A stretch of DNA of 64,000 nucleotides from Dyella terrae. Lineage in GTDB: Bacteria > Pseudomonadota > Gammaproteobacteria > Xanthomonadales > Rhodanobacteraceae. Position numbers and translations under genes: made by a program. The notes beneath the pieces were generated by a model that searched no databases, was not told the origin of the DNA, and saw nothing but the letters and a program-made list of their open reading frames with translations. The DNA lies in contig NZ_SIZZ01000001.1 in assembly GCF_004322705.1 (NCBI RefSeq), positions 1,736,001 to 1,800,000 of the forward strand, in the 5' to 3' direction. Positions 1 through 64,000 of the stretch are shown piece by piece. Position 1 is the first letter of the stretch; each line of letters opens with the position of its first letter.

Positions 1-805
1 ATTCCAGCAGCAGACGCGCCGATGCCAGCTCGGCAGCCAGGTCGGTCGCGCGTATACCCGTGACGGCGGAGCGAACCTCGGCCAGTGCGTGGCGTGCCAC
101 CTTCTCGGCCTCCTCCACTTCCCGACGCGCCGCTTCCGGATCGCGATCATGCAGCTTGCGGGCAAGTTCGAGCTTCAGCGTGATCAGGGACAGCGTGTGC
201 CCCAGCAGGTCGTGAAGGTCACGCCCGATACGCTCGCGCTCGGCGGTGGCCGCGAGGCGACGCACTTCATCCTGGGACAATTTGAGCGCGGCGTCCTTCT
301 CATGCTGCATGCGCTCGACAAAGCTGACCGATCCGATGATCAGCGTCATGCACGGCACCGACAGCATCGCCTGCCACGGATAACCCACTTTCCAGGTCAC
401 CAGCAGGTAGATGGCGTTAAGCACCATCAGACGCAACAGCAGCGGGAGAAAGCCGCGCGTGGTTGACAGCGCGGAAGTGACGCAGCCGTAGATAAAGTAG
501 GCAATGCCACTGGGATACCAGGGCGCCAGCGCAATGCCCATGCTGGCAAGGGCCAGCGCGTAACGAGGCGCCGTGCGCCGTGACGCCAGCATGGTCTTGG
601 CAAACAGCATGACGAAGACCGGGTAACTGACCAGCGTGATCAGCACCCACTGCAGGTCATAGCGACCACCCAGCGCCGGCGTGATGAACACCCAGGCGGA
701 CCAAAGCAGGTGCACCGCCTCAACCCCGGATGACTTGCCCTGCCGGCGAGTGGCGGCCACCCGTGAATCCGGGGCCGGCTGAAACCACGCACGAATGACG
801 TCCAT
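1..805 (-). CDS. DesK/NarX-type sensor histidine kinase (C-terminus outside window)
   Basis: Membrane sensor kinase that would phosphorylate a NarL-type response regulator, probably encoded just beyond the left edge. From the ATG at 805 the protein starts [12 protein letters not shown], has about four or five hydrophobic segments over roughly residues 25-150, then the HisKA_3 block [19 protein letters not shown] with the phospho-acceptor His. The ATPase domain is cut off. It follows the ABC permease gene by 36 bases on the same strand, so kinase and exporter look like one operon, a common arrangement for exporters that respond to envelope stress or antimicrobial peptides. The signal sensed cannot be read from the sequence. 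Confidence 0.85.
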
Positions 806-841
806 TGCCCTACCCCCGATGACACGCCTGCTCATGCTACT

Positions 842-1642
842 TCAACCGTGGCGACGCAGGCGGCGCGCAGCCAGTCCGACGAAGGCAACCGTGAAGCCGA
901 TGAGCACGATCACCCGCACCAGCGTCCCGTCGGTCGAACCCAGCCCCACGGCCGACAGCGCCAGGCGATTGAGGTGGTAGCTCGGCCAGATGGGCGCGAT
1001 CTCCTGGATGAAGCGCGGCATGATGTTCAGGGGGAACCATAGACCCGACAGGAACGACATCGGCAGATACACGAGGTTGACCAGGCTGGGCGCGCCCTGG
1101 CCCTTCAGCAGCGTGCCCAGCCACAGGCCCATGGCGCAGAACGGCAACACGCCCAGGATATCGGTGAAGAACAGTGCCAGCATCTGCGCTCCGGTCAGCG
1201 GCACGTGGGCGAGGAATGTCGCCATGGAAAGCAGCAAGATGGCCACGCACGCCGCCACCACCATCGCCATCGACATCTTGCCCAGCAGGTAAGCGTTGGG
1301 TGGCATGGGCAGCGCACGCTTCAGCGTCAGCAGGCCATTGTCGCGCTCCATCGCCAGAGCCAGGCCGAACCCGAACAGGCCCGGCGCCATCACACCGAAC
1401 GTGCCATAGGCGGCCAGCAGGTAGCGCGGGGCATCCGGCCCGTTCGCCCTGCCGAGGAAGATGCCGAACATCAGATAGAACACCGTCGGCAGCAACATCG
1501 TGGGGATGAGGAACCCGGGGCTGCGCAGATAGCGCAGGCACTCCGCGCGCGCCTCTTCGAGATAGGCGCGAAGCACGCGGCTGCGGGGCATGTGGCTTGC
1601 ATCAGCGGACATCGTGGGCAAAACCTGGGCAACGGTGTTCAT
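842..1642 (-). CDS. ABC-2 type transporter permease
   Basis: Integral membrane subunit of an ABC exporter, 266 residues. A cytoplasmic N-terminus with an Arg/Glu-rich stretch is followed by about six hydrophobic segments, the usual ABC-2 layout (for example FLIPTMLLPTVFYLMFGIF near residue 45 and MSMAMVVAACVAILLLSM near 130). Its start codon shares one base with the stop of the ATPase gene (TGATG at 1644-1640), so the two are translationally coupled. The substrate (drug, peptide or lipid) is unknown. Confidence 0.88.
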   Translation of the reverse strand: MNTVAQVLPTMSADASHMPRSRVLRAYLEEARAECLRYLRSPGFLIPTMLLPTVFYLMFGIFLGRANGPDAPRYLLAAYGTFGVMAPGLFGFGLALAMERDNGLLTLKRALPMPPNAYLLGKMSMAMVVAACVAILLLSMATFLAHVPLTGAQMLALFFTDILGVLPFCAMGLWLGTLLKGQGAPSLVNLVYLPMSFLSGLWFPLNIMPRFIQEIAPIWPSYHLNRLALSAVGLGSTDGTLVRVIVLIGFTVAFVGLAARRLRRHG

Positions 1643-2568
1643 CAGGCGGCCTCCCGCTCGGTATCGTTGGCTTGCGCGGCATCGCGCGTGAGTTCGGTGA
1701 ACGCTTCGGCCAGGCCGGCGCGCTGTACTTCGAGTTCGGAAAGCTGCTCGTCGGCGTGCAGCAGCCGGCGCACGAGCGCTTCGGCATTCGCCGTGGACAT
1801 CCAGGCGCGACCGGCATCCATGCGCGCCTCGACGACGTCAGGCCAGTGCATCAGTTGCTCGATCGGCAGTCGCGTCACGCAACGCACGCGCTTGAGCGAA
1901 ACCCGTGCGCGCAGGTCATCGACCGTGCCTTCGCTGATCACCTTGCCGCGTGCGATCACGCAGACGCGGTCGGCGAGCGCTTCGGCTTCTTCCAGATAAT
2001 GCGTGGTGAGTACGACGCTGCAACCTTCGGAAATCAGGTGCCGGATCGCCGCCCAGAGTTTCTGCCGCGCCTCGATGTCCATGCCGACGGTCGGCTCGTC
2101 AAGGAACAGCAGCTCCGGGCGACCGCACAGCGCCAGGGCAAACTGCACACGCCGCTTCTGGCCACCGGACAACTTGCCGTAGGGGCGCTGGAGCAGATCG
2201 GCGACCCCGGCCAGTTCGGCGCTTTCCTGCAGGCTGCGCGGCGCCGGGTAGTAGCTGGCCGTCACGCGAATGAGTTCGCCGACTTTCAGCGTGGCCGGCA
2301 GCGCCGCTTCCTGCAGCATGACCCCGATGCGGCGGCGCGCCATGATGTCCTGGGGGTCGCGGCCGAACAGCTCCACCTTACCCTCGTCGGCCCGATTCAG
2401 GCCCAGCAGCAGTCCGATGGCGGTGCTTTTGCCGGCGCCATTGGGACCCAGCAACGCGAGCAGTTCGCCGCGATGCAGCATCAAATCCAGTTGATCCACG
2501 GCCGTGAGGTTGCCGTAGCGCTTCACGACAGACGACAGTTGCGCGATGGGTGCGACAGTAGTGTTCAT
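1642..2568 (-). CDS. ABC transporter ATP-binding protein
   Basis: ATPase of the exporter, 308 residues from the ATG at 2568. That start has GGAGGG six bases upstream; an in-frame longer version lacks such a site. Walker A is GPNGAGKST near residue 42, the signature is KLSGGQKRR near 130, and Walker B is LLFLDEPTVGMD near 155, followed by an H-loop (TTHYLEE). The C-terminal 80 residues are a DrrA-like extension. It is the first gene of the ATPase-permease-kinase operon. Confidence 0.9.
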   Translation of the reverse strand: MNTTVAPIAQLSSVVKRYGNLTAVDQLDLMLHRGELLALLGPNGAGKSTAIGLLLGLNRADEGKVELFGRDPQDIMARRRIGVMLQEAALPATLKVGELIRVTASYYPAPRSLQESAELAGVADLLQRPYGKLSGGQKRRVQFALALCGRPELLFLDEPTVGMDIEARQKLWAAIRHLISEGCSVVLTTHYLEEAEALADRVCVIARGKVISEGTVDDLRARVSLKRVRCVTRLPIEQLMHWPDVVEARMDAGRAWMSTANAEALVRRLLHADEQLSELEVQRAGLAEAFTELTRDAAQANDTEREAA

Positions 2569-2639
2569 GGTGCCCTCCGTTACCCAGAAGCCTAGGCACC
2601 GCAAGGCCTGCGGGGCAGTCGCCGTCGTCAGATAGCGCG

Positions 2640-2819
2640 GATGACATCCGTCATCCCGGGGGTTACGGCCAAAGGGCGGGCGCGATATGCTCGGGACATC
2701 GTCGTTACATGCTGCGCGCTGGACGACATACCTGACTGGAACGGGAGCACCGGCTTGTCACGTGCTCTTTCCACGACGTTTTCTTTTTGCAAGTCGACGG
2801 GTCCGTCATCCCCATGACG
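2640..2819. promoter_or_regulatory. Divergent control region with two inverted repeats
   Basis: The 280-base gap between the ABC operon and the aminotransferase holds two short palindromes: GATGAC-4-GTCATC at 2640-2655 and CGTCAT-4-ATGACG at 2804-2819. The 11-mer TCCGTCATCCC occurs in both. They lie close to the two divergent starts and could be operators for a shared regulator, possibly the partner of the DesK-type kinase. This is inference from symmetry only. Confidence 0.35.
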
Positions 2820-2848
2820 GGCTCGCGTGATCCGAAGGAGGAATCATC

Positions 2849-4345
2849 ATGGGTGTGATCGATCAGCTGCGCGAACTGCGCGAATTCGGCGGCGCGCCGC
2901 AGACCACCGGTCTGGACGACGCCACCATCGAGCGCTTTGCCGCCAGCCACCCTCAGCTGGCGCAGGCGATCTCGGAAGCGGTGGACATCCATCGCGCGAT
3001 GCGTGAAGAGTTTTCCGATTTTCTCAAGCTCGACGAAGCCGAACAGATGATTCAGGCGCAAGCGGGCTTCGTCAATTTCTACCCCGATGATGGCGTGAAC
3101 CCCTATCTGCCGGCCGCCGCGCGTGGGCCGTGGGTGGTTACCCTCAAGGGTGCCGTCGTGCACGACAACGGTGGCTACGGCATGCTCGGTTTCGGCCACA
3201 ACGACGAAGTCATTCGCGAAGCGATGAGCCGGCCGCAGGTGATGGCCAACGTCATGACGCCGCATGTCGCGCAGATGCGCCTGACCAGGGCGCTGAACGC
3301 CGAGCTGGGCCACACCCGTGGCGGCAGTCCCTACGCGCGTTACCTGTGCCTCAACTCCGGCTCCGAGTCGGTGTCGCTGGCCTGCCGCATCGCCGACGTC
3401 AATGCGAAGCTGATGACGGATGCCGGCGGCCGCTATGCCGGGCGCACGATCAAGCGTCTTGCGGTGAAGGGCGCGTTCCACGGTCGTACCGAAAAGCCGG
3501 CGCTGTATTCCGACTCCACGCGCAAGACGTATCAGCAGCACCTGGCCAGCTATCGCCACGAAGACACACTGATCACTGTGGCGCCTTATGACGTCGCGCA
3601 ACTCGAAGCCGCCTTCGCCGATGCCGACAAGCACGGCTGGTTTATCGAGGCGATGTTCCTGGAGCCGGTCATGGGTGAAGGCGACCCGGGTCGTGCGGTC
3701 ACGCCGGAGTTCTACGAGGCCGCCCGTCGCCTGACCGAAGCGCACGGCAGCATGTTGCTGGTGGATTCCATCCAGGCCGGCCTGCGTGCGCATGGCGTAC
3801 TTTCGATCACCGACTATCCGGGCTTCGGCCATCTGGCGGCACCGGACATGGAAACCTTCTCCAAGGCGCTCAACGCGGGCCAGTATCCGCTCTCGGTGCT
3901 CGCCGTCAGCGAGCGCACGGCAAGCTTGTATCGCAAGGGCATCTACGGCAACACGATGACTGCGAACCCGCGCGCGCTCGAAGTCGCGCTGGCCACCATG
4001 AGTCAGCTGACCGATGCCGTGCGCGCCAATATCCGTGAGCGCGGAAAGGAATTCGTCGACAAGCTCAATGGCCTGAAGAACGAGCTGGGCGGCTTGATCA
4101 CCAAGGTGCAGGGCACCGGCCTGCTGTTTTCCTGCGAGCTTTCGCCGGAGTTCAAGTGCTACGGCGCCGGCTCCACGGAAGAGTTCCTGCGCGAGCGCGG
4201 CATCGGCGTCATCCACGGTGGCGTCAACTCGCTGCGCTTCACGCCGCACTTCAATGTGACCAGCGCCGAAGTCGACCTGGTGGTTGCCAGCGTGCGCCAC
4301 GCCCTGCTTCAGGGCCCGCGCAAGCTCAAGGCCGAAGCGGCCTGA
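2849..4345 (+). CDS. Class III (omega-type) PLP-dependent aminotransferase
   Basis: Cytosolic fold-type I aminotransferase of 498 residues, longer than the usual 400-450 because of an N-terminal extension of about 90 residues. The PLP phosphate region is CLNSGSESVSLACRIADVN (about 167-185), the aromatic/His pair over PLP is GAFHGRT (about 208), and the Schiff-base lysine is K339 in FSKALNAGQYP. The usual D-E-[IV]-Q-[TS]-G motif reads DSIQAG at 306-311: the Asp that contacts the pyridine nitrogen is kept but the Glu is Ser. A strong ribosome site (AAGGAGG) lies about nine bases before the ATG. Substrate unknown; it resembles lysine/ornithine/GABA aminotransferases in overall motifs. Confidence 0.85.
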   Translation: MGVIDQLRELREFGGAPQTTGLDDATIERFAASHPQLAQAISEAVDIHRAMREEFSDFLKLDEAEQMIQAQAGFVNFYPDDGVNPYLPAAARGPWVVTLKGAVVHDNGGYGMLGFGHNDEVIREAMSRPQVMANVMTPHVAQMRLTRALNAELGHTRGGSPYARYLCLNSGSESVSLACRIADVNAKLMTDAGGRYAGRTIKRLAVKGAFHGRTEKPALYSDSTRKTYQQHLASYRHEDTLITVAPYDVAQLEAAFADADKHGWFIEAMFLEPVMGEGDPGRAVTPEFYEAARRLTEAHGSMLLVDSIQAGLRAHGVLSITDYPGFGHLAAPDMETFSKALNAGQYPLSVLAVSERTASLYRKGIYGNTMTANPRALEVALATMSQLTDAVRANIRERGKEFVDKLNGLKNELGGLITKVQGTGLLFSCELSPEFKCYGAGSTEEFLRERGIGVIHGGVNSLRFTPHFNVTSAEVDLVVASVRHALLQGPRKLKAEAA

Positions 4346-4353
4346 TGGAATGA

Positions 4354-4385
4354 CATCCGGCGCCCGATATCCCGGGCGCCGGATG
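4354..4385 (+). terminator. Hairpin after aminotransferase gene
   Basis: Perfect 13-bp GC-rich inverted repeat (4354-4366 with 4373-4385, six-base loop) directly after the aminotransferase stop codon. There is no clear T-run after it, so it may stabilise the 3' end rather than terminate on its own. Confidence 0.5.
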
Positions 4386-4487
4386 AATCCATGCTAAGAA
4401 TCCTGCAGGCACCCTCTTCCCAGTCGCCCCGACAGGCATAGACTCTGCGACGCCGGCACTCGCCGGTCATCTCCCGAGGGTATTGCC

Positions 4488-4835
4488 ATGTCCTTGCGTA
4501 CCAGTCTGTTGGTTGCCAGCGTCGCCCTGGCCTTTGCATCCACCGCGTTCGCCGGCCCGCAGAGCACCACCGCGCCGGCCAAGAAGGAACTGACCCCGCA
4601 GCAGCAGCGCATGTCCGACTGCAACAAGCAGGCCGCGGGCAAAAAGGGCGACGAGCACAAGGCCTTCATGAGCGCCTGCCTCAAGGGCGACGCCACCCCG
4701 GCCGCCAAGCCCATGACCCAGCAGGAAAAGATGAAAGCTTGTAACGCCGACCCGCAGGCCAAGAGCCTCAAGGGCGACGCGCGCAAGCAGTTCATGAGCA
4801 GCTGCCTGAAGGGCGACGCGGCGGCGCATCCGTAA
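4488..4835 (+). CDS. PsiF-repeat family periplasmic protein
   Basis: Small secreted protein of 115 residues. It has a signal peptide (MSLRTSLLVASVALAFASTAFA, cleavage after AFA) and two copies of the PsiF repeat, QQQRMSDCNKQAAGKKGDE... and QQEKMKACNADPQAKSLKG..., each ending in FMS[AS]CLKGDA. Each repeat has two cysteines, which suggests disulfides in the periplasm. In Escherichia coli psiF is induced by phosphate starvation; the biochemical role is not known. It has its own spacing and hairpin and seems monocistronic. Confidence 0.85.
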   Translation: MSLRTSLLVASVALAFASTAFAGPQSTTAPAKKELTPQQQRMSDCNKQAAGKKGDEHKAFMSACLKGDATPAAKPMTQQEKMKACNADPQAKSLKGDARKQFMSSCLKGDAAAHP

Positions 4836-4848
4836 TCGCAAGACCCGG

Positions 4849-4897
4849 CCGCCGGCTCACGTGCGCTGCAGGGCTTCCCGCGCACGTGAGCCGGCGG
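4849..4897 (+). terminator. 17-bp perfect hairpin between psiF-like gene and upp
   Basis: Arms 4849-4865 and 4881-4897 are perfectly complementary over 17 bp with a 15-base loop. It begins 14 bases after the stop codon. No T-run follows, so it is a probable but atypical terminator or an RNA-stabilising structure. Confidence 0.5.
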
Positions 4898-4958
4898 ACT
4901 TCTCGCCCCGGGCACACGGCTGCGCGACAATGGCCGGCACAGCCCTGCAGGTCGCCCC

Positions 4959-5597
4959 ATGAAAATCGTCGAAGTCAGCCACCCCCTCATCCAGCACAAG
5001 CTTGGCCTGATGCGCCGCGCGGGCATCAGTACCAAGGAATTCCGCGAACTGGCCTCTGAAGTCGCCGCCTTGCTTACCTATGAAGCGACCAAGGACCTGG
5101 AGACGGTGGACAAGCACATCGACGGCTGGGCGGGCCCGCTGACGGTGCATCAGATCAAGGGCAAGAAAATCACGATCGTCCCGATCCTTCGCGCGGGCCT
5201 GGGCATGCTTACCGGCGTGCTCGATATGATCCCTGCGGCCAAGGTCAGCGTGGTCGGCCTGCAGCGTGACGAAGAAACACTTCAGCCCATCGCGTACTAC
5301 GAAAAGCTCACCGGCCGCATGGATGAACGCATCGCGCTGATCGTCGATCCGATGCTCGCCACGGCAGGCACTCTTGTTGCCACCGTCGACATGCTCAAGG
5401 CCGCTGGCTGCAAACGCATCAAGGGTCTGTTCCTCGTCGCGGCGCCCGAAGGCCTCAAGCGCATCGAGGCCGCGCATCCGGATATCGAGATCTATACCGC
5501 CTCGATCGACGACCGACTCAACGAGCACGGCTACATCCTGCCGGGTCTTGGCGACGCGGGTGACAAGATCTTCGGCACCAAGCAGTTGCCAGGCTGA
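4959..5597 (+). CDS. upp: Uracil phosphoribosyltransferase
   Basis: Pyrimidine salvage enzyme: uracil + PRPP to UMP + diphosphate. At 212 residues it has the standard length. The PRPP-binding loop is [11 protein letters not shown] (about 127-137), where the family usually has DPMLATGGS, so Gly-Gly is Ala-Gly here. The uracil-binding C-terminal segment is [17 protein letters not shown]. The N-terminal arm [12 protein letters not shown] is also typical. It stands alone with a hairpin on either side. Confidence 0.95.
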
Positions 5598-5608
5598 TAT
5601 CCGTGCAT

Positions 5609-5642
5609 GAAGCGAAGTGATGCTTACGGATCGCTTCGCTTC
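5609..5642 (+). terminator. Probable terminator of upp
   Basis: A 13-bp imperfect inverted repeat (GAAGCGAAGTGAT with ATCGCTTCGCTTC, eight-base loop) lies 12 bases after the upp stop, followed by the T/C-rich stretch TTCACACTCT. Confidence 0.5.
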
Positions 5643-5772
5643 TTCACACTCTGCATCACAATTCCGAACGGCCTCCACTTCGCCCTCACGACGGCGTCAG
5701 AAAACTGTCGCTGAAGCTTGCTAGCTTCGAAAGACGTTGCGTTTTCTGTCCCATACCCAGGAGGGGAACATC

Positions 5773-8568
5773 ATGCTGTTCAAGCACAGGCAGCGCGCCC
5801 TGGTGGCCGCGCTCGTGGGTCTGTTTGCATCCGTCGCGGCGCAAGCCACCGACCTCAGCATCAGTCAGTTTCGCGTCCGTGGCCCCGCAGGCGGCAACGA
5901 CGAATTCGTCGAACTGTTCAATGCCGGAAGCACGGCGGTCGATCTTTCGGGCTACAAGCTCAATGCGTCCAACGCCAGCGGTACCACGGGTACGCGCTTG
6001 ACCTTCGCCGCCGGCAGCAGCATCGCTCCGGGTTGCCACGTCCTGCTGACCAACAGCGCCAGTGGTGGGTATTCCGGCGCCGTGGCGGGTGATTTCAAGT
6101 ACAGCACCGGTGTCACCGACGACGGTGGTCTCGCCCTCCTTGATGCCGGTGGCACGCTTGTCGATCAGGTGGGCCTGAGCACCGGCTCGGCCTACAAGGC
6201 CGGTACGCCATTGGCCTCGCTCGGAAGCACCAATGCGGACAAGGGCTACAGCCGCATCATCAACAGCGCCGGCTTTCCGCAGAACACCGGCGACAACAGC
6301 GCCGACTTCGTCGTAGTCACGCCCACGACACCGCACAACGCCGCCAGCGAATGCGCCGTCATGGCTCCCGCCGTCTCGATCGCCGACGCCACGGCCACCG
6401 TGCATGGCGCGACGGATGTCACCATGGCATTCACCGTGTCGCTCAACCAGCCGGCACCCGCGGGCGGCGTGAGCGTGCACGCCGTGACGCAGGACGATAC
6501 CGCGACGGTTGCCCATGGGGACTACATCGCTGCCGATACCACGGTCAACTTTGCCGAAGGCGAAAAGCAGGCGACGTTCAACGTCACGGTGCATGGTCGC
6601 AGCACCGGCACGAGCGACAAGGCGTTTACGGTTCACCTCAGCGATGCCATCGGCGGCGTCACCATCACGCGCGATACCGCCATCGGCGCCATCCTCTATG
6701 ACATTCCGGTGGCCGCGGAGATCTGGCAGATCCAGGGTCGTGAACAGGCCTCGCCCCTGCTCGGCAAATCAGTGATGACGCGCGGCAACATCGTCACCGC
6801 CGTGGGCCCGGCCGGCTTCAACATGCAGACGCCCGACAAGCGCGCCGACGATGACAAGCTCACGTCCAACGGCATCTACGTCTTCACCGGCAGCAAGCCT
6901 GCGGTTGCCATGGGCGACGTTGTCGACGTCGACGCGGTGGTGGACAGCTACTACAACCTCACGGAACTGAAGAGCCCGACCGTCACGGTGACTGCGCACA
7001 ACGCCAGGCTGCCGGCACCGGTCGTGTTCGACCAAAAGACGCCCTCGTCCAACCCGGACACGTTGTCCTGTGGCGCAACGAACTTCCAGTGCTTTGTTGG
7101 CATGCGCGTGCGCATCGACAACGGCATGATCAACACCGGCAACAAGCGCTTCAGCACCCAGCCCTACGCCGAAGTGAGCATCACCGCCAATGGCAAGCGC
7201 TCGCTGCGCCTGCCCGGCGTGCGTTATTCGGTGCCGGTGCCCGAAGGCGTCGAACTGCCCAACTGGAGCGGCAATCCGGAAGTGTTCAAGATGAACACTG
7301 CGGACTTCGGTGCGGTGCCGGTGAATACCCCCTATGTTGCCGGGACGACGTTCCGCGCGGAAGGCGTGATCTCCTATGACTTCGGCGCTTACACCTTCAT
7401 CCCGACGTCAATCACGATCAAGCAGGCCGCGCCGCTGCCGCGTGCGGTATCGGCCACGCCTTCGCAAGCCGTGCGCATCGGCGCGCTCAACACCGAGCGC
7501 TTCTGCGACAGCGAGTTCAACACCACCTTTACCTGCAGCGGCGACAGCACGGAACCCACGCCCGACCAGGTCGTGCTGAAAACCCAGCGCCTGTCCGCCT
7601 ATATCGGCAGCGTGCTGAAACTGCCCGATGTATTGTCGGTGGAAGAAGTGAAGAGCCTGACGGTGCTTGAAGGCCTGGCCAGGCAGCTCGGCGACGACTA
7701 TCCGGCGAAGTACCAGGCTTATCTGGTGCCCGGCCACGATCCGAGCGGCATCAACGTCGGCTTCCTCGTGCGCACCGATCGCGTGCAGGTGCTGTCCGTG
7801 CGCCAGCTGGCGGCTGACGAAACCTGGAACGACAACGGCAGCACCGCCTTTGTCCACGATCACCCACCGCTCCTGCTCACGGCTCAGTCGCGCGGCATGC
7901 GCTTCCAGGTGATCTCAGTGCATCCGAAGGCACGCACCAACGTGGACAAGGACAATGCCACGGCCGTGCGTGATCGCCAGAAGCGCTTCGAACAGGCGAA
8001 GTCGCTGGCCGTCCAGGTGCAGAAGCTGCAGCAGGCCCATCCGCTGATGCCGCTGCTGGTGGTGGGCGACTTCAATGCCTATCAGTTCAGCGATGGCTGG
8101 GTGGACGTGGTCGGCCTGATCTCGGGCCGCTACAAGGACAGCGAGAACCAGCTGAAGCTGGGCAACAATATCGTGCGTCCGGCGCTGTGGAACGCCGTCG
8201 AGTCGGTACCGGAGAACGATCGCTACTCCTTCCTCTTCACCGAGAACTTCGGCGAGATCCAGGGCTACACCAAGGCCGGCTCCGGCAACACGGGTCGCTC
8301 CGTGCCGACGGTGCAGGTGCTCGACCACGCCTTGTTGAACTGGGCCGCTTCCCTGCGCTTCATGAAGATGCAGTACGGCCGCGCCGACCTCGACGCCCCG
8401 GCGCAAACACTGGACGACGCCGCCAGGGCGACGGACTGGACCAAGGCGATCGGAGCTTCCGATCATGATGGCTTCGTGGTTGACCTGTTTGCGCCCTCGC
8501 TGCAAGGCCATCAGAGCAACCAGAACGACCAGGGCCAGAACCATCAAGGCCAGAACCAGCAGCACTGA
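5773..8568 (+). CDS. Secreted modular nuclease: lamin-tail, Calx-beta, OB-fold and EEP domains
   Basis: Extracellular endonuclease/exonuclease of the ExeM/NucH type, 931 residues, probably for DNA scavenging or biofilm remodelling. The ATG at 5773 has AGGAGGGG seven bases upstream. Order: signal peptide ending VAAQA (about 1-24), lamin-tail domain (LSISQFRVRGPAGGNDEFVE, about 25-170), Calx-beta domain (about 195-300), OB-fold domain starting EIWQIQGREQASPLLG (about 310-420), and exonuclease-endonuclease-phosphatase domain (about 560-900). Catalytic motifs seen are GALNTER, VLSVEEV, VVGDFNAY, LDHAL and GASDHDGF. The last 20 residues are rich in Gln, Asn and His. A bidirectional terminator follows. 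Confidence 0.88.
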   Translation: MLFKHRQRALVAALVGLFASVAAQATDLSISQFRVRGPAGGNDEFVELFNAGSTAVDLSGYKLNASNASGTTGTRLTFAAGSSIAPGCHVLLTNSASGGYSGAVAGDFKYSTGVTDDGGLALLDAGGTLVDQVGLSTGSAYKAGTPLASLGSTNADKGYSRIINSAGFPQNTGDNSADFVVVTPTTPHNAASECAVMAPAVSIADATATVHGATDVTMAFTVSLNQPAPAGGVSVHAVTQDDTATVAHGDYIAADTTVNFAEGEKQATFNVTVHGRSTGTSDKAFTVHLSDAIGGVTITRDTAIGAILYDIPVAAEIWQIQGREQASPLLGKSVMTRGNIVTAVGPAGFNMQTPDKRADDDKLTSNGIYVFTGSKPAVAMGDVVDVDAVVDSYYNLTELKSPTVTVTAHNARLPAPVVFDQKTPSSNPDTLSCGATNFQCFVGMRVRIDNGMINTGNKRFSTQPYAEVSITANGKRSLRLPGVRYSVPVPEGVELPNWSGNPEVFKMNTADFGAVPVNTPYVAGTTFRAEGVISYDFGAYTFIPTSITIKQAAPLPRAVSATPSQAVRIGALNTERFCDSEFNTTFTCSGDSTEPTPDQVVLKTQRLSAYIGSVLKLPDVLSVEEVKSLTVLEGLARQLGDDYPAKYQAYLVPGHDPSGINVGFLVRTDRVQVLSVRQLAADETWNDNGSTAFVHDHPPLLLTAQSRGMRFQVISVHPKARTNVDKDNATAVRDRQKRFEQAKSLAVQVQKLQQAHPLMPLLVVGDFNAYQFSDGWVDVVGLISGRYKDSENQLKLGNNIVRPALWNAVESVPENDRYSFLFTENFGEIQGYTKAGSGNTGRSVPTVQVLDHALLNWAASLRFMKMQYGRADLDAPAQTLDDAARATDWTKAIGASDHDGFVVDLFAPSLQGHQSNQNDQGQNHQGQNQQH

Positions 8569-8586
8569 CCGTCAAGCCGTGAAAAC

Positions 8587-8618
8587 AAAAAGGCCGCGCT
8601 GCGAAGCGCGGCCTTTTT
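8587..8618. terminator. Bidirectional terminator
   Basis: A 14-bp perfect stem (AAAAAGGCCGCGCT with its complement, GCGA loop) has an A-run on one side and a T-run on the other. It sits between the convergent nuclease and pip genes and can end both transcripts. Confidence 0.9.
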
Positions 8619-8636
8619 AGTGCGACAGCGGAAGGG

Positions 8637-9620
<984 letters not shown>

Positions 9621-9655
9621 CTATCACGAGGCACGTTCAGCCAGCCCGACCCCGC

Positions 9656-11026
<1,371 letters not shown>

Positions 11027-11131
11027 GAGGACTCCGAAAGAATCACCCTCAATTTGCCAGCCCAGCCCGTTGCGGTCCAGTGCTGCGGTGCCGCATAGTG
11101 ATCGCTTCGGCAGCTCACCTGGCACAACTCC

Positions 11132-12364
11132 ATGAAAACCTCGTTTCCGAAGCAAGACATCAAGGTTCTGCTGCTTGAAGGCGTCAGCAAGAGCGCCGTG
11201 GAGAGCTTCCGCCGGGCGGGGTACAGCCAGATCGAGTACCACGAGAAGTCCCTGCCCGAGGCCCAGCTCAAGGAGCGCATCGCCGAAGCCCATATCGTGG
11301 GCATCCGCTCCCGCTCGCACCTCACAGCCGATGTACTGGAGCACGCCCGCCGCCTGATCGCGGTCGGCTGCTTCTGCATCGGCACCAACCAGGTCGACCT
11401 GGAAGCGGCTCGCGTAGCGGGCATTCCGGTCTTCAATGCGCCCTACTCCAACACCCGCAGCGTCGCCGAACTGGTGATCGCCGAAGCCATCATGCTGCTG
11501 CGCGGGATCCCCCAGAAGAATGCCCTGTGCCATCGCGGCGGCTGGACCAAGTCGGCAGCCGGCAGTTTCGAAACCCGCGACAAGGTGCTGGGTATCGTCG
11601 GCTACGGCCATATCGGCACCCAGGTGGGCGTGCTCGCCGAAGCGCTGGGCATGCGCGTGATCTTCCACGACATCGAAACCAAGCTGTCGCTGGGCAATGC
11701 CCGTGCCGCCAGCAGCCTCGACGATCTGCTTGAGCGCGCTGACGTGGTGACGCTGCACGTGCCCGAAACACCCGCGACCAAGATGATGATCGGCGCCACC
11801 GAAATTGCGCAGATGCGCAAGGGCGCACTACTGATCAACGCCTCACGCGGCACCGTGGTGGATATCGAGGCGCTCGCCGATGCACTGCGTCGCGAGCATC
11901 TCGCCGGTGCGGCAGTGGACGTGTTCCCGGTCGAACCCAAGGGCAATGACGATGCCTTCGTCTCGCCGCTGATCGGCATGGACAACGTCATCCTCACGCC
12001 GCACATCGGCGGCAGTACGCTGGAGGCGCAGGACAACATTGGCATCGAGGTGGCCAGCAAGCTGGTTCGCTACAGCGACAACGGGTCGACGCTTTCGGCG
12101 GTCAATTTCCCGGAAGTGACGTTGCCCGAACACCCCAACAGCCGCCGCCTGCTGCACATCCACCGCAATGTCCCGGGCGTGCTTTCACGCATCAACGAGC
12201 TGTTCTCCTCGGGCAACATCAATATCGATGCGCAGTTCCTCCAGACCGATTCGCAGGTCGGCTACGTGGTGATCGACGTCTCCGCCGATGCGGCGCAGGC
12301 TGCCGAACTGAAGGACAAACTCGCCGCCATTCCGGGCACGCTCCGCAGCCGCGTCTTGTACTGA
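11132..12364 (+). CDS. serA: D-3-phosphoglycerate dehydrogenase
   Basis: First enzyme of L-serine synthesis: 3-phosphoglycerate + NAD+ to 3-phosphohydroxypyruvate. At 410 residues it is the short, E. coli-like form. The NAD-binding motif is GIVGYGHIGTQVG (about 152), the catalytic Arg is in INASRGTVVD (about 240), Glu in FPVEPKG (about 269) and His in LTPHIGGST (about 292). A C-terminal ACT domain (about 335-410, HRNVPGVLSRINELF) implies feedback inhibition by serine. E. coli SerA also reduces 2-oxoglutarate to D-2-hydroxyglutarate, which fits the divergent flavoprotein gene next to it. Confidence 0.96.
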   Translation: MKTSFPKQDIKVLLLEGVSKSAVESFRRAGYSQIEYHEKSLPEAQLKERIAEAHIVGIRSRSHLTADVLEHARRLIAVGCFCIGTNQVDLEAARVAGIPVFNAPYSNTRSVAELVIAEAIMLLRGIPQKNALCHRGGWTKSAAGSFETRDKVLGIVGYGHIGTQVGVLAEALGMRVIFHDIETKLSLGNARAASSLDDLLERADVVTLHVPETPATKMMIGATEIAQMRKGALLINASRGTVVDIEALADALRREHLAGAAVDVFPVEPKGNDDAFVSPLIGMDNVILTPHIGGSTLEAQDNIGIEVASKLVRYSDNGSTLSAVNFPEVTLPEHPNSRRLLHIHRNVPGVLSRINELFSSGNINIDAQFLQTDSQVGYVVIDVSADAAQAAELKDKLAAIPGTLRSRVLY

Positions 12365-12383
12365 CGCCCACCCGATGGCACAT

Positions 12384-12413
12384 GACAACGGCGCCGCAGG
12401 AGGCGCCGTTGTC
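12384..12413 (+). terminator. Terminator of serA
   Basis: A 12-bp perfect stem (GACAACGGCGCC with GGCGCCGTTGTC, six-base loop) starts 19 bases after the serA stop codon, followed by GTTTGG. The T-run is weak. Confidence 0.65.
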
Positions 12414-12736
12414 GTTTGGATCGAGCTAAACCACCTCCCCTAAGCTTCAGCAAAGCAGGCTGCAAGCTTCACGTCAGTCGCAATAACTTTCGTCCCGCCA
12501 GCACCTCAAGCCACCTATTACCCGGCCGATACCCGGATGGGGGAGTAGGCGTGCGTCAGCGGCTGGTGCGGATAGGACCGCTTCGAACAGCCTTCCGGTC
12601 GTCGCACGCCATCACAACGCGCATCACATCGATGGAGGCCTGCGGGGAGCAGCGCTATCGACGGGCTATCTCTCTTTTTCTGTTGACTGCTGACCGGCGA
12701 CAACGTCGGTCCCGCCCGATAACCGAGGAGAATCCC
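12414..12736 (+). promoter_or_regulatory. Upstream region of chemotaxis unit with sigma-28-type promoter at 12506-12532
   Basis: This 320-base gap has no credible gene. It contains TCAAG at 12506-12510, 14 bases, then GCCGATAC at 12525-12532. The sigma-28 (FliA) consensus is TAAAG, 14 bases, GCCGATAA, so only two positions differ and the spacing is exact. Transcription would start near 12540 and give a leader of about 200 bases before the receptor gene. fliA itself is in this window at 33864-34625. Confidence 0.6.
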
Positions 12737-14437
12737 ATGGGAAACGAAACACCGGAACTTCAGCTTGAAAAGCAGATGGAACTGCAGGCCATCACCGACG
12801 CCCTGAATCGCGTCCAGGCGGTGATCGAGTTCGACCTCAAAGGCAACATCCTTCACGCGAACGACAACTTCCTGAGCACCCTGGGCTACAAGCTCGACGA
12901 GATCCGCGGCAAGCATCACCGCATCTTCTGCGAACCGGCGTACGCCGCCAGCGCAACCTACAAGAAATTCTGGGACAAGCTCGCCGCCGGCAAGTATGAC
13001 CAGGGCGAGTACAAGCGACTCGCGCGCGACGGTCGCGAGGTCTGGATCAATGCCTCGTACAACCCGGTTTTCAACGAAGACGGCAAGCCATACAAGGTGA
13101 TCAAGTTCGCCACCGATATCACGGCCGCTCGCCAGCAAAGTGCCGAGTACCAGGGCAAGGTGAGTGCCATGGACAAAGCTCAGGCTGTCATCGAATTCGA
13201 TCTCGACGGCCACGTGCTGAACGCCAATGACAACTTCCTTGCCGCGATGGGCTACAGCATCGACGAAATCGAAGGCAAGCATCACCGCATGTTCTGCGAG
13301 GACGTCTACACCGCCAGCGCCGACTACCGCGAGTTCTGGGCCAAGCTCAACCGCGGCGAATACGATGCAGGCCGCTACAAGCGCCAGGGCAAGGGCGGCA
13401 AGGTGATCTGGATCCAGGCCACCTATAACCCGATCTTCGACGGCAACGGCCGCCTTTACAAAGTAGTGAAATTTGCCACCGACGTCAGCGCGCAGGTTGC
13501 GTTGGAAGAAAGCGTCAAGCACCGCGCCGAAGCCGACCAGCGCAAGGTGGAAGCCCTGCTCGCCACCGTGCGCCGCGCAGCGGAAGGCGACCTGACGGGC
13601 GACATTGACGTATCCGGCAACGAGCCGATCGATCACCTCGCGGACGGCATTGCACAGATGATGAGCGACCTTCGCGGCGTCATCGGCAAAGTGGTCGAAT
13701 CGGCCGGCGCCTTTTCCGGCTCATCCCAGGACATTGCCGGCCGCGCCAACACGGTCGCCGGTGGCGCACAGTTGCTTGGCGCCACGGTCGAAGAAATGAA
13801 TGCTTCCATCGAGGAGCTCACCGCTTCCATCAACTCTATCGCCAACAACTCCCGCAGCGCGGATCAGCTGGCCAAGGACACGCAGCAGGAAGCCGAGCGC
13901 GGCGCCAAGGCCATCACCAAGTCGATCGAGTCGATGGAGCTGATCAACAAGTCATCCGAAGACATCAGCGAGATCATCAAGGTGATTGGTGAAATCGCGA
14001 GCCAGACCAACCTGCTCGCCTTCAATGCCGCCATCGAAGCGGCACGCGCCGGCGAACATGGCCTGGGCTTTTCCGTGGTGGCCGACGAGGTGCGCAAACT
14101 GGCGGAGCGCTCCTCCCAGGCGACCAAGGAGATTTCCAAACTCATCAATGAATCGGTCAAGCGCGTCGCACAGGGCAGTGACATCTCCAAGCAGGCGGGC
14201 GAAGCCTTCGAGAAGATCGTCGCCGGGGTCAGCCGCACCACGCAGGCGATCTCCGAGATTTCACTGGGCGCGGACGAGCAACTGGTGGCAGCGCGCGAAG
14301 TGAGCACGGCAATCCAGCAGGTGGCGGAAGAGACCGAAAAATCCGCCGGCGCCTGCGACACCATCGCCCGCTCGACTACCACGCTGATGCAGGGCGCGGC
14401 CGAACTGAACCAGACCGTTTCACGTTTCATCGTCTGA
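12737..14437 (+). CDS. Soluble methyl-accepting chemotaxis protein with two PAS domains
   Basis: Cytoplasmic chemoreceptor of 566 residues from the ATG at 12737 (GAGGAG just upstream); no signal peptide or membrane segment. Two PAS domains in tandem (about 18-120 and 140-240) are close to each other in sequence: [17 protein letters not shown] and [17 protein letters not shown], each with GKHHR[IM]FCE. The signalling domain has the conserved tip [20 protein letters not shown] (about 420-440). The protein ends in SRFIV and lacks the C-terminal pentapeptide tether for CheR. The architecture is that of Pseudomonas BdlA (biofilm dispersion) or Aer-like energy sensors; PAS may hold haem or flavin, which I cannot tell. 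Confidence 0.92.
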
Positions 14438-14447
14438 CGGAGGCCTC

Positions 14448-15287
14448 ATGGACATCGACTGCGAGGTCGACCGGAGCACGCAACACGCGCTGTTGCAGCG
14501 CGTGTACCGGCACACTGGCATCGCCATGCCCGAGCGCAAGTGGACGCTGCTGCAGGGTCGCCTGCGGCGGCGCCTGCAGGCCCTTTCGCTGGAAAGCTAC
14601 CAGGACTACCTGGGCGTACTGGAAAACCGCCCCGACGAGCTAAGCCATTTCATCAACCTGGTCACCACCAACGAAACCTCGTTCTTCCGCACGCCCCGTA
14701 TCTGGGATTACCTGTGGCAGGTGTACCTGCCGCACTGGCATGCCGCGCATCCTGGCGGCACCTTGCAGATATGGTCGGCCGCCGCCTCGACGGGCGAGGA
14801 GGCCTATTCGCTGGCCATGTTGTGCGAGGAATATCGCGAGCGTCACCCCGGCTTTCGCTATCGCATCCTTGCCACCGATATCGCGACTGACGTGTTGCAG
14901 GTCGGCCAGCGCGGGCGCTATGGCGGTCGCAACGTGGAGGGACTGCGCAAATCGCGTCCGGCCATGCTCGAGAAGTACTTTTGCGCGACCGATGGCGAGG
15001 CGGAGGTCCTGCCTGCGCTGCGCAGCAACATCAGTTTTCGCGAGCATCACCTGCACAAGCGCATGGAGGGCGGTGTGCGCGTGGACCTCGCCCTGCTGCG
15101 CAACGTACTCATCTATTTCGATGAGGAAGGCCAGCAGGTTGTCCTGGAGAACGTCCGGCGCGCGATGGTCAACGATGGCGTGCTGATCATCGGGGAATCG
15201 GAGTCACTGGGACGGTTCAAGACCGGCTTCGAGTTCGAGCAACCCCTGATCTATCGCAACCGGACCGGTCATGCTCGAGGGCCGTGA
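14448..15287 (+). CDS. cheR: Chemotaxis protein methyltransferase CheR
   Basis: S-adenosylmethionine-dependent methyltransferase that modifies glutamates in chemoreceptors, 279 residues. The N-terminal helical domain ends in LVTTNETSFFR (about 68); the SAM-binding loop is IWSAAASTGEEAYSLAM (about 108), where the usual W-x-A-G-C-S has Ala for Gly-Cys; and LLRNVLIYFDEE (about 217) matches the family motif CRNVLIYF. It starts 10 bases after the receptor gene with GGAGG in between and overlaps cheD by 17 bases, so the genes are co-translated. Confidence 0.93.
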   Translation: MDIDCEVDRSTQHALLQRVYRHTGIAMPERKWTLLQGRLRRRLQALSLESYQDYLGVLENRPDELSHFINLVTTNETSFFRTPRIWDYLWQVYLPHWHAAHPGGTLQIWSAAASTGEEAYSLAMLCEEYRERHPGFRYRILATDIATDVLQVGQRGRYGGRNVEGLRKSRPAMLEKYFCATDGEAEVLPALRSNISFREHHLHKRMEGGVRVDLALLRNVLIYFDEEGQQVVLENVRRAMVNDGVLIIGESESLGRFKTGFEFEQPLIYRNRTGHARGP

Positions 15288-15747
15288 TATCCAGGTACGG
15301 ATGTGCGAGATCGGCATCGGCAGCCAGGGCGATGTCCTTCGCGCCATCCTGGGCTCGTGCGTGGGCATTGGCCTCCTTTGGCGTAACCGCGGGATTTGCG
15401 GGTTGGCGCATTGCCTGCTGCCGGAATCACCGGCGGAGAAGGCTTCCGTGGGTGCCAAATACGTCACCGATGCCCTGCCCTCGCTCACGGCCCTGATGGG
15501 CCTGGAACGAAGGCACTTCCGGCACGTGGAAGCCGTAGTGGCCGGCGGCGCGTGCATGGTCCAGCACAAGGTGATGCCGCGCCATGGGTTGATTGGCGAG
15601 CAGAACGTGCAGGCGGCGAAGCGCCTGCTGGCAGCATCCGGGATCCGCGTGGTGCATGAGGACGTCGGCGGCGAATGCGGCCGCCAGATCATCATCGACT
15701 GCGGCAGCTACAACTATGCGGTCCGCCAAGTGGCCCGCCCTGCCTGA
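15271..15747 (+). CDS. cheD: Chemoreceptor glutamine deamidase CheD
   Basis: Converts specific glutamines in chemoreceptors to methylatable glutamates and in some species binds CheC or CheY-P. At 158 residues it is typical. The catalytic Cys is in AILGSCVGIGLLWR (about 26-39), the His in GLAHCLLPES (about 46), and the structural motif GEQNVQAAKRLL (about 111) followed by DVGGECGRQIIIDCGS is characteristic. It overlaps the end of cheR in another frame. No CheC is encoded nearby. Confidence 0.92.
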   Translation: MLEGRDIQVRMCEIGIGSQGDVLRAILGSCVGIGLLWRNRGICGLAHCLLPESPAEKASVGAKYVTDALPSLTALMGLERRHFRHVEAVVAGGACMVQHKVMPRHGLIGEQNVQAAKRLLAASGIRVVHEDVGGECGRQIIIDCGSYNYAVRQVARPA

Positions 15748-15759
15748 TCGGATAACACC

Positions 15760-17247
15760 ATGGAACAGCACAACTCATCAACCGTATCCGACGCGACCGA
15801 ACTGTTCGGGTCGTTTCACCTGGCCGACACGGAACTGGCGCTTTCGGTTTCCTCGTTGCAGGAGGTAGTGAATTACCCCTCCAGCGTGACCCAGGTGCCG
15901 CTGGCCCCGGATTTCCTGCTTGGCCTGTTCAATCTGCGCGGTACGCTGGTACCGATCATTCATCTGGGCGAACTGCTGAAGCTTCCCGATGCTTCGGTGC
16001 GCGAGCAAGCCAAGATCGCGATCGTTGATATCGACCAGGCAAAAGTCGGCCTGCTCTTTGACGCTACGGGCGAAATCCTTCGCGTGCATGGCTCGCAGAA
16101 GATCGCCTTTGGCCACGAAGACACCGGGACACCCATGATCTCGGGTGCGCTGAAGCTCGACCAAGGCGACCGTATTCTCCAGATCCTCTCACCGGCTAGC
16201 CTCACCGGTTTAAGTCACTTGCCGCGGATTCAGGAGGGTGGTGGCAAGCACCAGCAGCGGATCGCCCAGAGCCTGCGTCGCCAGTGCGTGTCCTTTCGTG
16301 TGAGTGACGCGCGACTGGCACTGCCCATGGATGCCATCCACGAAATCATCCGTGTGCCTGAATTGCAGAGCACCGTGCTGTCCAGTGAGTTCTGCCTGGG
16401 TACGCTGAACCTTCGCGGCCATACGGTGCCCGTGGTGGATTTCGCCCGCTTCCTCGGCCTTCCGCCGCGCACCGTCGAAGGTGCACACGTGGAAGACGAG
16501 CGGCGGATCATCGTGATCAAGGAGCAGGACATCCACTTCGGGCTGCTCGCTGACGAAGTCGAAAGCATCGTCAGCTACCACCCGGAAGACGTGCTGCCCA
16601 TTCCGGCATTCACGCAGCAAGGGACGTCGTTCTTCAGCGGTTGCATCAGCGGGGGCGCACAGCGGGACATCATCCTTATTGCTCGCGAACGGCTGTTCAC
16701 CGACGGGACGATCCATGAGCTGATCCGCCATCATCGTGACTTGTACGTCACGTCCACGCCTGACGATGGTGGCCATCGCCGCAAGCATGCGCGTGAAACC
16801 TATGTCACGTTCCGGCTCGAGCATCTCATCGGCGTGCGCATTGAACAACTGCGGGAGGTGATCGATTTCTCGCCTGATATCGTGCGGCCACCGGGCGCTC
16901 CGGCGTACGTCTGCGGCATCCTCAACCTGAGGCAGGCGCTGGTGACGATCATCGACCTTCGCGCGCTTTACGGTATCGCGCCCCATGTCGATCTGGCGGA
17001 CACCAAGGTGCTGATCATCGAGGAGAACGGCGAGAAGTACGGCCTGGTGGTGGATGCCATCGAGAACATCGTGACCATCGATGCGGCCGACAAGTTGCCC
17101 GTGCCCCGGGTGCTGCTCGGTCACACACGCAACACGTTGCAGCATGACATGAAGGACGTGGTCGACATGGGCGACCACCGAACGCTGATGCTACTTGACC
17201 TGGCGCCGCTCAAGGCGCGACTGGCTGGCGATGCGACAACACATTGA
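15760..17247 (+). CDS. Protein with three tandem CheW domains
   Basis: Scaffold/adaptor protein of 495 residues made of three CheW-like domains (about 14-150, 180-320, 335-485) and nothing else. Each domain has the characteristic motif: GLFNLRGTLVPIIHLG, GTLNLRGHTVPVVDFA and GILNLRQALVTIIDLR. CheW normally couples receptors to CheA; a triple version could crosslink several receptors or kinases in one array. It starts 12 bases after cheD and closes the operon. No CheA, CheB or CheY is in the window. Confidence 0.9.
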   Translation: MEQHNSSTVSDATELFGSFHLADTELALSVSSLQEVVNYPSSVTQVPLAPDFLLGLFNLRGTLVPIIHLGELLKLPDASVREQAKIAIVDIDQAKVGLLFDATGEILRVHGSQKIAFGHEDTGTPMISGALKLDQGDRILQILSPASLTGLSHLPRIQEGGGKHQQRIAQSLRRQCVSFRVSDARLALPMDAIHEIIRVPELQSTVLSSEFCLGTLNLRGHTVPVVDFARFLGLPPRTVEGAHVEDERRIIVIKEQDIHFGLLADEVESIVSYHPEDVLPIPAFTQQGTSFFSGCISGGAQRDIILIARERLFTDGTIHELIRHHRDLYVTSTPDDGGHRRKHARETYVTFRLEHLIGVRIEQLREVIDFSPDIVRPPGAPAYVCGILNLRQALVTIIDLRALYGIAPHVDLADTKVLIIEENGEKYGLVVDAIENIVTIDAADKLPVPRVLLGHTRNTLQHDMKDVVDMGDHRTLMLLDLAPLKARLAGDATTH

Positions 17248-17368
17248 TCGGGCGAGCGATGGCGGCGGGCGGCGTGATGCCGCTTCGCCTTCGCCTCCGA
17301 CAAGCACACGCGCCCTTCACCCGGCGCTGGCGTAACGTGGGTTCCACCCCACGTGCCAAAGCCACCCC

Positions 17369-18373
17369 ATGAATACCGTCGCCATCCCGGAACGGATGAC
17401 CGAGATCGTCATTTCGACGCCCGGTGGACCGGATGTCCTTCATCCGCGCGTCGTTGATGTACCGCACCCGCGTCGCGGCGAAGTGCTTGTCCGCGTCGAA
17501 GCCGCTGGGGTGAACCGGCCCGATGTGATCCAGCGCATGGGGCGCTACCCCATGCCTCCCGGCGCACACCCCACCCCCGGTTTGGAAGTGGCTGGCGAAG
17601 TGGTGGGTTTTGGTGACGACACCAACGGTTTCGCCCTGGGTGAAAAAGTGTGCGGGCTCACGAATGGTGGCGGCTATGCCGAATACTGCGTGCTTCCCGT
17701 TGGCCAGACCTTGCCCCGCCCGCCTGGCGTCGACGCCATCCATGCCGCAGCCATTCCCGAAACGTTCTTCACGGTGTGGGCGAACTTGTTTCGCATCGGC
17801 CGCGCGTCGAAAGGACAGCGCGTTCTGGTCCATGGCGGCACCAGCGGGATTGGAACCACGGCCCTGATGTTGTGCCGTGAGTTCGGCATCCAGGCCTTCG
17901 CCACGGCCGGCAGCGAGCGCAAGTGCGCGGCGATCCGGAAGCTGGGTGCCGAGGCGATCAACTATCACGAACAGAACTTCGCGCTGGCCATACAGGAGAA
18001 GACAGAGGGCCACGGCGTCGACGTCATTCTCGACATCATTGGCGGCTCGTACTTCGAACGAAACGTGGCGGCACTGGCGCGCGATGGGCGCCTGGTGGTG
18101 ATTGGATTCCTTGGTGGAACGGTCGTCGAGCAGGTCGACCTGCAGGCGCTCGTCCTCAAGCGCGCCTGTGTCACGGGCTCGACGATGCGGGCACGCTCGA
18201 CAGCCGAGAAGGCTGAAATCGCCGCGGACCTGCGCCTTCATGTCTGGCCTGTGTTCGCAGCAGGCCGCTGCCTGCCGATCGTCGACCAGGTGTTTCCTCT
18301 GAGTCGTGCCGCCGATGCGCATCGCGCCATGGAAGCAGGCGAGCACATCGGCAAGATCGTCCTGAAGGTTTAG
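17369..18373 (+). CDS. NAD(P)H quinone oxidoreductase, PIG3/QOR family
   Basis: Zinc-free medium-chain dehydrogenase of 334 residues that reduces quinones with NADPH. It shows the QOR signature AAGVNRPDVIQRMGRYPMPPG (about 49), the cofactor motif VHGGTSGIGTTA (about 152) in place of AXXGXXG, and the MDR C-terminal LSRAADAHRAMEAGEHIGKI. The cysteine zinc ligands of alcohol dehydrogenases are missing. It precedes the first UBP zinc-finger gene by 29 bases and may be co-transcribed with it. Confidence 0.88.
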   Translation: MNTVAIPERMTEIVISTPGGPDVLHPRVVDVPHPRRGEVLVRVEAAGVNRPDVIQRMGRYPMPPGAHPTPGLEVAGEVVGFGDDTNGFALGEKVCGLTNGGGYAEYCVLPVGQTLPRPPGVDAIHAAAIPETFFTVWANLFRIGRASKGQRVLVHGGTSGIGTTALMLCREFGIQAFATAGSERKCAAIRKLGAEAINYHEQNFALAIQEKTEGHGVDVILDIIGGSYFERNVAALARDGRLVVIGFLGGTVVEQVDLQALVLKRACVTGSTMRARSTAEKAEIAADLRLHVWPVFAAGRCLPIVDQVFPLSRAADAHRAMEAGEHIGKIVLKV

Positions 18374-18402
18374 CCGTCCAAACGTCAAACAAGGCTTCCG
18401 CC

Positions 18403-18711
18403 ATGACCGCCAACTGCTCCCACCTCACCGGCATCCAGGACGTCAAGCCCAGCGCCAGGGGTTGCGAGGAATGCCTCAAGTCGGGAAGTCCCTGGGTCCA
18501 CCTGCGCATTTGCCGCACCTGCGGCCACGTGGGCTGCTGCGACGACTCACCGAATCGTCATGCCACGAAGCATTTCCATGCGACCAGCCATCCGATCATC
18601 GAGGGTTATGACCCGCCGGAGGGATGGGGATGGTGTTACGTGGATGAGGTGATGTTCGATCTGCGGGATCGCATGACGCCGCAGTGGGGGCCGATTCCGC
18701 GGTTTGTTTGA
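18403..18711 (+). CDS. UBP-type zinc finger protein, copy 1
   Basis: Small cytosolic protein of 102 residues made only of a ubiquitin-hydrolase-type (ZnF-UBP) zinc finger. Likely metal ligands are Cys5 and His7 in NCSHL, Cys21/Cys24 in CEEC, Cys37/Cys40 in CRTC, and the Cys/His cluster GHVGCCDD and RHATKHFHATSH. In eukaryotes the fold binds the ubiquitin C-terminus; its bacterial role is unknown. From 18475 to 18709 the gene is base-for-base identical with copy 2 (20637-20871). Confidence 0.85.
   Translation: MTANCSHLTGIQDVKPSARGCEECLKSGSPWVHLRICRTCGHVGCCDDSPNRHATKHFHATSHPIIEGYDPPEGWGWCYVDEVMFDLRDRMTPQWGPIPRFV
18475..18709 (+). repeat. 235-bp perfect direct repeat, left copy
   Basis: Identical over 235 bases to 20637-20871. 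It covers the 3' three quarters of UBP zinc-finger copy 1. The offset is 2162 bases. Identity stops sharply at both ends: the 5' parts of the genes differ by scattered changes and the sequences after the stop codons are unrelated. Confidence 0.95.
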
Positions 18712-18949
18712 TTAGCCCCATTTCCCATGCGAGACCAACGTCGCCTGAAGCCGGAACATCACTACGCGCCGGACGGCCAATAGGTGTCTACGGAAGTCTG
18801 GCCGGTCCAGACCTGCCCCCGCTGACCCGGTCCCACCCTTACGCAAGACAATTGAAGGATGACTCGGATCGATGGTGAACACCGCTATCCGGCAATAGCT
18901 CCCCTCCTTAACCTTGATGGACACATAAGCCGCGTCAAGGACGCAACAC

Positions 18950-20530
18950 ATGCCAGGGAAAGCTCCCTTATCTCAATATCCTCACACCCCCAGGATTGCA
19001 GTAAATTTCGCACTTGCCGTAGCCTTAGTTACGTCACTGCAACTGCCTTCGAAAGCAAGTGCGACAAACCACATTCATGACCAGCGTGTGCCAATTGCGC
19101 TACTGCCGGACGCGCGCAAGGCCGACTTTGAAGCGCGGATTTCGCAAGACATCTCCTACCGCCTCAGCCTGCATCAACTAAGAAGCCCGCTGCCGCTACC
19201 GGCGTCTGCAATGGTTAGCCTGGATGCCGCGAGTGGACGCCTAGTCGTCGACCTTGGCACAGCAATGGGCCCATACTCACTCGAGCTGGAGCTCGAAGAT
19301 CTTCAAGGCGAATTCTTGACTTCTGCCGATCAGGTGACGAAGGGAGTTGCCCAAGTGACTGGCATTCTCCTCCTCTTTGGCGGTAAGGACGCCTATTTCT
19401 ACCATCCCGAAGCGTGGCGCGCCCCGCCACCATCGTTAACCCCACACTCTTCAATCAACACAAAATCATCACAGAAGATTGCAGTGACGGCCGGGCATGG
19501 CTACTACTACCACCACGGTTACAAGGACTGGCGGTTGCAGAGAGATTGGCACAATGGAATGGTCGAGGATCTAACGACTCCGAACTACGCCTTGATGGTC
19601 TCCGCGTGGCTGCAGATAAGAAGCGATGTCGGAGCCATCTACCCGCGCGGTATGTATATAGGTATTCACCAACCAAGTGGCAAACATTGGTACGAAATGG
19701 GTGCGCGCTACAACCTCGAACGAGCCTATCCAAACAATCCTGAGATATGGAACTCAAGGAAGGGATCTTCAGAGCACGATCGCGAGCAAAAGGAAGATGT
19801 TTATAGCAGACCTTTCTTCGCCAATCATATTGGCGCAGACGCCGCTATCAATCTACACACAAATGGCGATGGAGATCCCACTATCCGAGGCGCGAGAGCA
19901 TTTTACCAACTTAAGGACTCGACAAGTAAAACGCTAGGAGACCGCGTTCTTTGTTATATGCGCGAACAAGTGGACACCCTGGACAAGTACCGCGACTACT
20001 TGATAGACAAAAGTGCGCGGGACTCAAACTATGCCGAGAACAGGGAGTCGAAGATGCCCTCAGTCATCGTCGAGGTCGGCTTTCATTCCAATCCCGAAGA
20101 TGCAGCCGCCATGCAAGACAACGACTTTGTTGTAGCGGCAACAAGAGGCATTGCGAAGGGCTACCGAGCTTTCTCCAACGGCTGGGATTGTTCGAAGTTC
20201 GATATCGAATCCATTTCCGATGTCGTCGCCAATGAGACGGAAAGCGCTCCTGTCAGTATCGACATCACTGGTCATCCAGAAATACCTATCACGGTTGAGT
20301 TCGAACCCCTCGACTGCCCGGCGGGCTGGATAGATTGCGAAAGCACAATCCGCTACATCGTCGACCCGACAACTCCAATGGTTACGACTCTTTTCTGCGG
20401 GCGTATCCCGCAAACCGGAACGGCAATATGGAGAAGTCGTCTCAGGGACTTTGATGGGATCGTGACCGACTGGGCCACGCTTTCGCAAACTTGCATTAAC
20501 TCGGACGAGAAGGTTCCGGAAGATACGTAG
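18950..20530 (+). CDS. Secreted N-acetylmuramoyl-L-alanine amidase (Amidase_3), probably acquired
   Basis: Zinc amidase cleaving the bond between muramic acid and L-alanine in peptidoglycan; 526 residues, exported. The signal peptide hydrophobic core is VNFALAVALVTSLQL. The catalytic domain spans about 175-405: zinc His in AVTAGHGYYYH (about 179), probable zinc Glu in MVEDLTTPNYAL, His in INLHTNGDGDP (about 303) and catalytic Glu in VIVEVGFHSNPED (about 373). Residues 45-170 and the Cys-containing C-terminus (about 420-526) match nothing I know. Codon use is visibly richer in A/T at third positions than in all neighbours, and the gene lies between two copies of the UBP gene, so it was probably gained by transfer. 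A phage-like, predatory or immunity role is possible. Confidence 0.85.
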   Translation: MPGKAPLSQYPHTPRIAVNFALAVALVTSLQLPSKASATNHIHDQRVPIALLPDARKADFEARISQDISYRLSLHQLRSPLPLPASAMVSLDAASGRLVVDLGTAMGPYSLELELEDLQGEFLTSADQVTKGVAQVTGILLLFGGKDAYFYHPEAWRAPPPSLTPHSSINTKSSQKIAVTAGHGYYYHHGYKDWRLQRDWHNGMVEDLTTPNYALMVSAWLQIRSDVGAIYPRGMYIGIHQPSGKHWYEMGARYNLERAYPNNPEIWNSRKGSSEHDREQKEDVYSRPFFANHIGADAAINLHTNGDGDPTIRGARAFYQLKDSTSKTLGDRVLCYMREQVDTLDKYRDYLIDKSARDSNYAENRESKMPSVIVEVGFHSNPEDAAAMQDNDFVVAATRGIAKGYRAFSNGWDCSKFDIESISDVVANETESAPVSIDITGHPEIPITVEFEPLDCPAGWIDCESTIRYIVDPTTPMVTTLFCGRIPQTGTAIWRSRLRDFDGIVTDWATLSQTCINSDEKVPEDT

Positions 20531-20564
20531 GGAGACGTTGCACACGGCCATCGTGTCCGTCTCC

Positions 20565-20873
20565 ATGACAGTACTCCGCTCTCACCCTTCCGGCGTCCAG
20601 GACGTCAAACCCAGTGCCAGGGTTTGCGAGCAATGTCTCAAGTCGGGAAGTCCCTGGGTCCACCTGCGCATTTGCCGCACCTGCGGCCACGTGGGCTGCT
20701 GCGACGACTCACCGAATCGTCATGCCACGAAGCATTTCCATGCGACCAGCCATCCGATCATCGAGGGTTATGACCCGCCGGAGGGATGGGGATGGTGTTA
20801 CGTGGATGAGGTGATGTTCGATCTGCGGGATCGCATGACGCCGCAGTGGGGGCCGATTCCGCGGTTTGTTTAG
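20565..20873 (+). CDS. UBP-type zinc finger protein, copy 2
   Basis: Second copy of the 102-residue UBP zinc-finger gene, using the ATG at 20565 that aligns with copy 1. The N-terminus reads MTVLRSHPSG against MTANCSHLTG in copy 1, so the first zinc ligand Cys5 is Arg, while His7 and all later ligands remain. The upstream ATG at 20538 would add nine residues. The gene starts 34 bases after the amidase stop and is followed by a terminator and tRNA-Pro. It may be partly impaired in metal binding. Confidence 0.8.
   Translation: MTVLRSHPSGVQDVKPSARVCEQCLKSGSPWVHLRICRTCGHVGCCDDSPNRHATKHFHATSHPIIEGYDPPEGWGWCYVDEVMFDLRDRMTPQWGPIPRFV
20637..20871 (+). repeat. 235-bp perfect direct repeat, right copy
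   Basis: Right-hand member of the pair described for 18475-18709. The sequence after it (terminator and tRNA-Pro) looks native, while the sequence before it belongs to the amidase insert. Confidence 0.95.
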
Positions 20874-20887
20874 TACTTGCCTGAAAC

Positions 20888-20920
20888 AAAAAAGGCGCCC
20901 CGATGGGACGCCTTTTCTTT
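20888..20920. terminator. Terminator between UBP copy 2 and tRNA-Pro
   Basis: AAAAGGCGCCCC (20890-20901) pairs with GGGACGCCTTTT (20905-20916) with one mismatch and a three-base loop. It is flanked by A- and T-runs, so it can serve UBP copy 2 on the plus strand and tRNA-Pro on the minus strand. Confidence 0.8.
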
Positions 20921-20935
20921 GAAACCTAACCGAAT

Positions 20936-21012
20936 TGGTCGGGGCGGCCGGATTCGAACCGACGACCCTTTGCCCCCCAGGCAAATGCGCTACCAGGCTG
21001 CGCTACGCCCCG
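20936..21012 (-). tRNA. tRNA-Pro (GGG)
   Basis: 77-nt cloverleaf with encoded CCA. The acceptor stem is CGGGGCG/CGCCCCG, the anticodon loop is CTGGGGG giving anticodon GGG, and the T-arm has GGTTCGAATCC. Confidence 0.96.
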
Positions 21013-21082
21013 ACGAAACGGTGAGTTGGTAAGTCTAGCAGTTTGCCGGACTGGTGTGAATGAACGTTGCAGCGCTGCGCCA

Positions 21083-21439
21083 TTAACGGCGCAGCAGTGC
21101 GAGGACTTCTTCCAGTTCCATGCGGACCTGCCGGACGATCTGGTGCGACATGCTGGCTTCCATGCGGGCCTGTGGGCCTTCCAGACGCGCGCGGGCGCCG
21201 GTGATGGTGAAGCCTTCGTCATACAGCAGGCCGCGGATCTGACGGATCATCAGAACGTCGTGGCGCTGGTAGTAGCGGCGATTACCCCGGCGCTTGACCG
21301 GGTTCAGGGCCGGGAATTCCTGCTCCCAATAGCGCAGGACATGCGGCTTGACGCCACACAGATCGCTGACCTCACCAATGGTGAAGTAGCGCTTGGCCGG
21401 GATGGCCGGGAGTTCGGTGTTATTCCCTTGGTCCAGCAT
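21083..21439 (-). CDS. MerR-family transcriptional regulator next to ihfA
   Basis: DNA-binding protein of 118 residues with an N-terminal MerR winged helix: [20 protein letters not shown] (about 19-38), then [15 protein letters not shown]. It has no metal-binding cysteine pattern in its short C-terminal coiled coil ([15 protein letters not shown]). Its start overlaps the end of ihfA by 20 bases. A MerR gene directly after ihfA is a conserved arrangement in gammaproteobacteria, but its regulon is not known. Confidence 0.9.
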
Positions 21440-21719
21440 AGCTCTCGACTCTCACCTTGAGTTTCTGGCCCGGTCGGAACGTCACCACGCGACGAGCGGA
21501 GATCGGAATCTCCTCGCCCGTCTTGGGATTGCGCCCCGGACGCTGGTTCTTTTGACGCAGATCGAAATTGCCGAAACCCGACAGCTTGACCTGCTCGCCC
21601 TTTTCCAACGCTTCGCGGACCACCTCGAAATAGGCGTCCACGAATTCTTTTGCCTCTCGCTTATTGAGGCCCACCTCGAGAAAGAGGCGCTCGGCCATCT
21701 CCGCCTTGGTCAGCGCCAT
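21420..21719 (-). CDS. ihfA: Integration host factor subunit alpha
   Basis: DNA-bending nucleoid protein, 99 residues from the ATG at 21719 (GAGGAT upstream). The family pattern is clear: [20 protein letters not shown] at the N-terminus, then [21 protein letters not shown], the beta arm with the intercalating proline near residue 65, and [14 protein letters not shown]. It starts one base after the pheT stop codon, so it is translated with the pheST mRNA as in other gammaproteobacteria. Confidence 0.96.
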
Positions 21720-21720
21720 G

Positions 21721-24099
21721 TCATCCTCGCAATCTTGCCTTGCATGCTGTCTCCAACGCAGATACTGCATCACGTACGCAGGTATCCGCGTCCTCGTCGG
21801 TAAGCGTGCGTGAAGCGTCCTGCAAAATCAAGCCCATAGCGAGACTCTTTCGGCCAATCTCGACCCCCTTTCCGCTATAGCGGTCGAACAGGCGCAGCTC
21901 CTTGAGTTTGCCACCCAGGGTGCCTCGAACGACCTGCTCAATTTGTGACCACTGCACCTCTTCCGGAAGGTCCATGGCGATGTCGCGACGGACCGACGGG
22001 AATCGGGCAACCGGCTCCGACCGGGGCAGGCGACGGGCCAGGACCGGCTCAAGGGCCAGCTCAAGCACGTGGACGTCCGGACCCAGGTCGAGGACCTTGG
22101 CCAGTTGGGGATGCAGGGCGCCGAGGAAGCCCACCGTCACGCCGTCACGCACCACGCGGGCAGCACGACCAGGGTGCAGCCAACCGGGCAGCTGGTCGGC
22201 ATGGATGGACCAGCGCTGGGGCTCGCCACCCCAGGCAATCAGCGCATCCAGGTCACCCTTGAGGTCATAGAAGTCGAGCGGACGCGATGCTTCACCCCAC
22301 TGCTCGGCCGACGCCGTGCCACTGGCGACGATGGCCAGGCTCGGCGTTTCGACCGGTGGGTTGCCGGCCGCGAAGACGCGCGCGACTTCGAACAGGCGCA
22401 CGCGCTCCTGCTGGCGCGCGCGATTATGGCGTAGCGCCTCCATCAGGCCCGGCAGCAAGGACGGGCGCATGACAGCCAGATCAGCAGACAGCGGATTGGC
22501 CAGCGGCACCAGGTTTTCGGTGAAGCCCCAGCGAGCCAGCAGTTCGGCAGACACGAAGGACAGGTTGACCGCTTCGTAGTAGTCGCGGGCGGCCAGTTGC
22601 TCGCGCAGCGCCAGCTCGCCAATGCGCGCCTCGGCTTCGATGCCAAGGGTCAGGGCGCCGGCTGGCGTATGCGTCGGGATGTTGTCGTAACCGAAGATGC
22701 GTGCGACCTCTTCGATCAGGTCTTCTTCGCGCTCGATGTCGAAGCGACTGGTCGGCGCGGTCACCGTCCAGCCCTCACCGATTGCCTGCACCTTCATGCC
22801 CAGCGCAGTGAAGATACGCGCGACTTCGGCGTCACCCACCGTCACGCCCAGCACGCGGGCCAGACGCGCGCGGCGCAGGGTCACGGTGGCCGGCGTGGGC
22901 AGATCGGCCAGGTTTTCGGCGACAAGCACCGGACCGGCCTTGCCGCCGGCGATCGAGAGGAGCAGTTCCGTAGCGCGCTCCAGTGCACGACGCGGCAGTT
23001 CCGGGTCGACGCCTCGCTCGAAGCGATGCGATGCATCCGTATGCATGCCGAGCTTGCGCGCACGGCCCATGATGGCAGCCGGCGCGAAATGCGCGGATTC
23101 CAGGAAAACGTTCTGCGTGTCATCGGTGACGCGCGATTCGAAGCCACCCATGACGCCAGCGACGGCCAGTCCGGCCTGATCGTCGGCAATGAGGACGAAG
23201 CCCTTGTCGAGCCTGGCTTCCGAACCATCAAGCAGCTTGAGCGTTTCGCCTTCGCGAGCGTGGCGCACCACGATGTCACCGTGCAGCTTGTCGTTGTCGA
23301 AGGCATGCATCGGCTGGCCCAGCTCGAGCATCACATAGTTGGTGATGTCGACGATGGCGCTGATCGGGCGCAGCCCGGCACGGCGCAGGCGCTCTGCCAG
23401 CCACAGCGGCGTGCGGGCCCTGGCGTCGATGCCCTCGACCACGCGACCAAGGTAACGCGGAGCGTCGGCGCCAGCCTCAAGGCGAATGCCGCGACGAGCA
23501 TCGCCGGTCACTGGTGCGGCAGACTGTTCGGCCACCTTCACGCGGCTGCCAAACAGGGCGGCCACGTCATGTGCCAGACCGACCAAGCCAAGACAGTCGG
23601 GCCGGTTGGGGGTGAGCTTCAACTCGAAGCTGGCATCGGGCAGACCCAGGTAATCGGCCAGCGGCATGCCGATGGGCGCATCGGCTGGCAGTTCGAGCAA
23701 ACCTGAGGCATCCGCATCGATACCCAGCTCCTTGGCCGAGCACAGCATGCCGAAGGACTCGACGCCACGCAGCTTGGCTGCCTTGATGACGATACCGCCC
23801 GGCAGCGTCGCGCCGACCTTGGCCAGCGGCACACGGATGCCGACGCGCGCATTGGGCGCGCCACAGACGATCTGCAGCACTTCGCCATGGCCCGCATCGA
23901 CCTTGCACACCTGCAGGCGATCGGCCTCCGGGTGCTTTTCGGCCGCGACGATTTCCGCGACGACCACGCCATCGAGGCTTTCGCCCAGTGGCGTGAGCTC
24001 TTCCACTTCAAGGCCAGCCATGGTCAGCGCATGCGCCAGTTGCGCACGGTCTGCCTTGATGTCGACCAGCTCGCGTAGCCAGTTTTCGGAGAATTTCAT
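21721..24099 (-). CDS. pheT: Phenylalanine--tRNA ligase beta subunit
   Basis: Large subunit of the (alpha-beta)2 enzyme that charges tRNA-Phe; 792 residues. It begins [15 protein letters not shown], has the EMAP/tRNA-binding domain (about 40-150, [20 protein letters not shown]), the B3/B4 editing domain with [20 protein letters not shown] (about 248-268), B5 domain, and the C-terminal ferredoxin-fold anticodon-binding domain ([15 protein letters not shown]..., about 700-792). It is 122 bases downstream of pheS. Confidence 0.97.
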
Positions 24100-24221
24100 G
24101 GGTCTATCCGAGAATCGGGAAGGTAGGACAGTGGATCGGACGACGTAACGTTCGGAACTCAGGACAACGGACGATCAACAGGAGCCAGTTGATCGCCGCA
24201 GCCTGGCGGACGCCACGAACC

Positions 24222-25412
<1,191 letters not shown>

Positions 25413-25772
25413 TCAAGCGGCCAGACTGGCCTTCGCCTTTTCCGCGATGGCACCAAAAGCCTTGATGTCGTGGACGGCAATGTCGGCCAGGACCTTACGG
25501 TCGACCGTGATGCCAGCCTTCGACAGGCCATTGATCAGGCGGCTGTACGACAGACCGAACTGACGGGCAGCAGCATTGATACGCGTGATCCACAGGGCGC
25601 GGAACTGACGCTTTTTCTGCTTGCGACCGATATAGGCGTACTGACCGGCCTTGATGACGGCCTGGTTAGCAACGCGGAAGACTTTGCGACGGGCGTTGTA
25701 GTAACCCTTCGCGCGGCCAATGATCTTCTTGTGACGACGACGGGCGGTAACGCCACGCTTAACACGAGCCAT
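25413..25772 (-). CDS. rplT: 50S ribosomal protein L20
   Basis: Early-assembly 23S rRNA-binding protein, 119 residues, standard length. It starts [20 protein letters not shown] and has the conserved [20 protein letters not shown]. In E. coli L20 also represses its own operon by binding the leader mRNA. It lies 16 bases after rpmI. Confidence 0.97.
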
Positions 25773-25788
25773 GGTTCAGTCCTCCGCC

Positions 25789-25986
25789 TTACAAGTACGG
25801 CAACATGCGTGCCACACCCTTGGTGTCGCATGCCTTGACGTGGTTGGTAGCGCGCAGATTGCGCTTACGCTTGGTCGACTTCTTCGTCAGGATGTGCGAC
25901 TTGAAGGCGTGACCGGCCTTGAACTTACCGGAAGCGGTCTTGCGAAAACGCTTCGCCGCCGCCCGGTTGGTCTTGATCTTGGGCAT
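25789..25986 (-). CDS. rpmI: 50S ribosomal protein L35
   Basis: Small basic ribosomal protein, 65 residues, starting [17 protein letters not shown] at the ATG at 25986. It matches the family over its full length. The upstream 290-base gap after infC contains an infC terminator and, at about 26066-26093, a hairpin (GTTCGACCC pairing with GGGTCGTGAAC) in the probable rpmI leader. Confidence 0.97.
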
Positions 25987-26218
25987 GGAAATGCTCCGTA
26001 TCTCGGTTTCTGACTGATCTGGCGGCAGCCCGTGGGCCACGCTTTCCGTCCTGCCATGATCGGTTCACGACCCGTCCTGGTGGGTCGAACTGGAAAGTTT
26101 AGCGGGAATCGAGGGCGGGCGCCAGTGGTTGGGAACGTCTGAAGCGGGGATCCACAAGCCAACGGACATGGGCCACGCCGAAACCACCCTCTCGCCAGCC
26201 AACCCCCTGCCCGGCCTC

Positions 26219-26247
26219 GAAAAAGGAAACGGCGACCCCAGGCCGCC
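26219..26247 (-). terminator. Terminator of infC
   Basis: On the minus strand GGCGGCC-TGG-GGTCGCC (seven pairs with one G-U) is followed by GTTTCCTTTTT. It lies 31 bases after the infC stop and implies a separate promoter for rpmI-rplT in the following 230 bases. Confidence 0.65.
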
Positions 26248-26278
26248 GCTCCCGTCGATCCGAACCTGAACAAGCCCC

Positions 26279-26806
26279 TCAGGACTTCTTCTTGGGCCCG
26301 ATCATCATCACCATCTGGCGACCTTCCAGGCGGGGGAAGGACTCCACCACGCCGTTCTCGCCGATATCTTCCTGGATCTTCTTGGCCAGGTTCTGGCCGA
26401 GGTCCTGGTGCGACATCTCGCGACCGCGGAAGCGGATGGTGACCTTTACCTTGTCGCCCTCTTCGAGGAAGCGAAGCATGTTGCGGAGCTTGATCTGGTA
26501 GTCGCCCACGTCCGTAACCGGACGGAACTTCACTTCCTTGATCTCGACCTGCTTCTGCTTCTTCTTGGCCGCCTGGGCCTTCTTCTGGGCTTCGAACTTG
26601 AACTTGCCGTAGTCCATGATGCGGCAGACCGGCGGGTCACCGTTGGGCTGGATCTCGACCAGGTCGAGCCCTGCTTCCTCGGCGGCGCGGAGTGCCTCAT
26701 CGCGGGTCAGAATGCCGAGCTGCTCGGAATCCGGCCCGATCACACGTACGCGCGGTACGCGGATTTCATGGTTTCGGCGATTGCCCTTGTTGTCGGTGGT
26801 AGCGAT
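26279..26806 (-). CDS. infC: Translation initiation factor IF-3, probable AUC start
   Basis: Binds the 30S subunit and checks start-codon pairing. The conserved reading frame runs well upstream of the first GTG (26743): [20 protein letters not shown] is continuous and matches IF-3 N-termini. The only start that fits a ribosome site is ATC at 26806-26804, seven bases after GGAGG, which gives 175 residues (E. coli has 180). Non-AUG start codons (AUU, AUC) are a known feature of infC and let IF-3 repress its own translation. Domain linker [14 protein letters not shown] and C-terminal [13 protein letters not shown] are clear. It follows thrS by 44 bases. Confidence 0.93.
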
Positions 26807-26850
26807 ACCACAATCCTCCAGAAGATTAACGAATATGGCCGGGCGTCGAC

Positions 26851-28752
26851 TTAGCGACGCGTCTCGGCCTCCAGGCGCTCGATGAAGGCGGCCAGCGGCA
26901 TGCTGCCCAGGTCTTCACCGGTACGGGTACGGACGGAAACCGCCCCGGATTCCTTCTCGCGATCACCTACGACGAGCAGGTACGGGACTTTCTGCAACGT
27001 ATGTTCGCGGATTTTATAACCGACCTTTTCATTGCGCAAATCGGCCTTAACCCGGAAACCTTTGTCTACAAGGGCTTGCGTGACCTCGCTGACATAGCCG
27101 GCCTGGGCGTCGGTAATGCTGAACACCTGGGCCTGGACCGGGGCCAGCCAGGCCGGCAGGTTGCCGGCATGGTGCTCGATCAGGATGCCGATGAAGCGCT
27201 CCATGGAGCCCACGATGGCGCGGTGGAGCATCACCGGATGGCGGCGCTGGCTGTGCTCGTCCACGTACTCGGCGCCCAGGCGCTCGGGCATCATGAAGTC
27301 GACCTGCATCGTGCCGACCTGCCAGGCCCGGCCAATGGAGTCCTTCATGTGGTACTCGATCTTGGGGCCGTAGAAGGCGCCCTCGCCCGGCAGCTCCTCC
27401 CATTGCACGCCCGCCTTGCCCAGCGCGGCACGCAAGGCATCCTCGGCGCGATCCCACACGGCGTCGCTGCCGATGCGCTTGTCAGGGCGCAAGGCGATCT
27501 TCAGGGCGATGTCGTCAAAGCCGAAGTCCGCGTACACCTGCATGGCCTGCTGGTGGAAAGCCGTAACCTCGGATTCGATCTGGTCTTCCGTGCAGAAAAT
27601 GTGACCGTCGTCCTGCGTGAAGGCACGCACGCGCATGATGCCGTGCAGCGCGCCCGAGGGCTCGTTGCGGTGGCAGCCACCGAACTCGCCGTAGCGGATC
27701 GGCAGGTCGCGGTAGCTGTGCAGGCTGGTGTTGTAGATCTGCACATGGCCGGGGCAGTTCATCGGCTTGAGCGCGTAGGTACGCTTTTCCGACTCGGTGA
27801 AGAACATGTTTTCCTGGTAGTTGTCCCAGTGACCGGACTTCTTCCACAGGCTCACGTCCATGATCTGCGGACCGCGCACTTCCTGGTAACCGCTGGAGCG
27901 ATACACGCCACGCACGTACTGCTCGACGGCCTGCCAGATGGCCCAGCCGTTCGGGTGCCAGAACACCATGCCCGGCGCTTCTTCCTGCTGGTGGAAGAGA
28001 TCAAGCGCCTTGCCGATCTTGCGATGGTCGCGCTTTTCGGCCTCTTCCAGCTGGAGCAGGTAGGCCTTGAGATCCTTGTCGTTGAGCCACGCCGTGCCGT
28101 AGACGCGCGTCAGCATCGCGTTGTTGGAATCGCCACGCCAATAGGCGCCGGCCACCTTCATCAGCTTGAAGGCGCGGAGCTTGCTCGTGTTCGGCACATG
28201 CGGGCCGCGGCACAGGTCGGTGAACTCGCCCTGCGAATACAGCGACAGCTCCTCGTTCGAGGGAATGCTCTCGATGATTTCAGCCTTGTATTCCTCGCCG
28301 ATGCCACGGAAGAACGACACCGCCTCGTCGCGCGACTTCACGCTGCGCGTCACGGGCAGTTCTTCCTTGACGATCTTGTTCATCTCGTCTTCGATCTTGA
28401 CCAGGTCGTCCGGCGTGAAGGGACGCTCGTAGGCAAAGTCGTAAAAGAAGCCGTTGTCGATCACCGGGCCGATGGTGACCTGCGCGCCCGGGTACAGGCG
28501 CTGCACGGCCTGCGCCAGGAGATGCGCCGTGGAGTGACGCAGGATTTCCAGCGCCTCGGGGCTCTTGTCGGTGACGATCTGCAGGCTGGCGTCGTGGTTG
28601 ATCGTGTAGCTGGCATCCACCAGCTTGCCGTCGACCTTGCCGGCCAGGGTGGCCTTGGCCAGACCGGCGCCAATGGAGGCAGCCACGTCCTGCACGGAGA
28701 CGGGATGGTCGAACGGGCGTTTGCTGCCGTCGGGGAGCGTGATCTCAATCAT
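26851..28752 (-). CDS. thrS: Threonine--tRNA ligase
   Basis: Class II synthetase charging tRNA-Thr, 633 residues from the ATG at 28752. Order: TGS domain ([15 protein letters not shown], 1-62), editing domain with [11 protein letters not shown] (about 73, zinc/editing His), catalytic core with motif 2 ([19 protein letters not shown], about 350-368), zinc ligands in MNCPGH (Cys about 333) and motif 3, then the C-terminal anticodon-binding domain (about 530-633). It heads the thrS-infC operon. The upstream leader has the layout of a threonine attenuator (28826-28904). Confidence 0.97.
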
Positions 28753-28825
28753 CGCAAATCCTGATCTGCACCCATCAAAGGGGCGCTTGCTTGAAGTTTC
28801 TGGAGCGTTGCCCGCCAGATGGGGG

Positions 28826-28869
28826 CAAAAATAAAGAGCGCCAGGCGCCCTTTGTGTCAGCACAAGGCG
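28826..28869 (-). promoter_or_regulatory. Putative transcription attenuator of thrS
   Basis: On the minus strand an intrinsic terminator, AAAGGGCGC-CTG-GCGCTCTTT (28853-28833, eight of nine pairs canonical) followed by ATTTTTG, lies about 75 bases before the thrS ATG. No gene on this strand precedes it. The segment just upstream can form a competing hairpin: CGCCTTGTG (28869-28861), CTGA loop, CACAA-AG-GGCG (28856-28846), which uses the left arm of the terminator. The two structures exclude each other. With the Thr leader ORF upstream this is the standard attenuation layout. TTGACA at 28994-28989 may be the -35 box, though its spacing to TAAACT is short. Confidence 0.7.
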
Positions 28870-28877
28870 TGGCGGCG

Positions 28878-28904
28878 TCAGCAGTGGAAAGTGGTAGTTG
28901 CCAT
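28878..28904 (-). CDS. Putative threonine leader peptide of thrS (eight residues)
   Basis: ATG GCA ACT ACC ACT TTC CAC TGC TGA encodes MATTTFHC. Three consecutive threonine codons in an eight-codon ORF are located nine bases before the antiterminator stem. The ribosome site is weak (GAG eight bases upstream). Ribosome stalling at the Thr codons when charged tRNA-Thr is scarce would favour the antiterminator and thrS expression. Assigned from layout only. Confidence 0.6.
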
Positions 28905-29045
28905 GTCACACGCTCGGCCGGCGTCTACACGCGGGCCACCTTGTCGTCCGGTTTGGGTCACGGAACGCTAGTTTACCGCAGATCGACCTGTCAATTCAGG
29001 TTTCGGCAACCGATACAATAGCGCCCTGCCCTCCAGGACCCGCAC

Positions 29046-30050
29046 ATGCGCATTCTTGTCACCGGAACCGCCGGCTTCGTCGGCGCCGCTCTCACCGAAC
29101 GCCTGCTGGCCCGCGGCGACCAGGTTTACGGCATCGACAACCACAACGACTACTACGATCCGTCGCTGAAGGAAGCCCGCCTGGCCCGGTTCCAGACCCA
29201 TCCGGCCTACACCCATGTGCGCGGTGACATTGCCGATGCCGCCGTGGTCAACGCAGCATTTACCGATTTCGCGCCTCAGCGCGTGGTGAACCTGGCGGCC
29301 CAGGCCGGCGTGCGCTACTCCCTGCAAAACCCCCAGGCCTACGTGCAAAGCAATCTGGTCGGCTTCACCAACATCCTGGAGGCCTGTCGGCACCACGGCG
29401 TTGAACACCTGGTGTACGCCTCGTCGAGCTCGGTCTACGGCGCCAACCGCAAGCTGCCCTTCGCCGTGGAAGATGCGGTCGACCACCCGGTCAGCCTGTA
29501 CGCCGCCAGCAAGAAGGCCAACGAACTGATGGCGCACACCTACAGCCACCTGTTCGGCCTGCCGACGACCGGACTGCGCTTCTTCACCGTCTACGGCCCC
29601 TGGGGCCGCCCGGACATGTCGCCGATGCTGTTTGCCGACCGCATCAGCCGCGGCGAACCGATTGATGTCTTCAACTACGGCAACCACAGTCGCGATTTCA
29701 CTTACATCGACGACATCGTCGAGGGCGTCATCCGCACGCTCGACCATGTTGCCCAGCCTGATCCGACCTACAACCCGGAACGGCCGAACCCCGGCACGTC
29801 CAATGCGCCCTATCGGGTGTACAACATCGGCAACGACCAGCCGGTGCAGCTCCTGCATTTCATCGAGCTGATGGAAAAAAACCTGGGTCGCGAAGTCGAA
29901 AAGCGCCTTCTCCCCATGCAGCCCGGCGATGTGCCCGATACCTGGGCGGATGTGTCGGCCCTGCGCCGCGACGTGGGCTATGCACCGGGCACCAGCATCG
30001 AGGAAGGCGTGGCGAAGTTCGTCGAGTGGTACAAAAGCCGCCAGCACTAA
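29046..30050 (+). CDS. NAD-dependent epimerase, UDP-glucuronate 4-epimerase type
   Basis: Extended short-chain dehydrogenase, 334 residues, likely making UDP-galacturonate for surface polysaccharide. The NAD motif is GTAGFVGAAL (7-16), the signature loop is DNHNDYYDPSLKEARL (about 35-50), which is typical of the glucuronate epimerase group, and the catalytic Tyr-Lys is in YAASKKANE (about 151). AAQAGVRYSLQNP is also characteristic. It stands alone, with no glycan cluster around it. Confidence 0.85.
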   Translation: MRILVTGTAGFVGAALTERLLARGDQVYGIDNHNDYYDPSLKEARLARFQTHPAYTHVRGDIADAAVVNAAFTDFAPQRVVNLAAQAGVRYSLQNPQAYVQSNLVGFTNILEACRHHGVEHLVYASSSSVYGANRKLPFAVEDAVDHPVSLYAASKKANELMAHTYSHLFGLPTTGLRFFTVYGPWGRPDMSPMLFADRISRGEPIDVFNYGNHSRDFTYIDDIVEGVIRTLDHVAQPDPTYNPERPNPGTSNAPYRVYNIGNDQPVQLLHFIELMEKNLGREVEKRLLPMQPGDVPDTWADVSALRRDVGYAPGTSIEEGVAKFVEWYKSRQH

Positions 30051-30061
30051 GTCGATGAGCG

Positions 30062-30085
30062 ACCGAGGCGCAATCGCGCCTCGGT
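30062..30085. terminator. Hairpin between convergent epimerase and hemJ genes
   Basis: A 10-bp perfect stem (ACCGAGGCGC, AATC loop, GCGCCTCGGT) is followed by TCTG. It sits in the 46-base gap between the convergent stop codons. Confidence 0.6.
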
Positions 30086-30096
30086 TCTGACCGCCC

Positions 30097-30543
30097 TCAG
30101 AACGGCTTGGCGATCACCAGGAAGATGATCCCCAGCAGCACGAACACCGGCAGCTCATTGGCAATGCGCAAGGCACGTGCCGACGGCAACGCGCCACCCT
30201 TCGCGCTGCGCTTCACCAGTCGTCCGCTCCAGATGAAATAGGCGAGCAGGACGACGACCAGCGCCAGCTTCGCGTGCAGCCAGCCACCGGCAACGACGTT
30301 GGGCAGCGTATTGGGGAACACCTTGGGACCCAGCCACAAGGTCAGCCCGAACAGAAAGGCCATGCCGAACATGTTGTGGCCAAACTTATACAGACGCGTA
30401 CCCATCAGCTCCAGCCGCGCCTTCAACGCCGGCGCGTCGCCGACTTCCGCCAGATTCACCAGGATGCGCGGCAGGTAGAAGACCGTCGCCACCCAGGCCA
30501 TGACGAACAGCAAGTGAAGGCTCTTGATCCAGAGGTAGGCCAT
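30097..30543 (-). CDS. hemJ: Protoporphyrinogen IX oxidase HemJ (CopD-like membrane protein)
   Basis: Membrane enzyme of haem synthesis that oxidises protoporphyrinogen IX, used where HemG or HemY is absent. 148 residues with four hydrophobic segments. Conserved His in SLHLLFVMAWVATVFYLPRI (about 9-28), GWLHAKLALV (His and Lys about 87-91) and the C-terminal ELPVFVLLGIIFLVIAKPF match the HemJ family in length and pattern. It stands alone on the minus strand. Confidence 0.85.
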   Translation of the reverse strand: MAYLWIKSLHLLFVMAWVATVFYLPRILVNLAEVGDAPALKARLELMGTRLYKFGHNMFGMAFLFGLTLWLGPKVFPNTLPNVVAGGWLHAKLALVVVLLAYFIWSGRLVKRSAKGGALPSARALRIANELPVFVLLGIIFLVIAKPF

Positions 30544-30663
30544 GGCAACGTTTCCAAACGGGCAATGGGATCATGTTACGACGGCAGCATTGCCGCCCGC
30601 CAATACCACGGGGTGACACAGGGTCGCGGCCATGCACGTCACGCGACTGGATGGTCCGCCTCA

Positions 30664-32883
30664 CTACGCGGCAGACTGCAGCGCCATGCGCTGAAAGCTG
30701 AGTTCGAATGTCGTGCCGACACCCAGGTCACTCGTGACGCAAACGCTGCCACCATGCTGCTGCACCACACGCTGTACGAACGGCAAACCCAGGCCCACGC
30801 CGCCAGCCAGACCCTTTCGTCCGGCGCGATAAAAGGGCTCGAAGAGACGATCCAGATGTTCTGGTGCAATGCCCTCGCCTTGATCCACCACACGCACGAC
30901 GCATTGCGCATGCCCTGACGACGTCAGTGAAATGTCGACGATGCTGCCATCGGCGGAATACTTGATGGCGTTGTCGATGACATTGACGAACGCGCGCACG
31001 AGCAAGTCGGCGCAGACCTCCGCCATCGGCTCTTCGGGCACGCATGATGGCCCCTGCAATACGATCCGGCGACGATCCGCCTCAGGCTGGCATTGATCCA
31101 CGGCCTCCTCCACCAGATCCCTGAGGACAACCGGCGAAAACTGCACACGTGACATCTGCTCCGCGCGCGAAAGTGCCAGGAACTCGCTGGCGACGCGCAG
31201 GGAATAGTCAGCCTGGCGACGCAGGTCTTCCAGGAACCCAGGGTCGACGGCATCCGCCTGGCTTTCACCGTGCTCTTCGATCAACGCAAGCATCGTCGAC
31301 AGTGGGCTGCGCATGTCGTGCGCCATGTGTGTCAACGCCTGCCTGCTCTGCGTCACGCCTTCCTTCACGCCGGCAATATCGACCAGGCATAGCAAGCGGC
31401 ACGCAGCGTCTTCTCGTGAACTCTCAACTTCGCCCATGCAGAAGGGTGTTTCAAGCATGAGCATCTCGCGGTCACCGATCCGGATTTCCTGATGCCCTTC
31501 GCCATTGCCGTGCGCGCATCTGAGCGCGGCTTCCCACTTCATCGCGATCGGACGGGTATCGCCGTGACGGTCAGTCGACGCCATGATTCGCGCGGCATTT
31601 TCATTCCAAAGCAGCACGCGATGGTCACGGACAATCAGGACGGGATGCGGCAGATGATCGATCATGCTGATGGCCGTGCGTTGCAAGCGACGCATCGCCA
31701 TGACGAGACTGCGGATCTCTCCCGCGGGTCCGCGCACCTTGCGATGCTCCTGCTCCACAGGCAGAGGCATGCCAAGAAGCGGCGGATTCGCCTGCATGTC
31801 CCGCACTTCCTGTCGCCATGCACGACGTGCGTTATGAAGATTTTCCCACGCGAAGTAAGCGTAGATCAGGGCGTAGGCAATTGGCAGAACGCCCAACCCC
31901 ACCCACGAACCCATGGCCAGGGTGGCCACCGGCATGACCAGCGTCACCGCGAACCATGTCATCACGGCCAGATGCAGACGCCAGGTGGATCCGAGCGAAC
32001 AGATCAGGACCAGGGTCAGAGCCATCAGAAGGTGAAGGATGACAATCGACGGACCCGACACCACCTGGACCAAGCCGCCATCGACCACAGCTTCGGCCAT
32101 CAATGCTTCGACTTGCACCGGCGAAAGCCACTGCGGCCGGATCGAGGATGTTCGGAAGCTGGCCTCGTTCGAACCCGAACGCCCTACGAAAACCATCTTT
32201 CCGTCAAAGGCATCGTCGGGAACACCACCACGAATCACATCGCCCAGCGCGTATTGCGGCACGCTATCCGGCGCGGACAATGCAAGCACGGCACCCGACG
32301 CCAGTCGCTCCACGAGCTCGCGATCGGCTGGTGTCCTGAAGTCCTTCCTCGCGACGCGCATCGATTCAAGCACCGCATGCGGATGCGACGCGCCGGAGAT
32401 TGCCCACGGCACGAATCCGCGAACGGCCCCAAGATGGCCCGTCACCACCTGCCGGTGCCCAGCGCCAGCCACACCCTCTTGCGGCGTGGACGCATCCCGA
32501 GCCACCCACATGGCAGGCAACGCCAGGACAATGCGCCCGTGCGCCGCGATGGCATCCGAAAGCTCGCCGATGTCGTGAGAGGGCATCACCTCGGGCTCGA
32601 GCGTTACGCTCGCCGCCCGGTCCAGCCGGCGCAACAGGTCGCTGATTGACGATGCCTGTGTTCGGTTCGCCAGCGCCCCTGCGGATGCCGGATCCACATG
32701 AACAACGGCAACATGGGACGTCCTTGAGGGCACCACCCATTCGGCCGCCGCGTCGAACAGGACGCGATCAAGCGCTCCCGTGACTGGGGAAATCCACGAC
32801 TGGCTACCACACGCCACGGCGACACACACGACCGTAACGAACAGCACCCGCTTCCAGGCGTCAGCGCCCAGGCGCATAAGCAT
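30664..32883 (-). CDS. CHASE2-domain sensor histidine kinase
   Basis: Membrane sensor kinase of 739 residues. N-terminal membrane anchor (about 12-30), periplasmic CHASE2 domain (about 40-270, with FDGKMVFVGRSGSNEASFRT), three membrane segments (about 275-345), a PAS-like region (about 405-500, MIDHLPHPVLIVRDHRVLLW), HisKA with LTHMAHDMRSPLS (His about 530) and HATPase with NVIDNAIKYSADGS, VVDQGEGIAPEH and GLGLPFVQRVVQQHGG. It begins three bases after the response-regulator gene, so the two form a two-component operon. The signal is unknown. Confidence 0.92.
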   Translation of the reverse strand: MLMRLGADAWKRVLFVTVVCVAVACGSQSWISPVTGALDRVLFDAAAEWVVPSRTSHVAVVHVDPASAGALANRTQASSISDLLRRLDRAASVTLEPEVMPSHDIGELSDAIAAHGRIVLALPAMWVARDASTPQEGVAGAGHRQVVTGHLGAVRGFVPWAISGASHPHAVLESMRVARKDFRTPADRELVERLASGAVLALSAPDSVPQYALGDVIRGGVPDDAFDGKMVFVGRSGSNEASFRTSSIRPQWLSPVQVEALMAEAVVDGGLVQVVSGPSIVILHLLMALTLVLICSLGSTWRLHLAVMTWFAVTLVMPVATLAMGSWVGLGVLPIAYALIYAYFAWENLHNARRAWRQEVRDMQANPPLLGMPLPVEQEHRKVRGPAGEIRSLVMAMRRLQRTAISMIDHLPHPVLIVRDHRVLLWNENAARIMASTDRHGDTRPIAMKWEAALRCAHGNGEGHQEIRIGDREMLMLETPFCMGEVESSREDAACRLLCLVDIAGVKEGVTQSRQALTHMAHDMRSPLSTMLALIEEHGESQADAVDPGFLEDLRRQADYSLRVASEFLALSRAEQMSRVQFSPVVLRDLVEEAVDQCQPEADRRRIVLQGPSCVPEEPMAEVCADLLVRAFVNVIDNAIKYSADGSIVDISLTSSGHAQCVVRVVDQGEGIAPEHLDRLFEPFYRAGRKGLAGGVGLGLPFVQRVVQQHGGSVCVTSDLGVGTTFELSFQRMALQSAA

Positions 32884-32886
32884 GCG

Positions 32887-33648
32887 TCACCCGCCCGCCA
32901 GCACCGGCACGTTGCCAAGCCATCGCTGCTGAGCAACCACAGGGGAACCTGCGAGAACCAGCTCCATGCGATAGCCATGGTTGTAGACCGTGGAGATCAG
33001 CAGTCCATTTTTGGAGCGAAGCTGGAGCAAATTGCGCAGTTTGCTTACGTACGTTGCAAGCGCCGCGTCGTGCTTTCGATCCACGCAGCTCCATATCTTC
33101 TGGATCAGCGAATCCTTCGAAAGCACCTTGCCGACCTGAGAGAAGAAAAGGCCTGCCAGTTCGGATTCACGGGCAGACAGCGAGACCGACTGACATCCCG
33201 CCGGCCCTTCGATCGTCACCGTCCGCGATGCCGGGTCATGGATATACCGCCCCACACGCGTCCTGCCTCCGGCATCGCAGCCGGGATAACACCGACGCAG
33301 ATGCGCCTTCACACGCGCCACCAGCGCGGCTTCGCCGATGGGCTTCACCACATAGTCGTCCGCGCCGCTTTCCAGGCCTTCGACGATGCTTCTGTCATCG
33401 TCGTGCTGCGTAACCAGAACCATCGGGATGTTCCGCGAACAATGCGCCCGTACCCAGCGCGCGACCTCCAGGCCGCTATGTCCCGGCACGTCCCAGTCCA
33501 AAAGAAGCAAATCCACCGATTGCGTTTCCAGAAGGCGGATGAAGCCCGTACCGTCATGCCTGACGATGCATTCATGACCGGCATGACCAAGCCAGCGCGC
33601 CATGGCATGGGCCTGTTTGACGGTGTCTTCGAGAATCGCAATACGCAT
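32887..33648 (-). CDS. OmpR-family response regulator
   Basis: Partner of the CHASE2 kinase, 253 residues from the ATG at 33648; a TTG at 33699 could add 17 residues. Receiver domain MRIAILEDTVKQAHAMARWL with phospho-Asp in LLLLDWDVPGHSG (about 51), Thr in VLVTQHDD and Lys in VVKPIGEA. The C-terminal winged helix (about 130-235, SVSLSARESELAGLFFS and YVSKLRNLLQLRSKNGLLIS) is of OmpR type. It is the first gene of the pair; its targets are unknown. Confidence 0.92.
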   Translation of the reverse strand: MRIAILEDTVKQAHAMARWLGHAGHECIVRHDGTGFIRLLETQSVDLLLLDWDVPGHSGLEVARWVRAHCSRNIPMVLVTQHDDDRSIVEGLESGADDYVVKPIGEAALVARVKAHLRRCYPGCDAGGRTRVGRYIHDPASRTVTIEGPAGCQSVSLSARESELAGLFFSQVGKVLSKDSLIQKIWSCVDRKHDAALATYVSKLRNLLQLRSKNGLLISTVYNHGYRMELVLAGSPVVAQQRWLGNVPVLAGG

Positions 33649-33863
33649 CGGAATAGTCCCAAGTGGCTTGGCTGGCGACGGCGCAATGTCCGTTTCCAAC
33701 CATGGATGGCGAAATATCCTATGTATGCGCCATCAACATTCCCACGGGAACATTCCTAAAGTTTGAGTCTCTTCTTAGATCTCTTAGCGAAGTTCGTGAG
33801 TTCTTGCTGGCGTGTCGCAATCAGCGCAGAGATTCGTGGAAGGAGCACATGCCCGGGCTTTCA

Positions 33864-34625
33864 TCAGGCGGCGCTCTGCAGGTGATGGCGCATTTTGTGA
33901 AGCGCGCGCCGGCTGATCTGACAAATGCGTGCGGGCGTCAGATCGAGGACTTTGGCAATCTCCGACTGGTTCAGGTCATGCTGGTAGTAGAGTCCAATGA
34001 CCTGGCGCTCTCGCTCGGTCAGGATCGATAGCGCAAGGCGAACCAACTGCAAATCAGCGACGCCGTCTTCGGGCCCCTGCATCCCGTCGAGAACGTCGGT
34101 AACGATGTCGTCGATGCTGGCGAAGGTCTGGGCGTTGTCATCCTGGATCAATCGTTCATACGCCTCTGGCGTGATTTCCATGGCTACGCAGACGTCATCG
34201 CGGGTCGGCTCACGCCCCAGCCTGATCCGAAGTTCTCGCTCGACGGAGCGAAAGCGATGCACCGCCTGTCGCTTCGCCCGCGGCAACCAGTCCTGTCGAC
34301 GCAGGTCGTCCAGAATGGCCCCGCGAATGCGCATGGTGGCGTAGACGCCAAAGCCGTTGTCCGGCTCCCCGTAACGCCGCAAGGCTTCGAGCAAGCCCAT
34401 CAGACCGATCTGCTCCATGTCGCACCGCTCCATGGTGGCGCTGACTTGCGAGGTGAGGCCACGCACGATGCGTCGCACGAGGGGCACGTACTTGAGCATC
34501 CAGTGGCACTCTTCGTCGCGACTCAGCGTGCGGACACCCGAGGAAGGCGCCTCGTAACTCAGTTCCGCAAGATGGTCGAACGGGAGGCCGCCGGCAGCAT
34601 CCGCAAAGTATTCCGTCATGTTCAT
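33864..34625 (-). CDS. fliA: RNA polymerase sigma factor FliA (sigma-28)
   Basis: Alternative sigma factor for late flagellar, motility and chemotaxis genes; 253 residues. Region 2 has LVRRIVRGL and DMEQIGLMGLLEALRRY, followed by the FliA signature YATMRIRGAILDDLRRQDW (about 94-112); region 3 RLGREPTRDDV; region 4 LSILTERERQVIGLYYQHDLNQSEIAKVL (helix-turn-helix near 215). The ATG overlaps the stop of the small upstream gene as ATGA; a second ATG two codons later has better spacing to AGG. No flagellar genes flank it, but a sigma-28-type promoter lies at 12506-12532. Confidence 0.93.
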   Translation of the reverse strand: MNMTEYFADAAGGLPFDHLAELSYEAPSSGVRTLSRDEECHWMLKYVPLVRRIVRGLTSQVSATMERCDMEQIGLMGLLEALRRYGEPDNGFGVYATMRIRGAILDDLRRQDWLPRAKRQAVHRFRSVERELRIRLGREPTRDDVCVAMEITPEAYERLIQDDNAQTFASIDDIVTDVLDGMQGPEDGVADLQLVRLALSILTERERQVIGLYYQHDLNQSEIAKVLDLTPARICQISRRALHKMRHHLQSAA

Positions 34626-34891
34626 TCGCCTGAAGGCCGGGTGCGCATCGCGACCACGACGGCGCTCGCCTCGTCGCCGACGCCAGCCACCGCAGCGGGG
34701 GACGTCGGATCACGCACGATCTCGTGTGCGGCGCGATAGCACGCCTTGCGCCAGGACGATTGCGCAGCGATGGCCATCGCCAGCGCGCGCAACCCGCGAT
34801 CTGTCGATGAGGTGACTACCTCGAGCTTGTCATCGGTCGCGGGCGCCGTGCGGTCGGCTAAGGTCGTATGCGAAGTGCCGGGACGACTCAT
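34622..34891 (-). CDS. Small protein of unknown function, translationally coupled to fliA
   Basis: 89 residues from the ATG at 34891, which has GGGGG eight bases upstream; an upstream start at 34930 would add 13. The stop and the fliA start overlap as ATGA, so the two are co-translated. The protein is rich in Ala, Arg, Ser and Thr with a helical middle (LRALAMAIAAQSSWRKACYRAAHEI). I do not recognise it. The place next to fliA recalls an anti-sigma factor such as FlgM, but its sequence does not show FlgM features. Confidence 0.6.
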   Translation of the reverse strand: MSRPGTSHTTLADRTAPATDDKLEVVTSSTDRGLRALAMAIAAQSSWRKACYRAAHEIVRDPTSPAAVAGVGDEASAVVVAMRTRPSGE

Positions 34892-35237
34892 CGCTGATGC
34901 CCCCTGGCGCCCCGGCCAGCACGCGAACAAGTCGCTGTCGCCCGTACCTCACCGATCCACTGCGGCGCTCCGCCTGCAAAACAGACCGGATGGGCGAAAG
35001 ACACGCCTTGGGCGTGGTGCGTAGTGCTGCCGCAGTAGATTGTCATGGCCATTCATCAGCGCGAGGGCGAGGCATGACATTGTCCGGACGAGCCGATGGT
35101 TCAGCCGGGATTCTCAACGGAATTTGAACCGCACGCGGAAGCGAAAGATCCGCTGGCGATGCGATCAGGATGTCGTGGCTGGCCTGATCACCGTGACATG
35201 GGGAGCGATGATTCGCCCCCGTTCCATCCGCCCGGAC
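34892..35237. other. Gap upstream of the small gene-fliA operon
   Basis: About 345 bases without a supportable gene. It must hold the promoter of the fliA operon on the minus strand and the end of the membrane-protein transcript. No repeat, RNA or clear promoter hexamers were found. Confidence 0.5.
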
Positions 35238-35693
35238 TCACCCTTTGGGCCGTTTCATGGCCGCCATCAAGGCGAACACGTCTGACCGATATTGCGAAAG
35301 GCTGCCGCGGTAGAGCCAAAGCAGACCGCACATCCCGTAGAGGGCAAGCGAGGCCGGGAAGTTAGCGCTTCGCATTTGCTCCAGCGCCACGGGATTCCTG
35401 GCATGCCAATAGATCGCGTAGCAACCGTCGACCGTAAACCAGGTGAAGAACGCCATCGCCGGCCAGCGCGCCCATTGGCGCTCCAGAATGACCCTCAGGC
35501 TCCACGGCGCGGTGAGGTAGGCGAGTATCGCCATGATGAAGCTGATCGGAATGTCCCAGTCCGGGGCCGGGAAATAAAAGGAGCCGGCGACGAGCAGCCC
35601 AGTTCCGACCAGAAGCGTGCAGACTTTCCAGGGACGGGTGTACTCCGTCATGGCGCCCGCAAGTACGCCCTTGATGTTTTCAAACCTCGCCAT
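35238..35693 (-). CDS. Four-helix membrane protein of unknown function
   Basis: 151 residues from the ATG at 35693 (GGGGAAGG upstream). About four hydrophobic segments: VCTLLVGTGLLVAGSFYF, ISFIMAILAYLTAPW, WPAMAFFTWFTVDGCYAIYW and ASLALYGMCGLLWLYRG. The C-terminus is basic. I do not recognise the family. It stands alone upstream of nothing obvious; the long region 5' of its start is free of genes down to the tRNA-Val terminator. Confidence 0.7.
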   Translation of the reverse strand: MARFENIKGVLAGAMTEYTRPWKVCTLLVGTGLLVAGSFYFPAPDWDIPISFIMAILAYLTAPWSLRVILERQWARWPAMAFFTWFTVDGCYAIYWHARNPVALEQMRSANFPASLALYGMCGLLWLYRGSLSQYRSDVFALMAAMKRPKG

Positions 35694-35942
35694 TGCCTTC
35701 CCCCTGTATGCCACTGTCACGAGCCCCCGCTCGTGGGTCGCAAGACGCCCATGTCGATCGCAAGCAAACCCATTATGGGGTTCTGAGGCGATTCGGGAAG
35801 AAGGTGTTTCCTGAGGGGCGGCATGGCGCTGCAGCCAGCATGTCGTGCCGAGCGGCCCGGACTTGGCCACGAACCCAGGGGGCGCGCATGCTGGACGCTG
35901 CGGTCGAGATTTGCTCGCGCACCCGTTCTTCATCGGCAAACA

Positions 35943-35972
35943 AAAAGAGGAATCCTTTCGGATTCCTCTTTT
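35943..35972. terminator. Terminator of tRNA-Val
   Basis: A 13-bp perfect stem (AAAAGAGGAATCC with GGATTCCTCTTTT, TTTC loop) has runs of A and T on the outside. It lies 28 bases downstream of the tRNA-Val 3' end on the minus strand. Confidence 0.9.
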
Positions 35973-35999
35973 GCCCCATTGGATCAATGGGTTTCGAAT

Positions 36000-36074
36000 T
36001 GGTGCGCGGTACAAGGATCGAACTTGTGACCCCTACCATGTCAAGGTAGTGCTCTACCGCTGAGCTAACCGCGC
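36000..36074 (-). tRNA. tRNA-Val (GAC)
   Basis: 75-nt cloverleaf with encoded CCA. The acceptor stem is GCGCGGT/ACCGCGC, the anticodon stem-loop is CTACC-TTGACAT-GGTAG giving GAC, and the T-loop is GTTCGATCC. Confidence 0.96.
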
Positions 36075-36138
36075 GGATTCACGCTGACGGGCAGCGCGAG
36101 CCGCGCAGTATACGGGGTCTGTTCTGCCGGGGCAAGCA

Positions 36139-38163
36139 TCAGCGCGAGGCCTTTTCACGCAGCTGGTGGATCTGGTCGCGGATCTTCGCCGCTTCCTCGA
36201 ATTCAAGGTTCTCGGCGTGCTTCTGCATCTGGGCTTCCAGGCGCTTGATCATGTTGGCCGCCTGGTCCGGATTCAGGTTCGAATAGTCCGCCTGCGCCTC
36301 GGCCACGGCCCTGGCCACCTTGGCACCACGGCCGCGACTGCCGCGTCCCGGAATCTCGCTGCGCGCGCCCTCCATGATGTCCGTGATCCGCCGCACCACC
36401 GACTGCGGCTCGATGCCGTGTTCCTCGTTGTAGGCGACCTGCTTCTCGCGACGGCGTGCCGTCTCGTCCATGGCGGCCTGCATCGAGCGGGTGATCTTGT
36501 CTGCATAAAGGATCGCCCTGCCCCGCACATTGCGCGCCGCGCGACCGATGGTCTGAATCAGCGAGCCGGTCGAACGCAGGAATCCTTCCTTGTCGGCATC
36601 GAGAATCGCCACGAGTGAGACTTCGGGCATGTCCAGGCCCTCTCGCAGCAGATTGATGCCCACCAGCACGTCGAACTCACCCAGACGCAGGTCGCGGATG
36701 ATTTCCACGCGCTCCACCGTTTCGATATCCGAGTGCAGGTAGCGCACCTTGATGCCATGCTCGCTGAGGTACTCGGTGAGGTTTTCGGCCATGCGCTTGG
36801 TCAGCGTCGTCACCAGCACGCGATCGCCCAGGGCGACCGTCTTGTGGACTTCGCTGAGCAGGTCATCGACCTGGGTGCGCACCGGGCGCACCTCGACCTC
36901 GGGATCGATCAGGCCCGTCGGACGCACCACCAGTTCGACCACCTGGTCGCCGGATTTCTCCAGCTCATAGTTGGCGGGAGTCGCTGATACGAAGATGGTG
37001 CGAGGCGCGCGACGTTCCCACTCTTCGAAACGCAAGGGCCGGTTGTCCATCGCCGAAGGCAGGCGGAAGCCGAACTCGACAAGCGTCTCTTTGCGCGAGC
37101 GGTCGCCCTTGTACATCGCCCCGAGCTGCGGAATGGTGACGTGCGATTCGTCGACCACGAGCAGCGCATCCGCCGGAAGGTAGTCGAACAAGGTCGGCGG
37201 TGGCTCGCCGGCCTGGCGCCGCGTCAGGTGACGTGAGTAGTTTTCGATGCCCTGGCAATAGCCGACCTCCGCCATCATCTCGATATCGAAGCGCGTGCGC
37301 TGATCGAGGCGTTGCGCTTCGACGAGCTTGTTGTCCTTGTACAACTGCTCCAGGCGCTCCTTCAGCTCGACCTTCACCGTTTCGATGGCGTTGAGCACGC
37401 TCTCACGCGTGCTGGCGTAATGCGTACGCGGATAGACCGTGTAGCGCGGCACCTTGCGGATGGTTTCGCCGGTCAAGGGATCGAACAGCGACAGGTTTTC
37501 CACCTCGCCATCGAACAGCTCGATGCGCAGCGCCTCGGTTTCCGACTCGGCAGGGAAGACATCAATGATCTCGCCGCGCACGCGATACGTACCGCGACGG
37601 AGGTCCAGTTCGTTGCGCGAGTACTGCAACTCTGTCAGCTGACGGATCAGTGCGCGCTGGTCAATATGCTCGCCTCGCGCCAGGATCAGGCGCAACGACA
37701 GGTAGTCCTCCGGATCGCCCAGGCCATAGATCGCCGACACGGTGGCTACGATCAGCGAGTCCTTGCGCGACAGCAGCGCCTTGGTCGCCGCCAGTCGCAT
37801 CTGCTCGATGTGGTCGTTGATCGACGCGTCCTTTTCGATGAAGGTGTCGGACGCCACCACATAGGCTTCGGGCTGGTAGTAGTCGTAGTAGCTGACGAAG
37901 TACTCCACCGCGTTATGCGGGAAGAACTCCTTGAATTCGCCGTACAACTGAGCGGCAAGGGTCTTGTTGTGCGCCATGACGATGGTCGGGCGCTGCACCT
38001 TCTCGATCACGTTGGCGATGGTGAAGGTCTTGCCCGAACCGGTTACGCCCAGCAGGGTCTGGGCCGCCAAGCCGTTCTCGAAACCCTCCGTCAGGCGTTG
38101 GATGGCCTGTGGTTGGTCGCCTGCGGGTTGGTAGGGGGAGACAAGCTGGAAGCGGTCGGTCAT
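36139..38163 (-). CDS. uvrB: Excinuclease ABC subunit B
   Basis: Damage-verifying helicase-like subunit of nucleotide excision repair, 674 residues. Walker [15 protein letters not shown] (about 39-52), beta-hairpin [10 protein letters not shown] (about 94-103), DEAD-like VVDESHVT (about 337), motif [14 protein letters not shown] (about 537) and the C-terminal UVR domain ([20 protein letters not shown]) that binds UvrC are all present. It lies 64 bases after tRNA-Val on the same strand. I saw no clear LexA box in the 128 bases upstream. Confidence 0.97.
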
Positions 38164-38291
38164 GGGGGGCTACATGAGGTCGCGATGGGGCATTCTAAAC
38201 ACCTCATGCTGACAGGCTTTGTCAGCAGTCACTGACACTTCAGGCGGAAACGGCCGATGAAGTGGCCGCGGGATAGTGCCTAGCATGCGGG

Positions 38292-38834
38292 ATGCCCTCC
38301 CCGCCTTTCCGCCACGGATACACCCTCGTCGAGCTTGTTCTCCTGCTCTCTGTACTCAGCGTCCTGGCCGTGCTGGCCACGCCGCCCTTGCGGGACATGA
38401 TGCGCCACCAGGCCATAAGGTCGACCGCTGCCGCACTGCAGGCATCGCTTCAGCATGCCCGTGAGCTGGCCATTCGCAGCCGGCGCCGCGTCGTGGCATG
38501 CCCCAGCGCGGACGGCGTCACGTGCGATGGCAAGGACCAATGGGGCGCTGGCTGGCTAGTGGGGTATGCCCGCGACCAGACCCGCCTGGAGGGTGCGCCA
38601 GTCCATGTCTCCGGGCCATCCTCCCGGAACATGACCGTACTGGGCTCCAACGGCCGCCGAAGCATTGCGTTCCGCCCGCGCGGCGACGCGGACGGGACCA
38701 ACGCCTCGCTGTTGATCTGCCACCGTGGCGACGCGTCGCACGCGCTGGTCCTGACCGTCTCCAACCCGGGCAGGATCCGGGCATTCACAGCCGATCCCGA
38801 GCAACGCGCCCCATGCGCGCTGCCCAACAGGTGA
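38292..38834 (+). CDS. Type IV pilus minor pseudopilin, FimT/GspH family
   Basis: Pre-pilin-like protein of 180 residues. The processing site is RHG-YTLVELVLLLSVLSVLAVL (about 7-27): short basic leader, Gly before the cut and Glu5 in the mature helix, but Tyr replaces the usual Phe at position 1. The C-terminal globular GspH domain has four cysteines (ACPSADGVTC and ICHRGD...APC) that may pair. FimT proteins help DNA uptake and minor pilus assembly. No other pilus gene is nearby, which is common for fimT. Confidence 0.88.
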   Translation: MPSPPFRHGYTLVELVLLLSVLSVLAVLATPPLRDMMRHQAIRSTAAALQASLQHARELAIRSRRRVVACPSADGVTCDGKDQWGAGWLVGYARDQTRLEGAPVHVSGPSSRNMTVLGSNGRRSIAFRPRGDADGTNASLLICHRGDASHALVLTVSNPGRIRAFTADPEQRAPCALPNR

Positions 38835-38847
38835 CGCGGCGGCCAGC

Positions 38848-40344
38848 TCACTTCACCTCTTCGATATCCCCTGGCTTCCAGCTCTTGTCGAAATAGGGCT
38901 CGAGCGGACCATAGAAGCGGAACAGGGTGAACCAGCCCTTGTTCGGCACGGTCTGGACCCAGTTCTTTTCCTTGCCCGCCGGCGCCTTCGGTCCGAAATA
39001 GATGTCGATCGAGCCGTCGCTGTTGGCCACTGGCCCCGTATAAGTGCTGACCGAGGGCAACCGTTGCTGGGTACGCAAAAGCGATCGACTGACGGCGTCA
39101 TACACGACGACGGACCAGAAATTCTTCACCGGAACATGCGCTGGCACGTGCAGTTTGTAGTTCTTGCCGCCGTCGAGAAACCGCCCCTGGCTGTCCCGCA
39201 TGCTCCAGATGTACTGCGAACCCTGCCCCACGCTTTTATCAGCCATGGCCGGCGACATGCCAATGGCCGAGTAGGCGAACGCCGCCCGCCGGTCGGCATT
39301 GACGTAGCCCTGCGCATCCCAGGTCGCACTACCGCCAATAAACGTGTACTCCCATTTGCGATCGGGATAAGCCATGCGATCCGGATCATCGGAAGCGAAG
39401 CCGTTCACACGCGCATAAGCGCCGCCTAGCTGCGCCGCCTCGTTCAGCAGCTTGCGCTGCGCGTCGCCAGGCTTGAATGGTTTGCCGCTGACCATGCCAA
39501 TGTTCGACATGGCGAAGCGGTCGTTGGTGGTGAAGATATCGGCCGGTTCGTCGGCTACGAGCGTGCCCAGATCGTCGAAGAAGGCCACGGTGTCCGGAAA
39601 GACCGTATCGACTTCCTTGCCGGAGCCGTTGAAAAACACCTGCGCCGGTGGATGGGCAGCATCAGCCAGTGCATAGATGCGTGCCTTTTTCATCAAGGCA
39701 ACGGCCTGATCGGTCCTTCCGTCGACCTGGAATCCGCGCACACCGAAGACCGCACGATAGCTCGCCGACTTACGGACGATATAGCCGTCGGGCACCTGCC
39801 CGTTGTAGCCCGGCGGCAGGATGAGCAGCTTGCCACCCTGCCCCTTGTCGACGCCCGTCGGCCCAAGCCCGGCGATCTCGGTCTGCCGGATGTCACTCAC
39901 GCCACCGAGCATCTTCGGCGGCACGTCAATGACTACGGGACCCTTGCGCAGGTCGATGGATGCCAATCCATAAACCGTCTCGGTGTTGCCGGTCAGCAAG
40001 AGTGTCTGACCATCCATCAGCGTTTCCCAGATGATCATCTGGTTGGGCTGCTTGCTGCCCGCGTCGGCCGTCCCTTTCCACACCGCATACCAGGACACCG
40101 TGGGCATCTGTGTCATGTAAACATCGATGGCGCGATTGAGCTCGACAGCATCACGCAGGCGTTTGGCCGTCTCGTCGGTGGGATAGCCGCCCTTGAACTC
40201 AAGCGCACCATAGCGCGTCTGCAAGTGATCATTATCCAGCCACCCACGACCACCTGCTTTTTGCGCGGAGGCATTCAGCGCAACAAGCGCAAATGTCATG
40301 GCCGAGGCGAGCGTGAGTACACGACGGAGGCGCGTTGCATTCAT
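38848..40344 (-). CDS. DUF1254/DUF1214 secreted protein, downstream paralogue
   Basis: Exported protein of 498 residues from the ATG at 40344 (AAGG nine bases upstream). Signal peptide ends in ALNASAQ. The DUF1254 domain (about 60-180) and the C-terminal DUF1214 domain (about 360-470, with PVKNFWSVVVYD and GSIDIYFGPKAP) are both clear. It resembles the upstream neighbour over its whole length, for example PVK[ND]FWSVVVYD and GW[FL].[LI]FR[FL]YGPL[EQ]P[YW]FDKSW. The function of this family is not established. Confidence 0.88.
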   Translation of the reverse strand: MNATRLRRVLTLASAMTFALVALNASAQKAGGRGWLDNDHLQTRYGALEFKGGYPTDETAKRLRDAVELNRAIDVYMTQMPTVSWYAVWKGTADAGSKQPNQMIIWETLMDGQTLLLTGNTETVYGLASIDLRKGPVVIDVPPKMLGGVSDIRQTEIAGLGPTGVDKGQGGKLLILPPGYNGQVPDGYIVRKSASYRAVFGVRGFQVDGRTDQAVALMKKARIYALADAAHPPAQVFFNGSGKEVDTVFPDTVAFFDDLGTLVADEPADIFTTNDRFAMSNIGMVSGKPFKPGDAQRKLLNEAAQLGGAYARVNGFASDDPDRMAYPDRKWEYTFIGGSATWDAQGYVNADRRAAFAYSAIGMSPAMADKSVGQGSQYIWSMRDSQGRFLDGGKNYKLHVPAHVPVKNFWSVVVYDAVSRSLLRTQQRLPSVSTYTGPVANSDGSIDIYFGPKAPAGKEKNWVQTVPNKGWFTLFRFYGPLEPYFDKSWKPGDIEEVK

Positions 40345-40381
40345 GACACGAATCCTTGGCAAGAAGAAATCAGGAAAGGAA

Positions 40382-41899
40382 TCAATTCACGGGCTTGATG
40401 TCTTCGAGTGACCAGCTCTTGTCGAACCAGGGCTGCAAAGGCCCATAGAGCCGGAAGATCAAGAACCAGCCCTTGCCGGGAATGGTCTGGATCCAGTTCG
40501 CGGCATCGCCGGGACGTTTCGGCGCGAAGTAGATGTCGGTGGTGCCGTCGGCGTTGGGCTTGAGGCCGCGTTCGCTGGACAGGCTGGGGAACTGCTGGTC
40601 GGTCTGCAGCATGGAGCGCGTCTGCGTGTCGTACACCACCACCGACCAGAAGTCCTTCACGGGCACGTTGGCCGCCACATGCAGGCGATACGCTTTCCCG
40701 CCATCGAATGGCTTGCCGCTCACATCGAGGTTCGCCGCGGCATACTGCGATCCGATGCCAGGCATGGCGACGGCCATGGCGGGGGTATCGATCGTTGCGG
40801 CATAGAAAAACATGGTGCGTGCGTCGAACAGGCGCGCGCCATCACCCAGCCATTCGTAACTTCCGCCGATGAAAGGCGTGTTCCAGTGACGATCCGGATA
40901 AATCTTTGATGCCGGATCGCGCCCACGGAAATCGATCGCGCGCGCTGTGGCATTACCAATGGCGGCCCCATCAACAAGGATCTTCTTCATGCGGGCATCC
41001 GGTGCGAACGGCTTGCCCTTGATCATGCCGATGGAAGCAAACAAGCCTGTCATGTCAGGCCCATAAACACCGGCTGGCTCCTCCTGCACGATCTGGTTGA
41101 TCTCGTCATAGAACTCGACATTGTTTGCATGCACTGTGTTCATCACCTTTCCGGACAAGTTGATGAACTTCGTTTGCGGCGGATGGGACGCCTTCGACAG
41201 CGGATAGATGCGAAGGCCCTTCTTGAGGCTGGCGACGCCCGGCCTGGTGTCTCCCTTTTCCATGTACGCACGGCCGAAGACAAGGTTGCCGAATGTCGGG
41301 GGCCTTACCACGAAATAACCGTCCGGAATGTCGCCCTTGTACCCCGGAGGAACGAACAGATACTTACCGCCCTTGCCCTTGTCGGGCCCGGCATTGCCCA
41401 TGTCGGTCACGTAGCGAAACCAGAAATCGTCGACCACTCCCAGGATGTTCGGCGGCGTCTCGACCACCACCGGGCCGTCTTTCAGGTCCATCCAATTCCA
41501 GAAGTAGATGGTCTCGCTGTTGGGCGTGAGGTAGATCGACTTCGAATCCATCAGCGTCTCGTACACGCCCACGGTGCTGTCCACCGCTCCAACGTCACGC
41601 AGCCCCTTGCGGATGGACGCCATCGACGCGCCCGGGATGCCGTTGAGGAACACTTCCACGGCACGAAGCGTGTCGAGGTTGTCGTAAAGACGCTGGGTCG
41701 TTTCTGCCGTCGGCACGCCGTCGTCAAACGTCAGCTTGCCGATGCTGGTATCAGCCTCCGCGGGCGTGGTGATCTGCGGCGGGATGGGCGTGGTCATTGC
41801 ATACTTGCCAGGCTTCGTCGCCTGCGCGTGCGCCGTCGCAGCCATGCACAGCGGAATGACGAACAGCCAGCGTCGCGAGCGGGGTCCCTTCACTTTCAT
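40382..41899 (-). CDS. DUF1254/DUF1214 secreted protein, upstream paralogue
   Basis: Exported protein of 505 residues. I chose the ATG at 41899 (AGGGA eight bases upstream), which gives a clean signal peptide MKVKGPRSRRWLFVIPLCMA ending TAHA; an ATG at 41908 is possible. Domain layout is as in the next gene. DUF1254 near 70-190 has ETLMDSKSIYLTPNSETIYF; DUF1214 near 370-480 has PVKDFWSVVVYDTQTRSML and TTDIYFAPKRPG. The two genes are 37 bases apart and form an operon, evidently from a tandem duplication long ago. Confidence 0.88.
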   Translation of the reverse strand: MKVKGPRSRRWLFVIPLCMAATAHAQATKPGKYAMTTPIPPQITTPAEADTSIGKLTFDDGVPTAETTQRLYDNLDTLRAVEVFLNGIPGASMASIRKGLRDVGAVDSTVGVYETLMDSKSIYLTPNSETIYFWNWMDLKDGPVVVETPPNILGVVDDFWFRYVTDMGNAGPDKGKGGKYLFVPPGYKGDIPDGYFVVRPPTFGNLVFGRAYMEKGDTRPGVASLKKGLRIYPLSKASHPPQTKFINLSGKVMNTVHANNVEFYDEINQIVQEEPAGVYGPDMTGLFASIGMIKGKPFAPDARMKKILVDGAAIGNATARAIDFRGRDPASKIYPDRHWNTPFIGGSYEWLGDGARLFDARTMFFYAATIDTPAMAVAMPGIGSQYAAANLDVSGKPFDGGKAYRLHVAANVPVKDFWSVVVYDTQTRSMLQTDQQFPSLSSERGLKPNADGTTDIYFAPKRPGDAANWIQTIPGKGWFLIFRLYGPLQPWFDKSWSLEDIKPVN

Positions 41900-42025
41900 T
41901 GCATGCATCCCTGGATGCCAGTCATGCCCTTGAGCTTGGGAGACGGGCGCGGGGCAGACAATCGACAAATTGCGGTTCCGGCTTAGGTATAACTACGCAA
42001 GCATTCCCATCTTTCGGACATCGAC

Positions 42026-43225
42026 GTGGCCCTCACCCCGCTCTTCGCTCGCGAACTCTTCGACATGCCGGATGAGGTCCTGTGGCTGTCTCACTGCAAG
42101 GACGGCCCACTGCCACGGGCATCACTCGAGGCCACGCGGCGCATCGTGGACACCGAACTTCGGCCCTGGGACATGGACTGGGAGCGGGATTTCCTCGATG
42201 TGGCCGCTTACTTGCGCCAGCAGGCCGCCTTGTTCTTCGGCGCCCATGCCGACGACATCAGCCTGACGACCTGCACCACCACGGGGCTGGAGGCCGTTGC
42301 CATGGGCTACCCCTGGCAGCCAGGCGACCAGGTGCTGCTGCCCGCGGGCGAATTTCCCAGCAACCGCCTGCCGTGGCTCGCCCTTGCCGCACGAGGCGTG
42401 TCGTGTAACGAAGTGGCCCTATGGCCGGGGCATGGGGACGACCATCCCTGCACACCCCATGGCGGGATACAGCCCGAACAGGCACTGATCGATGCCATCA
42501 CATCCCATACGCGGATTGTTGCCGTGTCGTGGGTGCGCTATCAGGACGGTACCCGCATGGATCTGGCGCGACTGGGCCGCGCCTGCCGCGAGCGCGGCGT
42601 GCATCTGGTGGTCGATGGCATACAAGGTGCCGGCACCGTGCCACTGTCGCTGGAAGGCGTCAGTGCGTTCGCCACCGGCGGCCACAAGGGACTGCTTGGC
42701 ATGCAGGGCCAGGGCCTGCTTTGGACCTCCCCGGTGTTGCGTTCGCTCCTGCTGCCCATCGGCACCTGGCTTTCGGCACCGGAAGCCTTCTCGCAGTCAG
42801 GGCATCGACACGACCTGGGTGATCTCTGGTCGCAGGGAGGCCGGCGCCTGGAGGCTGGCAGCCCGTCCATTCTTTCGTGCGCTGCGCTGGCTACATCGCT
42901 GGCCCTGATGACCGGAGCAGGCGGCGCCGCCGTGATTCACGCCCACGTTGCCGGGCTCCAGCGCGCCCTGCTCGCGCGACTGGCACCGCTCCCCGCATGG
43001 CAGGCAGAATCCAAACGCCTGACCGATCTGCTGGACGCGGGACGCCTTGGTTCAATCCTGTCATTTGCGCTCCCGCAGGATCGATGCCATGCGCTGCTGC
43101 GCAGCGCACCTCGTCATCACGTACACACCAGCACACGCGAAGGCTACCTGCGCATCGCGTTGCACGGATGGCACGGCGGCACCGATATCGAGCGGATCGT
43201 CGCCTGGCTCACCGATGCCCAATGA
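42026..43225 (+). CDS. Class V PLP-dependent aminotransferase (NifS-like fold)
   Basis: Fold-type I enzyme of 399 residues with a GTG start at 42026. PLP contacts: TTCTTTGLEAVAMGYPW (about 80-97), HLVVDGIQGAGTVPLSL (Asp about 198) and the Schiff-base Lys in FATGGHKGLLGMQG (about 220). Members include cysteine desulfurases, kynureninase and isopenicillin-N epimerase-like enzymes. No catalytic cysteine loop of a desulfurase is evident, so a deaminase/lyase or epimerase role is more likely. It is divergent from the DUF1254 operon. Confidence 0.83.
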   Translation: MALTPLFARELFDMPDEVLWLSHCKDGPLPRASLEATRRIVDTELRPWDMDWERDFLDVAAYLRQQAALFFGAHADDISLTTCTTTGLEAVAMGYPWQPGDQVLLPAGEFPSNRLPWLALAARGVSCNEVALWPGHGDDHPCTPHGGIQPEQALIDAITSHTRIVAVSWVRYQDGTRMDLARLGRACRERGVHLVVDGIQGAGTVPLSLEGVSAFATGGHKGLLGMQGQGLLWTSPVLRSLLLPIGTWLSAPEAFSQSGHRHDLGDLWSQGGRRLEAGSPSILSCAALATSLALMTGAGGAAVIHAHVAGLQRALLARLAPLPAWQAESKRLTDLLDAGRLGSILSFALPQDRCHALLRSAPRHHVHTSTREGYLRIALHGWHGGTDIERIVAWLTDAQ

Positions 43226-43313
43226 ACGGTGGGCCGGCATGCCATCAGTCCCGTGGTAGCTCGCCCGCCTCGCACGTAAAGTCGAGGCTGGCTCTCTGCC
43301 CGGAGTAAGCGGC

Positions 43314-44720
43314 ATGCGCGTGACAACGTATCGGAAGGCGATTGCCGCGCTTCTCCTTTGTCTCGCGATGCCGTCGATCATGGCGTCGCCAGGAACCGCT
43401 ACCTCCGACCGGCAGATCCGTGCCGAGGCTCAGGCACTTCTCGATCGCAGCGCCAGGGCCGATGGGCCTGGATACGAGCTCCTGATCGCCCGCGACGATC
43501 AGATCGTCTTCCACCAGGCCCGTGGCAGCGCGCAGATCGAATTGGGCGTTCCGCTGCACCCCGGGCAAATCTATCGCATCGCATCCATCACCAAGATGTT
43601 TACGGCCGTGGAGGTGCTGCATCTGGCCGAAGCCGGCAAGCTCTCGCTTGATGACACACTCGAAACCTACGTCCCCAACTTCCCGAACGGCACGGCAATC
43701 CATATCCGCCAGCTGCTCAACCACACGGCCGGCGTTTCCGATCACGCCAGAAATCCCACGCCAGGATTCTTCGCGAGAAACCTGAGCACGACAGACCTGG
43801 TCGCAGCCGTCGCCGATCGCGATCCCGCCTTCGCGCCGGGCGCGCAAATGTCTTACTCGAACGGCGGCTACATCCTGCTTGGCGCCATCATCGAAAAGGT
43901 GACCGGCAAGCCATGGCATGTAGCCATCCGTGACGACCAGCTTGCGCCACAGCAGCTCACACATACCGCTTATGGCGACACCTCGCCCATCGTGCCGGAT
44001 CGCGTCGCCGGGTACTCCACGGACAATCCCGATCACAACGTCGAGAACGCCTCGTTTATCTCTGCGTCGATCCCCGCTGCTGCAGGCGCGCTTGATTCCA
44101 ATGCCGACGACTTGTTCCACTGGATGCGGGCGCTGCAAACCGGCAAGCTGATCTCCTCGCGATCACTGTCGTGGATGTCCACGCCCACCCGCCTGGCGAA
44201 TGCAAGCGATCCGGCACACCCGTATGGCATGGGCATGTATCTGTGGAAAGTCCGTGGCCAGGACATGATCGGCCACACGGGCCAGATCAATGGCTTTGCT
44301 TCCGCACTCGCCTATCTGCCCAAGGAGCACATCACCATCGTCGTCCTCGCCAACGACGATGAAGCCGATGCCCGCACCATGGCCCGGCGACTTGCCGCCA
44401 TCGCCCTGGGACAGGCCTACGAGACGCCCGTGGAGGTGCCCCTGAGTACCGACGCGATGCGCGCGCTCGAGGGCAACTACCGCATGGATGCGACGAAGGT
44501 TCGCACTCTGACAGTGACCGACGGTCGACTGTTCGCGCAGGTGACTGGACGACACGCCGTGCCACTCCAGGCGACAGCCAATGGCCGCCTGTATTTCAAA
44601 CCCGATGAGCTGAGCTACTTCCTTCCCGTGCGTAACGCTTCCGGTCAAGTCACGCGACTGGACTACTTCGAAGGTGGCGATGGCCCTGCCAAGGCGCTGC
44701 CGCGCGTGGCCAGTCCCTGA
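43314..44720 (+). CDS. Secreted serine hydrolase, class C beta-lactamase/PBP4* family
   Basis: Exported 468-residue protein with signal peptide ending PSIMAS. The beta-lactamase fold spans about 40-350: SxxK as SITKMFTAVE (Ser about 88), YxN as MSYSNGGYI (about 180) and HxG as IGHTGQING (about 318). The remaining 110 residues are a lipocalin-like C-terminal domain. Relatives are D-amino-acid-specific peptidases, esterases and PBP4*-like proteins; true beta-lactamase activity is unlikely without closer motif matches. Confidence 0.87.
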   Translation: MRVTTYRKAIAALLLCLAMPSIMASPGTATSDRQIRAEAQALLDRSARADGPGYELLIARDDQIVFHQARGSAQIELGVPLHPGQIYRIASITKMFTAVEVLHLAEAGKLSLDDTLETYVPNFPNGTAIHIRQLLNHTAGVSDHARNPTPGFFARNLSTTDLVAAVADRDPAFAPGAQMSYSNGGYILLGAIIEKVTGKPWHVAIRDDQLAPQQLTHTAYGDTSPIVPDRVAGYSTDNPDHNVENASFISASIPAAAGALDSNADDLFHWMRALQTGKLISSRSLSWMSTPTRLANASDPAHPYGMGMYLWKVRGQDMIGHTGQINGFASALAYLPKEHITIVVLANDDEADARTMARRLAAIALGQAYETPVEVPLSTDAMRALEGNYRMDATKVRTLTVTDGRLFAQVTGRHAVPLQATANGRLYFKPDELSYFLPVRNASGQVTRLDYFEGGDGPAKALPRVASP

Positions 44721-44768
44721 CGTGCGACGTCCAAATGATGGGGGACCGTCCGATTCGGCCCGTTCGCC

Positions 44769-47012
44769 TCAAATGCCTTCGGTGACGATGCGAAAGCCAT
44801 TGCGCCCCGCCGCTTTCGCCTCATAAAGCGCCTCGTCAGCTCGCTGCGACAGCGCTTCAACGGACGGCGCATCGCGATAAAGCGCAACACCCATGCTCAA
44901 GGTGATCCGAAAGCCCGCCGGACCGATCGGTGCCAGGGGCACCATGGCATCGATGATCTTTTGCGCCAGCTGCCTGGCAGTTGCGACGTCTTCAATGTCG
45001 TGACACAAGACGACGAATTCGTCGCCACCCAGGCGCGCCAGAAGATCGGTCTTGCGAATGCTGGCCTTGAGTCTTGACGCCACTTCGGTCAGCGCCACGT
45101 CACCGGCGGCATGCCCATACGTGTCGTTGATGTGCTTGAAGTAATCGACGTCGATCATGATAAGCATCAGTGGCAGATGCGTGATGTTTGCCCGGTCAAC
45201 CGACGCCATGATCTGCTCGCGGAACGACAGCCGGTTGGCAATACCCGTCAGTGCATCATGGTGCGCCAGGAAATCGAGCTTCTGCTCGGCCAGCTTGATC
45301 GGCGTGATGTCGGTCGTCAGCGAATAAAAACCCGTCGACTCGCCATCGGCGGCAATCGCGGGCACGTAGGTTGCCTGAAGATATAGCTTCCCCACCGGCG
45401 ACTCGACTTCGTACTCAAACGTGCTGGCATGTCCGGACAACGCCGCATCGATGTGCGGCTTGAGCGACACATAGACGTCCGGACCGCGCGACTCCTTCAC
45501 CGTATAGCCGATGTAGCGCTCAGCGGCGCGCCCGGTGACTTGATACGCATAAGCATTGACGAAGGTGTAGCGCTCGTCGCGATCGATATGCGAGATGATG
45601 GCCGGCATGCTGTCGGCGATCGTGCGAAGTCGCTTTTCGCTGTCCGCCAGCGCCTGCTCCGCCAGCACGCGCTCGGTGATATCGCGCGCGGCGTAGACGA
45701 TTTCAATCTCACCGGGATGATCCGGGCTGGGCGCCAGCTTACCAATCGCCTCCAGCCACTGGTAACCACCCGCGCGATTCCTGACGCGATACCGCACGAT
45801 GGTCGACTTGCCGCTTTCGCGCAGCAGCGCCAGGACTTCGTCGACCGCCGCGCGATCATCCGGATGAATGAGGCCACCCCGGTTCGACGCGAACTCGTCG
45901 GGCGTCCACCCCAGCATGTCCCTGACGGACGGCGAGACATAATGGCGCGTGCCGTCCCTTGCGATGCGAACGATCAGATCGCTCGCGTAGTTGGCCAGCA
46001 GGCTGTAAAGATTCTCGCGATCGGCCACCGCCTGGGAGAGGCGCTCACTATCGGCCAGCACCAGCGCCACGGGAACCGCCACCAGACAGGTCACTCCCAG
46101 AAAGACCTGCGCTATCAGCACGCGCTCCTGAATCGTGCTGCCGACGATCAGCGCGAACGGCCCCACGCCGAGCGCAGTGCCGATGTTTGTAATGAGCGTG
46201 ACCGTCACCACGCCCAGCACGAGTCCGGGAAACCGGTAGCGGAATACGAGATACAGCAGGGGTGGAAACACCAGGAACAACAGCGGATAGCGCGACTGCG
46301 CAAAGACACCGAGCGTCAGCGCCGCCAGGAACGCCAGGTCACGCACCATGGCGACGCGTCGCCCCCTGCCCCCCAGTAGCTTTCCGCGCTCCCGAAACGC
46401 CACGAGAGTCAACGTTCCGACAATCACCATGCCTAACAGGTGCGGCCGAAACCATTCGTCGGCCCGGGTGAACAGCATCGAATCGCCACTGAGCTTCTGC
46501 ACGACGACCGCCAGCAGCGTCGACACGGCGCAACCCGCCAGCGTGGCTGTAATGGCAACGTACCCGAGACGCTGATAGCCACCGAGATCGCCACTGATCG
46601 TAGGAAAGTAGAAGTGGATGATCGAGGCGACGACGAGGATTTCCACGAGGTTCGCGAGCACGTACCAGTAATGGCCCGGCATGCCCTGCAGCACCAGCGC
46701 GTGCGCCAGGAACATGGCTGCGGCGCCCGCGCAGAACAGGACACTCCAATGCCTGCGAGCCGTCGACAAAAGGACGCCGGCCACGACGCCATTGGCCACC
46801 CAGATCGACGGCAAAGCCCCACCCTGCCGCGAGAGCCAGAGCGTCCCGGAATTGATCGCGAGGATCACCACAAACAGCACCAAAGCCCCGATGGATGCGG
46901 CTTGCGTCGATCGCGCGTTTCGTTGCGCCGCATCGGGTGATGCCTGACTGGGATGGGACTCGTCGGGGATGCGCGCCAAGGGAAACCTGCCAGCGAATGT
47001 CCGGGATCGCAT
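44769..47012 (-). CDS. Diguanylate cyclase with MASE1 and two PAS domains
   Basis: Membrane enzyme making c-di-GMP, 747 residues from the ATG at 47012. MASE1 sensor with about eight hydrophobic segments (about 40-315), PAS with PAC (about 335-455, LLANYASDLIVRIARDGTRH), second PAS (about 460-575) and GGDEF domain (about 580-747). The active site is LARLGGDEFVVL and the inhibitory I-site RxxD is RKTD exactly five residues before it, so product inhibition is expected. No EAL domain. It stands alone and may link environmental sensing to the motility genes in the window. Confidence 0.94.
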   Translation of the reverse strand: MRSRTFAGRFPLARIPDESHPSQASPDAAQRNARSTQAASIGALVLFVVILAINSGTLWLSRQGGALPSIWVANGVVAGVLLSTARRHWSVLFCAGAAAMFLAHALVLQGMPGHYWYVLANLVEILVVASIIHFYFPTISGDLGGYQRLGYVAITATLAGCAVSTLLAVVVQKLSGDSMLFTRADEWFRPHLLGMVIVGTLTLVAFRERGKLLGGRGRRVAMVRDLAFLAALTLGVFAQSRYPLLFLVFPPLLYLVFRYRFPGLVLGVVTVTLITNIGTALGVGPFALIVGSTIQERVLIAQVFLGVTCLVAVPVALVLADSERLSQAVADRENLYSLLANYASDLIVRIARDGTRHYVSPSVRDMLGWTPDEFASNRGGLIHPDDRAAVDEVLALLRESGKSTIVRYRVRNRAGGYQWLEAIGKLAPSPDHPGEIEIVYAARDITERVLAEQALADSEKRLRTIADSMPAIISHIDRDERYTFVNAYAYQVTGRAAERYIGYTVKESRGPDVYVSLKPHIDAALSGHASTFEYEVESPVGKLYLQATYVPAIAADGESTGFYSLTTDITPIKLAEQKLDFLAHHDALTGIANRLSFREQIMASVDRANITHLPLMLIMIDVDYFKHINDTYGHAAGDVALTEVASRLKASIRKTDLLARLGGDEFVVLCHDIEDVATARQLAQKIIDAMVPLAPIGPAGFRITLSMGVALYRDAPSVEALSQRADEALYEAKAAGRNGFRIVTEGI

Positions 47013-47093
47013 CAAGGTTTACCGCGACGAACCTAATGCCCTCGTGAATTCAGGCAGAGGACGGTGACTGGCGCCGCGTCGCGCGAGTACCGA

Positions 47094-47579
47094 CTACGGC
47101 AAGGGTCGCACGGACCGTACATCCAGGCGCGCGCGATCGCGCATCTTGCGCGCCTGCACCGCCGTCGGCTCGACCGATACGCGGATGCGATAGCCGACTT
47201 TGGCCAGCGCCATTTCCATATGCACCAGATTGGCCGGACCCGACAGATCGGTCAGCCGCCGGATGGTGTTCCAGGACAAGCCCACCCTCGACAGCAGCGC
47301 GGGATCCACCTGGACCTCGTTGCGAAAGGCCTCATACAGATCCAGCTGCGCAGCGCGACTTCCCATCAGATCCAGCCAGGATTCATGCGACTCGCGCTCA
47401 CTGGGGACGGGGATGGGCATCATGTCTTCCATGTGTGACTGCATGGCCGCCAGCATGCCCGCCGCCAGTGAGTGCGTGATGCCACGCTTTGTGCCGCTCT
47501 CCATCCGGAAGGAAGGAACATCCCGGCACGTCGCCACGAACGTCTCATCCCGCTTGGCTATCTCCACCGCATAACGCAT
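47094..47579 (-). CDS. HicB-like antitoxin with C-terminal HTH, no HicA nearby
   Basis: 161 residues from the ATG at 47579 (GGGAAG upstream). The N-terminal 60 residues have the HicB partial RNase H-like pattern: MRYAVEIAKRDETFVATCRD, V-P-S-F, an Ala-rich helix and a closing IPVPS. The C-terminal part (about 85-145, DPALLSRVGLSWNTIRRLTD) is a helix-turn-helix, as in HicB antitoxins that repress their own operon. The toxin HicA, a double-stranded RNA-binding-like RNase of about 60-85 residues, is not visible on either side. It may be an orphan regulator. Confidence 0.7.
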   Translation of the reverse strand: MRYAVEIAKRDETFVATCRDVPSFRMESGTKRGITHSLAAGMLAAMQSHMEDMMPIPVPSERESHESWLDLMGSRAAQLDLYEAFRNEVQVDPALLSRVGLSWNTIRRLTDLSGPANLVHMEMALAKVGYRIRVSVEPTAVQARKMRDRARLDVRSVRPLP

Positions 47580-48026
47580 CGTTGTCTTCCCGGCCCCATG
47601 GACGCCACGGAACCACACGCGCGGCGCGGCAGCGCTGCGCCAGTGATGATTTCACCCAGGATCCGCGGGCATTCCGCTCCGTAGGAGACTTGCGGCACAC
47701 GGCCCCTGAGCCCCACGACGACACGCGTGGCCGCCTGAAGCGTCGCAAGTGGATCGCTTCGGCGTGCATCGTCGGATAGAAAGTGCGCGAGCTTTCCGCC
47801 CGGCACTTCCTAACGACAATAACGCCGTGAAGAAGGAATGATGAATAGGACATTTCGGTGGCCAGGGATGAGGATTCGCGCTTTCGCCAAGAATCCATCC
47901 CGGGCTCACCGAAACGCCGACCGGGGAAAGGCTTTGGTGCACCTGGAGGTGCATTTGACCGACCGACCAGGATCGCGACGCATCAGATGGTGATGCTAAC
48001 GAAGCACGAGATTCACTCCCTCGCCA
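47580..48026. other. Gap without credible gene upstream of hicB-like gene
   Basis: About 450 bases. Several overlapping open frames exist, but none has a recognisable product, codon pattern or ribosome site. I looked for a HicA remnant with the G-S-H-h motif on both strands and did not find one. Confidence 0.5.
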
Positions 48027-49799
48027 TCAGAGCCGCTCCATGCGCAGCCAGTCCGCGTTGCCCTGCCATGCCTGGCCCATGAGCTTGCGCGCGTCGGCGG
48101 CTTCGCGATCGTGCCCCAGCGCAGCCTCGCTTTCCGCCAGGCCATACAGCGCCCAACCGTTTCGGGGCGTTTGCCTGAGCGCCGCCTGAAACGCCTTGCT
48201 GGCCTCGTCATAGTGCTTCGCCGCGAACAAGGCCGCGCCCAGCGACTGGCTCACCGGGTAGTACCAGTAGGGCGGCTCCTGGTAAGGAATCTTGCCTTCG
48301 AACGCGATGGCGTTCCGATAATGCGTTGCGGCCTCGTCGTACTTGCCCTGCGCGTGCGCGAATCGCCCACGAGCAACCGCTTCGGCCAGCGACAGCAGAT
48401 CGGGGGCCGGCACGCCCTGCTCGATCATCGCCGCGAACGCATCGGACTGGCGTAGCGCAACCAGCGCCGTGATCTCCCGATCGAATGCAGCCCGGTCCTT
48501 GAGCTGGGCATAGGCCACGGCTCGCGCGTATAGACGCATGGCCTGGGCATAGGGAAGACGCGAGTCCGCCGGCGGCATGGCGAGAATCGCCTCGGGCTTC
48601 GCGAACTGGGCCATGGCAAGGAAAGGCGCCGCGTCGATCGCCTGGATCCATGCGATGCGCGCCGAAGTATCCGGATCGAGCACGGCGCGCAAACGGCGCG
48701 CCTCGCGGATGGCGGTATCCATGTCACCGGCCATCTGCGCGGACGCCACGATGAAATGGATGTTGTGCGGGTAGTAGCCATATCGCACGAGGCTGTGATC
48801 GTCCGTGCTGCGAATCAGCGCCTCGTCCGATCGCGCAGCCGCCACGTTGACGCGCATCGAGTCGGCGTATCGCCCCGTCAGCATGTAGATGTGCGAGGGC
48901 ATATGGACCAGATGGCCGGCGCTGGGCGCGAGCGGCTTCGCCAGGCGATCAGCCTCCGCCTCGGCGCGGCGCGGGTCGGCGCTGTTCTCGATCAGGTGGA
49001 TGTAAAGATGGGCAGCCTGAAGATGATCCGGGTTGCGCGCAAGAACGGTCTCAATCAGCTTGACAGCCTCCCCGCTTCGGCCCACCGGCGTTCGCTTGTC
49101 TGCTTCCCAGTAGTTCCACGGCGTGGTGTCCATGGCGGCCTCGGCGGCGAGCACGGCGACATCGTCGTCGTTGGGATAGCGGCGTGCGACGTCGAGCATG
49201 GCGTCAGCGTAGGCCACGTCGAGTGCGGCGCGGTCCGCTTTCGGATCGCGTGAATAGCGAAGCGCCACCGCGTCGATCAACGATTGTTCCAGTGGCTTGG
49301 CGTTTGCGCGAAGTGCCTGCGCACGCTCCATGGCCTTCAGCGCGGCATCGCGATCCCGATCGTCCATCGGCGCGTTGATATTGGGCCCCAACGCCACCGC
49401 CTCGCCCCACAAGCACATCGCGCACTGCGGATCGAGCTTCTGCGCCTCACGAAAAGAGCGCACGGCGCCGGCGTGATTGAACCCATAGGTCAGCAGCATG
49501 CCCTGATTGAAATAGCGTCGCGCCGATTCGCTCTTCGTGGAAATGGGCAAGCGCGCCACGGTGAGATCGGGAAAGAGCGGCATCGCACTCGAAGTCGCGC
49601 CCACGGGGCCGGCGATGGCCGCGGCCAGCACCAGATGCTGCCTCAGCGCGGAAGTGGCCGCTTTGCCACCGCACATCGCCGACGTCAGCAGCCGGGGATC
49701 GAACGCCTGGGCGTCCGATGCGAAGGATGTGACCAGCGATGAGCCGGTCAGCACCACGCCAGCTCCGACGACTACCGTGTACTTCAACAGTTTGCGCAT
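48027..49799 (-). CDS. Secreted tetratricopeptide-repeat protein
   Basis: Exported protein of 590 residues. It has a signal peptide or membrane anchor at MRKLLKYTVVVGAGVVLTGS. TPR units are visible at about 95-130 (ARRYFNQGMLLTYGFNHAGA), 225-330, 455-490 and 505-575 (LGAALFAAKHYDEASKAFQA). Short motif CAMCLWGEAVALGPNINAP is characteristic of a family found widely in soil bacteria without known function. It is divergent from the alpha/beta hydrolase gene at 49983. Confidence 0.85.
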   Translation of the reverse strand: MRKLLKYTVVVGAGVVLTGSSLVTSFASDAQAFDPRLLTSAMCGGKAATSALRQHLVLAAAIAGPVGATSSAMPLFPDLTVARLPISTKSESARRYFNQGMLLTYGFNHAGAVRSFREAQKLDPQCAMCLWGEAVALGPNINAPMDDRDRDAALKAMERAQALRANAKPLEQSLIDAVALRYSRDPKADRAALDVAYADAMLDVARRYPNDDDVAVLAAEAAMDTTPWNYWEADKRTPVGRSGEAVKLIETVLARNPDHLQAAHLYIHLIENSADPRRAEAEADRLAKPLAPSAGHLVHMPSHIYMLTGRYADSMRVNVAAARSDEALIRSTDDHSLVRYGYYPHNIHFIVASAQMAGDMDTAIREARRLRAVLDPDTSARIAWIQAIDAAPFLAMAQFAKPEAILAMPPADSRLPYAQAMRLYARAVAYAQLKDRAAFDREITALVALRQSDAFAAMIEQGVPAPDLLSLAEAVARGRFAHAQGKYDEAATHYRNAIAFEGKIPYQEPPYWYYPVSQSLGAALFAAKHYDEASKAFQAALRQTPRNGWALYGLAESEAALGHDREAADARKLMGQAWQGNADWLRMERL

Positions 49800-49982
49800 G
49801 GCCCGGTCTCCGTCTTGGATCGAAGTGGCTGCCGGAGACTAGCCCGGGCCCTGTCACGCCGACCATATGACAAAGAGCCAGTCGTACCCGCCGAAAACCC
49901 ATGACTAGCCACACATGGCGCCTGCGTCAGACCGGATATAGTCCGAGTCAGCTGATCTACCAGCCATTTCAGGGGATGAACG

Positions 49983-51074
49983 ATGATGACGCGATGGATC
50001 GCACTGGCCTTGTGGCCGGTGGCACTGGCCCTAGGCGCTACAGCAACGGCCGCCGAAGCCTCTCGCCAGACGCACGCGCAAGCAACCAGCCTTTCGCCCT
50101 CATGCAAGGGCAAATCATCCAAGGTCGACGACGAAGGCTTCGTGGTCATCGGTGGCATCGAGCAATGGGTGACCGCAAAGGGGGACAGCTGCGCCCTGCC
50201 CGTCCTGCTGTTCATCAGTGGCGGCCCCGGCAATCCACTCAGCGGCATCTCCGACAGCGTCTACGGCGCCGGCCAACGCGACTTCATCGTGGTGCAATGG
50301 GACCAGCGCGGCGCTGGCATGACCTACGGCCGCAACCCGCCGGCGCCGGATGAAAAACTCACCATCGAACGGATGGCCCAGGACGGCAACGAACTGGCCG
50401 CGTATCTGGCCCGGCGCTACGGCAAGCGAAAGGTCATCCTGTGGGGCAGCTCGTGGGGATCGATTCTTGCCGTGCACATGGCCAAGGCGCATCCGGAGCT
50501 TTTCTATGCGTATGTCGGCACCTCGCAGGTCGTCAACTCCATCGAGATGCAGAGCGAAAGCTACAAGAAGCTCCTTGCATTGACGACGGACGCCGATGAC
50601 AAGGACTCGCTCGCCGTGCTCCACCAGGTCGGCGCGCCGCCGTGGACCGATCCGCGCAGCTTCGGAAAAGTGCGCCGCATCATTCGCAAGTACGAAGCGA
50701 AGGTGACCTTGCCACCGCCCGAATCCTGGCATCGCGCACCCGCCTATACGACCGCCAAAGCCGAGGCAGACTACGAAGCAGGCGAAGACTATTCCTTCCT
50801 GAATTTCGTCGGCCTTCACGGCGACGGCATGCTGTCAAAAGTCGACTTGCCCAAACTCGGCACCGACTTCGCCATCCCGGTGTACTTCGTCGAGGGCGCA
50901 CATGATCTGCTAGCGCCCCCTGAACTGGCGCGACGCTATTACGACGCCATCACCGCACCGGACAAGGGCTGGGTGTTGCTGGATCGCGCCGGGCATGATC
51001 CGAATCAGGACGTCGTGGATGCGGAGTACAAGGTGTTGCGCGAGCGGGTGCTTCCGTTGGTTCACGACAAATGA
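49983..51074 (+). CDS. Secreted alpha/beta hydrolase, proline iminopeptidase-like
   Basis: Exported S33-type hydrolase of 363 residues; signal peptide ends ATAAEA. Elements: oxyanion FISGGPGNP (about 77), WDQRGAGMTYG (about 107), nucleophile GSSWGS (Ser about 156), Asp in GAHDLLAP (about 307) and His in DRAGHDPNQ (about 341). It is related to the cytosolic Pip at 8637-9587 but only in motifs. It may cleave peptides or esters in the periplasm. Confidence 0.88.
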   Translation: MMTRWIALALWPVALALGATATAAEASRQTHAQATSLSPSCKGKSSKVDDEGFVVIGGIEQWVTAKGDSCALPVLLFISGGPGNPLSGISDSVYGAGQRDFIVVQWDQRGAGMTYGRNPPAPDEKLTIERMAQDGNELAAYLARRYGKRKVILWGSSWGSILAVHMAKAHPELFYAYVGTSQVVNSIEMQSESYKKLLALTTDADDKDSLAVLHQVGAPPWTDPRSFGKVRRIIRKYEAKVTLPPPESWHRAPAYTTAKAEADYEAGEDYSFLNFVGLHGDGMLSKVDLPKLGTDFAIPVYFVEGAHDLLAPPELARRYYDAITAPDKGWVLLDRAGHDPNQDVVDAEYKVLRERVLPLVHDK

Positions 51075-51117
51075 CAAAGCCCCGGACCGAAGCTTGAAGA
51101 AGCGAGGCTTGCATGAA

Positions 51118-51153
51118 CCAGGTTCACTTCCCACGCACATGAAGTGAACCTGG
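51118..51153. repeat. 13-bp perfect inverted repeat after the hydrolase gene
   Basis: CCAGGTTCACTTC (51118-51130) and GAAGTGAACCTGG (51141-51153) are perfectly complementary with a 10-base loop. It lies 44 bases after the hydrolase stop. No T-run follows, so it is either a weak terminator or a protein-binding palindrome. Confidence 0.6.
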
Positions 51154-51317
51154 CCCGGTTAAGTCGCGCGTGAGCAGACGCAACAGGTCGGCCTTGCGTA
51201 GCCCCTGACCCTGCATTGCTTGGCATGCCCGGTCAATCATTCCTGAAAGTGACGCTCGATGCCGAGTGGAAGCAAGCCATCCGCATGTTCGCGGCCTCGA
51301 AGTTTCGCCCTCTCCAA

Positions 51318-51884
51318 TTACAATGATCTGCCTCTCCGACTTCGATTGATGGCCGGCGAAGATGCCTCCTTTTTCCGCCGCAGTGCATTCGACGCGTGCA
51401 TGCCTGGCTCCGCCGGCGGATCGAGCGGCACGAACATGCCGCGCTTGAGCGTGCTCAGGGCAACCCTGGTTTGGAAGCGGCGCACATTGGCGTTCTCCGT
51501 CACCATGCGCTGCATCAAGGCCTCGAAGTCCTCGACGTCCCGCGCCACTATGATCAGTACATAATCACCGGCGCCGGTGACATACCACGCTTCCTGTATG
51601 CAGGGCTCGCTGGCGATCCATAGCTTCAGGCTTGCCAGGAGCTCCGGCCGCTCACGCTCGACTTCGACGTCGACAATCATGGTCAGCGGCATGCCGGCCT
51701 GTTTGGGGTCGACCAGCGCGACCTCCGCCAGGATGACACCCTCCTCGCGCATCCTAACGATGCGCCGCTGCACGGCGGAAGCGGACAAGCCAACGTCCGA
51801 ACCGATCAGCTCGGCTGATCGACGTGCATCCTTCTGGATGATGGCCAGGATTCGACGATCGGGTTTGTCCAGTTCGCTGGTCAT
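51318..51884 (-). CDS. Lrp/AsnC-family transcriptional regulator
   Basis: 188 residues from the ATG at 51884. N-terminal winged helix (about 4-60, LDKPDRRILAIIQKDARRS and LSASAVQRRIVRMREEGVI) and C-terminal RAM/ligand-binding domain (about 65-150, MTMIVDVEVERERPE...AWYVTGAGDYVLIIV). It has a basic tail of about 30 residues (RRKKEASSPAINRSRRGRSL) beyond the usual 155-residue length. It is divergent from the GST gene with about 117 bases between the starts and may control it. Confidence 0.9.
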   Translation of the reverse strand: MTSELDKPDRRILAIIQKDARRSAELIGSDVGLSASAVQRRIVRMREEGVILAEVALVDPKQAGMPLTMIVDVEVERERPELLASLKLWIASEPCIQEAWYVTGAGDYVLIIVARDVEDFEALMQRMVTENANVRRFQTRVALSTLKRGMFVPLDPPAEPGMHASNALRRKKEASSPAINRSRRGRSL

Positions 51885-52001
51885 CTGCGCGCAGATTCCT
51901 ATGTAAGCGGGGAAAACGCTCGCCAAGCCGCCCCAAGTCGCGGTCAGGCCGCGTGCCGGAACTCTAGCATGGCCTGCACTCGTCACCTGATGGCATCACC
52001 T

Positions 52002-52667
52002 ATGAAGCTGCTCTACCAATCGCACTCGCCGTACGCACGCAAGGTTCTGGTGTTCGCCCACGAAGCCGGGATGGCCGAACGCATCGAAGTCATCCACCAC
52101 GAGACCAGTCCAGTCCACCGCAACGGGGACGTATTCGCGCTCAATCCGCTAGGCAAGGTGCCGGTGCTGGTATGCGATGACGGGACAGTACTGTTCGACT
52201 CCAGCGTCATCTGCGAATACCTCGATGGCCTGCATGACCGGCCCATGCTCATTCCTTCCGAGCGATCACGGCGCTTTCAGGCCCTGCGCAACCAAGCCGT
52301 GGCGACGGGATTGGCCGACGCTGGCATCGCAGCCAGATGGGAATCGACACGACGCCCCGAAGCCTTGAGGTGGCCAACGATGCTCGAAGGTCAGCTCCAG
52401 AAGGTGATCGCGACCTGCGATTACCTGGAAGACTATGTCCAGGACCACGACACCCTGGATGTCGGCGACATCGCGCTGGCCTGCGCCCTCAGTTGGGTCG
52501 AGTTTCGTCGCGTCCATGACTTCCAGCCAGGGCGCCCGCGACTGTCCGCCTGGTACCGGCAACTCTGCGCCAGACCATCCATGATGGCCACCCAATTTTC
52601 CGGGAACACCATCGACCAACCGCAACCAGCCCATCCGGGAGGGATCGATGCCGTCGCCATGGTTTGA
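52002..52667 (+). CDS. Glutathione S-transferase family protein
   Basis: Cytosolic thioredoxin-fold transferase, 221 residues from the ATG at 52002; ATGs at 51990 and 51969 would add 4 or 11 residues and no start has a good ribosome site. N-terminal domain MKLLYQSHSPYARKVLVFAH (Ser/Tyr near the glutathione thiol) with the cis-Pro motif GKVPVLV and DSSVICEYLD (about 63-72), then an all-helical C-terminal domain with DIALACALSWVEFR. It fits the YibF-like group. Confidence 0.88.
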   Translation: MKLLYQSHSPYARKVLVFAHEAGMAERIEVIHHETSPVHRNGDVFALNPLGKVPVLVCDDGTVLFDSSVICEYLDGLHDRPMLIPSERSRRFQALRNQAVATGLADAGIAARWESTRRPEALRWPTMLEGQLQKVIATCDYLEDYVQDHDTLDVGDIALACALSWVEFRRVHDFQPGRPRLSAWYRQLCARPSMMATQFSGNTIDQPQPAHPGGIDAVAMV

Positions 52668-53088
52668 ATTGTTGTGCCTGCATGGCTACATCACCAATCA
52701 CGACCTGCTACGGCGGATGGTGCAAGTTCCGTCGGCAACGCTCCAGTCCGAATGCGACGAGCAGGACAACAGAGCCACGGGCACAATGGAAGGAGCTGTC
52801 ATGTCGTTGAGGCTGTGCCTTGGCATTGGCGACGGGATGGCCCGCACCCAATGACCCGAGAGGGTTCTCTGCGCCGCAGGGTTCGACATTGGGTCGCAAG
52901 CGGACCTTTCCAGAATAAGCCGCAAGCACCCCTGGCACCCCTGGCCAGCACGACCGGGATGTTCAGCCCGTACCGAAACCGGTGTGCAAGCCAACTGCGG
53001 TGACACCGGTGGGAACGAATAAAAGACAGAAGCCCGAATGATGGACAAAAGCAAAGGGCCGCGATTGCTCGCAGCCCTTTGCAGTATA
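52668..53088. other. Gene-free stretch left of the tRNA-Asn remnant
   Basis: No credible gene on either strand. A 17-codon ORF at 52801-52854 (MSLRLCLGIGDGMARTQ) has a good ribosome site (GGAAGGAG) but nothing else to support it. The stretch probably consists of decayed sequence at the edge of an integrated element. Confidence 0.4.
53051..53082. terminator. Hairpin beside the tRNA-Asn fragment
   Basis: GCAAAGGGC...AGCCCTTTGC with an inner GCGA-TTGC-TCGC stem. Its place relative to the tRNA fragment is like that of the terminator next to the intact tRNA-Asn (54182-54219), so it may have served a former tRNA transcript. Confidence 0.45.
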
Positions 53089-53136
53089 TGGCGCCCGAAG
53101 TTGGACTCGAACCAACGCCCCCTGATTGACAGTCAA
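53089..53136 (-). pseudogene. 3' half of tRNA-Asn (attachment-site remnant)
   Basis: 48 bases match the 3' half of the intact tRNA-Asn at 54225-54301, from CCA through the T-arm and variable loop to the anticodon stem, with one base missing and one substitution. The substitution changes the anticodon triplet GTT to GTC. The 5' half is absent. Same strand, 1.1 kb away. This is the expected footprint of integration into a tRNA 3' end. Confidence 0.85.
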
Positions 53137-53171
53137 CGCAACGGTCACGTCAGTTCAATGGCTTAGCGCCC

Positions 53172-53297
53172 TCAGTTTTTCACACACTTGATGATCTGAG
53201 CAGCAGTCCTGCGTCGTTGGTCGTCTATCTTTACACCAGGTAATCCATCCTCCCGCAAGTTAACCGATGGCACTTCTGCCCGGACCGACCGGCGCAT
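53172..53297 (-). CDS. Possible 41-residue protein of unknown function
   Basis: ATG at 53297 to TGA at 53172 encodes MRRSVRAEVPSVNLREDGLP, then a basic C-terminal half rich in Arg and Lys. The frame is open further upstream without a start. Codons such as TTA, GTA, ATA and GGT suggest a foreign origin. It lies directly inside the tRNA-Asn-flanked segment. No ribosome site was seen, so it may be the 3' end of a lost gene. Confidence 0.3.
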   Translation of the reverse strand: MRRSVRAEVPSVNLREDGLPGVKIDDQRRRTAAQIIKCVKN

Positions 53298-53319
53298 GGC
53301 TAAGATGAGTTCCTGTAAG

Positions 53320-53343
53320 GTGCGCTTTCGACCCGGAGCGGAC
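53320..53343. repeat. Intergenic palindromic repeat, unit 1 (degenerate)
   Basis: GTGCGCT-TTCGACCCGG-AGCGGAC. Variant of the 24-bp unit GTCCGCT-TTCGACCCAT-AGCGGAC; one arm base and two loop bases differ. Confidence 0.6.
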
Positions 53344-53393
53344 GTCCGAAATCCGCTTCGATAATGTCATTGGACAATGAAGGGGATAGACGA

Positions 53394-53621
53394 ATGCCGA
53401 AGGCGACATTGACGCCCACAGGGATCATCTGCGGCTCTCTTTTCGCTCTTGCCCTCATAGCAGAATGGGCGATCGGGCAGCTAGCGCCTACGAGTGGCAT
53501 CGGCGCTTGGTTCACGACTCCATTACGCTTCGCAGGGGCTTTCATCGCCCTCTGGCTGCTCATTACCGTTGCCTCGGCGATCTTGGCCAAGCTTGGACAT
53601 CCGATCTCACGAAAGCACTAG
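53394..53621 (+). CDS. Small membrane protein of unknown function
   Basis: 75 residues from the ATG at 53394 (AAGGGGAT upstream). Two hydrophobic segments, GIICGSLFALALIAEWAIG (about 10-28) and FAGAFIALWLLITVASAILA (about 46-65). Not recognised. It lies in the segment between the tRNA-Asn fragment and the intact tRNA-Asn and is followed by a palindromic repeat unit. Confidence 0.55.
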   Translation: MPKATLTPTGIICGSLFALALIAEWAIGQLAPTSGIGAWFTTPLRFAGAFIALWLLITVASAILAKLGHPISRKH

Positions 53622-53631
53622 GATCGGAAAC

Positions 53632-53655
53632 GTCCGCTTTCAACCCATAGCGGAC
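53632..53655. repeat. Intergenic palindromic repeat, unit 2
   Basis: GTCCGCT-TTCAACCCAT-AGCGGAC with perfect 7-bp arms. It begins 11 bases after the small membrane protein gene. Confidence 0.7.
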
Positions 53656-53680
53656 ACTTGCATCACATGGAGGTAGGGCG

Positions 53681-53971
53681 ATGCGATTTGCAGCGTTAGC
53701 AGTGGCAACGACGGCGCTTCTCGCTGCCTGTTCGGAACGTCCACTTCGAGGTTCCATCGGTCCATCGCCCGATGGAAAGACCTACCTAGCGGTCGTTGAC
53801 GACAACGGGGGAAGCTGTGGCCCGATGAAGGTGGATGGTCAAGTGTGGGGTCACCGGATTGGAGAGGTCGCCCCCATCGAGCCGGGAAGGCACACAATCG
53901 AATGCGGTGGGTCGATCACCTTCGAAATCCCACACGGCGTAGTTTTCAGGTTCGACTACTGGGGGCCGTGA
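53681..53971 (+). CDS. Small lipoprotein of unknown function
   Basis: 96 residues. It has a type II signal with lipobox LLAAC (Cys17) after MRFAALAVATTA, so it is probably anchored to the outer membrane. The mature part has a Cys pair (GGSCGPM and TIECGGS) and beta-rich sequence ending FRFDYWGP. The pattern IEPGRHTIEC resembles domains in other hypothetical lipoproteins. A GGAGG-type site precedes the ATG. Confidence 0.65.
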   Translation: MRFAALAVATTALLAACSERPLRGSIGPSPDGKTYLAVVDDNGGSCGPMKVDGQVWGHRIGEVAPIEPGRHTIECGGSITFEIPHGVVFRFDYWGP

Positions 53972-53982
53972 CCCCTGCTAAT

Positions 53983-54006
53983 GTCCGCTTTCGACCCATA
54001 GCTGAC
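53983..54006. repeat. Intergenic palindromic repeat, unit 3
   Basis: GTCCGCT-TTCGACCCAT-AGCTGAC; one mismatch in the right arm. It begins 12 bases after the lipoprotein gene. Confidence 0.65.
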
Positions 54007-54030
54007 TGTCATTCAGCACCAGTGATGACC

Positions 54031-54062
54031 GAGAGCCGCCTGATTCTGGCGGCTCTTTTTTT
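54031..54062 (+). terminator. Terminator of the lipoprotein gene
   Basis: A 9-bp perfect stem (AGAGCCGCC with GGCGGCTCT, seven-base loop) is followed by a run of seven T residues. Confidence 0.9.
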
Positions 54063-54181
54063 GCCCTGACTGAGTGCGTCGCCAATGGCAGCAGCATTCG
54101 CCGTCAAGTGGGCTCTTTTCGCCGAAGCCCAGCAATGACGCAGCTTCGAGGCATGTCATTCCGCTGGCGTTGAAAATGTGT

Positions 54182-54219
54182 TGAAAAACAAAAAGGGCCT
54201 ACCCGGAGGTAGACCCTTT
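54182..54219 (-). terminator. Terminator of tRNA-Asn
   Basis: AAAGGG-C-CTACC pairs with GGTAG-A-CCCTTT (54192-54219) around a CGGA loop, with a T-rich tail on the minus strand. It starts five bases after the tRNA 3' end. Confidence 0.85.
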
Positions 54220-54224
54220 AAATT

Positions 54225-54301
54225 TGGCGCCCGAAGTTGGACTCGAACCAACGACCCCCTGATTAACAGTCAAGTGCTCTAACCAGCTGAGCTATTCGGG
54301 C
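54225..54301 (-). tRNA. tRNA-Asn (GTT)
   Basis: 77-nt cloverleaf with encoded CCA. The acceptor stem is GCCCGAA/TTCGGGC, the anticodon loop is CTGTTAA giving GTT, and the T-arm has GGTTCGAGTCC. Its 3' half is repeated at 53089-53136. Confidence 0.96.
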
Positions 54302-54375
54302 GGGGGTGAGCTGCATAGTTTGGGGAATGGCCGGGCGGCTGTCAAGACGTCCGGCCATGGTTTTTCACGCGGAAA

Positions 54376-55779
54376 TCAGCCCTGCGTGATCACCTTGTAG
54401 CACGGGACGTACGCAGTGCCGCCGGGGAGCTTCATGCGGTGCTGGACGACGAAGGCCTTGAGGAGCTCATCCAGGGAGGTCATGACGTCGGCGTCGCCGT
54501 CGATCTCGAACGGGCCGTGCTTTTCAATGGCGCGCACGCCCTCTTCCTTCACGTTGCCGGCGACGATGCCCGAGAAGGCGCGACGCAGGTCGGCGGCGAG
54601 TTCGTGGCGCGGGCGGTCGCGGTGGATGGCGAGACCGCGCATGTTTTCGTGCGTCGGGCGGAACGGCACCTGGAACTGATGCGGGATGCTGAGGGCCCAG
54701 TTGAAGAAGAACGCGTCCTTGTTGTCCAGGCGGTGGTTGCGCACCTTGTCGATGCCCTTGACCATGGCGTGCGCCACGGCGGCCGGGTTGTCGACGATGA
54801 TCTGGTAGTGCTGCGCGACGCTGTCGCCCAGCGTGAGGCGCAGGAAGCGGTCGATCTGCTCGAAGTACGCCGCGCTCTGGCTCGGACCCGTGAAGATCAG
54901 CGGGAACGGAATGCCGGCGTTGTCCGGGTGCAGCAGGATGCCGAGGAGGTACAGGATCTCTTCGGCCGTACCGACGCCGCCCGGGAACACGATGATGCCG
55001 TGGCCGACGCGCACGAAGGCTTCGAGGCGCTTCTCGATGTCCGGCATGATCACCAAGTTGTTGACGATCGGGTTCGGCGACTCGGCGGCGATGATGCCCG
55101 GCTCGGTGATGCCGATGTAGCGGTTGTTGCGGCGACGCTGCTTGGCGTGGGCGATGGTGGCGCCCTTCATCGGGCCCTTCATGGCGCCCGGGCCGCAACC
55201 CGTGCAGATGTCGAGGCTGCGCAGGCCGAGCTGGTAACCCACCTGCTTGGTGTAGTCGTATTCCTCGCGCGAGATCGAGTGGCCACCCCAGCAGACCACC
55301 AGGTTCGGATCGACCTGGGCCTTGAGGATGCGCGCGTTGCGCAGGATCTCGAACACGGCGTGGGTGATGCCGACCGAATCGTCGAGATCGAAACCGCCCT
55401 GCTCCAGCTGCGTCGACACGTAGACGATGTCGCGCACCACGGCCACGAGCAGCTCGTTGATACCGCGGATGATCTGGCCATCCACGAAAGCCTGGGCCGG
55501 CGCGTGGCTCAGCTCGATCTTGATGCCGCGATCCTGCTGCAGCACCTGGATGTCGAAGTCGGGGTACTGCTCGAACATCGAGCGCGGGTCGTCACTGATG
55601 TTGCCCGAGGTCAGCACGGCCAGCGCGCAGCGGCGCAGCAAGGCGTGCAGGCCCGAACCACTGGCGTCGCGCAGGCGCACCACTTCGTTGCGGGAAAGAA
55701 TATCCAGACCGCCGGCGGGCGAAATACGCGCGCTCACGGTGGCCTGCTTGCCGGTGGAACCTGGCTGGAAAACGCTCAT
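54376..55779 (-). CDS. ppnN: Pyrimidine/purine nucleotide 5'-monophosphate nucleosidase (LOG family)
   Basis: Hydrolyses nucleotides to base and ribose 5-phosphate; in E. coli PpnN binds ppGpp and tunes growth against survival. 467 residues from the ATG at 55779 (AAGGAG five bases upstream), against 454 in E. coli. The LOG nucleotide motif is IIVFPGGVGTAEEILYLLG (about 270-288), preceded by GCGPGAMKGPMKGA (about 193) and VCWGGHSIS. N- and C-terminal ppnN-specific domains flank the Rossmann core. The leader carries a structured RNA with a terminator (55881-55979). ppnN is also a salvage partner of upp at 4959. Confidence 0.93.
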   Translation of the reverse strand: MSVFQPGSTGKQATVSARISPAGGLDILSRNEVVRLRDASGSGLHALLRRCALAVLTSGNISDDPRSMFEQYPDFDIQVLQQDRGIKIELSHAPAQAFVDGQIIRGINELLVAVVRDIVYVSTQLEQGGFDLDDSVGITHAVFEILRNARILKAQVDPNLVVCWGGHSISREEYDYTKQVGYQLGLRSLDICTGCGPGAMKGPMKGATIAHAKQRRRNNRYIGITEPGIIAAESPNPIVNNLVIMPDIEKRLEAFVRVGHGIIVFPGGVGTAEEILYLLGILLHPDNAGIPFPLIFTGPSQSAAYFEQIDRFLRLTLGDSVAQHYQIIVDNPAAVAHAMVKGIDKVRNHRLDNKDAFFFNWALSIPHQFQVPFRPTHENMRGLAIHRDRPRHELAADLRRAFSGIVAGNVKEEGVRAIEKHGPFEIDGDADVMTSLDELLKAFVVQHRMKLPGGTAYVPCYKVITQG

Positions 55780-55880
55780 CGAATCTCCTTCGGCCACGTC
55801 AGTCCGTGGCAATACGCCGCCCGAGTCAGGGGCGGCCGAATAGCTTCACTCCGCGGGTTGAGGTCGGTCAACCTCCCCAT

Positions 55881-55979
55881 AAAAAAGGCCGGCGCCCTGT
55901 AATCGGGGCCAGCCTTTCGCCGATGGCTTGTCCTTGTGACTCCGCCCGTGGGAGTCCCTGGCGCCTTGCGCGCCACAAG
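55881..55979 (-). ncRNA. Candidate structured leader RNA of ppnN with intrinsic terminator
   Basis: On the minus strand CTTGT (55979-55975) pairs with ACAAG (55937-55933) and encloses two hairpins: GGCGC-GCAAG-GCGCC (55974-55960) and GACTCC-CACGGGC-GGAGTC (55956-55938), a compact three-way junction. It is followed by a terminator stem AAAGGCTGGC.../...GCCGGCCTTT (55917-55884) with six T residues, about 100 bases before the ppnN ATG. A separate strong terminator (56075-56106) already ends the upstream gene. I do not recognise a known riboswitch class. Confidence 0.5.
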
Positions 55980-56074
55980 TTGAGCCTGAGGATGTTGCCA
56001 TAAAGGGCCTTTTGCATCAAGCAACTGCGTGCGCGCAGCATCTTGCGGCTCCGGGCGCCGTTCAGCAGCGGCCA

Positions 56075-56106
56075 CAAAAAAAACCGGCGCCCCTGAGGGC
56101 GCCGGT
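56075..56106 (-). terminator. Terminator of the TonB-dependent receptor gene
   Basis: A 10-bp perfect stem (ACCGGCGCCC, loop of four, GGGCGCCGGT) is followed on the minus strand by a run of eight T residues. It starts 29 bases after the stop codon. Confidence 0.93.
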
Positions 56107-56135
56107 CCTTTGAAGCGTCTTCGAAGCAGGGATGC

Positions 56136-59100
56136 TTAGAAGGTGTACTTCAGGGTCAACAGGATCGACCAGCGCTGGGCGAGGTCGTCGTTGTTGTTGA
56201 TGTACGTCGGCACGTCCTTCGGCTTGTAGTTGCCGTTGGTGATGTAGTTCGCGCACGACGCCGGCTTGCCACCGCAGGTGATGTCGTAGATGTACTTGCC
56301 GGTGGTCGGATCCACGCCGTAGTAGTCGGCGAGGTAGCGGCCGTTGTTGGAGAACGGATTGCGCTTCTCGATGCCCCACTTCTTGTTGAGCATGTTCGTG
56401 AAGTTGTAGACGTCAAGGCGGATGATGCCCTTGTTGCCCGGGAAGATGCCCGGGATTTCCTGGCTGAAGCTCAGGTCGATCTGGTTGATCCAACGCGCGC
56501 GGTCACCGTTACGGCTGGCCACGCCACCGGCGTGATCCTTCAGGTAATCGTTGCTCTGGATGTAGCTGTAGAACTGGTCAATCAGAGCCTGCGACGTACC
56601 CGGACGGAACTCAACCTGACCCGGCTTCGGAATGAAGACGAGGTCGTTGACGTAGCCGTCGCCATTGGCGTCGTTGCCGAAGGTCCAGCTATACGGCGAA
56701 CCCGAGTGGCCGTCGTAGAAGATGCTGGCGCTGGTGGCGTAGTCGCCGAAGAAGCGATGCTGCCAGTTCAGGCCGGCGATCACGCGCAGCGGGATCGAGT
56801 AGTTCGACACGCTGGCGACGTTTTCGTTGGCGTTGTAGACCTGGTTGTAGCGCCAGTTCGACAGGGCGACGCTGGAGGTGCCCGGGTTGACTTCCGTCGA
56901 GCGGCTCCAGGTCACACCCATCGAGGCGGACCAGTCATCAGCAAACGGCTTCTTCAGCGCGAGGGTCAGGCTGTCGGCCTTGCCGCGGCTGGTGTTGGCC
57001 AGATTGATGACGTCGCCGAAGGCCGGATTGGCATTCGCCTTGATGGCATTGCCCGAAGCGCGCGGATCCAGGTCAAGACGCTTGTAGTACGAGTTGCGGC
57101 CGTCCGGCGTAACGCCGGTCGGGGCGCCCAGGTTCTGCATCTGGTACAGGATGGCGTCGCGCTGCTTGATGTGCTGGTAATCAACCGTCGCGATCAGGCC
57201 GTACCACGGCAGCTCCTTGTCGAAGCCCAAGGAGATCTTCCATGCCGTCGGAATCTGGAAGCCCGGCGAGATCGTGTTGACCGACATCTGGCCCGACTTG
57301 CCGCTGTTCTGGTCGTTCGGATCCGGGCTGAAGGCCGGCAGGTTGGCGTTCGGCCAGTTGAACTTACACGGCGCCGTGCCGCCCGGGCCGCAGTAGTACT
57401 GCTGCTGGGTCATGCCGGAGTTGGAGAAGATGTTGCCGATCCACACGCCAGGGGTGTTCGACACGAACAGGCCCGCGCCACCGCGCAGCTGGGTCATGTG
57501 CTCGGTGTCGAAGTTGTAGTTGAACGACAGACGCGGCTGGATGACGCGATTGCCGTTGATCGTGGTCTGGTTCGTGCGGCCGTACGCAGCGGCGTAGGTC
57601 GGGTTGTAGATCGGCTTGTCGCTCATCAGCGGGATGTCGACGCGGAAGCCGTACTGAACCGACAGGTGGTTGTTCACCTGCCAGGTATCCTGCAGGAAGA
57701 TGCCCCACTGGTTCAGGTTGTAGGCAGCAGCGGTGTCAGCCAGGCTCAGACCGTCCGACGGACGGTTGTAGCGGTAGCTGTAGTAGTAACCGTTGGCAAA
57801 GTTCTGCAGACCCGTCTGACCCGGAAGGGTGCTGAGGTCTTCGAAGATGTAGCTGCCGTACAGGTTCTGGATGAAGAGGTTGTAGTACTCGTTACGCTCG
57901 AAGTCGAAACCACCCTTCACGGTGTGGTCGCCGAGGTAGAACGTACCGGCCCACGCAGCGTTGAAGGTCTTGACCTTCAGCACGTTGGCCTGGCTCGAGT
58001 ATTCCGTACCGAACTCCACCGCCGGGCCACCGAAGTTGACCGGGTACACGGTGATGTCAGGCATCGGCACGCCGTTGTACGGGCCGCGGCTCTGGTTGAA
58101 GTTGGCGTACGACAGCGTGGTGTCGGTCGAGAAGATGTCGGACCAGTCGTCGTAGAAGTGCAGCGCGTAGCTCTTGCTGTCGACGTTGGTCTTGTACCAG
58201 CCGCTGGACAGCACGAGCTTGGTGTTGCTGCCCGTGATGATCGGCTTGTTTTCCTTGGTCTGGCTGTAGGTGAAGCTGGCGCGGTGGTTGTCGGTGATGT
58301 TCCAGTCGATTTTGCCGAGGTAGCGCTTGTCTTCCAGGTTGGCGTTACCGCCACCGACGTTACCGAGATCGGTCAGGCCCCACTTGGTGGCAGCGACCTG
58401 GCGGATGGCATCGACCTGGGCCTGGGTCAGGCCGGCGATCGGGGCAGCAGCGCCCGAATCCTGCGGGCCGTACGGGCTACCGGCAGCGACCTGCACGCTC
58501 TTTTCCACCGAAGCGAAGAAGAACAGCTTGTCCTTGATGATCGGGCCGCCAACGGTGCCGCCGCCGGTCCACTGGCGCGAGAAACCGTTGTACTTAACGT
58601 CATTCTCGTTCTTGCCGATCATGTCGTCGTTCTGGAAGGCGTAGTACACCGAACCGTGGAACTGGTTGGTGCCGCTCTTCGTCACGGCGTTGACCGTGGC
58701 ACCCAGACCGCGACGCGTGGCGACGTCATAGTTGGCGGTCGAGATGTTGTATTCCTGGATCGTGTCCTGCGAGATCGGCGTACCGAGCGTCGGCAGGCCG
58801 TTGGCGTTCAGGCCGAACGGATCGTTCGCCGAGACCGAGTCAACGGTGATGTTGTTGTAGCGGCTGTTCTGGCCGACGGCCGAGATTTCGCCACGCGAAC
58901 GGTCGGTAACGACAACGCGCGGATCGAGACGCACGATGTTCTGGATCGAGCGGCCCGGGGTCGGGGTGGCTTCCAGCTCACGCTGCGAGATGTTGGTGCT
59001 GATGCCCTTGTTGTCGGGCGTGAAGGTCTGCGACAGCGAGTTGGCCGACACGGTCACGCCAGCCAGGTTCTGCGCGTTGGCAGCAGATGCACCGACGGTC

Positions 59101-59429
59101 AGGTTGACGGCGGTGTCCTGCGCGAGCTGCAGATAGACGTTGCTCTGTTCGCTGTGCTGACCGTCCTTGTCCACCTTCACGTCGAACGGACCGCCCACGC
59201 GCAGACCCTGCGCAGCGTAGCGACCGTTGGCATCGGTGGTGGTGGACTTCGTGGTGCCGGTCGGCTCGTGCACGATCTGCACGGAGGCGCCAGCAACCGG
59301 CTGGCCGTTGGCGTCAACGATGCGGCCGCTGATCGAGGACGACGTGTCCTGAGCGATCGCGGGCACGGACATCACCAGTAGTGACGCAATGGCATACGGC
59401 AAGACTTTTGCACGAATTCGGCTATTCAC
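56136..59429 (-). CDS. TonB-dependent receptor, Oar-like, with carboxypeptidase-regulatory domain
   Basis: Large outer-membrane receptor of 1097 residues, probably for uptake of peptides, glycans or metal complexes. I take the GTG at 59429 (AAGGGG eight bases upstream), giving a signal peptide ending VPAIAQ. Then a CarboxypepD_reg-like domain (SSSISGRIVDANGQPVAGAS, about 30-105), plug domain (about 130-240) and beta-barrel with many aromatic strands (WKISLGFDKELPWYG and others), ending in the outer-membrane signature SILLTLKYTF with terminal Phe. It belongs to the Oar/OmpA-related group common in Xanthomonadales. The 5' gap of 412 bases holds its promoter. Confidence 0.93.
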   Translation of the reverse strand: MNSRIRAKVLPYAIASLLVMSVPAIAQDTSSSISGRIVDANGQPVAGASVQIVHEPTGTTKSTTTDANGRYAAQGLRVGGPFDVKVDKDGQHSEQSNVYLQLAQDTAVNLTVGASAANAQNLAGVTVSANSLSQTFTPDNKGISTNISQRELEATPTPGRSIQNIVRLDPRVVVTDRSRGEISAVGQNSRYNNITVDSVSANDPFGLNANGLPTLGTPISQDTIQEYNISTANYDVATRRGLGATVNAVTKSGTNQFHGSVYYAFQNDDMIGKNENDVKYNGFSRQWTGGGTVGGPIIKDKLFFFASVEKSVQVAAGSPYGPQDSGAAAPIAGLTQAQVDAIRQVAATKWGLTDLGNVGGGNANLEDKRYLGKIDWNITDNHRASFTYSQTKENKPIITGSNTKLVLSSGWYKTNVDSKSYALHFYDDWSDIFSTDTTLSYANFNQSRGPYNGVPMPDITVYPVNFGGPAVEFGTEYSSQANVLKVKTFNAAWAGTFYLGDHTVKGGFDFERNEYYNLFIQNLYGSYIFEDLSTLPGQTGLQNFANGYYYSYRYNRPSDGLSLADTAAAYNLNQWGIFLQDTWQVNNHLSVQYGFRVDIPLMSDKPIYNPTYAAAYGRTNQTTINGNRVIQPRLSFNYNFDTEHMTQLRGGAGLFVSNTPGVWIGNIFSNSGMTQQQYYCGPGGTAPCKFNWPNANLPAFSPDPNDQNSGKSGQMSVNTISPGFQIPTAWKISLGFDKELPWYGLIATVDYQHIKQRDAILYQMQNLGAPTGVTPDGRNSYYKRLDLDPRASGNAIKANANPAFGDVINLANTSRGKADSLTLALKKPFADDWSASMGVTWSRSTEVNPGTSSVALSNWRYNQVYNANENVASVSNYSIPLRVIAGLNWQHRFFGDYATSASIFYDGHSGSPYSWTFGNDANGDGYVNDLVFIPKPGQVEFRPGTSQALIDQFYSYIQSNDYLKDHAGGVASRNGDRARWINQIDLSFSQEIPGIFPGNKGIIRLDVYNFTNMLNKKWGIEKRNPFSNNGRYLADYYGVDPTTGKYIYDITCGGKPASCANYITNGNYKPKDVPTYINNNDDLAQRWSILLTLKYTF

Positions 59430-59841
59430 TTGATCGACCCCTTGGGCACGCAACTTAGAAAAAATCGGTAGGCAGAAATCAAAAAAACGTGCCGGTGCCC
59501 GGCTTGAACCAGGCACGCAAGGAGCACCGGAATTGTGATTTCCCCGGGAAGTTCTTACTAAATGTCCTGCAACTTCTGCGGCGAGACCGCCCCGCCTGCC
59601 AACAAAGTGTTAAGCGGACTTTAACGGTATTGTATGACACTTCTGTAACGGTTTCACGTCGTTTTTATCTCGGAATTTTTCCGAGGTCACCGACTGGTAC
59701 TCCGTTAAGCGATGTGAAAACAGCCAGTTGGGCTCACAGGTAGGGTTCGCTTCGCACCTGCCCTGAGACAGGCTGACACAGAAACGGGCCCTTTCGGACC
59801 CGTCCATTTCGTTAACAATCGCAGGAAGTATCTGAGCCGCC
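59430..59841. other. Gap between fused acyltransferase and TonB receptor genes
   Basis: 412 bases, AT-richer than the flanks, without a supportable gene. It contains the terminator of the acyltransferase gene (59781-59803) and the promoter region of the receptor, for example TACAAT at about 59631-59636 on the minus strand. No repeats were seen. Confidence 0.5.
59781..59803 (-). terminator. Probable terminator of the fused acyltransferase gene
   Basis: On the minus strand ACGGGTCC-GAAA-GGGCCCGT (one G-U pair) is followed by TTCTGTG, about 40 bases after the stop codon. Confidence 0.6.
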
Positions 59842-61566
59842 TTAAGATTCTTGCGGGCCTTTTCCGAGATAGCGGGAGCGCTTGGCCGGCTTGAGATTCG
59901 CAAGATCCAGCATGACCAGGCCGTCGACGCAGCCGGAGAAGCTGGGGTCTTCGCCGAAGTCCAGGAACTGCACGCCTTCCGGCTCAACCAGGTCCACATA
60001 CTGGCGATAGAGCACCGGCAGGCTGACACCCAACGCATCGAGGTGATGCTTCAACTTGCCGAGGCCGGCAGCCGGATCAAGGCCCTCCAGCGCGTGACGC
60101 ACCATGTCGATGACGTCCGGCGAGATGACAAACGGCTGGCGCGCGGCCGCCAGGCCAGGTGCGCCGAAGTAGTGCTTATGCGCCGCGGCGATCCATTCAC
60201 GCGCTTCGCGCGGAATGCTCACCGACATGCTGACGGGGCCGAACAGGTACCGCAGCTCGCGATGCCGCTGCAGGTACAGGCCGATGCCCTGCCACAGCTG
60301 GTCGAGCGCACGCGAACGCCAGTAAGCCGGCGCGATGAAGCTGCGCCCCAGCTCCAGGCCCTGCGCCAGGCGTGATTCCAGCGCCGGCGAATAATTGAAC
60401 AGGCTGGAGGTGTAGAGCGCCGACATGCCGCGCTCGTTGATCAGGCGACCGCCGTGGCCGAAGCGATACGACCCCACGATGCGCAGCGCCTTGGGATCCC
60501 ACAGCACCAGGTGCTCGTAATGCGTGTCGTAGATATCGAGGTCGCGGCGCGCATTGGTGCCCTCGCCCACCTTGCGGAACGTCAGTTCGCGCAGGCGGCC
60601 GATCTCACGCAGCACCGTACTGTTCGACGTACCTTGCAAGAGGTAAATCTGCTTGCCGTCGTTGAGGTCGGCCAGTTTTTCGGCGTGCGTTGCAAGCTCC
60701 GCGGCCACCCGCTCGGTCGGCTCCGGATGCGCCACCGGCACCTGGCCACCAAAGATCAGGCCGCGACGACGGCCCACGCGATACACGTGACGTCGCATCA
60801 GCTTGGCGGCCTGCTCGGACGAACCACCGCTGCGCTGCCCGAGTTCTTCCGCGCTCACCAGCGCGCCAACGCTGAAGCCCACGCGACGCTTCGAAGGCGC
60901 CACCGCTTCACGCGGCAGCATGGCGGTGCTCAACGGCTTGGCGAGCATCGACAGGCCATAGAACATGGCCGAGTTGCGCGCCGCCACATGGATGGGCAGC
61001 ACCGGCGTGTTGGTTTTCGCGGCAATGCGTGCAAAGCCATCAGACCAGCGACCGTCGCGCACGCCATCAGCGCGGACGCGCGAGACTTCGCCGGCAGGGA
61101 AAATGATCAACGCCTCGCCGCGCTCCAGTGCGCGATAGATCTCACGCATGCGCGACGCCGCGCCCTTACCGAACACGTCGACGGGCAGCAGCAGGCGATC
61201 CATCTGGGGAACCGCGCTAAGCCATTCATTGCCAAGCATGCGCACATCGCTGCGCACGGAACCGACCAACTGAAGCAAGGTCAGCGCGTCCTGGAACCCG
61301 AGTGGATGGTTGGCGACGATGAGGACGCCGCCTTCTACGGGAATGTTCTCCCGTTCACGCGGATTGACGTAATAGCTCGTCCCAAGCAGTTCCAGCGAGC
61401 GCTCGACGAAATCAAAGCCCTCGGCATCGGCAAGCCGATGAAGGATCCGGTTGAAACCCTGCTCGTCGGCAAGTTTGCCCAGCACGCCGGCCAGAGGGCG
61501 CATGACGCCTGGGTGCTGTGCCAGCCATGGCAGACGCTCATTGAGAGTCTTCTCGACGCTTAGCAT
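59842..61566 (-). CDS. Fused two-domain acyltransferase, OlsF-like (putative ornithine lipid synthase)
   Basis: 574 residues with two acyltransferase modules. The N-terminal PlsC/lysophospholipid acyltransferase-like domain (about 75-260) has VANHPLGFQDALTLLQ, a His-x5-Asp active site, and IIFPAGEVSR. The C-terminal GNAT/hemolysin-like domain (about 305-500) starts QIYLLQGTSNSTVLREIGRL and has FRKVGEGTNARRDLDIYDTHYEHLVLWD and SSLFNYSPALESRLAQGLELGRSFI, the pattern of OlsB (ornithine N-acyltransferase) relatives. OlsF of Serratia carries both activities in one protein and makes phosphate-free ornithine lipids. Substrate inferred from architecture. Confidence 0.75.
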   Translation of the reverse strand: MLSVEKTLNERLPWLAQHPGVMRPLAGVLGKLADEQGFNRILHRLADAEGFDFVERSLELLGTSYYVNPRERENIPVEGGVLIVANHPLGFQDALTLLQLVGSVRSDVRMLGNEWLSAVPQMDRLLLPVDVFGKGAASRMREIYRALERGEALIIFPAGEVSRVRADGVRDGRWSDGFARIAAKTNTPVLPIHVAARNSAMFYGLSMLAKPLSTAMLPREAVAPSKRRVGFSVGALVSAEELGQRSGGSSEQAAKLMRRHVYRVGRRRGLIFGGQVPVAHPEPTERVAAELATHAEKLADLNDGKQIYLLQGTSNSTVLREIGRLRELTFRKVGEGTNARRDLDIYDTHYEHLVLWDPKALRIVGSYRFGHGGRLINERGMSALYTSSLFNYSPALESRLAQGLELGRSFIAPAYWRSRALDQLWQGIGLYLQRHRELRYLFGPVSMSVSIPREAREWIAAAHKHYFGAPGLAAARQPFVISPDVIDMVRHALEGLDPAAGLGKLKHHLDALGVSLPVLYRQYVDLVEPEGVQFLDFGEDPSFSGCVDGLVMLDLANLKPAKRSRYLGKGPQES

Positions 61567-61692
61567 GATCGTCTCCTTATGACTTCACCCATGCTCGCTG
61601 CGGATTATGACAGCAAGGTGATCGACAAAGGGCAGTCCCCGAAAAGCCTGCCGAAACAGCTGCGTTTCAAACGACCGCCCCGTTCTGGCGCA

Positions 61693-62304
61693 TCAAATGG
61701 CCAGATGAAGGTAAGCCGCCACACCACCCAGAAACATCTGCACGGACAATGCGATAAGTAGCATACCCATCACGCGCTCAAGCGCAGTGAGAACGCTTTC
61801 ACCCAACCAGCGGAACAGGTAGGTCGAACACAACAGAATCACCGACGTTGCCAGCCACGCACCCAACAGCGCGATGGCCCAATCCGCGGTACGACCGGGT
61901 TCGGTATTCGTGAGCAACAGCAACGCCGCCATGGCGGACGGCCCGGCGACGCCGGGGATCGCCATCGGCACAATGAAGGGCTCGCCCTCCCCTTGCTTGC
62001 CGAAAATGCCGCCGCCATCCGCCGGCGGAAACACCATGCGGATACCGATCAGGAACAGCACGATGCCGCCGGCGATGCTGATCGATTCCTGCCGCAGTTG
62101 CAGCAGCTTGAGGATGTGCTGGCCGCCGATAAGGAAGCCCACCAGCACGCCCAGCGCGATCAACAGTTCGCGCACCATGACGCGGCGACGGCGCTTGGGC
62201 GCGACATCCTTGAGCAGGCTCAGGAAGATCGGGATATTGCCGAGCGGATCCATGATGAGAAACAGCAGGATCGCTGCGGACAACGTAGTCATCTGCGTCT
62301 GCAT
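61693..62304 (-). CDS. MarC/YhgN-family integral membrane protein
   Basis: 203 residues with six hydrophobic segments. Family motifs: FLIMDPLGNIPIFLSLL (about 15-31), ISIAGGIVLFLIGIRMVF (about 75-92) and FIVPMAIPGVAGPSAMAALLLL (about 109-130). Despite the name (multiple antibiotic resistance), members have no proven role in resistance, and function is unknown. It stands alone. Confidence 0.9.
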   Translation of the reverse strand: MQTQMTTLSAAILLFLIMDPLGNIPIFLSLLKDVAPKRRRRVMVRELLIALGVLVGFLIGGQHILKLLQLRQESISIAGGIVLFLIGIRMVFPPADGGGIFGKQGEGEPFIVPMAIPGVAGPSAMAALLLLTNTEPGRTADWAIALLGAWLATSVILLCSTYLFRWLGESVLTALERVMGMLLIALSVQMFLGGVAAYLHLAI

Positions 62305-62351
62305 GTCATGCCCCCCGGCATGCGCGGTTCGAACTTACGTGACCCATCCGC

Positions 62352-63119
62352 TTATGCCTGACGCAGGTCGAGCACGGCACCACGCGCTGCGGCACCGTCG
62401 TCGCCGAGCAGGTAGACCGCCGCGTCGGCCGTCGCATCGGGCAACGGCTGCTTGCTGGTGTCTTCGCCGAAGTAGGCCGAACGACGCAGGGCCGTGCGCA
62501 TCGGCGCAGGCAACAGTGCGTGCACACGCATGAGGCTGTTTTCGGTTTCCTGATGCAGGATCTCGACGAAGCGCTCCAGCGCGCCCTTCGACACGCCATA
62601 CGCACCCCAGTGCGCCTTGCTCACCAGCGCGGGATCGTCCAGCACGAAGACCACCGAACTCGCCGGCGACTTCATCAGCAACGGCATGCAGGCCTGGGTC
62701 AGCGCGAAAGGCGCGGACACATTCACGTGCAGGGCGCGCAGCCAGTCATCGGGCTTGTGCATGGCGATCGGCGTGAGGCCGTTGAAACTGGCGGCGGTAT
62801 GCACGATGCCGTCAAGGCGACCGAAATCACGCGCCACGCCGTCGGCAATCGCCTGGTAGTCGTTGGGCGTTGCCGCCTCCATGTCGAGCGGATGGATGAC
62901 CGGCTCCGGAAGACCGTCGGCGACCATCTGATCGTAGAGCTGCTCGAGCTGACGCTTGCGCTTGCCGGTGATGATCACCGTCGCGCCCGCCTGGGCTACC
63001 GCGCGAGCCACCGACGTGCCCAGGCCACCGTAGGCACCCGTGACGATGATGACGCGACCGGCCAGCGAGCCCTGCGCCAGCGACCAGCCAGCGGGAAGGT
63101 TGACGAGGGGAAGATTCAT
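62352..63119 (-). CDS. Short-chain dehydrogenase/reductase, YciK-like
   Basis: Rossmann-fold oxidoreductase of 255 residues. Cofactor motif VTGAYGGLGTSVA (about 27-39; TGxxxGxG), HTAASFNG in place of NNAG (about 107), and catalytic Tyr-Lys in YGVSKGALER (about 173-182). The usual catalytic Ser is replaced in FVLDDPALVSKAHWG, which is a feature to check. Its ATG overlaps the stop of the glutaredoxin gene as ATGA, so the two are coupled. Confidence 0.88.
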   Translation of the reverse strand: MNLPLVNLPAGWSLAQGSLAGRVIIVTGAYGGLGTSVARAVAQAGATVIITGKRKRQLEQLYDQMVADGLPEPVIHPLDMEAATPNDYQAIADGVARDFGRLDGIVHTAASFNGLTPIAMHKPDDWLRALHVNVSAPFALTQACMPLLMKSPASSVVFVLDDPALVSKAHWGAYGVSKGALERFVEILHQETENSLMRVHALLPAPMRTALRRSAYFGEDTSKQPLPDATADAAVYLLGDDGAAARGAVLDLRQA

Positions 63120-63460
63120 GCCTGCGCTGCTCCGTTGACGTCAACCACCATGCGCGCCAGTTCACCGGAGACCTTGAGGTCTTCGACGATGTCGCAGCCA
63201 CCCATCAATTCGCCCTGGATGAAAAGTTGGGGAAACGTGGGCCAGTTGGCGTAATGCGGCAATGCCGCACGGAATTCCGGATCGGCCAGGACGTTGACGG
63301 CATGGAAGCTGGCATTGGCCTCCTTCAGTGCCTGCGCCGCACGCGCGGAGAAGCCGCACATGGGGAATTGCGGCGTGCCTTTCATGAAAAGCACGATGGG
63401 ATGCTCGGCAAGCACCGCCTTGATTCGCTCGTTAACGTCCATAGCTGGGGTATTCATCAT
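63116..63460 (-). CDS. grxD: Monothiol glutaredoxin Grx4
   Basis: Iron-sulfur cluster carrier, 114 residues, with the CGFS active site in [16 protein letters not shown] (about 33-48). The glutathione-binding parts [19 protein letters not shown] (TVP-like loop as TFP) are typical. It may start at 63460 or at the internal ATG at 63442; neither has a strong ribosome site. It is divergent from sodB with about 107 bases between them, a plausible shared iron/oxidative-stress control region. Confidence 0.93.
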
Positions 63461-63567
63461 TACAATGCAGTCGGATGCGTAGTGTATCAGTCGAGCATCG
63501 GCCGCCGCCCGGCGGCCTCGATCCCGACTCCCCCCTTCCTTTAGCCAACGCCCAAGGAGCCAGAACC

Positions 63568-64000
63568 ATGGCGATCGAACTCCCCGCCCTTCCTTACGAA
63601 AAGAACGCGCTTGAGCCTCACATTTCGGCCGAAACGCTGGAGTATCACTACGGCAAGCACCACCAGGCCTATGTGACCAACCTCAACAACCTCATCAAGG
63701 GCACCGAGTTCGAAGGCGCTGCGCTGGAAGACATCATCAAGAAGTCGTCCGGTGGCGTGTTCAACAATGCCGCCCAGATCTGGAACCACACCTTCTACTG
63801 GAACTCCCTGAGCCCCAAGGGCGGCGGCGAGCCCAGCGGCAAGCTGGCCGATGCCATCACCAAGGCCTTCGGTTCCTTCGAGAAGTTCAAGGAAGAATTC
63901 ACCAAGTCGGCCGTCGGCAACTTCGGCTCGGGCTGGACCTGGCTGGTGCAGCGTCCGGACGGCTCGCTCGGCATCGTGAACACCTCCAACGCCGCCACGC
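63568..64000 (+). CDS. sodB: Superoxide dismutase [Fe] (C-terminus outside window)
   Basis: Dismutates superoxide; 144 residues are visible before the right edge, of about 193 expected. The ATG at 63568 has AAGGAG ten bases upstream. The N-terminus [20 protein letters not shown] and metal ligands His26 ([10 protein letters not shown]) and His about 74 ([11 protein letters not shown]) are present; [13 protein letters not shown] and FGSGWTWLV fit the iron type. Asp and the last His of the metal site lie beyond the window. Confidence 0.95.

Follow-up and report, generated by a model that had tools for sequence, protein, structure and literature searches.

The window (the whole 64,000-nt stretch of DNA that was analysed) carries on its minus strand a gene for a threonyl-tRNA synthetase, which by recognition we take to be thrS, in a series presumably reading thrS-infC-rpmI-rplT. 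The elements before and including thrS, in 5' to 3' order, are:

28965-28994, minus strand: promoter-like sequence TTGACA (28994-28989), 18 nt, TAGCGT (28970-28965), predicted by consensus only
28935-28943, minus strand: region A, CAAGGTGGC, containing AGGTG (28941-28937) and able to pair with region B (28873-28863)
28916-28937, minus strand: hairpin H, GGCC-C-GCGT-GTAG-ACGC-C-GGCC, between AGGTG and the leader start
28878-28904, minus strand: leader ORF MATTTFHC, ATG at 28904, stop TGA at 28880-28878, Thr codons 3-5 being ACT ACC ACT
28838-28876, minus strand: predicted antiterminator hairpin, -18.2 kcal/mol, B (28876-28864) pairing with C, the loop and early D (28851-28838)
28827-28853, minus strand: intrinsic terminator AAAGGGCGC-CTG-GCGCTCTTT followed by ATTTTT, stem 28853-28833, U-run 28832-28827, hairpin -10.8 kcal/mol
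26854-28752, minus strand: thrS, threonyl-tRNA synthetase, 633 aa, its start (28752) 80 nt past the terminator stem

The reading MATTTFHC at 28904-28878 agrees with a preliminary description of this DNA, which had proposed an eight-codon leader with three consecutive Thr codons, and the terminator named there (28853-28833 with its U-run) was recovered independently by a consensus scan that listed two sites in 28400-29400 against 0.7 expected in shuffles. The antiterminator that had been placed at 28869-28846 is the inner part of a longer predicted hairpin at 28876-28838, and the distance from the terminator stem to thrS is 80 nt rather than the 75 or so bases first given. The neighbouring ORF on the far side, 29046-30050 (plus strand), is divergent from thrS and therefore, as had been claimed, no gene directly upstream is in need of the terminator. 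Given that the antiterminator and the terminator both use 28853-28838, the two are mutually exclusive. B:C is more stable than the terminator in the window, as in 107 of 135 loci, and the lowest-energy fold of the whole 124-nt leader combines A:B, H and the terminator (-43.9 kcal/mol), so that all three classic attenuator states can be drawn. The global fold of the window leader is not more stable than shuffles (z -0.74) and, since its total stability is ordinary for its composition, the case stands on comparison and not on energy.

Two further features of the locus were observed. A GTG at 28863 (ORF 26851-28863, minus strand) is in frame with thrS and reads through the terminator; an automatic annotation could wrongly take it as the start of a 670-aa ThrS, whereas 28752 is the start that is conserved. 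Between rplT and pheS, where pheM sits in E. coli, the minus strand at 25371-25340 holds a strong terminator-like hairpin, GGGGAGGAGGC-CAAC-GCCTCCTCCCC-GTTTTTG, and inspection of 25460-25180 by eye gave no Phe leader before pheS, only this hairpin.

Conservation of the leader and its threonine codons

Relatives were compared as 80 contigs, 80 further regions of the order and 80 regions from outside it, all taken upstream of thrS, so that the order set comprises 161 regions with the window included. The 80-contig set includes records named Dyella, Frateuria, Rhodanobacter, Luteibacter, Fulvimonas, Arenimonas, Lysobacter, Luteimonas, Thermomonas and Dokdonella and a Pseudoxanthomonas MAG, and none named Xanthomonas. 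The 80 further regions are made up of 60 from ten other families and 20 from 19 genomes of the window's own family (f1), and the outside set holds one region per family; 111 outside-order genomes gave a thrS match, of which 80 are represented. Within the family, thrS matches at E<=1e-100 occur in 143 of 147 genomes, one each except in G006, which has two.

A motif-defined leader, resting on three start motifs, is present in 139 of the 161 order regions, a count over related species that are not independent and over two genome sets that overlap in part (L059 equals L100 over the 215 nt compared). Three types are distinguished:

Type I, 115 regions: usual form AAGGTGGCC-hairpin-GAGYGTGYGAC-ATG, the hairpin being absent in L073 and L081
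Type II, 20 regions: GAGNCGTAG-hairpin-CACGATCAC[CG]-ATG-AC
Type III, 4 regions: GAGGTGGCAC-ATG

Codon 3 is Thr in all 115 type I leaders, and the start motifs used do not require Thr. It is written as ACT in 104, ACG in 5, ACA in 4 and ACC in 2, and the use of four different Thr codons indicates that the amino acid is conserved and not merely the bases; ACT is a rare codon, making up 4 of 138 Thr codons in nine coding sequences of the window. Codon 4 is Thr in 94 of the 115. In type II, Thr at codon 2 is largely built in, because the search pattern included ATGAC. The remaining leader codons mostly vary widely. The Thr codons described for the window are thus conserved in relatives, but usually as two and not three: of 139 leaders 12 have one, 79 two, 47 three and one has four. 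The shortest leaders have 5 codons and the longest 14, with 99 of 139 having 8, and in 125 of 139 the distance from the first Thr to the stop is 5-7 codons, a spacing which, to judge from the sequences, is what would free B when a ribosome stalls and hide B when it reaches the stop.

The start motif is absent from three of the 80 contigs (L038, L055 and L005, the last of which begins at the leader ATG, so that its leader is seen only from there on) and from 19 of the 80 further order regions. Several of the motif-less regions have other Thr leaders, of unlike sequence and in the same place: MASTLTTVD and MNVSFRTTT in f5, MCQQATTTTTP in f7, MIIATRTFTG and MLSTRTFID in f8, and, by eye, MKLQERTTC in L129 of f8. 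One f9 genome has MKTTTKN, and MRTTTMAIH is another Thr-run leader of quite different sequence from another family. Bar a doubtful MTTF in L132, a Thr leader was not seen in the single f6 region, the four f10 regions or three of the four f9 regions, and neither a Thr leader nor the operator motif treated below was found in L134-L137 (f10) or L124 (f6).

Some individual regions deserve mention. Two contigs labelled as Eremiobacteraeota and Rhizobium MAGs (L005 and L051) encode ThrS 94% and 81% identical to that of the window, with the leader present, and are probably mis-binned. The two thrS genes of G006 (L161, L162) are 87% and 55% identical to the window's; the first has a leader, MQTRHFPT, without a parsed terminator, as if control had decayed once a second synthetase arrived. 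In L062, L064, L067, L070, L073, L075, L081 and L114, and in the outside-order regions L163, L165, L166, L168 and L169, the gene immediately upstream of thrS is a tRNA-Val gene, with anticodon GAC by eye; in the window tRNA-Val(GAC) is at 36000-36074, about 7 kb from the thrS leader. By eye, several Dyella regions (L008, L011, L014, L015 and L023) carry REP-like hairpin repeats of the kind CCGGCCATCCATGGCCGG between the attenuator and thrS.

Amino-acid identity and genome-wide placement

A neutral detector was used that asks for a terminator within 330 nt of thrS and an ORF of 5-25 codons ending before it; a Thr leader was counted where a leader ahead of a terminator has two or more Thr in a stretch of 5 codons. 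This strict detector finds a terminator in 72 of the 81 regions formed by the window and the 80 contigs, and Thr is the commonest repeated residue (62 of 81), followed by Arg (31) and Ala (30). By family, Thr leaders occur in 16/20 regions of f1, 23/28 of f2, 3/3 of f3, 6/6 of f4, 4/4 of f5, 1/1 of f7, 3/4 of f8 and 5/5 of f11, and in 0/1 of f6, 0/4 of f9 and 0/4 of f10, the last three being families in which the detector returned nothing. Thr is the top residue in f1, f2, f3, f4, f5, f8 and f11 and is tied with Gln in the single f7 region. Outside the order Thr is found in 2 of 80 regions, below Pro (11), Val (10), Arg (9), Leu (7), Ser (7), Ala (4) and Trp (3), the detector finding a terminator in only 22 of these 80.

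Genome-wide, the pattern GRGYGTGYGACATGNNNACNNS occurs in 45 of 59 genomes of the family, once each, always on the thrS strand and 83-235 nt 5' of the thrS start, and its backwards control gave one match; the placement of the leader start motif at thrS is far beyond chance. An alignment of 28 rows, 27 of them distinct, was the basis of a covariance model, R1, which has matches at E<=0.001 in 41 of 101 order genomes, one each. Every f1 and f2 match adjoins thrS, as do weak matches in f3, f4, f11 and one f8 genome; those in f5 (G160) and f10 (G199) lie away from thrS. In a class draw of 184 genomes, R1 also gave weak matches in eight outside-order genomes (best E 3.7e-6). These were set aside: the position of thrS is known in six of the eight, and in each of these the match lies elsewhere, and of two inspected one is a coding stretch and the other a plain terminator.

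Pairing within the leader RNA

With a lenient parser a terminator follows 135 of the 139 leaders; the four without one are L050, L095, L143 and L161, and L050 has one by eye. The loops of plain terminators are free to vary. Here, the loop with two nucleotides on either side scores -9.22 against its own post-stop segment, compared with a permuted mean of -6.88, and 0 of 5000 permutations was as low (33 distinct loops). For the loop alone the figure was 2 of 5000, and with three flanking bases included it was 0 of 5000; in the control, the loop with two nucleotides on either side against the leader ORF, 1985 of 5000 permutations were as low. Given that the terminator loop co-varies with the post-stop segment, the antiterminator is supported. 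For the whole B:C duplex the cognate partner is preferred over non-cognate ones with p 2.7e-8 (44 representatives), and the control duplexes A:C, leader:X and leader:C gave p 0.49, 0.13 and 0.64 respectively. Tested against shuffles of its own spacer, B:C reaches p<=0.05 in 14 of 44 as a duplex (mean z -1.25) and in 6 of 44 as a hairpin (mean z -1.00). Column counts are weak, with 78.9% of cells paired against 56.2% at the best slid position, 27 of 500 shuffles as high and a covariation score reached by 174 of 500, and a second count, on 24 sequences drawn almost entirely from f2 and Lysobacter-like loci, was uninformative, at 62.6% paired and 162 of 500 shuffles; this is partly due to poor alignment of the variable spacer, which MAFFT does not align. 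Both the Thr codons and the alternative pairing are kept across relatives, where the preliminary description had asked that they be sought.

A ribosome covers about 12-15 nt beyond its A site. Region B begins one base past the leader stop in the window, with a median gap of 4 nt over 135 loci, and by that footprint the 5' strand of the antiterminator is placed where a ribosome at the leader stop would cover it.

The other helices of the leader differ in their reach. Terminator columns are 89.3% paired against 83.1% when slid by 2 columns, their covariation score being reached by 21 of 500 shuffles. In hairpin H, 97.7% of cells are paired (at most 40.7% when slid), 8 cells are changed on both sides and the covariation score is reached by 0 of 500 shuffles. 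The A:B pairing is 89.3% paired near the window (27 distinct close sequences; best slid 53.1%), with a covariation score reached by 16 of 500. Across the order (42-44 representatives), A:B shows no cognate advantage, at p 0.55 with 70 nt and p 0.23 with a 16-nt core, and this 1:2 protector was dropped as an order-wide feature. Given that its support comes from close sequences, A:B is treated as a local feature.

Predicted promoter and leader translation start

TTGACA standing 16-18 nt before T[AG]NNNT was sought in the 75 type I loci of the window and the 80-contig set, and was found in 49 of them (32 exact, 17 with one mismatch) against 0.9 in shuffles (0.1 exact, 0.8 with one mismatch). Among the 40 of these 49 for which the place was listed, the promoter-like sequence always lies 83-94 nt 5' of the leader ATG. 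A stricter consensus scan listed no promoter at 28994-28965. The conserved promoter-like sequence 5' of the leader places the leader inside the expected transcript, for which a start near 28958 would be expected. A thrS transcript starting downstream of 28826, which would have spoken against the preliminary description, is thus not indicated, as far as consensus goes.

AGGTG, which we take to be complementary to the 16S 3' end, is invariant in alignment A1. In type III leaders, and in L073 and L081 of type I, it stands, by eye, 4 nt before the ATG with no hairpin between, and in the window and most of type I, H lies between AGGTG and the ATG, with 11 nt left when H is set aside. This suggests that H would bring AGGTG close to where translation begins. 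A weaker competitor as ribosome site is GAG at 28915-28913, which stands 8 nt ahead of the ATG.

Alternative explanations

In place of attenuation, hairpin H and GAGYGTGYGAC could constitute an operator at which ThrRS regulates its own synthesis through a tRNA-like hairpin, as in E. coli, with the ORF being incidental. E. coli thrS is controlled by ThrRS binding, a subject of titles in the reference list of PMC7373986, and the stretch GAGYGTGYGAC 5' of the leader, which shows strong conservation, contains CGU or UGU, both of them Thr anticodon triplets. Nevertheless, this is very improbable for several reasons: the loop of H is variable with no constant anticodon, types I, II and III align locally with 24 operators no better than shuffles do, and an operator leaves the Thr codons and the co-varying antiterminator unexplained. 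Furthermore, an operator motif with a CGT loop followed by an RNCRCCA arm, sought by sequence only in the last 260 nt before thrS and found in E. coli as positive control, turned up in 23 of the 80 regions from outside the order, where shuffles give 0.2, and in 0 of the 161 within it; because the motif is a strict one, 23 is a lower bound, and failure to find it does not prove that ThrRS does not bind. Operator motif and Thr leader do not overlap in the regions compared. A derivation of the leader from the operator was also considered, the type II sequence CGTAG...CGATCACCATGACG resembling the operator CGTAGCGATCACCACTG of L168 and L174, and was rejected at an alignment score of 9.57 against 9.27 in shuffles (median p 0.405); the resemblance is a weak lead only.

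It could also be argued that the hairpin is a plain terminator, ending either a short RNA from the promoter or, in some relatives, the transcript of an upstream tRNA-Val gene, and that thrS is transcribed from another start. By eye, a tRNA-Val gene does lie directly upstream in a number of relatives. The upstream ORF of the window is divergent, however, and a plain terminator gives no role to the Thr codons or to the co-variation of loop and post-stop segment; in addition, at 37 of 135 loci no more than 30 nt separate the end of the terminator stem from the thrS start, too few to hold a promoter, and this explanation is accordingly given very little weight. Slightly less credible still is that the leader acts mainly on translation, through coupled initiation or as a general stall sensor, rather than on termination. 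The leader is close to the thrS start in some relatives, and it has been proposed that leader genes lacking regulatory codons can increase translation (PMC4833913), yet U-run terminators follow 135 of 139 leaders by the lenient parser and the post-stop segment pairs with the terminator loop.

Proposed mechanism

It is suggested, with high confidence, that the region is a ribosome-mediated transcription attenuator of thrS which senses charged tRNA-Thr; conservation and co-variation favour the earlier proposal that thrS would be induced when charged tRNA-Thr is low. RNA polymerase would start near 28958 and transcribe the leader, and a ribosome would begin the eight-codon ORF. When Thr-tRNA is plentiful, the ribosome would reach the stop and cover the first post-stop nucleotides, preventing B:C, so that the C:D terminator forms and thrS is off. 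When Thr-tRNA is short, the ribosome would stall at codons 3-5 and leave B free to form the B:C antiterminator as soon as C is made, and transcription would continue into thrS. With no ribosome, A:B pairing could allow the terminator, at least in the window and its near relatives. Leader translation, stalling, the footprint geometry and the direction of the response are what we infer from this arrangement.

Taken at the level of the order, the best reading of the comparison would be a change of control mode for thrS. It is tentatively proposed, as a possibility that falls a little short of an even chance, that early in the order thrS lost control by a ThrRS operator and gained a minimal leader attenuator, in which a single invariant Thr codon (type I codon 3, most often the rare ACT) does the sensing, a Shine-Dalgarno sequence lying at a distance is carried to the start codon by a conserved hairpin, and one AGGTG strand is used both to load the ribosome and, among the relatives of the window, to protect the terminator; lowered Thr charging would then raise thrS-infC-rpmI-rplT. 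One essential gene would thus be under two unrelated RNA control modes within a single class of bacteria, and the regions compared show a clear boundary between the two (operator motif outside the order, Thr leader inside), providing a tractable case of control-circuit replacement. The leader, at 8 codons and often with two Thr, is unusually short for one that senses an amino acid, as judged against known leaders, and a covariance model is supplied for a region without an Rfam family match.

Comparison with known systems

In Firmicutes the thrS leaders are T-boxes, and both these and the Rfam Thr_leader (RF00506) would share with the present region antitermination keyed to tRNA-Thr charging or Thr codons. 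The T-box covariance model has no match in the window or at 28700-29000, and RF00506 has none over its cut-off in the window or in 21 genomes, seven of which have sub-threshold matches; the one in the window's genome was dismissed, being a tRNA gene followed by a terminator. Rfam at gathering score gave only three tRNAs in the whole window, and a lax threshold at 28700-29000 gave only two chance-like matches (best E 0.61). In E. coli, ThrRS binds an anticodon-like hairpin in the thrS operator and blocks ribosome binding; the gene and the aim of matching ThrRS to need are the same, whereas the operator's motif is absent in the order (0/161).

A 2010 comparative survey by Lopatovskaya, Seliverstov and Lyubetsky, cited in PMC4833913, reportedly covers attenuation of aminoacyl-tRNA synthetase operons, and it may already list thrS attenuation in these bacteria. 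In the open-access library searched no paper was found that joins thrS, Xanthomonas and a leader peptide or attenuator, and PMC2965389 describes hisS leaders and an rpsL leader in Xanthomonas, its main text not naming thrS. That the control mode differs from that known for this gene and lineage, as first proposed, agrees with the absence of the operator motif from the 161 order regions, but a Thr leader before thrS is not itself new, having been described in Streptomyces lividans (PMC8079986). This leader peptide, thrL, likewise has two Thr and precedes thrS, and the likeness is drawn from its description; it belongs to a distant phylum, is 18 aa long and is read from a leaderless transcript, and PMC8079986 calls its termination unclear.

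The closest parallels in design come from the proteobacteria themselves. The leaders trpL, hisL, thrL, pheL and pheM are ribosome-mediated attenuators of proteobacterial biosynthesis operons and of pheST, and have in common with the thrS leader a short ORF with codons for the sensed amino acid, a terminator, an exclusive antiterminator and a downstream gene of the same amino acid. The thrS leader differs from them in its size, usually 8 codons against the greater length of the known leaders, with 2-3 Thr in a set position; in its conserved hairpin between the AGGTG stretch and the start codon; and in having the first strand of the 1:2 pairing upstream of the ORF, a pairing unsupported across the order. 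In summary, the proposed mechanism belongs to a known kind, but its place and form are new, and the present comparison adds conservation over most of the sampled families, a co-varying antiterminator, hairpin H, a minimal leader and an opposed distribution of the operator motif.
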